Below are positions 1 to 64,000 of a DNA stretch of 64,000 bases, piece by piece. Location: contig CM038918.1 in the NCBI GenBank assembly GCA_021904315.1, positions 6,277,349 to 6,341,348 of the forward strand. The letters are read 5' to 3'. The translations under genes were made by a program, and so were the position numbers. Numbering within the stretch: position 1 is the stretch's first letter; each line of letters begins with the position of its first letter. The notes beneath the pieces were generated by a model. That model made no database searches, had not been told where the DNA came from, and saw only the letters and a list, made by a program, of their open reading frames with translations. This DNA is from Sphagnum magellanicum. Taxonomy: Eukaryota > Streptophyta > Sphagnopsida > Sphagnales > Sphagnaceae.

Positions 1-102
1 AGGCTTAGACACTCCCAAGCACTCATCACCAACAATGTAAGAACCTCACAAAACCTCACCCTCTCAATATGCAATACATAGTATACATCATTCTACCTCA
101 GA

Positions 103-396
103 TAATACAGTATAAGACTAGGTGGTCCCCATTGTGAGAATAAGACTAATTAGTGACATAGTTGCCACCATGTGCTATTCGAATTTACCAGAAACATTTG
201 GCACCTGGTGGCCACCATGTGATAAAACACATAACCTCAATGCTAAAAAGCACCTGGTGGTCACCAGGTCCCATTTTACCCAACGCCAAGAATGAATGGC
301 TGGTGGTGGTCACTAGGTGCCTTTATAGTCAACAAAGAAGAAAAGAGGCACCTGGTGATGACCTGCATTTCTAGTTGACGTGTTTGAGCAAAGACT
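103..396. repeat. 49-bp tandem repeat with near-palindromic core
   Basis: A GCACCTGGTGG-type core recurs at about 201, 250, 299 and 348, a spacing of 48-49 bp. More diverged copies are visible near 152 and 103. The core is close to self-complementary, for example ACCTGGTGGTCACCAGGT at 251-268. The bases between cores are strongly diverged, so the array is old or is kept only at the core. It overlaps the possible 3' end of the RUS4-like gene on the minus strand. Confidence 0.6.
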
Positions 397-473
397 TGCC
401 ATTTAGGTTGGTTGAGCTTCAGTAGTGATGCAATATTTCCTTGGCAGTTAGAACTGAGAAAATAAGAGATCAC

Positions 474-3400
474 CTTCAAGAGAATGCGAGCCTCTAGACC
501 ATGAAGTGGATTCAGATGCAAAACTAAAACATACTTCTCCAATCGGTATAAGCTTAGTAACTCCTCCACCTGCCAAAACAACTTTGTGTCACTCTATTTG
601 CATAGACACATCTCACAAATTCACCCTTATGAATAGCATCTACTTTGCAAATGGATCAACCGTGACCAAAGAATCTGTCTTACTTTTCATTGGTTACTAA
701 AAGTTCTTCACCTTGAGCTTGGAAGGAGAAGGCCCAAACAGCTCTTCTAAAGAGCAACCCACACGGATCTGAGGCTTCAAGAAGAACCGGGGCACCAAGA
801 GTTGTTCTGCCAAATTGCATTCTTCCCACCCTACATGGAGTTTCCCCTCAATAGTTGGTCAGTCAAGTTGATAGTGTGCATTACTTCAAAATGTAATTGA
901 TCATGCTATTGTGTGCTGTACTCTTTCAACTGCCAGTACGGCTTCACATCTTGCCATTGCACCTGCTCTGCTCCTGGGTTGTTCTAGAAGAGGTTTGACA
1001 GAATATAACAAAATGCCATTGCTCGGTTTTCTACCACAGGCTCAAAAGCTGGGAATTGTTACCTGGAAGTGGAATCCCTGAAAGGTGTGCCTCTATTAGA
1101 ATCACAGCCCGCTTGTAATTGATCTGCACAAGAACACAGCAGAGCAACTCAGGATCATGAACTTGAACGGTGCAATAATTGCAGCAGAGAGATTGGCATC
1201 AAACTGTGCAAGAGAAGCGAAGAGGAGTTGTAGAGAAGATGGCCACTGACAGTGCTGAAACATAAAACACCAAGTGTTTGATAGCGCAGCCACAGGTGCA
1301 GTGATCTGATGCATGCCCATGTTGCAACAAGCTCCCAGTAGGATGTTGACACTCCTGGTGTACGCTGCAAAATGCACACAGCCAAGCACCCATTAGTTGC
1401 TGCCATGCAGACTTTCTCTTGAGATGTGGTGGGGAAAACCAAAACTACTGAAAACAATCATCATAAAAGAGCTATGTATCCAGAGAATGACTACATTTTG
1501 CAGCTGATTTGCAGCATGTGGATGGCAGGCAGGCTTCAATCTATTGGCATTCCAAGGAAGGATGTTTACACTGAACTGCAAAGCCCCTGCATTGCAAAAT
1601 CAGTTCTGTAGTCTGTAGAAGCACTATGTAGGGATGGTATTCTGATCTTTGGCAAGGTGGAGTGCTGTAGTGATTTGCAGGTATAAGGTCTTGTCAAGTA
1701 GACAAATTTTTGGAAACATCAAAGCAAATCTCCACCAAGGACCTTTGTTAAGTCTGTCAAGTGAGAGTTAAGAAACTTGCAAGTAGCAGCACCCCAAATG
1801 CAAGGCCCATCAGTTGACCAGCAACTCCCCATACCTCCTCCTGCACACATCAATCCCTCATCACAATAAGCATCACTATACCTCTGTGTATTGTAAGTCA
1901 CAAGTTGACCTTTGTTTTGCAAGATGCAACAGACAAATGCTTCTTGGCCCTGAGAGAATTGTCGTCATATGACACACTTCACTCCCAAATACATGTTTAA
2001 GTAGGACCAGAGAACACCTGCAATGGTGCACATTTATGAAAGTCAGCAACATGGTAGGATGTGCAGAAGTTCAGAAAGTGTACTTTGGCAGCAACATCTC
2101 CCACATTTTCAGAAACCGCAAAATGATTTTGAATTACCCGAAACGAGGGATCCTTCAATCCCTTGGCAATTGCCTGCATCCACATTCCACCAAAAGACTC
2201 TAATGTGTTATGCACAACTTACTTTCCATGACACCAGTAAAAATCTCAGATTGAGAATGTGATGGTGTGCATACAGCAAACCTTTATGAGTTCAAAATCT
2301 ATCCACTTTTGTTTTCATGGTGCATCCAGTTAATATGATGCCAAAGAGTTGCAATTTAGGGCAAACGCATCAACTGCAAGGCAAGGGAATGCAAAAGCAC
2401 CATGTTTGGCTTGCCTTGGTAAGATTGCCCAATGATGCCAACAGCAGGAAAGTACCAGGTGCAAGTGGAGTTGCAAGCTCAAATATGCTGCACCCATCTC
2501 TCAAACTCAGCACATCTATAGAATGTACTTCTGGTCTCTTTGATGGTTCCAGAGCTATAAGGATCAAATCCAGATTTTGTCATCTGTCGTCTTGATCAAT
2601 TTGATGATAATGGCAACATGCCAAAACATTTCTAATCAAAGGAGCAAACCAATCTGCAACAAGAAGTCCAAGCCACATGGGGGCCTTGCAGGTTAAGGAT
2701 GATAAGCCTAATGTCTAATGTGGGTTTTTCACCTGCCAGCACTCCCAATGAAATCTGCATACATTCGCCATTGCTTGGGATCCTCATCAAAGAGGCTTCC
2801 AAATCTCCCACCTACAAATCACAACACAAAGTGCCCGATTGCAAAAATTGGACTAATACTAACACCCACTCACTTCTGCTTGCACTATTACTCTTACAAA
2901 CACATGACCAAGCAAAGTGCACAAAGCCTGACTCAAAGAGTTGCCAGACAGGGAGTGAAAAGCAGCTAGAAAACAACATACCAATGAAAAGTCGACCAAT
3001 TGTCCCCAGACCATCTTTGCTCACCCACCTGCAAAATTGTGCACTCTCAGTAATTGTATTTTCCAATCCAGCTAAAGTGACACCCACAGAAGACATCACA
3101 AGACAATGTTGCCCTCAAACTTCTCCTTTTAAGTAGGATACCCAAAGACATCGTATACATTTGCAGAGATCATGTTGTATCATTTCATCCAGAAATGAAA
3201 TGCAATCATTGAACATAATCAATGCCATGTAAGGATTCAAGACCCCTGGATGAGGATGCTCATTTTAATTCATGAACAGGAGATACATGCTCACATATGG
3301 GTTATGAAACCAAAGCTTACTTGATAGCAGCTGCGGCTGCAGCAGCAGAACTGCCATCTCCACCTATGCCTACAGCCTGTGACCATTCCCCAGTCCAAAA

Positions 3401-4813
3401 AACAGTAAGAGCAAAGCCAGTTAGTGTCAGTAAGTGCAAATTTTGCTCAGTGATTGCAGGTTTTGCTCATTGTTATTGCATTCAATTCTGCTGAACTTCA
3501 GCAATTGCTGATAGACTGGATTGAATGAAGCATCATCTCTTTCCCTGAAAGCAGATCAGCAACACTGATCTTTAAAGAGAAAGGAAAAATTAGAGATCAT
3601 AGGAAACACACCTTGAGGAGGCTAGAAGTGACGAGGGTGCTGCAAATCCAGCCGGTTACATTGGTGGGAAATTGCCATAGCATATATGGCATATAGTCAT
3701 CCGACACTGAATCTGCAGAAGCCACATCCAGAGACACATACACTAATATTGAGCTTCTGGGCATATCATGAAATTGTTTTGCAATGGGAGATGATTCTAT
3801 GTCGCAACTCTCAACAACAACAACTCCTGAACTGTGTTTCTCTCTATCTGCAAAAGAGCCACAAAAGACAATTTTTTCTGCTTGCAATTGGCAAAGCCAC
3901 AAAGGACAGGTTTCATCATCAAGACCATGTGTACCTGGAAACCCAGAAGGCAGGAAAAAGTTGCGAAGATTCTGTGGGATTTGGAATGGTAGTCCAAGGT
4001 CTTGTGCATGATCTTCTTCTTCTTCCATGAAGAATTCACCTGCAACACTGCTGCTACTATCAATTGATTCTGAACTCTCCTTACACCATGAACCTGATTG
4101 CTTATCCACCTGGTATCTGCAGTTCCGGAATTCACAGTTTCCTCATATTATTGAAAGTCATCACACACATAGGCTCTTCAAAGTTTTGCTTGTAAGAAGA
4201 GCATCATGTGTCGAGTCACAGATTCTGTCTCTCCACATGGATTAGTACTATAGCAAATAGGATCCTAAATGAGAGAGCTAAAGAACAATGATGATAGAGT
4301 TCTGCGTGCAACAGAATTAGGATTATACAATTGAAGCAACGGTGAGAAAAATACATACCTGGATACAACAATACCACTGCGGCGCTCTTGCAGTAATAGC
4401 TGCGGCAATCCTGCTCCTGCTCCTCCTCCCTCCTGCTGCTGCTGCTGCCTTTCTGTCAAGTCCCTGCAAATGATGAAACAACCATCATCAATGCTTGCAT
4501 TTGTGCTTATTCCTGCTTCTCGATGAAAACCATAACAACAACAACAACAATGCATGCATGCATTCTTCCCTCCCTCCATCCCTGTCTGAAATCCTCACTG
4601 GAATGCAACAAAAGACACTAACTTTTTCTTTAGAAAATGCACTGCTCCTAAGATAGCAAGACCTGCCAAAATGCTCAACACATCCAAACTTCGGTGGGGT
4701 CTGTCTTTCTTACAAGCTTTCAGAAGTATCAGGTACGTTCCTGCTGCTGTTATTGCTGTTGCTGTAGTCTGAATAGGGTCCAAGACTCTTACGCACTGCT
4801 GCTGCTGCACCAT
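474..4813 (-). CDS. RUS4-like: ROOT UVB SENSITIVE (DUF647) protein, RUS4-like, 3' end uncertain
   Basis: This is a DUF647/RUS family protein; the family is linked to UV-B root responses and, for RUS4, to anther development in Arabidopsis. The biochemical activity is unknown. Exons, each phase-checked: 4813-4623, 4463-4359, 4116-3935, 3712-3612, 3376-3321, 3028-2982, 2811-2733, 2487-2415, 2173-2084, 1840-1781, 1364-1251, 1123-1063, 830-712, 569-474 (458 residues so far). Signature segments read directly include SVSDDYMPYMLWQFPTNVTG, KWVSKDGLGTIGRLFIGGRF, EDPKQWRMYADFIGSAG, DPSFRVIQNHFA and RSLHLWLRYQTLGV. The N-terminus (MVQQQQ) has a hydrophobic stretch near residues 44-60 and a poly-Gln/Gly linker. 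The start is the first ATG after an in-frame stop. Introns after exons 8 and 10 appear to use GC donors. Beyond 474 the frame either reads on to a stop at 276 or splices leftward. RUS4 identity rests on remembered family sequence; DUF647 is near certain. Confidence 0.88.
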
Positions 4814-5078
4814 CCCCGCCGCAGTGCTGCTTCTTCCTCCTCCTTCTGCTTCGTCTCACAGAGATTCTGGTTTGGAAATCGGTACATATTGTAAGAGCAG
4901 AAGAAGAAGAAGAAAGCAGGGATGACGAACGCTGCAACGTGTGTGAAGAAAGCGATCTTCTTCTTGTAGAAGATGGAGGTGAGATCAGGATCCAAGAAGA
5001 AGACTGTTGTTGTCCACCACATTCCCACAACACTTGACGACGGCAGCAGCAGCAGCAGCAATCCATAGTAAAAATAAC

Positions 5079-5109
<31 letters not shown>

Positions 5110-5568
5110 CACCACTTTCTTCACACTTCACCACAGATCTTGCTAAGCTTTTTTTTCCTGATTTCTTGCACTCAATCCGGCAACAAGGCTCTTGTTCAAA
5201 GGCTCGTGCACGAGACGAACTGTGATGGCAGAAGAGGAAGAAGAAGAGGAGAGGATCTGCTCCAAACTGGAAACCTGCAAAAAGATCTGCCACGTAAAGT
5301 ACAGCAGGACCGCGAACAAAAGCGCAACAACCACCACGCGGCGTCAATCTGCGTCACAGAAGAAGAGGGAAAACGATTATCATTCCTGCTCCTTCCTGAG
5401 GCCAAGAATCGGGGGGAAGAAGACAAGAGAGAGATAAGAAGAGCGGAAGACGAAGAAGAAGAAGAAGAAGAAGAAGGGGGCTGGAGAGGGGATATCTGAG
5501 GAGATTGTATCTGTGGCGGATCCAGTACATGTGTTCTCTGTTTCTTTGCCAGAAGAGCAAGCAGACTG
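4814..5568 (-). promoter_or_regulatory. Upstream region of the RUS4-like gene with purine/pyrimidine tracts
   Basis: No gene is recognised here. The stretch contains CAG repeats (about 5044-5062), a CT/GA run (5080-5110) and a GAA/TTC run (5450-5475). Such tracts are common in plant 5' leaders and core promoters. Several overlapping open frames come from the simple repeats and show no family resemblance. Confidence 0.5.
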
Positions 5569-5569
5569 A

Positions 5570-6000
5570 GGGAGGGACCTATTTGAGCTTCTTCAGCTGC
5601 TTGAGAAACAGAATGCAGCACACCATCTGGCTGAAGCTTCACAATTGCTTGAGATTCTTCCAGGATGTGCTTCACATCCAGAGCTTTTCAGCTCCTTGAG
5701 ATCAATTGCAAATGAGTGAAGACCCATTTGAGCTTCTTGAGCTGCTTGAGAAACAGATTATGCAGCACATCCAGATCACATCAATGCAAATGAGTGAAGA
5801 TCCATTTGAGCTTCTTGAGCTGCTTGAGAAACAGATTATGCAGCACATCCAGATCACATCAATGCAAATGACTCAAGACCCATTTGAGCATTTTGAGCTG
5901 CTCGAGAAACAGATTAGTTACGCAGCACATCCAGATCAAATCAATGTAGTGACTGAAGAGCCATTTGAGCTTCTTCAGTTGCTTGAGAACCAGGTTACCC
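5570..6000 (+). repeat. 78-bp tandem repeat array, partly open reading frame
   Basis: Units at 5706-5783 and 5784-5861 are almost identical. A third (from 5862) and a fourth (from about 5946) are diverged, and a decayed copy lies upstream near 5570-5700. Each full unit is 26 codons on the plus strand and reads EDPFELLELLEKQIMQHIQ with MQMS/ITS borders, an acidic leucine-rich pattern. The frame starts at 5706 and stays open to a stop at 6098 (130 codons). The minus strand is not open across the unit. Whether it is translated or is merely a minisatellite cannot be told from sequence. Confidence 0.75.
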
Positions 6001-6099
6001 ACTTCTCTCTATTACTGAAATTGTACAACATTCTACAGAATGAACACATTTGGATGGTGCTGAACATGATTTTCTTAAAAACCTTGAGGTCTATTTGAG

Positions 6100-7107
6100 G
6101 AGTTGACAAAATTGAGTTCTTAAAGTGCGAAAAATCTTCAAATAGAACTCGAGAATTGTAAATTGTAAATTCGAGGATTCAAGAATTCTTGTTCCTCTTG
6201 CATCTCTTCTAACAAGATCCATAATTTCAGTTCAAACTAATATCAATTTTTCATGTTGATTTGTCATTCTGTTATAGGAAGTGGATTTGCCAATTTTCAA
6301 AGTGGGTTTTCATGTCCATCCAAACAATTTACATGTTGCCCCTTCAACTCAGATTCGATTTGGTACTAGTACCCTTTCTCACTTGTACAAGAGTTATGAA
6401 GAATTTGGAACAGAAAAAGATGTAACCAAGATGCAAGGATAATCTACATTTATTTTTGCTATTTTTCCTGAAAAACAATACTTTTCAAGATATTCAAAAT
6501 ATAAGCTTTTCAATGAATCAATGTATCAAATAACTGTTTCCAATACATGAACAACTAGATTTGAAAAAGAGCAGAAATTTTCAACATCCATTCCACAAGT
6601 CCAAATAAAATCCCAGGAACCTTTGGACCATAAGATTAGGAGCCACCCTAAACTCAGAAACCACAATTTTCAATTAATCATTGCTTGACCTCCAAAGATA
6701 ACCTATTTTTCTCAAATCAAATTGTTTTACAGTTTTGAAGTCAAAAGCTAGACATGATAATAGCACAGGAATCTATGATTATACACAAAGCCCGAGTTAT
6801 TATTATGACAAGTGGAAAATGCTTGTGATTGAACATCGCAACCCTGCTGTAAGACACTCTTCTGCTCAATCTCAGGCATTTCTTCTCTTCCTCTAGTTGC
6901 ACTGATGACACTCCTGCTAATCAAACACTGGTGGTCACACATTAGAGTGCTGTGGTTATGGTCAAGGTTGGCAATGCACAGTGGATAAAATTTTACTCAT
7001 GTGGGTGGTTCAGGTTTTCATCTCAGCATGGTGCAACCTAAGACTTCAAATGGGAAACAGTTGCCTGCCATAATGAAGATGGGTTAGTAAATCCCAACTG
7101 TTGGATG
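6100..7107. other. Intergenic spacer, 3' flank of the CLF1-like gene
   Basis: AT-rich sequence between the 78-bp repeat and the stop codon of the minus-strand CLF1-like gene. I see no further exon, RNA gene or repeat. The part next to 7107 is likely the 3' untranslated region of that gene. Confidence 0.5.
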
Positions 7108-10100
7108 TCAATCATCTTCATCAGAGCCCAGTTTCTGCTTCTTCCACTTATAAGCTGCTTCCAATATCTTAAGGTTGGGAGCCATGCCTGTCTCCTCTGG
7201 GAAGATGTAGTCTGTATACTCCTCAAACCTGCAGAGACAATTCAGGGTGTTAATAACAAGATAAAGATGTAGTTGCCCACATCAAGAGGATCGCAGCAAG
7301 TTCCTACTCTTTGATCTTCCATGTAGACTTAAGCTACAGACTGTAGGTAATGTGGACACACAATAGTCAAGAGAGTAGGTTCATATATTGTGAGAACAAA
7401 GCTTTGTACCCAGCAGGTGTCCCATCCTCTGAAGAGATGGGCCGCTTTCGCTTCACCCTCCGTGGCATCTTCCTTTGTACCGTTGCCACATCACCAAGGT
7501 CCACAAAGCTGGCCTCTGTATCCCGCCATTCCTCAAGTAACATAGCTCTCTCCTCTTTCTGTTCAGGTGCTGTTGTTCGTAAGCTTTCGAAAGCTCTCTC
7601 AAAAATCCCTGAGGCACCCAAAGAATAAAAGCAAGATGTCTCTCAGCAACACTGGTTTCCCATTTTGACCTGCCCACCTTACCGCACCTCTTCTACCAGA
7701 AACACAACTGCACCAACCAAAAAGATCTTGCCACAGGAACCTCACCTCTGGATCGAAGCACTTGTTGCTTTGTTTCTTCCAGCAACCTGTCAGGATCAGG
7801 CTCCCTGCCTTCCTCTTGTGCCCTAGCCTCTTCCTCTGATGGCATTGCTGCCTCAAACTTGGCAAAGCTCACCCACACTTTCAAGTGCTTTGTGCGATCC
7901 AATAGCCTCTCATACAGTTGCCGTGTTCGATCATACTCCCTTTCTGAAATCTCAAACTCAATGTATGCCTGTACCGCAAGGACAATCCTCCATGTCAACA
8001 CTGAACAAAGACAACCATGTCATTACAAATTCAACATCATAACAAATTTCCAGCAAACAACAGAGATGTGACATGCAAGAGTGTAACCTACCTTCCAAAG
8101 CAGCTCAGGCATATCAAGAACAGGCTGCGCAATGGCAAGTTCAAAAATAGCCCGGCCCCTCTCAGTCTCTCCTAAAGACCTTTCCAGTTCTGCAAACTTG
8201 CTCCACGCATAGCAGTTGGCTGGTGCCCACTCCAGATACTTTTCATACAATCTTCGACATCGGTCTATATTTCCAAGCTGCAACTCTATCTCAATGTAGG
8301 TTTTGAAAATCTGCAAATCAAATGCAAAACATGTTCATCATCAAGCTGGCTTCCCATCATAAAAAGGAAGACCTGTCCATGTCATCATTCTCAGACAAGG
8401 ATTTCAGTGAATAAAGCACTCAAAATAACCTGGAATCCAACTTCTTGACATTGATGAGGGTTCAAAGCAAATACTTTGTCCTTTGGTGCCATGCCAATAG
8501 CAGATCCCAAGATTTGTCGCATGGCTTTTAAATCTTTCTGTCGAATCTCAAACTGTGCTGCCATCAACCACATCTTTGCAAACGAGAACTTCTTATGTGG
8601 AATCAATTTTAAACACTCCCTGCAATGCCACAGACTTTCAGCTTTCAGACATCCAAAGAATGCAATCCAGCCTGAAATTTGACACTAAAGTACCGCAATT
8701 GTGCTGACAATTCCTAACTTGATATCTCTGGGTGTCTCTTAATCCCTTTTTCCCCCACATGTAAAATGCAATGAAAACTGACAGCGGAGCTGCAGCACAC
8801 ATTGAAAATTACCACAGCAAATGCATAGATATATTTCTTACCTGTAAACCTCCCTTGTTCTCTCTGGTTCTTCGGCCTCCAACTCCTCATACAATGCATA
8901 GTTAATCCTGATGTGCCACAGTACCACAAAAAGTTCAACAGATACCAGGTCAGTATGAGCAAGACAGTTTTATGGCTTGGTAGAGCCACAACACACAGTC
9001 CAAGAAATATCACTGTCTCTATGTCTCACCAGAGATAAATGTAGCGTTGCCAATAGCGTTTCTCTTCTGCAGGAGGCACATTTGCTATGGCTCTCTCATA
9101 AACCTCCTGAATTCTCAGCTTATCACCAACACTCTCTTCCAGTCGTGCATAATCAAACCACACATCGTAGTTCAACGGATTCTTTTTGATCTCCTCTTCG
9201 TATTGGAACCGCCTCTTCCCAACAATCACATCCTCAATACCCTCCCTGTCACCATACTGCTTCTCAAACTGCACAAACTTGCGGTAGAGCTCTTCAGCCT
9301 GCCCTTTTGGAATATGGTCCAAGGCATATTTGTAAATGCATCGTGCTCTCTCTACCTCCTTGAATTTCTCCTCAAATTCAGCAAAAGCAACAAAAAGCTC
9401 TTCTGTTTGTCCATCCTCACCCAGCTGCTCAATGGCCCGCTCATAGCATTGTCTCGCCTTCCCGACTTCCCCATTCTTAACTTCAAATTTTGCATACCGC
9501 ACCCAAGCTTTGACAGTGGGATGACACTGCACATACCTGTCATAGATGCCTCTTGCTCTCTCGATTTCATTGTATCGGAGCTCAAATTTGATGTAAGCAG
9601 ACCATCCATGGTGATCTGGCTCCCATGCCATCCACCTCTCCAGTATCTGCCGCGCCCCTGCAACATTCCCTAGCATCTCCTCCATGTGAATGTACTTGTA
9701 CCAGAGCTGGTCGATGCGTGGAAGCAAAGAAACCGCCCTGTCCCATACATTTCTTGCTCCGTTGACGAACCGATGTTTCATCTCCATCTCTGCATATTTC
9801 AGCCACAGAGTGGTGTTGCGGTAGTCCACTTCCAGTGCCCTCTCCCAAATCGACCTCGCCCTGGCGAAGTCTCGTTGGCTTTCTTCCCATTGTGCATACT
9901 TCACCCACACACTCGTGTTCCATCTCACTCTCCGTATCAAGTCTTCGAACTCCTTCCGCTTCCGCAACCGGTACTCCGCGAGCTCCTCGGCATCGGTGAT
10001 CTTCTGCTTCGGCGGACGGATTTCGGCCTCCTGTCTCTCCCTCGCTTCACGAAGAATTTGCTCAGCGGTGATTTGCACAGGAGCTGGAGTTTTATTCTTC

Positions 10101-10182
10101 ACGCGGGTAGGACGAGGCAGCTTCACCTCCGTCTCCTTCCTAGTCAGAAACCCTAAAGCAGGATCTGCTTCCTTCATCGCCA

Positions 10183-10183
<1 letters not shown>
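7108..10183 (-). CDS. CLF1: Crooked neck-like pre-mRNA splicing factor (CLF1/CRNKL1/Syf3)
   Basis: This is a spliceosome scaffold of the Prp19/NineTeen complex, nuclear, built almost wholly of HAT (half-a-TPR) repeats. Exons: 10183-9030, 8907-8842, 8619-8475, 8310-8092, 7968-7746, 7608-7410, 7228-7108. They join in phase to about 708 residues, matching plant and animal homologues (roughly 670-710). The large first exon carries the conserved N-terminus ([14 protein letters not shown]) and many HAT motifs such as [20 protein letters not shown] and [20 protein letters not shown]. Later exons give ELELQ-type HAT units and the C-terminal basic KRKRP segment, ending in SDEDD. The ATG at 10183 follows a long CT/GA tract. 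The gene looks complete and under normal coding constraint. A splicing partner, SYF2, lies about 10 kb away on the same strand. Confidence 0.96.
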
Positions 10184-10225
<42 letters not shown>

Positions 10226-10480
10226 GTACTTCTACACTTCCGCTAAAACAAACCACGCTAGAACTCCACAAAAGAAGAAAAAATCTTCCTCTCCATATCT
10301 CTCTCTTCTCTTGCGTCCCCTTCGTTCCCCGCCTCCCGCTCTCGTCACTCGCCGTGAACTAGCTCATCATCGTTGCCGACCAGAGCACACACACCAATCT
10401 TTCAAACGCGTGGTGAAGAGTTAGGGTTTGGCGCTCTCTTTCTCTCTCTCTCTCAGAAACGGACTTAGGGTTTGGGGCTC
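10184..10480 (-). promoter_or_regulatory. Promoter/5' leader of CLF1-like gene with GA tract and two telo-boxes
   Basis: Immediately upstream of the ATG lies an uninterrupted CT run (10187-10223; GA on the gene's strand). Two copies of TTAGGGTTT at 10421-10429 and 10465-10473 read as AAACCCTAA telo-boxes on the gene strand. Telo-boxes are known in promoters of plant genes expressed in dividing cells. Their function here is inferred from sequence and position only. Confidence 0.6.
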
Positions 10481-10499
10481 TGCCACTGCGTGTGTCTCT

Positions 10500-12400
10500 C
10501 TTTCTCAAATCGTTCTTTTATTATTTTATTTTATTTTATTTGACAACTTCAACTTCCCATTTGCCTCGGTAAATAAATACCCCCCACCACTTTTTTTTTT
10601 GGGCAAGAAATTGGAAATCTCTCAATTATTTGTTTATTTTTGCATATATTATTGATAGTATATGCCCAAACTAAAATAATTAATTAATTAATCAATTAAA
10701 CTAATTAAATAGAGAAATTTGTAAAGTTGTTCCAACACAGTTTATTTTGGGTATTGATTTTTTTTTCTCCCCTAAACTTTCAACCACTTTGCAAGTAATC
10801 CTGACTAGTGGTACATGTGACCTTCGGACATCCGTGATTATGCCACTCCAGTCACCTCGAACGGGCAGTGGTCTTGATCGACATTGTGCGGGTATCAGAA
10901 CCAGTCGTGTGTACCCTCAGGTTATTAGTCCGGGTATTTATTCTCAACGTGAGAAAACTCAAAACCTCGGTTTTGACATTTTGAACCTTGGTTTTCGAAA
11001 GTTTTGGAAATTTTCAAAAACACGCTCATTTATATAATCGTCGGTTCTTTCGGTAGTGGGGGGGGAGGGGAAGGTTTTTATATCCACCTTTGGTGCAGTG
11101 GGAGAAAGATGCGATCCGACCGTCATTCCTACCTTTCGAACGGCTGCAATGCTTTGTGGAGATGGTTTGTACACAGAAACCGTGATGGTCCAACCCTGTC
11201 ACAGATTGACGTCGGTCGCTTGTTGCTTCACCGGCCTCTCCCTCCCCCACCTCTCAAAACCCTCGTCACAGATTGACTAACAAATAGACAGACGTAATGA
11301 ATTAATATATAAAATATCTAAAAATAAACAGTGGGACCTCATTTCCAATTTCTCTACGTCACCACGATTCGCACCTGATTTTTGGAACCTCGTTTTTGTC
11401 AACTGGAGGATTATAGAATCGACCTCACAGATTAACGGGTCGAAACCTCGTTTTTGTCAACTTGGAGGTTGTAGAATCGACCTCGCAGATTAACGAGTCG
11501 AAACCTCGTTTTTGTCAACTGGGAGGTTATAGAATCGATCTCGCAAATTAACGAGTCGAAACCTCGTTTTTGTCAACTGGGAGGTTGCAGAATCGACCTC
11601 GCAGATTAATGAGTCGAAATGGCATGTCACAGACAGACAAAAAAATTAATATATAGGATTTGGAGATGAACTAGAGATAATAAAGAATGAAATTAAGTCT
11701 AAAAAACAAGGTGACTTTGTTTAGGGTGTGCATGTTTGAATTTCAACCATGGTAATATTGGAGCACATTTATTCAAATTTTTTACATAATACGATAGATT
11801 ATAACACAAAAAATTCAATCATTAAAAAAAAAAAAGTTTATATTATGAAATTTTTAAAATATATTTATGATAAAAAATGTATGTCATTATGTATTAAAAA
11901 ATGTAAATATATTCAGATATGAATTGGAATGATTTTTAGTCTTTATGAAATTTTGTAGTATCAATTAAACATTATGATTTAATATGATTGGGATAAGTTT
12001 ATGAACAACGTGAAAAGTTTGATAATTATCATATCACAAATGGGTGTTAGAGATTATGATCATAAATATGTGATAAATTGATATTTTAATAAATTATCAT
12101 TTTTAAATAAGAGATGATAAAATATATGAAATGGATAATTTTTTAAAAATTCAATTCAAATATTTTTAGCTAACTAATTCAAACCAAACTTAATGCAATG
12201 TAAAAACAAAAACATGTTTTATTGTATTGTTATAGATCATAAATATATCTAATATTTTTTTAATTTAATTTTTTAAATTTTTTATTAAAAAATAACATTA
12301 TATATCATTAAACATAATATTCTTGGCTTAATAAAATTGTCCTTAAAAAAAAGACTAAGCTTATTTTCTTCATAATTTACCACATTTTGGAAGGTTTTTG
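10500..12400. other. AT-rich spacer between CLF1-like and psq-module genes
   Basis: It includes a TTTTA-rich run near 10518-10540 and AT-rich sequence from about 11650 to 12400. The segment 10750-11640 is less AT-rich and contains the 58-bp repeat listed separately. No convincing coding frame or RNA gene was seen. Confidence 0.5.
11385..11616. repeat. Tandem repeat, four units of 58 bp
   Basis: Four head-to-tail units of 58 bp fit the interval exactly (232 bp). Each contains AACCTCGTTTTTGTCAACT followed by an AGAATCGACCTCGCAGATTA-like half. Copies differ from one another at only a few positions. A related phrase (AAAACCTCGGTTTTGACATT) at 10960-10980 suggests that the surrounding segment from about 10750 belongs to the same repeat family. 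Confidence 0.85.
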
Positions 12401-12404
12401 ATGC

Positions 12405-13213
12405 ATGATGATCGAACGCGTGTTCGAACCCCACCAGCTACAAACGGTTTTTAGGGTTTCATTGCACGCGCTCTCTCGTCTCGTCTCGTCTCGTCTCGGG
12501 TCGTCCCGTCCGGCCTTGAATGCGCCGTGCCAAATCCTCTGTTACATTGTAGTTGGTCTTTGCGTTGCAATTGCACGAGCATCTTCTCCCCCTTTTGGCG
12601 TCTGCAATCAGGTGCCATTTTTGCTGCAAAATCTGTTCCGTAGATTTGATTTTGATAATTTTGTTTTGCTATTTGGTGCATTTTCGTGTATTCGTGTTGT
12701 AGTATGTTGTTTTTGGTTTGAAGGAGAGTTTGGTATTGGTTTGCTTTGTTTTGTAGTATTGGGAATCTAGTAGGCATCCGGTTTTTGTGGGTGGACGGGG
12801 AGTAGAAGAAGAAGAAAAAGAAGGGGTTGCGATGAGGGGTGCTGAGAAGAATAATCTCCTCCTGTCTGTGGAGTTTGTTTACATCGGAAGATTTTAAGCG
12901 TAGGAAATTGGTGTGATTTGTTTTTTAGGGTTTATAGCAGCAGTTGTTGTGGTTTTTCTCTCTTGAAGGCTTTTTTATTAGGGCATGTTTGTGGTTCTTT
13001 GTATAGTTCACGTGCAGTCTGATGTTTGAATCACCATTAGCCATCTCTTAATTCTTGGGTTTCATTGGGAAACTTTCTTGAGTTTTTTTTTTTTTTTGTC
13101 TTACCAATCTTCCATCCACACTCTTCTCGTCTGAACAACACTTTATTTATTTATTTGGGTGGGTTTGTTTGCCATTTTTTCCATGCAATTGTTGATGTTC
13201 TGTTTTGTGCACA
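12405..13213 (+). promoter_or_regulatory. Promoter and probable 5' leader of the psq-module gene
   Basis: Telo-box cores TTAGGGTTT occur at 12451-12459 and 12925-12933. A CGTCT pentanucleotide run lies at about 12476-12500. A plausible 5' UTR splice donor, CAG/GTGCCA, is at 12611/12612, but I could not fix the matching acceptor. The open frames here show no family resemblance and are taken as leader sequence. Confidence 0.45.
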
Positions 13214-16200
13214 ATGATCGAAACCCAAAATCCTGAAGGCGAGTTGTTTCCTGGGGACCCAAGTGCAAGCCCACCAACAAATGAGTCCCCCTCTGTCTCT
13301 AAACTTCCCCCATCTTCATCACCCGGACGACTGCAGAATCCCCTTCTTCCTAGTGGTGCAGAACTTGTCATACCAGAAGAGTTGGACACTTCATCTGTGG
13401 CAGAGGTTCATCAGCCTGCAGGCACCAAACCAAGAATTGTTGTTGTGGGCGATGCACATGACAGGCAAGCTCTAGATTTTGTTGATGGGCTCAGTTCAGG
13501 GCAGGCTTTGAGTTTTGTTGGCGACCCACACAAAGAGCAAGTTTCATATCTTTTTGCAGGGTCTAGAGAGGGGCACTTTCCCAATATTGCTGCCTCACTG
13601 AGTGAACGTCAACTTCCACTTTTCACTGCTGAAAGCACACATAGGCCAGCTCCTGATGTCGCTGCTGAGAATAGAGACAGTGCAGCTGCAATTGATGTTG
13701 TTACTGAATCCACAGAAAGGAAAGTTTCAAATGTTGTTGTTGTTGTTGAGCCAAGTCAAGGGCAAACTTTAATTGATAATGGCAGAAATGGGGGTGGCCA
13801 AGCTTTCGATGTTGGTAATGATGCAAGGGAAGAGGATGTTTCAGTTGTTGCTCCTAACAGAGAAGAGATAGATTCCAGTGTTGTTTCCAGCCAAATAGAG
13901 GGGCAAGTTCCAACTCTTGTTGCAGACACCAGTGATGGGCAACAAGAAGCTCTGGTTAACAATGTTGCTGATCAGGCAGAAGGGAACCCATCAATTGTTG
14001 TTGTTGGGATTCAAGATGATCAAGCTCCAAATGTTGCTGACAGGCTACATGAAGGGGAAGCTCAAGTGGTTGCTTCTCGGAATAGAGACATGGCAGCTCC
14101 TTTTGCTGCTGCAGAAAGCAGAGGAGAGCAAGGCACAACTGTGGCTGTGGAGACCACAGATGGGCAAATTCCAATTGGTGCTCATGGGCAGAGTGAAGAG
14201 CAAGCTGACATTATGGCTGCAGGGTTTGAAGATGGGCAAGCTTCAGACGCTGCTGTGGAGGACCAAGCCCCAGTTGTTGTTGCAGAGAGCAACACACTGC
14301 CAGCTGAAAGTGTTGCTGCAGGATCAATAGGAGGGGAATCTGCAATTGCCCTCGCTGAGATGAGTGATGTGCCACCTCTGACTATTGATAGGCTGCTGAA
14401 TGAAGAGCAAGTTGCAATTGTTGCTGTGGGAGAAAGCCAAACTCCCAATATCAACACAAATGAGCAGGTACCAGGCATTCTTTTTGAGCCCAGAGAGGGA
14501 CAAACTGCATTTGTTATTGTGGAAACCAGAGAAACACAAGGTAGGAATGTTGTCACACACATTGAGTCCACACAAATTTCAGATGTTGCAGCAAATGGAG
14601 GAGATCAAGATTCAAATATGGTTGGTGAGAGCATGGAAGCTCCTCGTGTTGTTGTCAGTGCAAAGCAAATTCCAAAATTTGCTGTGGGGTCAAGAGGAGG
14701 GCCAGCTCCAAGTGTTGCTGCTGGTATGAGAGAAAGTGAATCTCCCCATGTCTCTGTTGAGGCTGGAGCTACTCAAGCTCCAAGTGTTATTGCAGGACCT
14801 AGAGAAGGCATAGCTCAAAATACTGTTTCTGGCAACCAAGCTCCATATGTTGTCATTGTTCAGGGCTTAGGTAGGCAAGTGCCAAATGCTGCAGCAGGCT
14901 CAAGAGAAGGGCAAGCTACAAATGTTGTTGCAGGGACCAGAGTTGTTGTTGAGGCTAAAGGTCTTGGAGAGCTTGAACCATCTGAAGAAGCCACTAAGCT
15001 TCCAGTGACCAAGAGGAGGAAGATTACTTTAAGGGGCCAGTGGACAAATGACACATTGCAGGAGGCCATATCAGCAGTGAGGCGTGGAGCTATGACATTG
15101 CGCCAAGCAGGAAGGCACTACAACATTCCACCTTCCTCCCTCTCTGATCACATGACTGGCAGGATTACCAAGCGTAAGTACGGGCCCCAGGGAGTGTTAT
15201 CTGTAGAAGAAGAGGCATCAATTGTCAACTGGGTGAGGCAGACTTTAGCTGATGGGTGGCCTGTGGGGATCAAGCAGCTGAAGATGAAGGTGGCAGAGGT
15301 CACAAAAGGACGACCCACACCTTTCACCAAAGGCATCCCAGGGAGCAGCTGGCTGAGGCTGTTCAAGAACAGGCATCCAGATCTGATGATAGGAATGCCA
15401 GAGGTTAGATAAAAGAAGAGCTACAGCCTTCCTTCCACATTAGGTCTTTCTTGTTTCTATACTTATCAGTCACTGTCTAGCTTCTCCTCCATTGAAGATT
15501 ATGTCTGTTGGATTCAAGTAAGGGACTGTCTTAAAGTCCTTGCATGCAGCAGGACTCAGAGTTTTTCAGGAAGCATCCAACAGATAATTGCAATTTTAGG
15601 TTTCTGATTGTGTTCTGGGAAGATGAGCAGATGTACAAAATACTAAGGCTGAACGTCTATGTTCACATGTCTCTGTGCACTAGTTTATCATGGCATTGAT
15701 GTTGTGCATATCTGTGTTGGGTTGACTTGGTGCAGGAAAGATCGAGGCAGAAATCCTCTACCAGGTCCTCTTTTCCCACTCTCACTCCCCCCCATACTTC
15801 TGCAAATGTTGATGGGCTCACAGACGCTGATTCATCTGCACCATACTCTTTACCTTATGTTTTCCAGCTTGAAGATTCCCAAGTGTCTAGTGATGTTCAG
15901 CCTCAAGGCACTGAACTGTCAAATGTCTCTCAGCCAACAGACTCACAACCATCTGCAAATACTAGGGAGCAAGTATCCAAGAGAAAGAGATCCATTGAGA
16001 GGGGACAGTGGACAAGTGATGCTTTGGAAAAGGCCATTGTAGCTGTGAACGGTGGATACATGAGTATGCGCCGAGCTGCAAGGATGTACAACATCCCTCC
16101 TTCATCCCTTTCTGATCACATTAAGGGAAAGGTTGGGAAACGAAAGCCTGGGCTTCAAGATGTGCTATCTGAGGAGGAAGAGGAGTTACTTGTCAAATGG

Positions 16201-19101
16201 GCAATCAAGACCCAAGAGGAGGGCCATCCTTTAACTATCCAGCAATTACAGTTGAAAGTTGCTGAGTTGACAAAAACAAAGGATACTACTACTGGTGGAC
16301 ACAGTCCAGGAGCCAGCTGGTGGAAGCTGTTTAAAGCAAGGCATCCAGAATTGTCAATAGAAAGGGCTGAGGTTAGATGGACTATATCCAGCATGTTGTT
16401 GTCCCTCTTGGGTTTTTGGTGGATTGATGGGTGATGTCTGAGTAAGGATATCAGGCTGCTTGCAGAGGGACCAATATGACATTTTTACCTGTGAACTGAA
16501 TTTTTCTCTCTAGTACTAGGTACTAACTATGAAATTTTGTTGCTCTTAGGCTCATTGTTTCTCATATTGATGTGGAGCTGTCTTGATTTCATGCATGCAG
16601 AAGGGCTCAATCTCAAAACCCTCAGCACCTCTACTTCCTGCTCCAGAAGGCCATTCTCAAAATGGTGAGCAACTTCTATTTTCCCAGCTGGCTGCACCAT
16701 CTCATACAAGTGCTGAATATCCCTCAGCTCTCAAACCATCTGCACCATATCCTTTTGAAATTGCTCAGCTTACAGATCACCAACTTCCAGATGCTGTTGT
16801 TGAGTCTGGAGATATGCAAGTGCCTGATGTTGTGTTGCCCAGCAAGTCCCAACCATCTGGAGCTAGGAAGCTTCAAGTGAGCAAGAAGAGGAAAAGAACT
16901 GAGAGGGGCCAGTGGACGAGTGACACTCTTGCAGAAGCGATTGCAGCCATCAAAAGTGAAGGCATGAGTTTGCGGCAAGCAGCAAGATTTTACAACATTC
17001 CTGCATCCTCACTTTTTGACCACATGACAGGCAGGATAACCAAGCGAAAATATGGTCCCCAGGGGGTGCTGTCAGATGAAGAAGAGGCATCAGTTGTCAA
17101 GTGGGTTCTCAAGATGAAGGAGGATGGACAATCTGTGTCAATCCAGCAACTGAAGTTGAAGGTAGCAGAGATCACACAGTCAAGACCCACACCTTTCACC
17201 AAAGGCATTCCTGGAGACAGTTGGTGGAATCTCTTCAAACGTAGGCATCCTGATTTGTCGATAGGAGTTACTGAGGTGAGACAATCAAGATATAAGCCTT
17301 TCCCCTTAATGTTCATATTCTTGTACTGTCTGTGATTCTTCAATGCCCCTCTGCACCAGTACTCAAAGAATGGCCACCCTTAGCATCAAGTCAGTAACCT
17401 GGCTGCCAGAGTTTGGGTGATGAGCAGGGGTTGGTTCGACCACATAGGAAATTCCCATGATTTGAGTGAGCACTTGAAGCAAGGGTCTACCAATGTCTGA
17501 TGTCATGGATATTTTGTATTTCTATATGCAGATGTTGTGGCATAATGGGCTGCAGCTTGATTGACACAGAAATTGCCATCAAGTAATTCTATCAGTGGCA
17601 GGTTTCAAGGTTGCATTGTAATGTGGTTGAATTTTGTGGGTTTGATGCAGGGAATGTTGAACTCAAACCGTTCATTGTCCACTGTACCCAATCATACAAT
17701 TACCCCTCTCAATGTGCAGCCGCCCATGGATTCACAATTTTCCAATGATGAAAATCCCACTTATTTTCAGCAAATTATTGAGGATTCCATGTATGCCTTG
17801 CCATCTGAAACACGTTCTTCTCCAAGTGGTTCTCATCTCACAAATTTTCAACCATCTGGTGCTGTTAAAAGCCACCACTCCAAGAGAAGGAGAACTGGTC
17901 TGAGGGGACAATGGACAAACGATGCTTTGGCAGAGGCCATAGCAGCTGTTAAACAAGGAGTGATGAATATGCGTCAAGCAGCAAGATTCTATAACATTCC
18001 TCCATCATCTCTTTCTGACCACTTGAAGGGCAAGATAACCAAGCGAAAGTATGGGCCGCAAGGAGTGTTATCTGAGTCTGAAGAGAAATTAGTTGTAGAA
18101 TGGCTACTCCAGAAGCAAGAGGAAGGAGAGGCTGTGTCTATCCGACAACTGAAGTTGAAGGTAGCAGAGATCACAAAAACAAGGCAAACACCATTCACCA
18201 AAGGCATTCCTGGACCTACTTGGTGGAAGCTGTTTAAAGCCAGACATCCTGATCTGTCAATATGTTCATCTGAGGTTAGAGACAATGCAAGCTTTAATTC
18301 ATGTGGGTTCAACAATAGTCTCAATCAGAAATTGAAAACCTATAGTTTGATTGGTTTTATTTCCAATATTCACATTTGGTGATGTGAGTTGTGTTGATCT
18401 GGTTGCAGGGTAGGTCCAACCCAAAACCGTACATTTGTGTCACTCCCCCGATTCCTGCTTCACCATCTCATTCTGCTGAGCAGATTCCCTCAGATTCTCG
18501 ACTTCTAGACATTGAGCATCCAGCAGATTCCCAAGCATTTCCGCCATCTGCTTTAAGTGTTTGTCAGGCAGTGGGTTTGCAACTATCTGCACCTCATATG
18601 TCAAATGTTGATCAACTGACAGAACCTCAAACTCCAAATGATGAGCAGCCCATGGATTCTGAACCATCTGCACATACTAATGTTCAAGTAGGGAAGAGAA
18701 AGGGAATGACTAAGACAGGACAATGGACAAGCGACTCATTGGCAAAGGCCATCATGGCTGTCAAACGGGGAATTATGGGATTACGACAAGCAGCAAGAGC
18801 ACACAACATTCCTCCTTCATCTCTATATGATCACTTAACTGGGAAGATAAAGAAGCGGAAGCGTGGGCAAGGTGTGTTATCTCAGGAGGAAGAGGCCTTG
18901 GTTGTAGAATGGATACTCAAGACCCAAGAGGAGGGGCATTCTGTGACTATCCAGCAGCTGAAGTTGAAAGTAGCAGAGATTACACAATCAAGACCCACAC
19001 CTTTCACAAAAGGGATACCGGGACCCACTTGGTGGAAGCTGTTCAAAGCCAGGCACCCTGATTTGATGATTGTACCAGAGGTTAGGGTGTATAAGAGCTA
19101 A
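13214..19101 (+). CDS. Five-module psq/CENP-B helix-turn-helix protein with long degenerate-repeat N-terminus
   Basis: A large unnamed gene, probably a DNA-binding nuclear protein. Exons: 13214-15403, 15736-16371, 16601-17275, 17651-18274, 18409-19080, all phase 0 at both ends (730, 212, 225, 208 and 224 codons). Each exon ends in one module. A basic KRKR-like patch is followed by GQWTxDxLxxAIxAV and an RQAARxYNIPPSSLSDH psq-type HTH. A second, CENP-B/Tc5-type HTH follows, ending in TPFTKGIPG and WWKLFxARHPDLSI. The linkers are Ser/Pro-rich. Every module stops at a Glu codon abutting a GTTAG/GTGAG donor. Exon 1 adds about 500 residues of degenerate repeats (GQxPxVVAxxRE-like). No DDE catalytic domain is visible. 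The fifth donor (19081) may splice to 19470, giving a very short tail, or be read through to the stop at 19101. The likely ancestor is a pogo/Tigger-type transposase (inference). The start is the first ATG of the frame. Confidence 0.85.
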
Positions 19102-20441
19102 TGCTGCTCCTTTCCTGTTCTGGTTTTTGTAAGATGTATCATGCCAGTTGCGTGCGGTGGTCAGGCTAGTTGCAGAGGGCATTGTGCATGATGAGTTTGA
19201 TGTCTCCATCTCTCTTCAATTTGAAGTCTATGTTTTCTCCAATCACCTGGGTGTGAGAATGCACGTGGAACAGGCCAATTCAGGAAGCATTTCAACCAAG
19301 AAGTGCCAAGTTCTTGGCCACTGACTGCAGTTTGGTAGCAGGTTCTACCAAAAGCAAGGGCTGCACAGATAGCTGCTAAATTCTGCTTGAGCTTCTTAGC
19401 TCTATGTGTGAAAGGGGGATTGGAGCTTCTGTTTGTTGCTTGATTTGTGTCCTGGTGAGGTTTGCTTAGGACTGGTGCAGTAGCTAGGTTTCCAAATAGA
19501 ATGAGCTCAATGGGAATGAGGCTGTTCGGAGGAAGTCAGAGTGATAGTGGGTGCTTGGCGGGTTTCCAATTGCACTCTTGGGCTTATTACTTGACAGCAA
19601 CAGCCCTCACTGCAGGTTTGTACTTCAGTTTAGGAAATCTCTGGCTTACAGGAAAGCCTTCCCAGTGGTGGAATTTGGAAGCATTGTCTGCAGAAACATC
19701 TGGGGTTATTTTACAGCAATTTCTTGATTTCCATGCTGAAACCTCAGTGAAATGTGTGAACACTTGTAAACTGTGTAATGTAGAAAAAGTGGTGCTCAGT
19801 GGTTAGCTTTTTACAAGAAAAGGTACATTCCTTTTCCAAGTGATGGTAGAGAGCTGGAATATCATAGTATTTTAAATGACAGTATGTCGAACCTTCTACC
19901 AGAGTTAGGCAAAGTCCACCAATGACTGGTAGTCTAACATTACATGACCCAGGATGTGATGTGCACCATGCTTTAGCTCTCTTGGAAGCATTATTTCTAC
20001 ATAATCCCTGAAGGTTCTTACAGCAGTGGAATTGTTTTCAAGATGACAGGAGACAGTCTTGAGAAATGAAATGCTGATTTTTTTTGACATGGATTCTCCT
20101 CACAAAGCAGTTGGTTGTATCAGTCAAAGCACATGGCTGACTGATATGGACAAAGTTCTCAATTGGGAGAAAGTTGACATCAAAGAAAAACATGCATAAT
20201 TTTGCAGTTGTTTTGAGCAAAAACATGTGACAAGAAGGAAACCTCTGCTCTGCTACTTAACAATTCCAGAACAGCGTTGAAGCACTCTTACTGTACATGA
20301 ATATGTACCTACTATAATGGAAAGAGATATGGGAGGTTTTGACACTGACAAATCACATGCTATCCCAATTCTACCCAGTTTGAAAGTCTCATATAAGATC
20401 ACTGAGTAAGTTTCAAGGTTGGTTTGTACCTGAAGACAACA
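19102..20441. other. Intergenic region, 3' flanks of convergent psq-module gene and SYF2
   Basis: The plus-strand frame at 19462-19806 has no family resemblance and lies where the 3' UTR or a terminal exon of the psq-module gene would be. The remainder, up to the SYF2 stop at 20442, looks like 3' UTR and spacer. Confidence 0.45.
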
Positions 20442-22586
20442 CTAATCAGGCAAAGCTGTGCCTCTCTCTAGATTATTTTTAATCTCCACAGTGTATTTGC
20501 CAAATGCTCGCTCAATCTTGCGGTTGAAGTGCTCATTGCGGTCATTGATAGAATCCACATCCCTTTCTTCATGAAACTTACGGCGCCGGCTGAATTCCTT
20601 ACGCTTGTGACCCCGATCCACAAGCTCATTCACCATCCTGTCGATATTTGCTTCTGGAAGTTCTGGAGCCTGTTGCCAGGAAAAACCAATAGACCCCACT
20701 GTGATTAACCATTTCACCTGACCAGCTGGAGTAGCTCTTTGCAACACACTCAAGACAGTCCAAGCCATATGTAGCACAGGAATTGAACAAATATTTGTGT
20801 GCCTGACATAGAATGGGTGATATTTTTAGGTGCATATGATGGTGCATGAGGCTGTACCTTGCCATACTGGAGACTGGTGCCATCACGATAGAAGTCAGGA
20901 TCTGCTTTCTGCGCCTCTATATACTCCTCCATGGTCACTTCAACGTTTTTTGTGCGTTTCTTATAGGCATTGTATAATGAGCGTTGGTTGAACACTGTCA
21001 GAAAACACACAAACCAATCAGTGCAATTCCTGGGAAAAGCATTCTCTAAAGGTTACCATCAGCTACTAATGTTTGGATGTTTGCTGCTGTGCACTAATGA
21101 CACTGGCAATCATGTTTGACAGGAAAGAAATAGGATGATATATTCTGTCCAGCAACAAACAGTTTCTCTAGAGTCCAAGAAGATGACAGAAGCAAAAGAA
21201 TTAAATTGACACTCACCATCCCATCCAAATGGGGCAGGCTTCTTATCCCATTTTTTGTATTTGTACTCAGCATCCTCCTGTGTGTCCAACATGTAAGCCT
21301 TGGACATATCCAGGCCATTGGACTCCAGCTGCTTGCCAAGCTTCTTTTGCTTCTCCTCAAACCATTTCTTCTTGGAAATTCCGCGAGACTCTTGAGGAGC
21401 ATCCTCCCGCTTCTTCTCAGCAACTATTGCCATCTGATTTGCCTTGCGAGCCGCATTCTGAACAAACCACCAGACCACAACAGTCACCACACCAGCAATG
21501 TACATTCCCATGCACCACAAACATTTCTCTGTTTCCTTCACATCCTGAGATAAAAGGAGATCCTCACCATAACAAAAAAAACAGCACTACAATACTGTGT
21601 AGAACAACAACATCAATACTGCAGAAGAGAGAGCCCCCATCACCCCTCACCAGTTTCAGCCGCAGGTCAAATAACTTCTTCTCTTTTGCACTAAGACCAG
21701 CATAAACTTCAGTATCAACAGGTTCATCAGCATTGTCTGTGCTTTGGTCTTGAGCTTCAAAGATTTGCTTTCCTTCCATCCCAGCTGATCCCTCACCACC
21801 ATTGGCCTTGATGTCTTCATCTGACTCCTGTGCACTTCCTTGTGTTTCCTTTAACTGGCGTGTAGTATATCCTCTCCCAAATGCTGTTGGTAGCCCTGCA
21901 TCTATGTGTCTAACAGAGTCTGCACATCAAGGTGTCTTTGTGGTTCAGAAAATGGATCAACAATCCATGGTCAGAGGTCATGAACACTTCCTACCTGGTT
22001 TTAAGAGCATGCCACATGTTGCCAGCATCACAAATCAACCCAGCTACACTGATGGTGTTCATCACAGCAACCAGTCCTCCAGGCCACAAGTGTGCATCTT
22101 CAATAAGTAAGCAACAGCCCTAACCCTACAGATGAAGAGACTATCAATTCATCTTCTTCATCTTCTTCTTTCTTCTTTCCTCTCTTCTCGTGAAGGTGTT
22201 CGGACCTTGAACGAAGCAATGGAGATGCTTTTCACATCCTCTCTCTTCTCCATTGATGAAAACTACAGCGGACTTCCGAATTTCATCAAATTCAGCCAAA
22301 AAAAAGGACAAAAAAAGTGATTGATTTTGGAACGCTACCATCCTCTCATACAGACAAACACAGTATGAATCCCCACAGCTAAAAAAGAAGACACAACGGA
22401 GCACAGAAAAGAACAGAACAGGGGCGAGGCGTGCTCATTACCGTCAGAGGTGGTTGCATCCAGCGGCTGTTGCTGTGCTTGAGCGATTCTGCGAAAACAG
22501 TACTCAGAGCATTCATGAAACGGGTTGCTTGCATTGATACATGCAGGGTGCACTCTCCCGTCCGTCTCCACCGAACTCATCACCAT
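20442..22586 (-). CDS. SYF2: Pre-mRNA splicing factor SYF2
   Basis: This is a nuclear splicing factor associated with the NineTeen complex; in yeast Syf2 contacts Clf1. Exons: 22586-22442, 21895-21651, 21457-21217, 20994-20858, 20669-20442, joining in phase to about 331 residues. Plant-specific N-terminus: HPACINASNPFHECSEYCF, a Cys/His-containing segment. The SYF2 core follows: KEKKLFDLRLKL, then AARKANQMAIVAEKKRED, SNGLDMSKAYMLDTQEDAEY, PAPFGWDV, LYNAYKKRTKNVEV, and the C-terminal RRRKFHEERDVDSINDRNE and EIKNNLERGTALPD. ATGs at 22586 and 22580 are both usable starts. All domains are present and there is no sign of decay. It is divergent from HISN2, with about 340 bp between the start codons. 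Confidence 0.95.
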
Positions 22587-22923
22587 CACGAAGCGAAGGA
22601 GCTCCTCCTACTTGAAGCAGCGACAGCGATCAAAGCAAGCAAACGCACAATACAAGGAATGGAATACCAGCTGAAGCAATCACTACCAAAACCAGGGTTT
22701 GTAGGATTAGGGTTAGGGTTTGAAGCTTGGATTAGGATTTGTCTCCAAGCCCTTACCTCCAGCAGTCTCGAGCATCGTTTGTTCTCTTGTTTGAGAGAAT
22801 TCCATCGACGAGAGCATTCGAATGCATTTTGTTTCGCTGCGACTCTTGTGACAAAACTTTCAAGGTTCGATCCAGGAATAGAGTTTTGTTTGTGTGTGTT
22901 AGGGGATCAGGAAAGTTCCAGCA
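22587..22923. promoter_or_regulatory. Compact bidirectional promoter between SYF2 and HISN2
   Basis: Start codons of SYF2 (minus) and HISN2 (plus) are 337 bp apart. The interval contains a telo-box core (TTAGGGTTT, 22713-22721) preceded by another GGATTAGGG. No TATA-like element is obvious. Shared regulation is an inference from spacing. Confidence 0.55.
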
Positions 22924-25440
22924 ATGGTTATGGTGGTGCCACGCTTACAAGGCTTGGCTTCTCCTAACTCTCTCTCATTCCTTGACAAGAGGATCGCAAC
23001 AAGACTTCTCCTCCCGAATGCACTGGGCAGTCGTCGACTTCGGTTTTCAGCCACAACTCGCTTAGGGTGGTGTGGTGATGAGCCCTTGCATCATCACAAA
23101 CAGCAAAGCACTGCTCTGCATGCCACAACAGTCATGTCCACTGAGGATCTGGGAGCCGTAGAAAGAGCAGCACCTGTCTCCACACCTGAGGTACGCCACA
23201 TTGCTCTTATATGCATATTGTGCTAGTTCAAAGCACGTGAGGATCTTGTCTTCTTCAGGTTGGAAGTGTACTTGGTGCAGCAATTAGAAGAATAAACTTG
23301 GAAGCAACGGAATCCACGACAAAGTTCTGTCATCACTTTCTCTGCATTTTATGTGTTTCATGAGTCAAGAAGGTTCAAAGTTGTTCAAAGTTGCCAGATG
23401 TTTGGTACAATCTCTGGAATCTGGTTGTCCCTTAAAGCAACTTCATCGTCAATGCCATGGTGTCGCTTGCCAGAAAATATGACCAGTGCAGCAACTACTA
23501 AGCAGCGATTTGAGAGTAACAAAGTAGCATTTGAGGGAGTGCAAGTGCAGCTGTTGATTGGCACAAATATTGAGTGAGCAAGATTTCTGCTGCAGATGGA
23601 GGTGCTGCTGGACATGCTTAAATGGGATAAGCAAGGGTTGTTGGTGGCTGTCGCACAACATGTTGATACAGGGGCAGTGCTTATGCAGGGCTTTGCAAAC
23701 CGTGATGCAGTTTCTGCTACACTGGCTTCTCGAAGGGCCACCTTCTACAGCCGCAGCCGCTCTTCACTGTGGACCAAAGGCGAGACTTCTTCCAACTTCA
23801 TCCACATCCTTGATGTTTATGTCGACTGTGACCGAGATTCTGTATGACATTTGCCCATGACACTCACTTGCTTTGCAATTCCCTCTTGACAATGGATCTT
23901 CTTCTCTAACAGCATGGAAAAAAATGTTTCAGATGTGATGAGGATTTTGTTGCTGTCATTTTGGAGGATTTTATGCATTTGAGTGTGAATTGAATGATTT
24001 TGATGAGTGATATTTCTGTTGTGGCAAATTGTAATCACAGGAAATACTGTATGAGCTTGGTTTTGATTCAAAATCACTCACTGTTAACTGAGATGACTCA
24101 TGGGAAATACAGCATGTGCTTTGGTTTTGATTTGTAAAGTGTTTGCTGTGAACTGAGATGACTCATTGTAAATGTATGCAAGGGTGTTGCAGATCATATA
24201 TCTGGGAAAGCCAGATGGACCCACATGTCACACAGGTGCTGAAACGTGCTACTACACATCTGCTTTACAGGTTAGGAGGGGTCCACAACTCAGTTGTCAG
24301 GCAGGATACTTGTCTTGCACAGAAGTTCATCCTTTGTCAATTCTTGATTTTGCATATATGTTGTGTTTCTTTTAGGGCTTTGCAAGCAACCCAGGGTGGG
24401 TAAGTAATGACCTATTATGCATGTTAGTGCTATTTGTATAGTCTATGAAGTATTGAACACAAAAGGAAACAATCTTCTCTCCCCATGAGGATGACCTCTG
24501 ATTGCAATGTACATATACATTTTGACCCATGTGTGGTCAGCAATAGTCCTTACTTTGATTTGGGGAACTCAGGCTATACATCTCTCCACCTGACAGATGT
24601 CAATGGAGCTTTTAGGATGAGTGCAATTGTGTGCTCCAACTTGATAACTTTGCAGCAGAGAGGCAAAATGTCAATAGATGTTTCTGATGGTACAAATTAG
24701 TGTGGACATTTGTAATTTGACTATGTGTAGAAGGAATCAGTATCTGACAAATAGTTTGCACCTTGTCAGCTCCTGCAGGGAGGGGGTGCCAAACCACTTC
24801 TCCCAACTTTGCTTTCACTGGAATCCACCATTGCTCAGCGGAAAGCTGAGGAAGTAACAAACCTGGCAGCAAAACCCTCCTGGACAAAACGCCTACTTGA
24901 AAATCCCAAGTTACTTTGTTCCAAGATCCGGTAGGTGTGAATTTTCGACCCTCTCCACTTGGTGGGAGAACTTCATGTTGAGATTTTGTTCCTTATGTTT
25001 GCTTTTGCCAACATGTGGAGGAAAGAAGAAGTCTGCAATGTTTACATTTGTTGGAAGTCTTCCTCGCTTTACCAAGTAGGATGCATAATGAGATGAACAG
25101 GGATAATGAAACAATATATTTACTGTGAGATATTGATATGGATTAATAAAGTCTTTCTGAGCTATTCTCATGTTAGCATTTAGGATGCCTGATGGGTTGA
25201 ACATGTCTGTGCCCTGCATGTTTTTATCTTGGCAGAGAAGAGGCGGATGAACTATGCCAGACTCTTGAAGCATCAGAGGGCAAAGCCCGGACAGCATCAG
25301 AGATGGCAGATGTCTTGTACCATGCAATGGTTTTACTAGCAGCTCAGGATGTTAAGCTGGAAGATGTGCTGGCCACTCTCAGGGCTCGTTTCACTCAATC
25401 TGGTGTAGAGGAGAAGAACAGTCGATTGAAGCAAGTCTAG
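22924..25440 (+). CDS. HISN2: Histidine biosynthesis bifunctional PRA-CH/PRA-PH enzyme (HISN2, HisI/HisE)
   Basis: This plastid enzyme catalyses steps 2 and 3 of histidine synthesis: phosphoribosyl-ATP pyrophosphohydrolase and phosphoribosyl-AMP cyclohydrolase. Exons: 22924-23190, 23596-23841, 24193-24270, 24376-24399, 24779-24930, 25236-25440, closing in phase to about 323 residues. The first about 80 residues look like a transit peptide (Arg/Ser/Leu-rich, few acids). The cyclohydrolase half has VLMQGFANRDAV, RSRSSLWTKGETS, the metal-binding DxDxD as DVYVDCDRDS, and GPTCHTGAETCYYTS. The pyrophosphohydrolase half has REEADELCQTLEA and SEMADVLYHAMVLL. The order cyclohydrolase then pyrophosphohydrolase is the plant and bacterial HisIE order. 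The 24-nt exon at 24376-24399 is tentative: skipping it keeps frame. It looks intact. Confidence 0.93.
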
Positions 25441-27984
25441 CTAATATTTGCATCAAATCTCTCATAGCTTATCCTCAACAGTTGTTAGGCGGATAACTAT
25501 TTTTGAAGATGTTTGAAATAGTCTGAGTGCAATCACAGGTGTAGTTGAAATCATTGTGCTTTTCTAGAGCATCTGAGTGAGAGAGCTTAGTTGTCTTTTA
25601 AAATTCCTCTTTGGAGCAATGGGAGGGGGACACAGAGATGCATAATTGGAAGTCAATGTAGAGTGCTATCCTTTCATAGCACAAATTGGTTGAGATTTGT
25701 TGCATAAGGTTCGGATTTGTTTGCACTTTGTGGTTAGCACATTTGAGTTCCAATAATATGAATGTTTACTTACCATTTCCATGTTTTTCTTAATGACCAT
25801 TGCACAATTGGGTGCAAGAAAGGATTTATTATTGGAATGGGACCATTATGGTCAAATATTTTATGGTCATTCCCTGTTTGTTGAATCTCATGAGCCAAAG
25901 CAGCTGATAAGTTTGCATACGGAGTTTTCATTGCACAGGAGGAATATTAGAAGCTTGATGGTCAGATACTGAAATCGCCATAGTGGGTGAAATTTGCTAT
26001 GGTGGGAATTGGACTATTGATAGTTGGTATTATTGATCATTCAAGTTAAAAGAGTCTTTACAAAAGTGAGGCAAAGTAGGCTTGCAATAGTGTTTCCCAA
26101 AAAATACATTTATGAACAGCAGCGACCCAAATTTTAGCATTCATAAACATGTCTATTCCACTTTGCACAACCTTAAAATTCCAATAATTTCATCTTTAGG
26201 ATTTTTCACTTACAAATGAATACAACCTGTCTGGCAAGTCATGTTGGCTTGCCAAAATTTGCACCTAAAACAACCATGATTCTTTTCATTGAGATTTACC
26301 AAAAAAAGTTTAATTAAAACTAAACATTTAATGAACTTAATTTGGGACAATTTTCCAAGTAACTCATACTCTAATGAATTTAATTCTACATTGTTTTGGA
26401 GGAGGCTTCTTCCACTATTCGGAGTTGATTGAATAAGTGTTTACGAGAGTTGGGCTTCAACTACATAGTTATAGTTGATGATCATATGTAAATATTAAAT
26501 TACAACTAGCCCCTTGTTAACTTTGATCACTTCTAAGGCTTTGGTCAATCTTTCTAAATAGAGTAAGAGTTTGCAATTATCACTTACTCTCCATTATAAC
26601 AAGTCTGACTAAGTCTATTAGTCTTTCTATCTTAGTAAAAGCCTGATATTGCAGATCTTTCAATTTGAACCAAGAGCTATAAAAGTGAATATACAATGGC
26701 TTGACCCCCAAAGTTGGATCATATGTTATCATACTGCGAGACTTGGTTCATAATACCAAAGATGATACCATCAATAGCATTATGTAATATAAAAGACCAA
26801 CCCCAACCATTGTCTTCTACAAATGTTGGTCTTGTATGTGTGAAATTTATTTATAAAAGATCAACCCCAACTATTGTCTCCTATGAGTATCGGTCTTGTA
26901 TGTGTGAAATTCATTGAGATGGTTAGATACACATATGCAAGAGAATCAGAAATTGCTCAGGAAGAAGAATTAGAAGTGTTTGGAACTACATTTGCCCCGC
27001 ATACAATGTTAGAGAGGTTCCTATTTTGGAATCTGCAACCAAGGCAATAACCCTAAATTATGAATACACATTCGAACCCCTAAGCATATACATGTATCGC
27101 ACAACAATGTAAAATCCCTCATTTGGTCACAATCAAGAATGAAAAAATTTCCCATGGGGAGCCCTAGAGTATAGAGTTTACATAGTAAGTAGTGCTTCTT
27201 TCATGGGTCTGAATTGTGGATGTGTTTTGTAAATGCATTTCTGTGCAACTTTGTAGTTGATGACATACCTTAAACAGCCTTATTGCACATCCTTCCTTTA
27301 TAGAAATTAATCCATATTCAACTAATTTATGGAACCATATAGACACTGAATTAGACTTCACATAAATTTCATTCATAATGGAAAAACTAACTTGACAACA
27401 CCAATTGTTGACTTGGAACTAGGCACAGAAATTTATTCTTAAAATGATTCAAATAATTAAATCGTATATGGGCTACTTCAGGTTGCATCCTTCCACTCTA
27501 AGCTCTTGAAGCTTTCAGCAAATATATATATACAAATTCATATTTCTTACCGAATTTCAGATTGGCTCCCTTCATTGTCAGTCACAGCAAAGACTCCATT
27601 GCCCATCAGACATCTACTTTGTGCCCTGTACAAAGAGCACTATACAATAAACAAGATTACATATACACCTACAGTTCCTGTCTGCACATAATAAACACCT
27701 GTTGCATCAATTGAATGTATCCCTTGATTACCCCAATCATTCTACCAATTAAATGAACCAATGCATAATTGTCAGCAAATTGTCAGTATCTCCAATGTTC
27801 TCTAAAAAGCTGTTTTTAAGGCTGCCAATAGGTAGCATACTTGTGTCAAGCACACATTCAGTTCCAGTAAAGTCAAGTGCAGTTCTTCGGCCAGGTACAA
27901 GTTACCCAAATGACATGCCAGAGTGAGAGGAAGAGAAGAGAATCCAAGTAGGGCTCCACTGCTTGAAACACAGTAGCACCGATG
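25441..27984. other. Intergenic spacer between convergent HISN2 and DnaJ-ferredoxin genes
   Basis: AT-rich spacer, with probable 3' UTRs at either end. Apart from the 64-bp tandem duplication at 26789-26916, I see no gene, RNA or recognisable transposon. Confidence 0.5.
26789..26916. repeat. 64-bp tandem duplication with internal inverted repeat
   Basis: Two adjacent 64-bp units (26789-26852, 26853-26916) share AACCCCAAC and GGTCTTGTATGTGTGAAATT. In the first unit AAGACCAAC and GTTGGTCTT form a perfect 9-bp inverted repeat; in the second it is degraded. Diverged, so not recent. Confidence 0.75.
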
Positions 27985-30900
27985 TCACTTCAGTGCAGTT
28001 GTCTTCTTTGAGTCTTTCTCATCCTCTGCTTTAGACTTTGAGGGAAGATTGCGAATGCCCCTGTGGTCCACTCCCTGCCGGGAATATTCTCGCCAGCGTC
28101 GTGCAGCAGCTGCTGTTTTGGCTGCTCTCTCTCGTGTACCCAGATCCTCTGGACAAACAGAGGACTTGTCTCAGAGACCAGCTGTAATGATTACACTTCC
28201 TTTCAGGAGATTTGGTTGAACCCATAGATATTCAGAAGAGAGCACAGATTGTAATGTCTGAAACAATTTCTTAGTACAATTACAATCTCCCATCTTTGAA
28301 CCCACTGCCCAGTTGATAGTAAGAACTTAACAGGTCATGGTGACAGCATTATATGGACATACCTCTCTGACCATGAATGTTGTGACTGTTTACAGTAACA
28401 TGGCAACCTGATTTCAAACTGAGAAATTGTACAAGGCAGCCATACCTGGCATGGGATCACCATCACCTCCAGGATTTGACCAGATGCCTTGCCACCATGG
28501 TGCCTTCTGGCTACTGCCCCTCTCCTTCATCATCTGGACACGTGCACGTTCCTGCATGCTCACCTCCATCACTTAGGCTAAGTCCCAAGAGCTGCTGTGA
28601 CAGACTAGATATTTATGTCAAAACACACAAATCGCACCAGGAGAATGATTGTTATTTTAGAGCTTGCAATCCTGGTGACATTACTGTTGAACCCTGCAAA
28701 ATGGGTGCTACACGTCTATTACAACAGTCCCTAGGTAGAGTTTTGGCTGCAAATCCAGGTTTGAATGGTAACTGAACAAATGACTTCTTGAGTCTAAAAT
28801 GACAAGCTATCATACCAGGGCCTTTGCTTGACGCTTTTCCCATCTCCAGCTTGCCTGAAGAACCCCATTATTCCCTCAAGGAGTGAGATAGAGCTCATAA
28901 ATTGAACAGGTGGATGAATGCACTTCACATATCTTCTCCATCAAAGATTGTGGAGAACTCTGACTGCCATCATGGCATGAACTGAAGGGCTTTTCTCTCT
29001 TTTCATACATAACACTCTTACTCCCAACTTCATACCTCAGGAGTGTGCCATAATGACAAGGAAATGGTTGCATTGATCATTCACCTGGGAGAAGACATTA
29101 GGAGATCTGTAGCCCATGCCTGATAGCATCATGCCCACCTGTTCATAACCAATGAGAACCTTCTTAATACTAACTGTCAGCAATGAGCATGGTTAATCCA
29201 ACAGATCAATATATCAGCATACTTGACCTTGAAAGCTGTTGCCAAAAGAGAATCTAGGATCCTGCATCGAAGACATACATACTGAAATATGCAAGCAACA
29301 TCCTCACTGTCCTTGAGTTCCAAGAAGTATCTGGGTCCCATGCTAGTGTATTACTGCAAGCAAACTAGAATGTTGAGACTATTCCTGACTGGAAGTGTAA
29401 GAAAGAGAGGGCACACATTGACACGTTCAATTCTCCTCATTTCATCCTCCAATAATGTCAACTGGGCAGCTGTTACCCGATGTATGCAATCAACAGGGCT
29501 GCAAGATTCAGATACACCTTGTCAACACCGTGAATGCTTGGCATGTTGCCCTCCAGGGCTGTCCTTGAAAGAGTCAATAGCAGTATTCCACATGCAATGA
29601 AAATGAAACCTAATGACCATGATTTCTACCCTTCACAAACAAAAATCCCAGCACAAGTAGAATGGTTGTGGTGAGGCTCAAAACCAGGTCTCAATAGCTG
29701 ATTGTGCCTGTGCAGGATTCCCTGATTGGGACACAACACGGGCCCTTCCAAAGTCTTCTTCTATGGCGAACGTGTCTGGTGCTGTGTTGGCACAATTCTT
29801 ACAACCTGCAAGACAACCCAACCTCATATTTCAGGTGTCACAGGTGCTTGAGAGAGTACATACTGATGCTGTGTGAAGGGCGACTAGAATCAGAATGGTC
29901 AAATGAAGTATTAAAGCAATCAGAGCAAAACGTGTTCAACCTTCATTCCTGAGCTCTGAAGGCCTTGCAAATGCACAACCTAGGTGTCAGGCCATTTGAG
30001 ATCATTTTTCATGAAAGGGGAAATGCAAAAATATCAATGGCCTCCCAGTGATGCAATGACCCATTGAATCAAAGGGCATTACTGTTGCTGAAGAACCAAA
30101 ATAAAATTTGAACCAAACTACTTCTGCAGTAATTATCAAACTCATGATCTACCACACAGAAACAGCTTGGCTGATTTTTTTCCAACAGACCATAGATGCA
30201 ACTCTATGAGATCTAGTTTTAACCAAAGAGAAACAGGATATCTGACCAATGCAGGTGAACTCATCAACGAAAACATGGTCACGCTCATGGGCACGATTTA
30301 GAAAAGGGTTGGTGGATGTGAGTGCATAGCCATTGATCTCATCATATACCATGCGCTGCTCTGGATCACTCAGCACCTGCAGCTCACAGGTACCAGATGA
30401 CTAGATTCAAATCCTAGTGTACAAACACAATAATGAGTGGAAAATCAGAGCACAGCTACAAACCTTCTTTATTGCACATCTTCATGGTCTCTAAAGAGTA
30501 GGAAATCCAATAGATGCAAACCATCTGAATTTGCAAAAGAGACAGGTAATAAAAAAAACTGTGTGATGTCTTGACAGGGCACCTCATATATTTCATTAAC
30601 AAACATACAGAAGTCCGTCGACTCTGGATGGTTGCCACTTAAGTCTGGGTGGCAGGACTTCATGCACGAGTAATAAGCCCTTTTTATCTCGTCTGCAGTT
30701 GCATCCGAGGTCTGCAGAGTCAAAGCAAAATATATGCTTTAGTTATCACACACTAACACATAACACAAATCAAGGACTATCACACAATCCTACAAACAAA
30801 TCCAGGATTCCATTCTCTCAATAACTGTTTTCCACATATTCTAGAAGCAAGCTTTTCGCGTTCTCCTTCCTATTGAAGAATCTCCGATTGCTTCTCAGAA

Positions 30901-31353
30901 AATGTCTGGCATGCTCATCTGTCTGCAAACCCTGTTCTATGGACCTGACAGCTTTATGTTCGCGGTTTGATCTGCCACATGTATGTGCTCCGGTTTGAGA
31001 GATCTTCTAGTGGAAGCATCTTCAGTTCGGATGCCTGAAACACAGTGTAGAAGCGATGAAACAAACAGAACGGCAACAAAACAAAACAAAAAAACAAATC
31101 TCTGGAAACAGCACAGCCTGGGAGACAATACCAAGCCAAGAACGGAATAGAAGTCGTCGGCAACTGTTTCGCCATAGAGGTCGATGTCGCCATCCCCCAC
31201 TATCCTTGCCCGCACTCCAGTAGACCTCCCGCGGATCTTCGCGTCTGCCGGGACACCTTTGATGAACACGGGAGCGAAGAAAGAACTCGAGGCGTTGGCA
31301 ACTCCTCTAATGCCCTTGCATGTCATCGCCACCGATGGTAGCAACAAAGCCAT
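27985..31353 (-). CDS. Chloroplast DnaJ-ferredoxin fusion protein (DJC76/77/82 type)
   Basis: J-domain co-chaperone fused to a [4Fe-4S] ferredoxin-like domain, a plant and algal plastid family. Exons: 31353-31132, 30711-30583, 30376-30247, 29805-29685, 29498-29417, 29138-29085, 28854-28816, 28551-28446, 28148-27985, closing in phase to about 348 residues, close to Arabidopsis relatives. The N-terminus (MALLLPSVAMTCKG...) is transit-peptide-like. The J-domain runs from DDFYSVLGL through MKSCHPDLSG, with the HPD motif that stimulates Hsp70. Cluster cysteines are in TCIGCKNCANTAPDTF and, across an intron, ETCPVDCIHR. The C-terminus has RWEKRQAKA, SWRW/PWWQGIW and a lysine-rich end. The ATG at 31353 is preferred over an in-frame frame extending to 31512, whose extra part is a CGA-repeat-encoded poly-Arg. 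A redox-responsive chaperone role is inferred, not shown. Confidence 0.93.
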
Positions 31354-33357
31354 GGTTATAATGAGCCTTGGAATCAAAATACAAAACCGACGACGACGAC
31401 GACGACGACGAGTCTTTTTCTTCTTCCTAACCTCGGCGTCAATCACTCCAATCACAAACTGATCTTTTCTTCCTTCAATGTGCCCTTGCTCACTACAAGC
31501 AAGCAATCTCAAGGCTGTTATTGCCTTGGTTCTGCTTCAGGAAACACAAGAGAATAGCAATGTTTCTCAAGGCACAATTCCTCCTTATACAGAGCTCCAG
31601 AGCTTGCAAGTGTACATCCATCTCCCTGTGTGACTGACTACTAGGCACCTTTCCTTCTTCCCCTTTCACATCCTTGTCAAACAAAGCTCCAGGGAGTGGT
31701 CATATCGGCATGTCCCGAGCACCAAGAACACCGAGCGCACACACAGATACACATACAGGGTTCAATTTGCACAGAGCTTCATGGGATGCAGAAACAAAGG
31801 CGGACAGTAAGGACAGTTTTGAAAAGTTTTTGGTGAATCTTCTTTCTTGATGGCCCGTTGCTTCTTTCTTTGCACATGCTGCCAAAACAGGAGCGTTAAA
31901 TTTTTGTGTGCAGATGCGATGATTCTTCTGCCGCCTGGCGTGTCGGGGTTGTTGCTGCTGCGATTGCTGCCGTGTGTGGCTCCGGTTCCATGGACCGCGG
32001 ACATGCGCAAAGAGACACCCCTCCTTGCACGACACTGCACGCAGGCACGCACGCACGCCAGAAGAATCACGCGCGCACGCAGCCTGCAATGCACAAGACG
32101 GCCCACCAAGTGACCAGAGCGCCACCATACGCGGCGTGACTGGTAACCGCCTGGTATTGAATTTTCCAGAATCTAATAACCTACCTGGATGACATGATTA
32201 TCATCCAGGCTTGTGTAGGGGATCATACATACATCGACCAAAGCTCGTTAAGGCACGGGTATTTACATCCTCCCATCCATTGCTCATGAGAATCAAGATG
32301 CCCTTTTTTTCATCCATGCAAAGAGTGATTACAAAAATCTTCATCGAAGTAAGAAGGGTTATGAAATAAGTGGGCCAATAAAGAGCCCCGGTGGGTTGTA
32401 CCTTGTGTTAACTAATAGGTCACTAATGAAACAAATAAAACCCTAAACCCAAACATATGAATTTGTAAGTCTTCAAATGACTTACAAGCTCAGTTTTTGA
32501 AATTCTAACTAAGTTTTTACACAATGCCCTTTGTACTTACTTTGATGTATTTCCTCTTAGGTTTGAATTATTGTGTATTTTTTAACATCTTTTGACCTAG
32601 TTCTTGCATGAGTGTTTTCTTATTAGTCCAAGGTTTTTTTAATGGTCCAAAAGGTCACTTAGCTTATTATCACACTTTTCTTCCTATATTTTGAGGGGAT
32701 GTTGGTTGGGTTTCATTTTCCTATTGTTGCCACCACCCCCAATAACAATTTTTAAGGACTTCGGCACTTGTTGTTTCATGTGTTTCATCCTTTTGATTTT
32801 TGACTAATTGATGTATTTTCTTGTTCAAAGATTTTATTCACATTGAATCAAACAACAAAACAACTTTGTTTTGTTTTGCCTTCAATCTTATGATGTAACA
32901 ATAGGCTGAGGTAGGTGTGTATAGTAATAGAAGACATAACCGTTGACTCAAGAGATGAACACATGATGATGCCAAATTATCAAACAGCTGAAAAATGTAA
33001 CAATCTGACATTATTGTGCCCAACTTATGGCAGGTTCGCATGCTTACAGACAATTTCAGTTCTAGATCCACAAGTCTAAGATCTGCTTCACTTTTAGTTC
33101 AAGACCATGGAAACCCATGCAATGGTCCAGAAATATAACAAGTTACTGTTTCATTTAATACAATCCACAAATCTTTTTCTACAAACTCTAGACTCTTTAC
33201 CATTTTGGATTTTGTTACCTCGTCTAGCTTTTCATCTTGATCTGTAATCTCAAAAGCCTTTAGAACCAAGACCCATAAAGAAAGAAGACTACTGGTATTT
33301 GACAAATGGGAATTGACCATTTCTGTACTAGTAAATTGACCCTAGACCTGTCGGGGC
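31354..33357. other. Promoter side of DnaJ-ferredoxin gene and 3' flank of VPS2-like gene
   Basis: A CGA trinucleotide run (about 31387-31411) sits just upstream of the DnaJ-ferredoxin ATG. A GC-richer island at 31700-32130 includes a GCACGC-type run. From 32200 to 33357 the sequence is AT-rich spacer with no recognisable feature. I see no convincing gene. Confidence 0.45.
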
Positions 33358-36300
33358 TCAAAGATGTCGCAAGGCAGCCAATCTTTCCTCCATATCATCC
33401 ACTCCCAAGCTGCAGCTTGTACTCCCGCAGAATTCAGATCAGGAGTATATACGTTCAAACCCAAACCCTGACCTGGGAAGAACACTACAACTACCAGAAA
33501 CTAACTACTTCGCTAAGCTGAGCATCAGATCCATTTATGTTAAAAATCTGATGGTGCTGGGATCTAGGTCTATTGTAAAGTGTAGAATTTGTCCACTCTT
33601 CTGAACAGGTAGTAGTGATGCCCAACTGTTCTAAGCACATATCTATACAGAGCTGCATCCTTCTAATATTTATGTGCCTTAAGAGAAGGACGAAGTTGTA
33701 CATATGTTGCTGTCATGCATGAAGTTACTATTATGCAGGGGGCAAAATCAAAGACTGTACCTAGTGTTTTCAGGCTTTGCAACCTTCCTCATAATTTTTC
33801 CCTTTGGTGCTGATGACATCTGCAATTTAGATTGAAACTGCCTCAGTTCAAGTATTTCAATGTTGCATGAATCAAGAAGATGTGCATGTAGTAACTACAA
33901 CTTTTTAGGAACTCAGTGGTGAGGACCCTTTAATCCATGAATTTTTTAGTATGGTCAATGCAGCATTTTGCTTCATTAGTTGCGAGCACAATGTAGATTT
34001 GGAGCATCCTTACAACTGAAACCTCCTAACAATGGAAACATGGGTTTAGGTATATAGAAGATGTTACCTGAGTTGCAACATCTACTCCAATTTCATCAAG
34101 CACCTGCAGTATTGAAGACACCCAGATTAGCAATAACATGAACCTGACTCACAGCCACTGGATGCATTAATTCATATCAAAATGGCAAAATGCCACTGAT
34201 TGTGGGACATATGGATAAATTGGTCCAGCAAGCAGATATCAACAGAGAGGAATGTCCTAGAACTGCAACTTGGTAGCTTAAGATTCAGTAACAAATGCCT
34301 CTCAGACCCATATGTCATCATCCACAGCATTTGCTTTGGTCTCCTAATAACTGCAAATGGCATGTGGTAGTCTGGAAGTACCTGGTTGGTTAGCTCTTCT
34401 GTCTCCTCCTCTGCCTCATCATCATCAAGGGTGTCATCGATAGCATCGGACATCATCTCCATCTGTAAAGAGTAAAACATTGGCTCACATATGGCTCACT
34501 CCAACCCAACATCATTACTGTGAAACAGTGAACTTGAAACATATTCAGAACACAAACTCGTAGTGGAACTTGATTTGGACTAACCGTCATATTGATTTGG
34601 GCTGACTGTTTCTGGAATTCCTGCATCACCTTGGCCTGTTTTGCAGGCTCCACTTTCTGCAATCTCAAAAACTGTTAGTAAAATCCTCTCCCATGCGAAG
34701 TTGACATTTTCTGCTTGCATCATTTTCCACACAACATCTGAAGGCTTGTACTTGTGCCCAGTTCTTCCTCCAGAATAACTCAACGATCTCCATGCCTACT
34801 TCACACCCTCCATTGTTATATGACAACTCACATGCATAGTAGAATGTGCAAGTTAAGAAGACTGGCCAGTTGTACAATGGTTTGCAGGGTTGGCAGTTGG
34901 ATAAGCCACCACAGGAGTACCTTGTTCATGGACGCCATAGCTTTTGTTGCCCCCTTCATAGCTCCTGCAACTGCTGTGTTTGCATGAACAGCCTATTTCC
35001 CCACCAGTTTCTCAAGTGAGTTTACACACTATAATGATCCGTTCTGGACCTCACTTTTGCAAAGGAAGCTCTAATAACAGCACCCTGCCAAGATTTGCAA
35101 TGAGAGAATGGATGTAAAGCTAAAACCAATATACACCTGAACAGAGAAGTGGATGTTCTCCATGTCAAATAAGAATTACTTGCAAAGATTGCTTCTACAA
35201 AAATGCAACCACTAGCTTGGCTTCCAGTGATCCCTCTCACCTGTGTGTGAGTAGCCACCCCCCGTATCTGTGCACGGCTACCCTGAAGCTTCGCAATCTG
35301 CTGACGTAACCTTATCAACTGCTGTGCCAGTATCTTTGTTGCCACCTGATCACCCCACAAAACACTCAGAAAATGTGCTGCAACATTGTTCAACTAGGAA
35401 AAAATCCAGCTTGAATGTGTCAGCAATTGCAGTTTGATAACACTTTTCTATTCATAAGCCATTCATGAAGTGGGAAGACATAATAATACCCATGCTCCCA
35501 TGTAGGATTCAGCATCATCTACATTTCATAAAACTACCAATATCATCCTGTAACAAGGAAAACGCAGAAGGGCATGTGGTTGGCAGTCCTGTAATCAATC
35601 ATGACCACATGAAATGCATTGGAACAGATCAAGGATCAACTCTAGCTGGAGCAAAACACACCTCATTTCCAGTTTTTGCAGTCTTCTTGATCTCTGCAAC
35701 AAGTTTCTTCTCCTGCAAGTACCCACACACAATGTGATTACAAGATGCTGGATTTATCATTTCATCCTAGATGCACAATCTTAACATTTTTTTTTCAGTC
35801 CAAAGCTGACAATGGCTGGATGTATTTCACAAAATCCCTGCTGACAATCTAAGTATCAATACAGTGCAGAGGTTGCCAAGATGTACAAAATGTTCTGAGA
35901 GTGCATTGCAGTACCTCTAATTGCAATGATCCAATCTCACGTTCAATCCCTGAAAAAAAATTCATAGTTATACCATGTCAGTAGTTTCAAAACCCTCAGA
36001 AACACCTGTTATGTGATATTGTTTATCATGTTTGCTCATCAACTTAAGACACTCTAGAGAGAACATTCCACAACAAAAACACAATATAAGGAAGTATAAA
36101 GAGAAGAGTCAGGTGCATTGAAAGTCAGGTTCATTGAAAGGCAGACAGAATGTTTAGCTTGATTGCCGCAAGTTCTTTTAGTTCTCTTACATGACCTAAT
36201 CATGGAACATCTCACAGACAGCACAATGTGAGCTTTAGACAATTATCAAACACAAATGCTGCGAGTAAGTATTCTTTCATCTGCCAAGGATTGCAGCAAT

Positions 36301-36824
36301 GCAAACTTGATTTGATGCTGATATGTTAAGTACTTGCCTCTTGTGGCAACTGACATCTCCCGCTTACTTACACGAAGCGCCTCTGAAAAATGATCATTTC
36401 AAACCAACCCCCATATATGAGCATGCTGTTCTGTATCAAACATTTGATTGCAGGCAATGAAAAACTGTTGGGGGGGGATTTTAATATTTTTTCTTTTCAT
36501 CAATCTCATTCCAAAACCAGTGCAGTTATGATGATGTTCAAATTGCCTGGTATAAACTCCAAAACCAAAAGAACACCAAAACCCAGCTTCCTAGTTTCAC
36601 AGCCTATCTTTATGTCAACCCTAAATTCATGTTCTGAGTTCTCTGGATGCACATTGCCAGAATCTATTCCATTACAGACTCGGCACAGCTTCATGAGGAG
36701 AAAAAAAAGGAGGAAAAAAACCTCAACACCGCAAGCTTCCAGAGGATCTTAAGAAACAAAGAGAATACAAAACACATGCAAACTACATACCTTTAGCATC
36801 CGGTTTCTTCTTGAAGAGATTCAT
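33358..36824 (-). CDS. VPS2: ESCRT-III subunit VPS2/CHMP2-like (VPS2.2/2.3 type)
   Basis: This Snf7-family subunit polymerises on endosomal membranes for multivesicular-body sorting. Exons: 36824-36791, 36382-36338, 35949-35915, 35712-35662, 35345-35241, 34992-34921, 34656-34585, 34462-34382, 34103-34068, 33819-33761, 33409-33358. Phases close to give 213 residues, the usual CHMP2 length. The basic N-terminus MNLFKKKPDAKEAL is followed by core helices: REMSVATRGIEREIGSLQLE, EKKLVAEIKKTAKTGNE, LIRLRQQIAKLQGSRAQIRG and MKGATKAMASMNK. An acidic segment, DTLDDDEAEEETEELTNQVL, follows. The last exon encodes VDDMEERLAALRHL, a MIM1-type motif for the VPS4 MIT domain. The intron after exon 2 reads AGAG/GCAAGT, a GC-AG intron. 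The gene appears complete. Confidence 0.94.
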
Positions 36825-37680
36825 ATTCTCGTCTGGAGTCTGAACACCACTTTTGCTTTCCTTTCCTCCTCCTCGTCTCCCCCGCTCCCCGCCCCCCAAC
36901 GTCCGCGCTTTGATTTGGGTCTCAAAAACGACTCCGAAGACCCAGACTAGAATCTAACCGATCAAACGACTGAGGAATAAAAACGAAGGAAGTTTTCAAA
37001 GGTTCCTGTCCTCGTCACTCCCCGCCTCAACTCTTCCACAAATGCAACAACGGGAACAAACCCATAACGCTCTCCCCACAACCACCCCCCAGCCAGCTAG
37101 CTGTGACGACGACACACAAAACTTGCACCTTATTTTCTAAAATCTCCGAGCAAAAGATCAACAACAATGCAACAACCATAACATAGGATGATGATGGAAA
37201 GTGTAAGAATGAGAAGAATGTGAAGAATGCATGGGTGATGCCCAACCAAGAAGATCAACAAGAAGAAGAAGGACAAGGAGAAGGCAGGAATGTTGGGTGG
37301 ATGTTGAGTGAGACTGTGTGTGTGTTTTGGGTGTTACTACTGTTGCAAACGGCTACTTTGAATGTGCTGTTGCAAACGGCTCAATTTCAACACCTCCAAA
37401 GTCCCAAAAAAACAAAAAACAGAGCATCCTAAGCAGCGATTTTTTTTTCCATTTTGCACAAGTACCTACTACTTACATAATTTTTGCATCTTTGTTGGGG
37501 GGGGGGGGGGAGGGGGGGGGGGGGGTTTTTGCAATTTGCTCACTGGGTTCTCAATCACACTCTCTAAGTACAAACATTATTACAATAGGTAGGATGCTTC
37601 TTTGCCCTTCCTACTGACCAAACAGACCCCCACAACTCCGCAATTGTTGAAAACAATGTTACGATGACCCAAATGAAGAT
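36825..37680. other. Upstream region of VPS2-like gene
   Basis: Likely promoter and 5' leader close to 36825. Open frames seen here have no family resemblance. It ends with the poly-G tract listed separately. Confidence 0.45.
37497..37525 (+). repeat. Poly-G tract with single A interruption
   Basis: Fourteen G, one A, then fourteen G, in otherwise AT-rich DNA. The run could fold into a G-quadruplex. Length in the assembly may be unreliable because homopolymers are hard to sequence. Confidence 0.85.
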
Positions 37681-37779
37681 ATTGCAATCTTATATATTAA
37701 AGCAATAGTGGTGTCTGTCTGTGTGAGTAACCCTATAAAATTTAATAATTAAATTATTTGTCAATACTTATATAAGGTA

Positions 37780-38780
37780 TTGCAAATGAATTTGATATCT
37801 TTATTCAATACCTTCATCAAGCTAATGCATGAGCACATCTAATTCAATAATGCAATATCCCAAGGACACATTAAAATAACATATCCAACTTAATTCCCAT
37901 ATGCATTATCTTCATCAGGGCAACATAAATGCACTGGATCATTGTATTTTTTGCAATACCTTTAGGTCTAATTGTAACTATTTTGACTCATCTATTTCAT
38001 CCATGCAATATCCTATGGACACATTGACAATGTAATATGCAACCCAATTTACACATGCATTATTTTCATCAAGGTAATGCAAATTCACTAGATTATTTTG
38101 TTATTATGTAATACCTTCATGCCTAGGATAATATTTCACCTCATTTGATTCAAAAATGCAATACCCTAAAAATATAATGGAAATAACTTATGCACACATG
38201 CATTACCGTCATCAAGGTAATGCAAATTTACTAGATTATTTTAGTCTTATGCAATACCTTCATGCCTAGGTTATATATTTCATCTCATCTAGTTGAACAA
38301 TGAAATTCCTTAAAAATGTGATGGAAATAACTTATTGTTTTACAATACCCTTAAGCCTAGTTGTAATCATTTTATTTCATTTATTTCATCAGTGCAATAC
38401 CCTATGGACACATTGATAATATCATATCCAACCCAACCCACACATGCATTACCTTCATTAATCACAAATGCATTAGATTATTTTGTTGATATGCAATACT
38501 TTCGTACTTAATGTAATATATTTCATTTCATCTAATATAACAATGCAATACCCCAAGGACATAATACAAATATCATCTCCAACCATATTCACATGCGCAT
38601 TACCTTCATTTGGGGAATGCAAATCCTTTGGATCATTTTAATGTTTTGGAATACCTTTAAGCCTAGTTGAAATTATTTCATCTTATCTAATTCAACAATG
38701 CAATACCTTAAAAACATATTGGAAATAATTTATGTTGATTTTGTATGCAATACCCTAATATGGGTGTTAACTAATATTTT
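37780..38780. repeat. Diverged tandem array, about 153-bp unit, six to seven copies
   Basis: The phrase ATGCAATACCCTAAGGACA (variants) recurs near 37848, 38003, 38154, 38307, 38390, 38540 and 38697, spaced about 150-157 bp apart except for one short interval of about 83 bp. Between these lie ACATGCATTACCTTCATCAA and GCAATACCTTCATGCCTAG variants in the same order. This is a satellite-like array with high divergence among copies. Confidence 0.7.
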
Positions 38781-39757
38781 AATTGTGGCCTCACATAAGA
38801 CTTAGGGTATTACATGGATGAAAAAACAATCAGCTCCAACTTATACAATACCTTCATGTTATGAAAGTATTGCATTACAAAAATGTAAATGTAATACCTT
38901 CATCATAGATATATAAACTATTTCAAAATTTTAACTATGAAATAAGGGATTGTTTTTATGATGAAATTATTGCACAAAAGCATGCGTTTACACTTTAATG
39001 GACTTGCGGAAACATTTGGACTATAATTGCACTACCTTCATGTATTAGCAATATGTTTAATCAATTTTTTGCCTAATGCAAGATGTTCATACATTACATA
39101 TGGATCCTAGTAACCTTGTTTTTGTACAAATAAAATTCAATTTTTTTACAAGTAGATATATTTACATACATTATTTTTTAATGCCAATGGGCTATATCCA
39201 TGGAGGTTAAATTAATCTACAAAAATATGGCATGGAAAATTCATAGATACCATACACGTGGTACAAAATGTGTATTAGTCCAAAAATGGGAGATCAAACT
39301 AAAACCCAAAAAATGATCTATGACCATACTCTAACCGTTTTCACCATCACTCTCACTATAACCTTCATATGAACTCTCATTTATAAATCTCGATGATACT
39401 CCATTGACACTTCAATAATGTGTTGTTGCATTCTTTATAGATTGAATAGATTTTCGAGTGTATAATTATTAATTTGCCAAGATTGCCCAATAGAATGAAC
39501 AACTTGGAAAAGATAATTCTTACCCATGTGGGTTTTGGTACTAGTTTTATTCATAATGCATCATTCCACAAATGATCCCACTTGTGTGTGGCATAACTCT
39601 TTGCTTAAACAATTTTTTTTATTCGTTGCGTCGAAACCTAGAAAGAAAATTGCTTAAGTGACACGCTCCCAAGTCCCTAGTTAAACTCAAGTTAGGTCTA
39701 AGTTACTCTCACAGCGGAATTGTGAAAAACTTAGGGCACGCTCCCAACTCTCAGCAC
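38781..39757. other. AT-rich spacer with scattered GCAATACCTTCAT motifs
   Basis: Isolated fragments of the neighbouring 153-bp repeat vocabulary continue to about 39070 without clear periodicity. No gene is seen. Confidence 0.4.
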
Positions 39758-40480
39758 TAGAAGGGGTAGAAGGGCGTGTTGAAACTCCGGGATGGGACTA
39801 AGGAGAGCGACAAGTTATTCACTTACTCAAACATGCATCAAACTAACCAACAAGTTGGTTAGTACACATTCTAGAACACCCTTGGTGCTAGGACAAACCA
39901 TGGGCAACTTTGGACTCACTTGACTCATCACAGCTCGGACTTGGGGGGAGCCACCACCTTCCCCCATATAGTATATTTTGTGCCTCTTCGTGGCACCCAT
40001 ATCCGAATGGCTTTTTGTCCTAGGACTCCCAGGGAGGAGTCCCGAAACTGTCCCAATTTGGACTCTCAAGACTTTGCACGATCATAACTCCTTTCTCAGA
40101 CCTCTAATTGGGATGAGGTCTCAAGCAAAGTTGTAGCTCTCTTTGAGAGCTTCCCAATAGTGTGTCACACTTCACCTGCACGCACCGAGGTTGGGTCGAT
40201 TCCCGACTTTTAGTGGTCGGGAGTCAAACTACCAGTTTGACTCCTAACCCTTTTTTTTAGCAATAACTTGTGCTACAGATATCCAAATGGCCCATGCGAG
40301 GCCATTTTCGACATCTACACTTCAATAGCTTTCCAATGATATAAAGAAAATCCCAATGCAAGGTGTTTTGACCCCTGCAATTGAGTTCTGAATTTTTGGG
40401 AGTCCTCCGGGAATGTCCCAATTTCGAGAGTGTGAGTTTCATCCTCGCACTTCTCTCAAAATAGGGTTGCGACATTAAAA
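39758..40480 (+). repeat. Unclassified dispersed repeat, copy A
   Basis: This block aligns by eye, in the same orientation and order of motifs, with 41014-41815. Shared landmarks include the GGGATGGGACTAA-like start, CGGACTTGGGGGGAGCCACC, TTCCCCC, AATGAGGTCT-like, TTTTAGTGGTC, TAACTT and the closing GGTTGCGACATT. The element class is not identified and no coding domain is seen. Confidence 0.7.
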
Positions 40481-41013
40481 CTTATGCATTCATTGATGCA
40501 TGGTCTTGATGATGCAGCCCTTCTTGATGAATAAATGGACACTTGAACTTCCTTGGTTTTGTGGAAAGATCGTGTTCTCCACATAAATATATATCAACAA
40601 ATATTTTGTTAAATAAGATGCATTGCAAGCTTCAATTTTGCAAACAAACCTATGCCCATTTTTCCCCCAAATCACAACATTTCTTGGCAAACCCATGTAA
40701 CACATTTGCCCTTAAACTAAAAAAACAAAAAAAAACAAAAAAAATGTTTAAATAAATTATAAAAGATGAAGGTATTGCATTTGATGATGAAGGATACTAC
40801 AAAGGAAATGAAGGTACTACATGCACACCAATGATTCTTAAAGTTATTACATAAATAATAAGGGTATATTGCATATATAATAACAACTATTAATAGTGTT
40901 GTCACATTTATTGATGCACCCCCAAACTCCTTGAAAAACTCAAATGCGAATTTCAAAATGAAAACAATGGAAGGAATTAAAATATGTTTTTTTGTTCGTC
41001 ACAATTCAAGGGA
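40481..41013. other. Spacer between the two copies of the dispersed repeat
   Basis: AT-rich DNA with a poly-A-like stretch at about 40715-40745 and GGTATTGCAT/GGTACTACAT motifs (40770-40870). These motifs are reverse complements of the AATACC phrases in the 153-bp array. No gene is seen. Confidence 0.4.
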
Positions 41014-41815
41014 AAGAGGGGCATGCTAAAGCTTCGAGATGGGGATTAAATAAAGTGACAAGCTGGTCAATTATTCATATGGATCTACACAAACCAAACA
41101 ACAACTTGACTAATGCATAATTAGAGAATTTTTGGTGCACTAACGAGTCACGAACATACACGAATTCATAAAATCACCATAGTCTGGACTTGGGGGAAGC
41201 CACCACCTTCCCCCTTATAATATTCTTTGTGATTGACCACGGAAATTGCACCTAAATGTCATTTTTCCTTGGACTCCCAAGTCAGGAATCCCAAAATTCT
41301 TGAAATTAAAACCCCCGCCACTTTGGAGGTCTATAACTTCTTGTGTAAACCTTTGATTAAAATGAGGTCTTGTGCAAAGTTATAGCCTTTGTTGAGAGCT
41401 TTCTAACAATATGTGGCAAGCCACCTACATGTAAGTAATTCAGGGCGATTTTCAACTTTTAATGGTCAAGAATCAAATTGACACTTTGACTCCCGAAATT
41501 TTTTTTGGCCATAACTTATGTTATAAATACTCAAATGGATCATGTGAACCTATTTTAGACATCTACATCTTAAAAAAATTTCACTGGTATAAGGAAATTT
41601 TCAAGCCAATGAGTTTTGAACCTTCAAATTGTTCTTTGAAAATTCAGGACTTCATAAGGATTCTACTTGAAAATGTGTGGGCTCATTCCCTCGCACTCTC
41701 TCGCACTCACAGGAGTATGAATGTGACTCCCAGGTTACACATTCAGCTCGCACGTTTCCATGCCCTCGCTTTGGTTGCGAGCCCAAGGCTAGGATTGTGA
41801 CATAAATAATGAAGG
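41014..41815 (+). repeat. Unclassified dispersed repeat, copy B
   Basis: Diverged second copy of 39758-40480 with the same landmarks, including TGGACTTGGGGGAAGCCACC followed by TTCCCCC. The GGGGGAAG/CTTCCCCC arms around CCACCAC make an 8-bp hairpin kept in near-identical form in both copies. This copy has an extra insertion of CTCGCACTCTCTCGCACTCA near 41692. Confidence 0.7.
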
Positions 41816-41819
41816 TATT

Positions 41820-44800
41820 ACATACACAAACATCAACTACTAATATGGTTTTTACATATGCACTAAAGGTATTACATACTAACCAAAGACTACCAATAAG
41901 ATTCAACATTCGGCTAATTAGGTATCACCAAAAGATTTGGCCAAAAGAAAACCCCACCCACTCTTTCAATGTGAGAAAATGAGTTGGGCAATGACTTAAC
42001 ATAAATAAACCATTAATGTTGACATGTAAGATGATTAAAGATTACAAGTGTTTGTTGTTCTTATTCTTTTATTGTATGAACATTTGCTTGTTGGTGCGCC
42101 TCTGTTATGATAACATCTAATTATGCTTGTTTATTTGCACCAACAAGTTCATGTGAACTAGCAATTTGATTTGCCACAAATATTCCAACCAATGTTACAT
42201 CTTCCACCATAAGTGATGTTAACTCATTGTTTACATTAAAATTGTCTTCAACACATTGTTTGAACTTTTTGTGAATTTGCATCCTATTAAAATAAATAAA
42301 AACCAAAGTTTTATTTTTAAAAATGTATAAAGAACACTATCAAATCAAAATGAAAAAAACAATGCAACAACCATTATTAAAACTATGATATGCAACAAAA
42401 AAAGGACAACCATCAAAAACACTAGAATTAAGATGACCAACAAAAGTTGAGATGAAAAATGTATAAATCATTCTTTTGTGGATGGGATAGACCCCAACAC
42501 ATAGCTCCCCACACACATAAAACAAAAACAAAAACAATAATTAAAATTAGAAACCCAAAAGAATAATATTGAAAAAACCAAGAAAACTAGTAAAAAAAAG
42601 ATAAATAAATAAACATTTAAAAAATTATAAATTTAAAAAAAACATTAAAAAAAAACTTCAAACAAAAAGAGAAAATAAAACCAAATAAAAATTGAAACCC
42701 CAAAAAAGGGTATTAAAAAACCAACAAAAAAACAAAAAAGCAAAACTAAAAGCAAAAAAAAACCAAGCAAAAAAAAATAAATAAATAAAAACATAAAATT
42801 AAAGAAACCAAAATTAAAAACTTTTGATGAAAGCCACAAACCCTTGTTGCAATTGAAAGCTCCTAACAATGACAACAAACCTCTATTGCCATCATTGCCA
42901 AACCTCTATTACCATTGTGGATTTGTAAAGGATAGGCTACAAAATACTCATTTCTTCCAATTGTTCCTTGTGTTGCTCCTCATGTTGATCCTCCCCTTTT
43001 TGTTGTTCTTGTCCTCCTCTTCCACGACTCCACACACACAAAACTAAAGACACACATAAAAAGACAAAAGAAAGAAAGAAGAAACACAAATACAAGAACA
43101 AAAAAGTCACAAAAACCTCAAACAAAGACACAAAACAAAAAGCAAAGAAAGAGGAAGAGAATGACAAAAAGGCCACAAAGATTTCAAACAAAGCCACACA
43201 TGGCAAAAAATAGGGTCGTTCAAGCCTATAGTTAATATAAACTAGTGTGGCATGTGCCATTGGCCCAAGTGTGAACCTAGTACAAAATAGAGAAACTCAA
43301 CATGTGGACATTGTTTTACAATGTATGTATCAATATTTTTCAATGGCCAAATATGAAAGGAAATCATGCTTGAATTGAATGGTAAGCCTTCAATTGTTGC
43401 CACGTTCTCAACTGATTTTTCCTTCCAAAACTTGGTTTTTGGAATTTATTTGAATTTTCAGCAACAAAAACCACTTAAAATGAATATCTCCCACATTTTG
43501 AATCCAAATCTTACCAAATAAATTCCATTAAATCATGTTCATCAAGATCTTTCCAACAACACCAAAGGCACATTCCAATTCTTCCACAAATTTCAGCTAT
43601 GATTAAATTTAAATTTTAGTGAAGACATCATTCAATATTCAATAACTTTTGCACCACAAGTCCAAATGTCATGGAACCAAGCACCCCTCCTTGTTGAAAA
43701 CTTTGCAAAGACATCAAGAACATGATCTAAAACATCCTGGTTTGGTGGATCTCATAAGTACAAAACAAAACAAACTACCTTCATAGATAGATTAACAAAT
43801 GCAACAACTTTTGTGTTTAATTCATAGTGAATGAGAAAATTTCAACATCTAAAAGATAACAACCAATGAAAATCCATGCTCAAAACTTTGGGATATTTCA
43901 AATAATCCAAATTTTTAAAAATATCTATTAAGATAGAATTGTCCATCACCAATCACTACCCTATGACCAAACACTTTTCTAGATCTTTGTCATATGTGCT
44001 TCATTTTTAGTAATTTAATATGTTATGAGAGTGCTACCTCAAGCTCTAGAAATCATCTTTGACATGCAAAAAAAAAAGTAGTAATGGAAAAATAACAAGA
44101 AGAAAAATAAACTTTTCAACTTACAATTTTTTAAATTTTTTCTTGGGACCCCTCCTACTTTCAAAGCTTCTAACTTTCTCATTTCTAATTCATTTTAAAC
44201 TATTTAAAGTGTTATAGGAACGCCATCTTCAGTCCTACAAATCATTTTTCAATTATAATAACAATAGAACAACATACAAAGAATTTTTTGGGTGTTTGAA
44301 AATCAGCTTTGTTTTTTTTAGTTTTTGACCCCCTCTATTGGGGGGCCGGGGGGGGTGGGGCATAACTTTCTAGTTTATAATCCGTTTTTGAAAAGAATTA
44401 GTGTGTTAGATGTGCTAAGAGGAGGCGTTCAAATTTTGTTTAGACACCAAAAACAATGGAGCCTTCCCCTTGGATTTAGCTTGCCCTAAACGCTTGAGTG
44501 TTCACTCATCGACCATTTTACCCCATACAATTCTCTTGTAGTCCTTTAGATTTCCATTGACCTTGTACTTTATGTATGCATATGTATACAATTCAAATGA
44601 CAGACTATGGACATTGGACATTTGTGTTTTATGGGAAACATGTTTCCATATGTTCTCCAAATTCATGACAATGCCATGTGAAGGAATCAAACCCTAGGAA
44701 AGTTTCCTTACCCACTATAGCATATGGCTTACCTACATACCCCAATGAGGTTAATGATTTTAAGAAAACCAATGAATTGGCCTACAAATGTCAATTGGCC

Positions 44801-44938
44801 AAAATTAGTGTACCAAACAAGCCAAGATTATAGAAACAAAGGACACCACAAAATAATTATGTTGATCCAAGCCCTTGTTATCACCAACTCAAACAAATAT
44901 CAAAAATGAAAAACAAGAAAAACATAAAATTGCAAGAA
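41820..44938. other. AT-rich gene-poor DNA with A-rich low-complexity block
   Basis: The plus strand from about 42530 to 43200 is strongly A-rich (AAAACAAAAAA, AAATAAATAAAT types). G-rich sequence occurs at about 44340-44360. No supported gene is seen in this stretch; the open frames are low-complexity or lack family resemblance. Confidence 0.45.
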
Positions 44939-45256
44939 TTAATCACAACAGAGGAATTTTGCTTGAATATGTGAAAATTCCAAAAAAATAAAATTCCAAG
45001 AACCATATGTTATCACCATACCATACACACATCTCCTTCCATTCTTGGATGGCAACATCATATGGAAAATTATCACTAAATCCAAATGACTAATGAACCT
45101 ATTTTTGAGCTTTGATTTCATAAAACTTAAAATGTTGAAAGTGCACTCATCTTCCACTAATCCAATAACTTGGATTGCTACAATCTTTACCAACCTAATA
45201 AATTTCAACATGTGATGAATCATAACCCAGTTGGTAGTTAACCATTTCCATAGCAA
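44939..45256 (-). mobile_element. Decayed hAT-type transposase fragment (C-terminal dimerisation region)
   Basis: The minus-strand frame contains KIVAIQVIGLVEDECTFNIL followed by SFMKSKLKNRFISHLDLV. This matches the C-terminal dimerisation region of plant hAT-like transposases, typically VLGSVEDERTFSTLSFMKSKLRNRL. Upstream catalytic parts were not found in an open frame nearby and no terminal inverted repeats were identified. Treated as a relic of a DNA transposon. Confidence 0.6.
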
Positions 45257-48200
45257 GTTAGTTTGTTTTCCCTCATCTAAATGTCAAGGAATTTAGAATA
45301 AAAATTCATTTGATCCAATTTTAAGTTTTGGTTTTACTTTAAGAAGTTTGAAAATTTACATCTATTGCGTTAGATGGAGTCAATTTGTAAATGACTATCA
45401 AAATGACTCATATAATTTTTAAAAATTCATTGAAAAAAATATAGATGATAAGAACATTTTAACCCCATTCAAAAAACACTCATACTTTAAAAAATGTGGA
45501 ATTCTAAAACTTTAAATTAAAAAATGTTTCAAAATTGCTTCAAAAATTTTAGGTTTCAAAAGTCCTTTACCATGTATAAATGGGTTATAATGTACATGAT
45601 GTATTAAAAATAATTATAATTTAGAATGTAATAAAACTAAAGAATGTGAAGTTTTAATTTTTGGTGATAATTAAAAAAAAATTCAAGATGAAACTTTGAA
45701 TATGTAAAGAATCTACACATTTAAAAAAATTCATATTTATTCAATTATGACTAACAAAAAAAATGTGATGCATTGGGGAAATTTTAAATATTTTAAAAAA
45801 AAAGTTACAAAAAATTTCATTCAAAATTCATTTGCATGTAAAAAAATAATTCGGGAAAAATGACTTGTAGTCCTTTTCCAAAATAATACTTTTGGCTCCT
45901 AGTTATAGGTTTTGACCCAAGTAGTTAGGAAAGTATAAGATTAAGATAATTAAATAATAGTCATGTAAATATTTTTATTTTATTTTATGTTTTGCCTTTA
46001 AGATTAAACTTTTTGATGTCATCCCAAAATGGCAAATGTGTTTTAATGTGAGAATAAGGGAGAAGGCACCTTCTTTATATAATTTATGACATTGGATTCA
46101 AAAACAAATCATATAGGTTTAGTATTTTAGTTTTTAAAAATACAAATTGAGTTGGAACTACAAAAAGATTTTCCCACATACATTTTTTTTCTTTATAGTC
46201 ATTTAATTCAATTAATTATTATCTTATACTTATATATGAATTAATTGATTAATAATTAATTATCAAAATAATTTATCTAATTTTATTTGAATTAATTAAC
46301 CAGTTACTTGGTTATATAAATTAATTAATATAATTCAGATTTTTTATAATAAATTTACATAATTAGTATGAGATAATTAATTATTAATTAATTAATTGAA
46401 GTAATCAGTTTAATTCATCTAATTTTTTGTTAGTTATTTCAAATAATTAAGTTTTTGATTTCAGATAATTTATTATCAGATGATTAATTATCTAAATTCA
46501 TATAATTAGTCATTTATTATCTGAGTTTTGAAATTTCTTATTAGTTATTTTAATTAACTAACAAATTAGTTGTTTAAATAAAACAAAATTTTAATTCATA
46601 ATAATATTTAATTATTCAGATAAATAAATAAATAAATAATATATGACGTAATTACATATTAACTAATATTTTAAATTAATAAATTATTTGCAAATAATTC
46701 ATTACTAAAAATTAAATATGACTTTATGTAGAAAACATCAAGGTGTAAAATAGGCATATCCATATGTCCACCCGAAATGGATTTTTAATATTATATATTC
46801 ATTTATTATAATTCACATTTGAATTAATTAAATGTATCCAAATAATAATTTTTTTAATGAATTTTAATAATTAATGATATGGTGATTAGTGATAAGATAA
46901 TTTTTATCTTAATTAATTGGTTTAATTCATTATTAAATCTCTTAAATTCAGATATATATAGGTATATTTATGAGTAATTAGTTTAATTAGCATAATTAGT
47001 TAGTTAATTTATTTGAAACTAATTATATGAATTACACTTATTTATTTAGATTAATAATCAATTGTTTAGTATTATTAATAAGTTCACGGTAATTAAATGT
47101 ATTAAACATAATTAATATTTAATAGTCAAACTATTGAAACCATAATTATTTATAAAATATTACGAATGAATTTGTATCCTTATTAAATTATAAGTTGTTG
47201 CACAATAATCACTACATAGTTGAACATTAGTGATTCAATAGTGGCACATTAATGGCCTTACTAGTTGAATCAAATTGGAATCATAGTCGAAAATTAGTTA
47301 CAAATGTATGCCATGATAGGTGGTGGAAATGTGAACACATGACATGATCACATGGATCTACATCATACACTAATTGTAACATAGTTGTTATGTAAGTGGC
47401 ACATGTATAACATTTTTTAATTAATTGTCACATGCAAATACATTGTAACCTCTTTAAAAAATCAAACATTACTGACTACAAATGTATGTATGGTGCATAC
47501 AAATTACCATATAAAAGATCTTTTTTTAATTCATTTGCAACTATAATATAACTAACTAATTTTTTGACGTGACAATTTATTTATTAATTCCTCGTATTTC
47601 TAGGAGGATAGTTGCACAATAGTTGTATATGAATTATTTTTTGAGCTTTAGTTGTAGGGTAGCGTGGTTTTAATAAACACAATTTCCCATAGTGAATATT
47701 TTGTTGAAAAAATCTTCCATTGATCAGCAATGAGTTCATCAAAACACGTGTAAGGTTATCCAAGGTTTTTTTTTTCCAAAAAAAAAAATCTTCAATAAGC
47801 CCAAGCAAGGTTTCAAAAAATTGCAAAAGATCAATTGGAGCCATCAACAACCCTTTCCACAGTCAACAAAATGGGGAATTGGCACCAATCATTCACCACA
47901 TATCCATGCACTAAAACCCAACTTTGGTTGTCAACACTTGTCATTTCGTATGTTGTGAATGCAACATATCCAACAAACCCATAACTTCCTTACTCACCTT
48001 CAACACCTGCTAGTGGACAGAATCAACCATTTCCCAATTTCATGAATCACTCCAATGTTTTTGTGGGTTCCTTTTCAACTTCAAAAAAAATCGAAGAGAG
48101 ATTTGAAGCTCTTATAATCAATCAAGGGTCTACCTTTATTCAATAACAAAAATATGGAAGTGAATTGTAGGAGATGATTATTATTTTCAGACACAAAATC

Positions 48201-48900
48201 AAATTGTAACTAGTCAATGACAAATACATGTTTCATATCCATAACCTTTTGCCCATATTCATTTCTTTTTTTCTTGACATGTTTCTCCAAAGAATCACAC
48301 TTTGGAACATTTTTTTTATTATTTCCTAACATTCCATCTTTGAAAGGGTTTAGTGCACACAATGCATCCAATAGCAGAAAGGATGCCATCATTTCTAATG
48401 ACTACTTCTGCCCAAGGTATTTTTACATACCAAAACTCCTAAACTTTTCAAGGTGGTGACTATTTGTCTTCCTACAAATTCACCTCCGAAGGTCTTTACA
48501 AAAAATTATTATTGGAAATACCTCTTGAACTTGAAATTTGGAAGAGCAAGACTTGGTGCCACCATGCGGCCACCCACTGATATTTGTTCTTAAAGGAAGG
48601 CAAGGAATTGAGTGGCTGCTTAGTACTAATTCCCGTTAAAAATAAATAAAAATCCCAAAACTTAAACTTTTTAATTAAAAAAAATCACAAGGTGACCACC
48701 TGATGTTACTCCCCAAATTTTTTAAAAATAATCATGGATATACAAATAATTTTATTAAAAAAACCAAAACAAATTAGGGGCCATTAAATTGAATTTCATC
48801 ATTAAGAAAATTTCCTCTTTTACAAAACATTCCCCCAATCTTTAAAAACAAACCACCCCTTCAAGAAGGAAAAATCTAAAGCCCCCTTCCCTTCCCTTCC
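45257..48900. other. Very AT-rich spacer
   Basis: From about 45900 to 47150 the sequence is dominated by TTAATTAATTA-like motifs on both strands. A short minus-strand frame at 48210-48392 (CDSLEKHVKKKRNE) is faintly reminiscent of hAT N-termini but not enough to call. No gene is supported. Confidence 0.45.
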
Positions 48901-48973
48901 CATCTTTCTTTCTTTCTTTCTTTCTTTTAATTTAACGTCAATACTCGGACCAGAGAGATCCATTTGACGACAA

Positions 48974-51900
48974 TTACAAAGTTGACTTGATCAAAACACT
49001 CCTGTTGTCTAGGCAAGAAACTAAGTACAAAGCTACCGCTTTCTGATTAGCTGAATGCATCAATTCAGGAAGTAAGGTGCACGGTGTCAATTGTTTCCCT
49101 AACTGTTGACTAAACTTGTAACGAATGTCATGGTGAGCTGGGCACACTAATAACAAGTGGTCTTCATCCTCAACAGCTCCTAGGGAACATAGACGACAAA
49201 TCCTGTCTCTCCTCGGGACACTCTCAGGCTTTGCATGCCTGCCACACTCTACCTCCAAACGATGGTTTGAACATCTGAACCTTGACAAAGATTGCCTAAG
49301 TTGAACATTTGTGATCACTTGCAAATACCTCTGATGTGCATATGAGTATCCAGATTCTATTGTACAGCTTGTGTTCATCAGCTGGTATGTACGTAATCTG
49401 CTACTTTTGGTTCTGACCTGGTCACCATAAGTGGATTCTAGGTAAGAAGCCCGTGCCCTTGCTATAGCACATTTGATATTAGCATAGAGAACTTGAACAC
49501 CTTGGTCTTTAAGCCACAACTGCACGTTCCGGAGCCAACATTGTTGGTTATCATTGAGCATGCTGAGCATCTGGATCTGGGTCTGGTAGGCACAGGACAA
49601 CAAACGATCTGCTGTGGATTTCCGTAATCTATCATAATACTTGAGAGTTTGTTGCCACCAAAAATATTCTAATGGATACCTTCCAAACTCCCCCAACACA
49701 ACAAAAGTGCTTGTTGTTTTATTGACCCCTAATATTCCTCTCAGGAACATTCTATGAACTTGTTCTGCTTGTTGCAACCCTTTCGCCCCTGTACAACCTG
49801 TCCACACCTCGCATGCATAGCTTAGTACTGGGCGTACCAGTGAGTCGAACAACTGACACATTACTTCCGGATCTGTTATGCTCAGATCATTGCATCTGCG
49901 GCGTAATGCAAACAGTGCCTTCTTCCCAGCAGCAGTCAATTTAGCTATGGCTACTACCATGCCTTTTGTACTATGTAACTCTAAGCCCAAGTATCTGAAT
50001 GATTGAACCCGCTCAATGGTTGTCCCTCTGTATGTGAACTCTGGCGCTACACTGCGGTGTTTCTCAAACACCACCACCTTGGTCTTGCTCACATTGATGA
50101 CCAATTGTCGGACAACACAAAACTCAGACAAAGCATTTATTTGTTTCTGCAACCCTTGTGGGGTTTCTGACATCAATGCCAGATCATCGGCATACAACAG
50201 TAATTTGATTATTATGTCTGCCAGTTGTGGCGGGCTGTCGCCCTCAAGTGCATCTAGATGTTTCTCAAGTCCATCAAGGTAGAGTCCAAAAAGCAGTGGA
50301 CTCAGTGGACAGCCTTGTTTGACCCCAATGCCACATGGGAACTGGGCTGATAGCCCTTCTGTTGGATGCATAACTCTAACGCTATCCTAGCTATACATGC
50401 TCTGTAGACACTGCATGAAGCGACCCACAATTCCCATTTCATCTAACACTTGCCATAGCAGATCACGGGGCAATGTATCAAAAGCTTTGCGGAAGTCCAC
50501 AAAATAGCAGTACACCTTTTTGCGTTTGTGAATGCTTTGTTCAATGAGCGTTCGCAGAATGTACAGATTATTCGTGGTGCGGAAATCTTTCCTAAAACCA
50601 GCCTGTCCCCTAGCACGTAGGCCCCTCTCTTCTGCCCAGCTGCTCAACCGTGCCTCAAGAATCATGGCAAACACCTTAGCCAATACAGGACCCACTGTGA
50701 TTCCCCTGTAGTTTTCAAATTGCAAGGCATCACCACCCTTGTGCAATGCATGAATGACTCCAGTAGACAAGCTTGCTGAGTAACCTTGTTGCAACAACTT
50801 GTTGAATACAATCTGTAGTGGCACGTGTAACATATCGCCAGCATCAAGTAGAAACTCTGCTTTGATGCCATCTAAGCCAGCAGACTTGTTACGTTTGAGT
50901 CTCCTCATCACTTGTGCAATCTCATCCAAGGTTATGTCACAGTTTAGTGTGCTGCAAGCATCACTCGCAAAAGGGTGTGACAAGTTCAAGACCACCTGAT
51001 CTGTAGAGCTACCCTGTGCCCCAGCTGGATTACTGGGGCATTGTCCTTCCAGTAGCTTCTGGAAGCCAGTAACCAAGTCTGTTTTGCTGATAGCAATGGA
51101 TCGCTCCTTGGTCTTAGAGTATTGCCTCCAGAAGCTGGCTGGATTTGTCTTTGCTAGTGCACACAACTGTCGCCCTTGCAGCTTCTTGTACATGCGTTTT
51201 TTACGACGCAGTAGCTGTTTAAGTTGCTTCTTCCATTCGTGTGCTAGATGGCTATTAGGATGAAGTTTTGCATATGCAGATACTTCCTTGTGCTTGCTAC
51301 GACATTCAGTGTCAAACCATGGTTGATGACGATGTTGTGTTGTACTGGTGCGTGCCGCAGGGCAGCCATGCACAGCCGCAACGACATTACAAATGCAATG
51401 ATGCAACAACTGCACGGCCATGTCCACATTGTTTGTGTCACTCATCTGTGCTGTGCACTGGGCAATCTGTTGCTGCAAGTGTTGACAATACTGTGTGCGC
51501 TTGCTAGCATCATATTTGAAACGACGGATGTCTACACGAGAGTCTGAAATTGTGGGTGACACATGTTGCCAAGGTAACTGCAAGTTGAGTGAAAGTGGCC
51601 TGTGGTCGGAATCACCCCCTTTTCCACAGAATAGAGGGCATTTATGTACCACAAGTGATGTGGCACAATCAAACAGAGTAGGTGATGCGACCATATAATC
51701 CACAAGGCTGGAGCCGCCATTGGCAAGGCAAGTGCATTCCCCTGATACATCGCCTGTGATCCTGCCATTGAGAATGAACAATCCCGAGGAGCTACAAAGG
51801 TCTAAGAACTCATTGTGCCAACCTTTCAACCCCCCCTTGTCCGAGTTATGTCGCTTAGGCAAAACTTCCGGGAAGTCATTCCCCAATGGCAGTGTGTCAG

Positions 51901-52447
51901 GTATGTGCTCTGTAAAGTAACGACAATCAACATAGTCGTCAGCTGCACTAGTCCTTGCATTGAAATCACCAGTGAGTAAAATACTGCCCCCAAGGTCCTG
52001 AATCATGCCGACCTCTGCAGCAATGTTATCAAACAAGCCTTCATTAGCATATGGGGACCCTTTGGGTGCAGCATATACTACAGCCAAAAACAACGGTGCA
52101 GCCCTCGAACGTTGGAACTGTAGCCACAATCTGGTGCCATCTGTGCTCTGTTTCCATAAGGATACACAATCTGACCAGGAGTCATTTACAAATACTGCAA
52201 CACCACCACTATGCTTCACTGTTGCTCTGACTGAGCTCATGTCAAATACAGGGCGTGGATTATGTAAACACTGAAAACCAGGCATTTGCAGTGGTGTTTC
52301 ATCAGGGAACAAGTGGGTTTCTGTGAGTGCAACAACATCTGATTCATCAAACAATCTCTGTATATGTGAACTGGTACTTAGCTTTGTGTTTGTCCCCCCA
52401 TGGATGTTCCACAAGGAGACTCGTAATGCTCTCTGGTCCCAACACCC
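48974..52447 (-). CDS. LINE ORF2: endonuclease and reverse transcriptase, one in-frame stop
   Basis: Apurinic-like endonuclease at the N-terminus: LWNIHGG, VALTETHLFP, VYAAPKGSPY, LLTGDFNARTS and the catalytic SDHRPLS. The reverse transcriptase follows with NYRGITVGPVLAKVFA, QAGFRKDFRTTNN, YCYFVDFRKAFDTLPRDLL, GVKQGCPLSPLLFGLYLDGL and LLLYADDLAL (near 50190). A C-terminal CX2CX9HX4C motif lies in CRLCSLGAVEDEDH...C. A UAG at 50389-50387, between QSMYS and DSVRV, is the only break in about 1150 codons. No ATG precedes the endonuclease domain in this frame; the frame continues directly from ORF1 past its UAG. Confidence 0.88.
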
Positions 52448-53350
52448 CTAGTGCTGAGCTGTGACTTTGGTGTCATTGATGTAAAGGTCTGCGCCACGCC
52501 AGTAAGCTTTCATCTTGTCCGCTTTGGCCTTCTCAAATAGATGCCATGATGCCCTTTTTTGCTCTTGCTGCTGTTTGGTCAAATCCTCCTCCAAGCCCCA
52601 GTGGGTACCTTTCAGAATTACACGGTTCTGAAAGACAACTTTTCTATCCTCAGCTGTAGCAAAAGTAACAAGTACAGCTCTTTTGTGCGCAGTCCCAGGT
52701 TTGGTCTCAGCTCTCCTGCTGATGGGCTGGTGCACTGCTGCCACAGCCTTGATGGCTAGCTTCATCTGTCCTTGTAGAACCTGACTATTGACTTGATCGA
52801 GCAGTTGTTGTGTTGTTTCACCTTCTGTTTCGTCAAATCGTATGATACGTGCATTGCAGGAGCGTGTGGCGCGTTCCCTGGCCTCACCTTGGCTGACAAA
52901 GTTATCCATCTGTTTGCCCATTTTCTTCACAACGTCCACCCACCTGCCCCCTGACTCCTCCACCACCTCCTTAACAAGTTGTTTTGTAACCTCATTGTCA
53001 TGATTGGCGATAGGGGCTGACTGTTGGGCTGCTGTGATACGGTCCAGGAATTTGTTGGTGACTTGCTCAAATATCTGTTGCGATTGTGCAATTTGTGCTT
53101 CGATCTTCTTTTGAGCATGTTCAAGGAGTGTGTTGAGCTTGTCTTCGTTGTCATTTTGTGCCTTCTGGTTTTTCTCAGACTTCAAAGTAGGTGTTTCGAA
53201 AAAATGGTCAACAATTGCTAGATGTTGTTCTACCTTTGTTTTTCCTGGCAAGCTGTAAAGCACGCAAACAGACTGGGCTTGCTTGCTGTCTAGGCTGAAA
53301 ACACACCTCAGACTACGAGGGTGAAACTCTGAGGGGTCATACTCTGTCAT
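52448..53350 (-). CDS. LINE ORF1 protein
   Basis: A 300-residue protein. The N-terminal third is variable. A Gln/Lys/Glu-rich helical region (about residues 70-130, HAQKKIEAQIAQSQQIFEQV) looks like a coiled coil. The C-terminal half (about residues 160-290) has the RRM-like and C-terminal pattern of L1-type ORF1 proteins, with NARIIRFDETEGE and RAVLVTFATAEDRKVVFQNR. Such proteins bind element RNA and trimerise. The frame starts at a true ATG and ends in UAG. The next codons continue in the same frame into ORF2. Confidence 0.75.
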   Translation of the reverse strand: MTEYDPSEFHPRSLRCVFSLDSKQAQSVCVLYSLPGKTKVEQHLAIVDHFFETPTLKSEKNQKAQNDNEDKLNTLLEHAQKKIEAQIAQSQQIFEQVTNKFLDRITAAQQSAPIANHDNEVTKQLVKEVVEESGGRWVDVVKKMGKQMDNFVSQGEARERATRSCNARIIRFDETEGETTQQLLDQVNSQVLQGQMKLAIKAVAAVHQPISRRAETKPGTAHKRAVLVTFATAEDRKVVFQNRVILKGTHWGLEEDLTKQQQEQKRASWHLFEKAKADKMKAYWRGADLYINDTKVTAQH

Positions 53351-53428
53351 CGTCCTCCAAACCCCTTAAAAAAAAAAAAAAAACCCTAAACCTGGCACGC
53401 CGCTGCTGAGGTCAGGCTCGCCATCGCT

Positions 53429-53598
53429 ACTGTCCTCGCTGCAACAGCCTGCCAGCAAGCGCTGCTACAGTACGGAAGCCGCTCCTCCTCCTCCTCCTCC
53501 TTCTCTGCTCAAATATTCGACAACTGTCCCGCTGCTACAGTGTTAGCGAGGGGCCACTGTCCTCGCTGCAACAGCCTGCCAGCAAGCGCTGCTACAGT
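53429..53598. repeat. Pair of identical 43-bp direct repeats upstream of the LINE
   Basis: 53429-53471 and 53556-53598 are identical over 43 bp (ACTGTCCTCGCTGCAACAGC onward) and sit 127 bp apart. They lie on the 5' side of the minus-strand LINE, where repeated promoter monomers occur in some L1 elements. Assigning them to the element is an inference. Confidence 0.8.
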
Positions 53599-53626
53599 GC
53601 CGCCGCTTGCTTGCACACCCGTGCTC

Positions 53627-53738
53627 CGTGCTCCCGATTCTCCTGCTCCGTGCTCCTGCTCCGTGCTCCTGTTCCTGCTCCTGCTCCGTGCTCCTGCTCC
53701 GTGCTCCGTGTTCCGTGCTCCTGCTCCTGCTCCCATCC
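53627..53738. repeat. GCTCCT/GCTCCGT low-complexity array
   Basis: Irregular array of CCGTGCTCCTGCT hexamer- and heptamer-type units, with a complementary AGCAGGAGCACGG purine strand. The sequence is GC-rich and strand-asymmetric. Open frames across it (Ser/Arg/Glu or Leu/Pro-rich) are artefacts of the repeat. Confidence 0.75.
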
Positions 53739-53759
53739 CACCCCAACCCACCAACTCAA

Positions 53760-55193
53760 CCCAACCTAGAGCATTGCAAAAAGAAAAAACTTACACTTGT
53801 ACAACCTTTATCCAACATTCAGCCTATTTTAGATTCTTTATTCCCTATACCCGTCCAAAATGAATGCTTCTATCCCAAGTTTGGGACAGAGCCAATAAAG
53901 TGGCTAAAAAAAATGCCCAAAGTACTAAAAGAAAATAAATCTGGTTGGAAAGGAGAGTTCCAAAGTTCAATTCCAAGTACAGAAGTCAGAACTTTTCCAA
54001 GTTCCGGAAAAAAATAATTTTTTAATTAAAAAAAATAAAAATCCTTCTATGTTTTTGGCTACCTACTTGAACTATGTATAGAAATCTGGTGAGTTTTTAT
54101 TGGGTTTTTTTTTCCCATTTTTCTCAAAAAAGATTTAAAATGAGATGGCAGTCTGTTGGAAAATCAAAATCAAATTGAGTAATTGTGAAGGTCGATCGAT
54201 CACAGGTTCGAATCCCCAAAGTCTCGAAAACCACAGTACGTAGTACTACTGGCCTTGAATGGATGTCTGATATTTGACGACTCTCGTTTCTCTGTCCATC
54301 CACGCAGCCGCCGCTGCATCTGGCTCCTGGACGACAAGGAAGGACGCGCGAGCAAGCCACGGGACGGTCCGATTCCTGCCCGTTCGAGCGGCCCCCCCCC
54401 CCTTGGACTTACAAGTAACAGCGGCACGCAAGGCAGGCACTTGCATTGCATCAGCGAGCGCCAGCGAGCGGTAGAGCAGCAGCTTCAGGTCTTTGTGCCC
54501 CAGAGCTTGCCGGATCTCGTGCCTGGAAGTTAGGCAAGGGAGAGCGGGTAGGAAATTGCCAAAAAATCCAAAAGCACAAAAGACAACCCAGGAAGATTTG
54601 CTAGAATTGTTGTGACATCGCTTCTGATGCCATCAAGCTGTGCTGTAGCGGTAGGCGAAGGAAAAAAAAAAGGGTGGTGGCCCAAAACTAATGCAATCAT
54701 CATCTGTTACTGTTGCTGCTTTTGTCGTGTTCTTGTAAAACGAAAGTGCCATGAGACTGCAGCAGTAGCAGCTGCTGCTGCTGCTTCCTCGCTAGATCCG
54801 CAGCTGCTGCTGCTGCTTCCTCGCTAGATCCGCACCGGGCCAGCCTCCGCCTGTTTTCTTCGTTTTCTGTTTTTTTTCCTTACCTTCAGGTGGGTGGGTG
54901 AGTGGGTATAATAAGCTGGCGCAAACACGTATCCGTTTTCATAGTTGAGGAGATTTTCGAGGGAATTGGAGTGGGAGGATGTTTCCAACTGGGTGTACTG
55001 AAAGCCAGCCCATTTCAGTGTTCCTGGACATGGGTTTCAAGGAGCTTCTATGCTTGGATACAGGAGAGTTCGCTTCTTGATTGAGTAGCGTACTTTTTTT
55101 TTTGGTTGGAGAGTTTTGAGCTGAGGATTGCGGGTGATGAGCAGTCGGAGCATATGAGAACTGGCAAGGAGTCAATGCCATTCTGAAAGGAAG
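53760..55193 (+). promoter_or_regulatory. Spacer and probable promoter/5' leader of the MAPKKK gene
   Basis: 53760-54230 is AT-rich. From about 54240 to 55193 the sequence becomes GC-richer, with a C-run at 54392-54402, a poly-A of about ten at 54661-54671 and the 32-bp tandem duplication at 54769-54832. It probably contains the MAPKKK transcription start and perhaps a leader intron. No coding gene is recognised. Confidence 0.45.
54769..54832. repeat. Perfect 32-bp tandem duplication
   Basis: 54769-54800 and 54801-54832 are identical (CAGCTGCTGCTGCTGCTTCC followed by TCGCTAGATCCG). The absence of differences suggests a recent duplication or slippage. Confidence 0.85.
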
Positions 55194-58100
55194 ATGAGGA
55201 TCTTTGACATGGTGAAGAAGAAGGTGATAGGAGGAGGGAGCAGCAGCAACAACGACGGCCATGTGAATGTGGTGGTGTCGTCTGCTGCTGTTGAAGAAGC
55301 TCAAGGGCGTGAATTCAAGGGATTTAAGGTTGGGGTAGACCCTGTGACGTGGGATTCATACCCTAGGAGTCATCATGGTACATCAAGCCATCGTCTGCTG
55401 TGTCAGTTGAATGGGAGCTTGGATGGTCCTAGTTCAGTTACAACACTCCAGGAGTGTACATCCCATGAGGGATCAGCACACTCTTCAAATGGAACAACTC
55501 CTCCCCACAAAGCAAAAGCAAATGGAACCATCATCCACAACAACAATCATGGATGCTGCAGCCCAAAAGTATTGAAGGTAAGCAGCTGTCCACAGCAATT
55601 GAGACAAAGAGAAGAAAGGGCTTCATCACTATAATCCATTTGCTTGTCCTTTGTATATTCCTGCTAATGCACAGACTTCTTTTTTTTGTGTTTTTATTTG
55701 ATGACTTCTTCTTCTTCCTCTGTTCCAATGTACAATTTGATCTTGAGAATCATTCGAGTGGCATGGTGGTCAATGCAGGTGTTGGGTGCTGATGAATATG
55801 AGAAAGACAAAATTCTAAGCTACATCAAAGAACGCATCTCAAATGAGACGTGGACTTCTTCTTCTTCTTCTTCTGCTTCTTCTGCTTCTTCTGCTTCTTC
55901 GGTGGATTCAGAGATTTCAGAGCAGAGCACAATTTGGTCTCCTGGAGGAGAGCAGTTACCCACAGAGCGACCACTCTTTTGCAATAAGTTGAGTACAACA
56001 CCACAGGCATTGCTAGGAGCAGCTCTTACACCAGAAGGTCGAGATCCCTGCACACAGATTGGAATGATCAGAATGTGCAATCACTCATCCCATCCTCCTT
56101 GCCAAAATGGTGAGTCCAACTCCATGCCTCTAAAAGTATATTCATTCTTGCCAAGCATCAAATCATTGCAGTGGAATGGGTTCCAGATATTTGGGGAAAA
56201 AAATTTGATGACCTTCTGCATTTCCTCCTGCTGATCCTCAGTGTGCAACATGATTAGCTCTGAAGATGTTTTGTGACTGTTGGTATAGGAATGCAATTTT
56301 TCCTCTATCTCCAAAACAGATAGTTCTCTTTTTTCTGAAATTGTTGGATAGTATTGTTGCAACAGGAGTTCAGCCACTGACATGCTTGAAGTCAGAGCCA
56401 ATACTGAGCAATAATGTGGTTCTGAATCTGAATGAGAGGAGGTCTCCCACTCCTTCAGCACGCCTCAGTCCTTGCATCAAATCAGAAGATTCCACTGGTA
56501 CTGGAAAAGGAACCCCATGGGGGATGTCAGGGTCATCCACCCAACAGAGAAGCCCAAAGGAACTATTGTCACCTGTATTACCCTCTACTACCACTTCCCT
56601 CTGTGAATGTGTATATCGTCAACCTCATAAACTCCCCACCCCACCCCATTCCCCTCCATGTGAGCAGTCTGCCCAGTCCTCCTCCTCCTCCTCCTCCCAT
56701 GAAGCTGGAGCTGGGATGAGATTAAGGGTTACTGCTGCTGCAGACCGGATGCAGAGTAATCAGGGGCTTGAACTGCCTCCTATTCCTTCTCACTTCTCTT
56801 CTTCCTCACATTCGCTGTCTCAATCTCCTTTCCATTCCACCAATTACTCCTTCCCTCAAGTATCACCACCCTATCTATCACCCCTCCAATCTCCATACCA
56901 TTCTCCAGTTGCAAGGCCTCCACGTAGGTGGCGAAAGGGCCAACAGCTTGGCAAAGGCTCATTTGGAACAGTTTATGAAGGCTGGAATTTGTGCGTTCTT
57001 CTTCCTCCCATCTTCATGTCCCTCTTCCACAATCCCTTTAGTGGTGCCACAGAAAGCACACACAGGCAACCTTTTTTTCACCTCACATTACTTTCCTGAG
57101 ATCTGTCTGGGTGTTCTGACTTTGGGTTGGTTTCCATGTGTAAAACAGGGATGATGGTAGCTTTTTTGCTGTAAAAGTGATTGACAGTGAAGCTATAGCC
57201 CCTGAGATCCAGCAGGTAGAGTCACACATTTTTCTGAAGGTTTGTCACTCTTTGTCAGGTTGCTTTAAGCTTTGTGGGTGGAGTATGCTCCATTGATCAC
57301 ATATGCACCTAATTCATGAGTTTTGCATGTTTTGGACATGGCAGGAAGTGACAATATTGAGCAGGCTCAGACATCCCCACATTGTCCAATATTATGGCTC
57401 TACTATAGTATGTTTTGTTACCTCTTCATTGCCCGATTTCTTGTATGCAAATAAATAACTGCATCATGGTAATCATATGGAGATGCCAAGGTTGTCATTG
57501 TCAGTTGTGCACTGATGCCAAGGTTTTCATTTGTCAGTTGTGTATGGATGATGACAAGCATGCGCCTCGTTTATTTTCATACAAGGGTCCTTCACCACCA
57601 GCAGATAAAAAAGGCGCATGTTCTGAATGTGAATTTGGGCATGTGTTTCTCAGGAGGATGGATGTCTCTACATATTCCTAGAGCTAGTGAAAATGGGATC
57701 ACTTCAGTCCCTCCTGAAGAGCTTCCAAGTGTTTGATGAAGGGATAATCAGCGCATACACCCATCAAATACTCAAAGGATTGGAATACTTGCACAACAAA
57801 AACACTATACACAGGTGCAAATCTCCCCACCATTTCAGTCAGTCATGGGAGCTGCTGCTGTTGTTCATCACTTTGAAGGCAAGTGCTTCAAGGATCTGGG
57901 AAAAAAGAGATTTATTCTCAATGATGCTTATGATACAACATGACAATGATTTCCAGTAATGTTTGCAGGATACCTGCATTGGCTTGATCTGAAGTAGATG
58001 AAATAAAATTGTAAATCGGCTGGGAGACAGATTGGGTAGAGAGTGATACTTGTGCTCTTTGTTGAGGTGCAGAGATGTCAAATGTGCTAATGTTCTGGTG

Positions 58101-59176
58101 GATTCAAATGGTCAAGTGAAGCTTGCAGATTTTGGATTGGCCAAACAGGTTCCCTCTCTGCTGCCCCTTGCTCTCTATCTCTCTCTCTCTGTGTCACAGA
58201 TGGGTGATTTTGTGATTGTTGTACCTCACTTCTTTATAGCTGTTACCATGCAAATGGCCCACCTACCTCTCTGTTCCACGCACTCATGTTCTTGTAAGTG
58301 TGTGCTAGGGGCCTTCATATCCACCCTCCAACGTATGGAAAACTGAAAATCCAATATCGGACAATGTTTTTCTTATGTGCAGATGAATAAATCTCTAGCA
58401 ACATCATTTAAGGGTACACCATTCTATATGGCACCTGAGGTCCGTTGTTTATTGTGCATGGTGGATGAAGTTGTTTACTTTTTTTGTGCTGCACTTAGTC
58501 TAGTAATACTACTAGTTCTCTCTTCATGTACTTGACTTCATACTCCAGATTGTGAACTTACAAAACAGTTTTGGTTTGTGACAGGTTATGGTACCACTCA
58601 AGAACAACCGAGCTTATGGTGTTGCAGTAGATATCTGGAGCTTAGGGTGCACAGTTATTGAGATGGCACAGGGCAAGCCACCTTGGAGTGAATTGGGTGT
58701 GGTGAGTTTCTCAGGCACTTTTCTGTTTTTTTTTGGGCTGCTTTCTAGCAATGCATTATTATAATTGGCTGCCTGGAGCATACACATTCAGACCACAATT
58801 TTAAACTGTTGCAAGAAATTTTAGAATCTGATAGAGTTGATGACAAAGGTTTTGACAAAGTGTTGCCATTTTTTTCCAGTGTGGTTTCTTTTTCAAGGTA
58901 ACAAAAGGGGAACTGCCTCCAATTCCTCAACATCTCAAGAATGAAACAAAGGACTTCATTCAACAGTGTTTGCGGGTGAATCCAGAGGACCGACCATCAG
59001 CAAGAGAACTCTTGGAGCATCCCTTTGTGGCCCATGCACCCCCACACCCCACCTTTGCAGCTGCTGCATCAGCTTCTGGGTTACAAGCTGATGATTCACT
59101 TCGCTTCTGTAATTGTTATACCCTCTCTCTTGGCTCCTTTTTTCTTCCTCAGTGCATAAATTCAATGTGTAGATAG
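55194..59176 (+). CDS. MAP kinase kinase kinase, MEKK/YODA-like
   Basis: Serine/threonine kinase at the top of a MAPK cascade. Exons: 55194-55577, 55779-56109, 56366-56990, 57149-57215, 57345-57407, 57654-57814, 58073-58148, 58383-58439, 58585-58701, 58880-59176, closing in phase to about 725 residues. The N-terminal about 310 residues are Ser/Pro-rich and regulatory-looking, with Ser runs encoded by TCT and TCC repeats. The kinase domain starts at [20 protein letters not shown], then AVKVID (Lys), [31 protein letters not shown] (catalytic Asp), [18 protein letters not shown] and [13 protein letters not shown]. It ends near [17 protein letters not shown]. All key catalytic residues are present. 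The last exon begins CGFFFK, where relatives have an AMFKI-like run. The extreme C-terminus is uncertain: a later exon near 59352 is possible but its phase does not fit cleanly. Confidence 0.92.
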
Positions 59177-61533
59177 TACACCCGGTGGCAGTGTATAAAC
59201 TCTAATATTCCCTCTTCTTATGTGTCATACTAAGTACTGTATTATACATGCATAGAACATATACTAAATCCCATGGAAACTGTTTCTGTGATTTTTGGAG
59301 CAGAATAATAATGACTGACTGATGACTTGGTTGGATGTTTCACAGAGGTGCGCAACTCTACTGACGTGAGAATGCATCTCCCACACGAGTCGAGTTCATC
59401 TGCAGATGCAAGTTCAGCTGCAGAAACAAAGCCAGTGTGTGTTCTTGTTGGATTTTTATGACTTCTCAACTATTTCCTATTGACTCAGTCAAAGAGATGT
59501 ATGCTCTGACAGGTGTCCTGCAGGGTATGCATGTACTGTGGCAAGAGAGGAAGCTCATATAAGGGGTGCCCCAGCAGGGTAAAGCTGGAAGACATTTGAA
59601 TATGTCTTTCATTGACAATGAACACATGCAGGTGCCTTGGATTTTCATGTTGATTGGGAGCTGCCTGTAGCTTTTGAAAACAATGCGCACATACACACAT
59701 ACATGCATCAACACATAGAGTAGGGATTCTTTTAAGGTGGGGATTAGCCTGTATGATTTGCAGGGTGAGACTCAATGAAGTGTAACCCAATAAAAGATTT
59801 CTGCTCAGTGATACAACTGAGATGTAGATCCATCTCCATTAATTGTAAAGTCTGGAGTCTTTTATTGCCATATGCAAAGGATCAACAGTAGTTTGCTGTG
59901 AGTTTGCAGAAAAACAATTGCCCACTTCAATACAAAAAGACAAGAGCTATTGAGATCTTCCCCCCCAACTTGTCATTCCTCTATGAGAGCTGGATGTTTC
60001 AGTGCTTCAGGACTCTGAGAAGAAAGCTGAGCTAGCTCATAAAAATTACACATTTTTTTTGGTCTGCCATTTGTCATGTTCTTGGATTACTGTATCTGGA
60101 CTTTTCCCTGTCATATCTGGTGGACTTGAGGGAGGTTCGTTCTTGATACACCTCCAAGTCCAGAGGTGATCAGTTGATTTTAGCTGCTTGATATCTGCAT
60201 CTGGGGGGAACCAATTTTGTTCTGAATTGAAGATGAAGCTTCAGGATTGTACTTGGCATTTTTAATCTGCAAACTTGATGCAACTGAACAGGTGGGTTGT
60301 TCAGGTCTGCTGTCACTTCGAGGAGCACTGCAACACCATCCACCATGCTGTAAGGTAATATGGAAAAAACCAAACTTGAGGAGAGAATATTTATACCACA
60401 ACTATGGTTGGAAGCGACTACTAGAATTGAGTTTGTTGATGGGTTTGCTCAATCTATTTAGCAAAATTGCTACTTCTTTTTTCCTATGAGTTACGATCTT
60501 TTTATTTGAAGGTGGCTCTGGGGTAGTCCGACAAAGATTTTATCCCTGACTGTGCAGGTTGGTGGACGATCTTTTTGTTGCAAACTTTCTAGACTTTGCT
60601 TCTTTTGATTTTATCTGAACAAAAAGGACTCTCTTTTGGAGGTGGCACATACCTGAAAGAATGTCATGTGAGTTTGTTTTAGTCAAATCGTACTTCTAAT
60701 GAAGTCTCTTGGAACTTTTGGATCTAGCAATAAAAACCAAAAGTCCCCAAGTTATTGCAGGGGATATCTAATTATAAACAATTCTCAAGCAAAGTTTGCA
60801 AGTATTGATTGTAACTTTTTATTTCCCCACATATTTTAGTCACTCTTTGTACAATTTTGTGAAATGTATGACACAACAAGGTATTCTATAGTATGCTACG
60901 AAGTAATGGAATTTTCAAACTAAAGAAGATTATATTTTAAATAATTCAGGTATACATAACTTTTTTGTCAAATGGTTTTTAAAATGAATATTTTGCCTAA
61001 CAACCATTTCCTCCAAAATTTTAAGACTTAAAATTTTTTGCATGGTTTGATTTTTCATCAAGTTCATCCGATGAACATGTACTTCCATAGAAGGGGCATG
61101 TTTTTGTTGTATAAAAAGTTTGAAATCAACTATATGACTTTATGCATTCCATTTGATTCCTTAAAAAAAGAAAAAAATTAGACATTTGAAATTTAATCTG
61201 CAAAAATTTCAAGCTTATCCAATTTTCATGCAAGGCACACCCAAACTTATTTAGTTAGTTTACATGACTCAAAATAACATTTACATAATATCCAAATTAT
61301 TTTACAATATTTTTATTAATTTAACAAGACATCATTTTATTTATTGACATATAACAATCCATTAAAACTATAATAATGTAATATAAACAAAAATCCAAAA
61401 TTTTCCTTTGTAGTCCTTTAAATACATGTCATTCCTTTCTAGTAACCCTAATTATTCTATCAAGATTTTCCACTTGCAAATGGCAACACCTTAAAATTGT
61501 CAAAACACCAACAAGGCTAAACACTATTTCTAC
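59177..61533. other. 3' flank of MAPKKK and AT-rich spacer
   Basis: 59177 to about 60550 may hold 3' UTR and perhaps non-coding terminal exons; no protein family is recognised. From 60650 on the DNA is AT-rich with no feature I can support. Confidence 0.45.
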
Positions 61534-63076
61534 TCAATTTGAAATCCAGGAATCCCAAGGATCTATTTGGCTAAGAAAGCAACATTCAAAAATTGAACCT
61601 CGTGGGTCCACCACCAAATAAGAATATTTATACATAGTTTGTGGGATAAATAGGTTTTGAAATAAAAAAAGTTTTACAATAACAAGTGCCCTAGAAAACT
61701 CTTTAATAAAAGCCCCAACACCAAGCATGTTGTTATCCTCTGCTTCAATTTGAACATTATGTTCATCAAATGGTGGTATAATTATTTCAATAATAGGGTT
61801 CAATCGATCAAAAACTATCATTATAAGGGGGTTGATTTTTTTTTTCATCATACTTAGTAGCTAAGTGGATTGCATTTCCGTGGCCCACAAAACTTTCCAC
61901 AACCCATAAAAATTTGAAACATGGATTTAACATCAAGGTCAACATGTTGTTAACTTGATAAAAATAAAAAATCTTTAAATTTTTAAGAAAAGGTTTGATT
62001 ACCTTCATAACTTATTTTACATTTTTCTACTCAACATGTGCAAATCAACATTAAAAAGGTAAAATGTTTCATTGTCATCAACAAGGGGTCTATTTCAGAT
62101 TGCATAGCCATAATTAAATTAATTGTAATGGTTAAGGCATCTAATAGTAGCTAGTGGCTTCTAGATTAGTTCAACACACATGTCGTCAACACGAGATTCT
62201 AACAATGATTGATAATTTCAGCAATGGTCCACACTTGGGCCTTAAAGACTATTTGTTGCAATGTTAGTGTTTTCTTCTTCCCATAACATAACAAAATGGT
62301 TTGTTTGAATTCCAAAGTTTCTTCAAGCATTATAACTCTATTCACAAACCTAATTTTTATTAGAGTTTTTAGCTTCCAATGCCACATCCCACTCTCAATG
62401 CAATTTTTGTCCCCACTTTTGCCTCCTTTTCCTTGATTTTTTCATTTAAATGGTTATTTTTTGCAAACCAATTTGGGCATCTTTAACACTCACCAAGGTT
62501 AGGCCCAAAAAAACTTTATCATCATTCATTTCGTATTAACAAACTTTAAACATGACATGTCTAAAATAAATACCTTCATAAATTTATAAAAATGTTAGCA
62601 ATTCACAATCAATTATTGAACATAATGTTGTAGCCATGGTTCCCAAGTTGTTGCCTTTGCCTTTCACAAAAAAAATCACTTGATGAATTAGTCCAAAATT
62701 TTCCAACAAAGATTGGAGTTGCAAAACCATGCCACTACCACTTGTTTCATGCATTTCAAATTATATAACAATAACATGTTTAAGTGTCCAAGTCTCATTC
62801 AAATAATTGATCACTAAAACAAATGTATTGATGCCACCTCTAGACATCTAGAGATCAAAACTAATAGACATAATGACAACAAATTCCATATATGGTAACA
62901 CATGTAATTCCATGGTTTTTGTGACCATTGCGAGAATTATCTATTCCACAAAAGAACATTGAAAAGGAAACACAATGTAAGGGGGACTGACATAATACTA
63001 ACTTGTGAAACCAAACATTTTCACATGTTGAAAAAAACATGTATCCTTTGCAGTTGTAAAGAACAAGGTCCTCCAT
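61534..63076 (-). mobile_element. Decayed hAT-type transposase (central region)
   Basis: Reading along the minus strand, several short frames match consecutive parts of a plant hAT-like transposase. ENFGLIHQVIFFVKGKGNNL lies at about 62600-62720. WHWKLKTLIKIRFVNRVIML is at about 62300-62390, and LTLMLNPCFKFLWVVESFVG, HGNAIHLATKYDEKK and FDRLNP lie between about 61790 and 61940. The order is that of an intact protein, but the frame shifts several times and the catalytic region is scattered. Terminal inverted repeats were not found. It may belong to the same family as the 44939-45256 fragment. Confidence 0.65.
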
Positions 63077-63229
63077 GAATTTTTATTGTGCTTCAGCACC
63101 AAATTTATATGGGTTTGTTGACCCAAATAAAGGAATGATAACAAAATTAGTGGGTTTAACCTTTTTTTCCCTTACTACCAAATATGATCTATTCCAAAAA
63201 GTTTAACCAATGCCCTTTCACCTATTATC

Positions 63230-64000
63230 ACTACTAGAATTCCTATTTTTTCAAATTGACCAAATTGACTAGATGGGTTTTTTTATTAGAGGACATGTAT
63301 TTTTGACTAGAGGTCAAGGGCTTGAATGATAATGTTATTTTTTTACTAATCAATTTTATTAGAATGACCAATTGGACAATTAGTCAAATCGGACATCCAG
63401 TCAAATTGGACTTTAAAATACCACTTAATCAAATTGGTTGGTGGCCTAATCAATAAAACCACCCAATTTAATCAAATTGGCAAGTGCCCTAGTAAAAAAA
63501 AACACCTATAAGGGATAACTTAGTAGGCCTAGTCAAAGTGGCTAATGGCCTATTCAAAAAGGTCAATTACAAATTTTAATATTAGTTGGGTATTTTGGGA
63601 TTACATTTAACATTTTGACTATGTTTGACCAATTAGAAAAAAATTGAAAAATGTAAAAGATAGTTAATCATAACTACATGAATCAAGATTATATTAATTA
63701 TGATTAAACTAATTATATATATATGGTTTATCTAACTATGGTTAAATTGACTATATTGAAATTAATTATGGTTCAACTACCTATGAAAAAACTAATAAAA
63801 ATTAAAATTAACCATGGTCAATTTAATCATGTTTAATTAACCATAGTTTGTTTAATTGTATATGTTTTAACCATGGTTAGTTTAGCCATATCTAATTTAA
63901 CCATGATTCACTTATCCATAATTAATTATTTCATTATTTTTTGGCCATATTAGTTTAATTATGGTTAATTGAGCCATAAGTAATTTAGGAATTATAAATA
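63230..64000. repeat. Short AT-rich repeat motifs at the right edge
   Basis: 63230-63560 repeats variants of TAGTCAAATTGG and GGCCTAATCAA at irregular 20-40 bp spacing. 63640-64000 repeats ATGGTTAATTTAACCAT-like units, which are self-complementary, every 20-25 bp. Copies are imperfect and the array runs off the window. Confidence 0.55.

Follow-up and report, generated by a model that had tools for sequence, protein, structure and literature searches.

Pogo-derived proteins of the CENP-B and TIGD type combine a single module with a region derived from DDE. The modules of the moss gene described here, from Sphagnum magellanicum, resemble the bipartite DNA-binding domain, likewise of transposase origin, at the N-terminus of these proteins, but the gene has five modules and no DDE match. 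A further comparison is provided by Drosophila Pipsqueak (Psq), which, according to the relevant passages of PMC10379775, carries a BTB/POZ domain at its N-terminus and four HTH domains at its C-terminus; parts of PMC10027918 treat HTH-Psq factors as pogo transposase derivatives. Psq and the moss gene alike have psq-type HTH units repeated in tandem within a single protein, five HTH_psq domains in the moss gene. The moss gene differs from Psq in its five bipartite modules (ten HTHs), one per exon, and in the absence of a BTB match.

Domesticated pogo-type transposases have been described in animals and fission yeast, as set out in sections of PMC7325037 and PMC10027918, and sections of the former also treat plant pogo-like transposases with an HTH and a CENP-B-like domain (Selaginella, clade 38; dicots, clade 52). 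In the open-licence literature searched, we found neither a domesticated pogo-type transposase in mosses nor a paper on such a five-module moss gene, and none of the terms psq, CENP-B, pogo and transposase turned up in a term search of the main text of the Sphagnum genome paper. We consider it likely that the locus is a functional host gene built from the half of a pogo/Tc5-like transposase that binds DNA, and that its one-module exon was tandemly multiplied to five before the gene itself was duplicated. Its status as a host gene is supported by a paralogue on contig C6, by purifying selection on the modules and by exon indels that keep the frame.

Layout of the predicted gene

The gene lies on the forward strand of the window, the whole 64,000-nucleotide stretch of DNA that was analysed. 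An earlier note had placed five phase-0 exons of 2190, 636, 675, 624 and 672 bp here, and the open frames occupy the positions it claimed. The features are as follows.

13214-15403, + strand: exon 1, 2190 bp, phase 0; start codon, N-terminal region and module 1 (open frame and Pfam)
14999-15403, + strand: module 1, psq and Tc5 HTH (Pfam; comparison with the C6 paralogue)
15404-15735, + strand: intron 1, 332 bp (GT..AG borders)
15736-16371, + strand: exon 2, 636 bp, phase 0; linker and module 2, 15967-16371 (open frame, Pfam, paralogue)
16372-16600: intron 2 (GT..AG borders)
16601-17275, + strand: exon 3, 675 bp, phase 0; linker and module 3, 16871-17275 (open frame, Pfam, paralogue)
17276-17650: intron 3 (GT..AG borders)
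17651-18274, + strand: exon 4, 624 bp, phase 0; linker and module 4, 17870-18274 (open frame, Pfam, paralogue, AlphaFold)
18275-18408: intron 4 (GT..AG borders)
18409-19101, + strand: exon 5, terminal; linker, module 5 (18676-19080), EVRVYKS tail and stop (Pfam, paralogue)

A GT donor follows GAG behind all five exons (GTTAGA, GTTAGA, GTGAGA, GTTAGA and GTTAGG, in order), and GCAG stands immediately before exons 2-5. The proposal that each exon closes with Glu and a donor thus holds as far as the GAG-GT is concerned, but the donor of exon 5 is not needed: beyond the 672-bp unit (18409-19080) the open frame continues into EVRVYKS and reaches a stop at 19101. As this read-through tail is identical in the C6 paralogue, we take 18409-19101 as the terminal exon. 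The conserved GT/AG sites and reading frames suggest that the five exons are spliced to encode a single predicted protein of 1605 amino acids, with zero stops in 1605 codons.

Both domains of the module score above the Pfam curated cut-offs in all five exons (HTH_psq, E 8e-10 to 5e-12; HTH_Tnp_Tc5, E 1e-4 to 6e-9; exons 2, 4 and 5 submitted from the second codon), which bears out the claim that every exon ends in a psq and Tc5 HTH pair. Some Tc5 matches in the two copies of the gene barely pass, among them that of exon 1 (22.6 against a cut-off of 22.2 bits). As in the earlier note, no catalytic domain was seen: Pfam detected no DDE domain in any exon, and tblastn with one family's DDE fragment as query found none in the whole window, including the downstream DDE exon that would make this an ordinary transposon. 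Exon 1 gave no BTB/POZ match at an E-value of 1 or below. The other modules are 61-70% identical to module 4, and the psq segment NIP.SSL.DH is invariant across all five; the second HTH of module 2 deviates, in both copies. The AlphaFold model of module 4 is modest (pLDDT 73.6, pTM 0.58). Foldseek ranked residues 1-129 of CENP-B with DNA first for this model (probability 0.99, E 0.015, TM 0.34) and the LCoR HTH second, with no match at E 0.001 or better; at the sequence level, the LCoR HTH matched at E 0.004 and CENP-B at E 0.12.

Upstream of module 1, exon 1 encodes an acidic, low-complexity N-terminus of ~595 residues, which is probably flexible. It has a degenerate 12-residue period, reached by 0 of 1000 shuffles in either copy, which is visible in the protein only; tandem DNA repeats within 13000-19200 amount to three short runs of simple sequence, with a best score of 34. 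The linkers between the later modules are ~73-91 residues long and fast-evolving.

The C6 paralogue and selection on the modules

The paralogue on contig C6 has five exons with the same phases, splice borders and last seven residues, and Pfam recognises the HTH_psq/HTH_Tnp_Tc5 pair in each of them. No DDE was found in its exons (Pfam) or at its locus (one family's DDE fragment as query). Between the copies, dN/dS is 0.173 for the modules (95% bootstrap 0.131-0.229; 675 codons) and 0.746 for the linkers (0.622-0.899; 864 codons), with equal dS of 0.41-0.42 for both. Purifying selection is seen in every module; in exon 1, omega is 0.077 for the module and 0.79 for the linker. Because linker omega is near neutral, the linkers say little about function. 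Of the indels between the copies, 31 of the 33 in exons have a length divisible by three; in introns and 3' flank, 9 of 41 do. The introns are 64-70% identical, and many of their indels are not divisible by three. The EVRVYKS tail shows one synonymous change, the 700 nt 3' of it are 68% identical, and the 127 nt upstream of the start codon match at 71 positions, no better than introns. The C6 copy has lost four residues (KGIP) from its module 3, together with the psq Trp, so one unit may be decaying. The Pfam scores, the paralogue of the same layout and the selection test together exclude chance.

In the module tree, each module groups with its counterpart at 5/5 positions, although the module 3 pair is weakly supported, which indicates that the amplification predates the gene duplication. 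Exon-unit amplification, as first proposed, is further supported by the identity among modules and by intron sequence beside the acceptors, which in each copy is similar from one position to the next; beside the donors such similarity is significant in the C6 copy only. The dS between the copies fits the younger Sphagnum whole-genome duplication, and the gene was probably duplicated in that way. Synteny of flanking genes is only partly supportive of the C6 relationship. SYF2-like pieces (65-71% identity) occur at C6:10911105 (-) and C6:10945043-10945591 (+), but the CRNKL1-like paralogue is located on C8, not C6.

Relatives of the module in the genome

Dispersed relatives of the module occupy at least 140 places in the genome, counted from 150 scored places of 718 candidates. 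In 15 of the 17 places examined among these 140, a DDE fragment lies downstream on the same strand, the DDE query itself originating from one of the 15; the module is therefore the half that binds DNA in a family of pogo/Tc5-like transposases, most of which have decayed, in agreement with the transposase-type origin suggested at the outset. This order of module and DDE is a likeness to the plant pogo-like transposases, from which the five-module gene differs in having no catalytic domain, no stops and modules under purifying selection. The other two places are intact single-module ORFs, L012 (247 aa) and L013 (203 aa), in which both HTHs exceed the Pfam cut-offs and no DDE match is found, as in the five-module gene, but which have a single module, different tails and a separate branch in the tree. 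Decayed DDE transposases, intact single-module ORFs and a five-module gene with a full duplicate thus stand side by side in one genome. With this gene one could examine directly how duplicating an exon for a transposase domain builds a multivalent DNA-binding protein, and whether module number is itself under selection.

With all 106 candidates scored, HTH_psq occurs at 27 places, of which 10 are accounted for by the tandem units of the window gene and the C6 copy, the only two such loci. No third multi-module locus, for example from the older whole-genome duplication, is present among these 27, nor is a third tandem locus among the 150 scored places. The psq recognition segment reads SSL.DH in the modules and TSLFDH, TSLSNH or SSLVDH in the transposon copies, and the tree does not resolve the direction from transposon to gene. 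Seven related transposon copies visibly share a left end, for which no convincing inverted partner was seen. No relatives were confirmed in prokaryote genomes (82 pattern stretches) or viral contigs (37), as expected of a eukaryotic family.

Origin, function and competing explanations

These data allow us to propose a route by which the gene may have arisen. An ancestral exon with one bipartite module (psq HTH and CENP-B/Tc5 HTH) would have been multiplied in tandem to five units separated by phase-0 introns, and the whole five-module gene would then have been duplicated, probably by whole-genome duplication. The predicted product would consist of an N-terminal region and five modules on linkers, without a nuclease.

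It is improbable that the locus instead comprises five neighbouring genes of one module each, or some genes and some pseudogenes. Read-through past the donor does end at a stop no more than about six codons on, after exon 1 in the window gene and after exons 1, 2 and 3 in the C6 copy, so that unspliced or early-polyadenylated transcripts could yield shorter proteins, and in-frame Met codons precede the modules in exons 3-5. Exon 2, however, cannot be a standalone gene, because in both copies its first in-frame Met sits inside the psq domain (in the window gene the Met is residue 109 and the GQW of the domain is at residue 90); the separate genes that the earlier note had named as a contrary outcome are thus not found for exon 2, exons 3-5 lying outside the reach of this test. 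Moreover, in exons 2-5 the linker frame is open right from the acceptor and is kept between copies, acceptors and donors stand at matching places, and exon 5 has a conserved read-through tail, while those of exons 1-4 are not the same in the two copies. Still less credible is a decayed or composite transposon made of nested pogo-like copies, even though the module belongs to a transposase family with many copies in the genome: besides the lack of a DDE match in the exons of either copy or, with one family's DDE fragment as query, in the window or the C6 locus, the frame is free of stops, every module is under purifying selection and both copies have been retained at dS 0.41, in contrast to the dispersed places, 137 of 140 of which carry stops within the match.

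For the domesticated host gene, each module would still bind a short DNA site, and all five may recognise a similar one, since the predicted recognition segment hardly varies from one module to the next. The linkers might let one protein grip several clustered sites simultaneously, as a multivalent chromatin or transcription factor analogous to Drosophila Pipsqueak. Binding to arrayed sites may be cooperative, as the earlier note envisaged. More tentatively, five modules (ten HTHs) on flexible tethers, a set that has been kept for some hundred million years provided that the two copies date from the younger Sphagnum duplication, could act as a multivalent reader of repeated DNA that counts or bridges clustered sites, with early termination after a module giving proteins of fewer modules. 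A role for the same gene in binding and silencing related transposon copies, a CENP-B-like genome defence rather than gene regulation, is possible but on balance doubtful, and would be compatible with multivalent binding. Modules and transposon copies differ over about half of the domain or more, and the copies examined are already decayed; the two nevertheless have the entire bipartite domain in common, at 33-52% identity, with a similar psq recognition segment, and the pogo-derived CENP-B at centromere repeats, as described in part of PMC7325037, offers a precedent.

Two five-module genes under constraint

The earlier note had placed five phase-0 exons in the window, each closing with Glu and a GT donor, and all five were open at the positions listed here, with Glu and the donor in 5/5. 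In each exon HTH_psq and HTH_Tnp_Tc5 exceed the Pfam gathering score, confirming the paired module read from the sequence, and besides these two no domain passed the Pfam cut-off. The accompanying remark that no catalytic domain was seen also held, DDE being absent from the Pfam results for all five exons.

Exons of the five-module gene in the window (all open, phase 0)
13214-15403, exon 1
15736-16371, exon 2
16601-17275, exon 3
17651-18274, exon 4
18409-19080, exon 5, reading on to a stop at 19101

Because exon 5 reads through into EVRVYKS-stop, ending at 19101, the predicted protein is 1605 aa long. We searched the genome (439 Mb, 31 contigs; the window is C12:6277349-6341348) using module 1 as the query, and scored 150 places out of 718 candidates at first look. 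Two tandem loci account for 10 of the 150, namely the five window modules and five at C6:10900864-10906081, a paralogue on contig C6 (locus L010).

Exons of the C6 copy
L010:128-2278, exon 1
L010:3427-4065, exon 2
L010:4455-5069, exon 3
L010:5461-6084, exon 4
L010:6420-7112, exon 5

The phases, the GAG ahead of the GT donors and the EVRVYKS-stop are identical in the two copies, and the C6 copy carries the HTH_psq and HTH_Tnp_Tc5 pair in 5/5 exons. A genome search with the HTH_psq family (106/106 candidates scored) gave 27 places, of which 10 are the modules of these loci; no adjacent pairs were found in the genome among the remainder.

We compared the copies using a scripted Nei-Gojobori-type count. 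The modules gave dS 0.414, dN 0.072 and omega 0.173 (bootstrap 0.131-0.229, 675 codons), with per-module omega spanning 0.077 (module 1) to 0.339 (module 2); the linkers gave dS 0.421, dN 0.314 and omega 0.746 (bootstrap 0.622-0.899, 864 codons). In the nucleotide alignment, 31/33 exon indels are multiples of three, as are 9/41 in the introns and 3' flank. The two frame-breaking exon indels, of lengths 5 and 7, both lie within exon 1 and may compensate each other. As judged from sequence, this pattern of omega and indels marks a coding gene in which the DNA-binding modules matter and the spacers drift. Not everything is intact: KGIP and the psq Trp are gone from module 3 in the C6 copy, and the second HTH of module 2 deviates in both copies.

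The conserved borders and frame suggest that the five exons are spliced into one product. In both copies the first Met of exon 2 is residue 109, within the psq domain (GQW at 90), and exon 2 is therefore sensible only if spliced to upstream sequence; Met codons are available ahead of the modules of exons 3-5. Proteins with fewer modules are possible, since read-through tails past the donors exist, some of them very short (exon 1 of the window gene; exons 1, 2 and 3 of the C6 copy). Such products would be without support from conservation: the tails are divergent between copies for exons 1-4 and match for exon 5.

Predicted mode of DNA binding

Across the five window modules, most positions of the psq recognition segment and of the W..LFK.RHP segment in the second HTH do not vary. 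In its AlphaFold model (pLDDT 73.6), module 4 has two three-helix units; the top PDB structural match of the model, at probability 0.99 and E 0.015, is CENP-B 1-129 in complex with its DNA box, followed by the LCoR HTH, with the Tc3 bipartite domain at rank 8 (probability 0.16). When the PDB is compared by sequence, the LCoR HTH (E 0.004) and CENP-B (E 0.12) match best. Residues A, V, E, G, S and P abound in the exon 1 leader, which is acidic (E+D 15%, K+R 6%) and, in both copies, shows a degenerate period of 12 residues. In the window this protein repeat, for example EGQATNVVAGTR, occupies 13465-14990, where it has no counterpart as a DNA tandem repeat. The product would, we infer, bind DNA multivalently and in a sequence-specific manner, and its acidic leader would be flexible.

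Excerpts of PMC10379775 credit Drosophila Psq with four HTH domains and with recognition of (GA)n; pogo-derived CENP-B and psq factors are described as widespread in animals in excerpts of PMC10027918 and PMC7325037. As set against that account of Psq, the five-module gene would use the same tandem HTH principle, but with five bipartite modules, one per exon, and no BTB match. No comparable plant protein was found in the literature searched; our sequence comparison covered this plant genome.

Transposase relatives and amplification of the module

The other 140 places (150 of 718 candidates scored) are dispersed, with 31-46% identity to module 1, and 137/140 have stops within the match. We fetched 17 of the 140, a non-random set picked by score and by hand. 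Using tblastn with the DDE fragment of one of them, whose source frame scores as DDE_1 (5.5e-18), a DDE was found downstream on the same strand in 15/17, or 14/16 without the source; the same query found none at the C6 locus or across the window. Stops interrupt the module match in 14 of the 15 DDE-bearing places, the other (L014) being open over a shortened match. A DDE_1 genome search (150 of 671 candidates scored) gave hits a few hundred bases 3' of module places, both fetched and unfetched. The fetched places without DDE are two intact single-module ORFs.

Coordinates of the two psq/Tc5 ORFs
L012:3176-3916, minus strand
L013:3298-3906, plus strand

Between these two, pN is 0.16 and pS 0.65 (125 codons), so they too may be host genes under selection. 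When 27 module sequences were placed in a maximum-likelihood tree, the 15 DDE-bearing places formed one clade (96/86), with the L012/L013 pair separate. The tree is no proof that the transposon came first and the gene after; for this order we rely on the rule that generally holds for domesticated transposases.

In this tree, C12 and C6 modules pair by position at 5/5 positions (support for modules 1-5: 99/99, 100/100, 85/40, 97/92 and 100/98, the module 3 pair being weak), and the amplification of the modules thus predates the gene duplication. Acceptor-side intron sequence is similar across positions (p 0.002 in C12, 0/5000 in C6), as is donor-side sequence in C6 (0/5000), that of C12 not being significant (p 0.076). 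Because the intron sequence beside the exons is alike across positions, the duplicated unit probably carried intron edges along. In the C6 copy, reading past the donors of exons 1, 3 and 5 gives tails of the form EVR..K.-stop, a hint that an exon once terminal was multiplied, its old stop left behind in the new introns.

Age of the gene pair and its surroundings

In excerpts of PMC9946827, on Sphagnum, two whole-genome duplications have Ks peaks at 0.406 and 0.643, two events are quoted as dating to 189-247 and 102-122 Ma, and chromosomes 6, 7, 9 and 12 are assigned to one ancestor. The dS between the C12 and C6 copies is 0.41, by a method that differs from theirs for Ks. If contig numbers equal chromosome numbers, as we assume, the pair would derive from the younger duplication described there, and the five modules would be older still.

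The window gene is flanked by two splicing-factor genes.

Genes flanking the five-module gene
9026-10231, minus strand, CRNKL1/CLF1-like HAT-repeat protein gene
20442-21926, minus strand, SYF2-like protein gene (Pfam match in its last exon)

Local synteny favours an origin in the younger duplication only in part. The CRNKL1/CLF1-like gene has a 95% paralogue on C8, not beside the C6 copy; the SYF2-like gene has partial, diverged C6 matches close to the five-module paralogue.

Upstream of the five-module gene, a 58-bp unit occurs in four head-to-tail copies (92% matches) at 11386-11619, and 5701-5997 holds 3.8 copies of a 78-bp unit in an array. Beyond the C6 copy by 1 kb is an open frame (L010:8105-8989) with a weak GIY-YIG match, under the cut-off, and a further long open frame spans L010:9121-9909; at a guess, these frames possibly belong to a retroelement.
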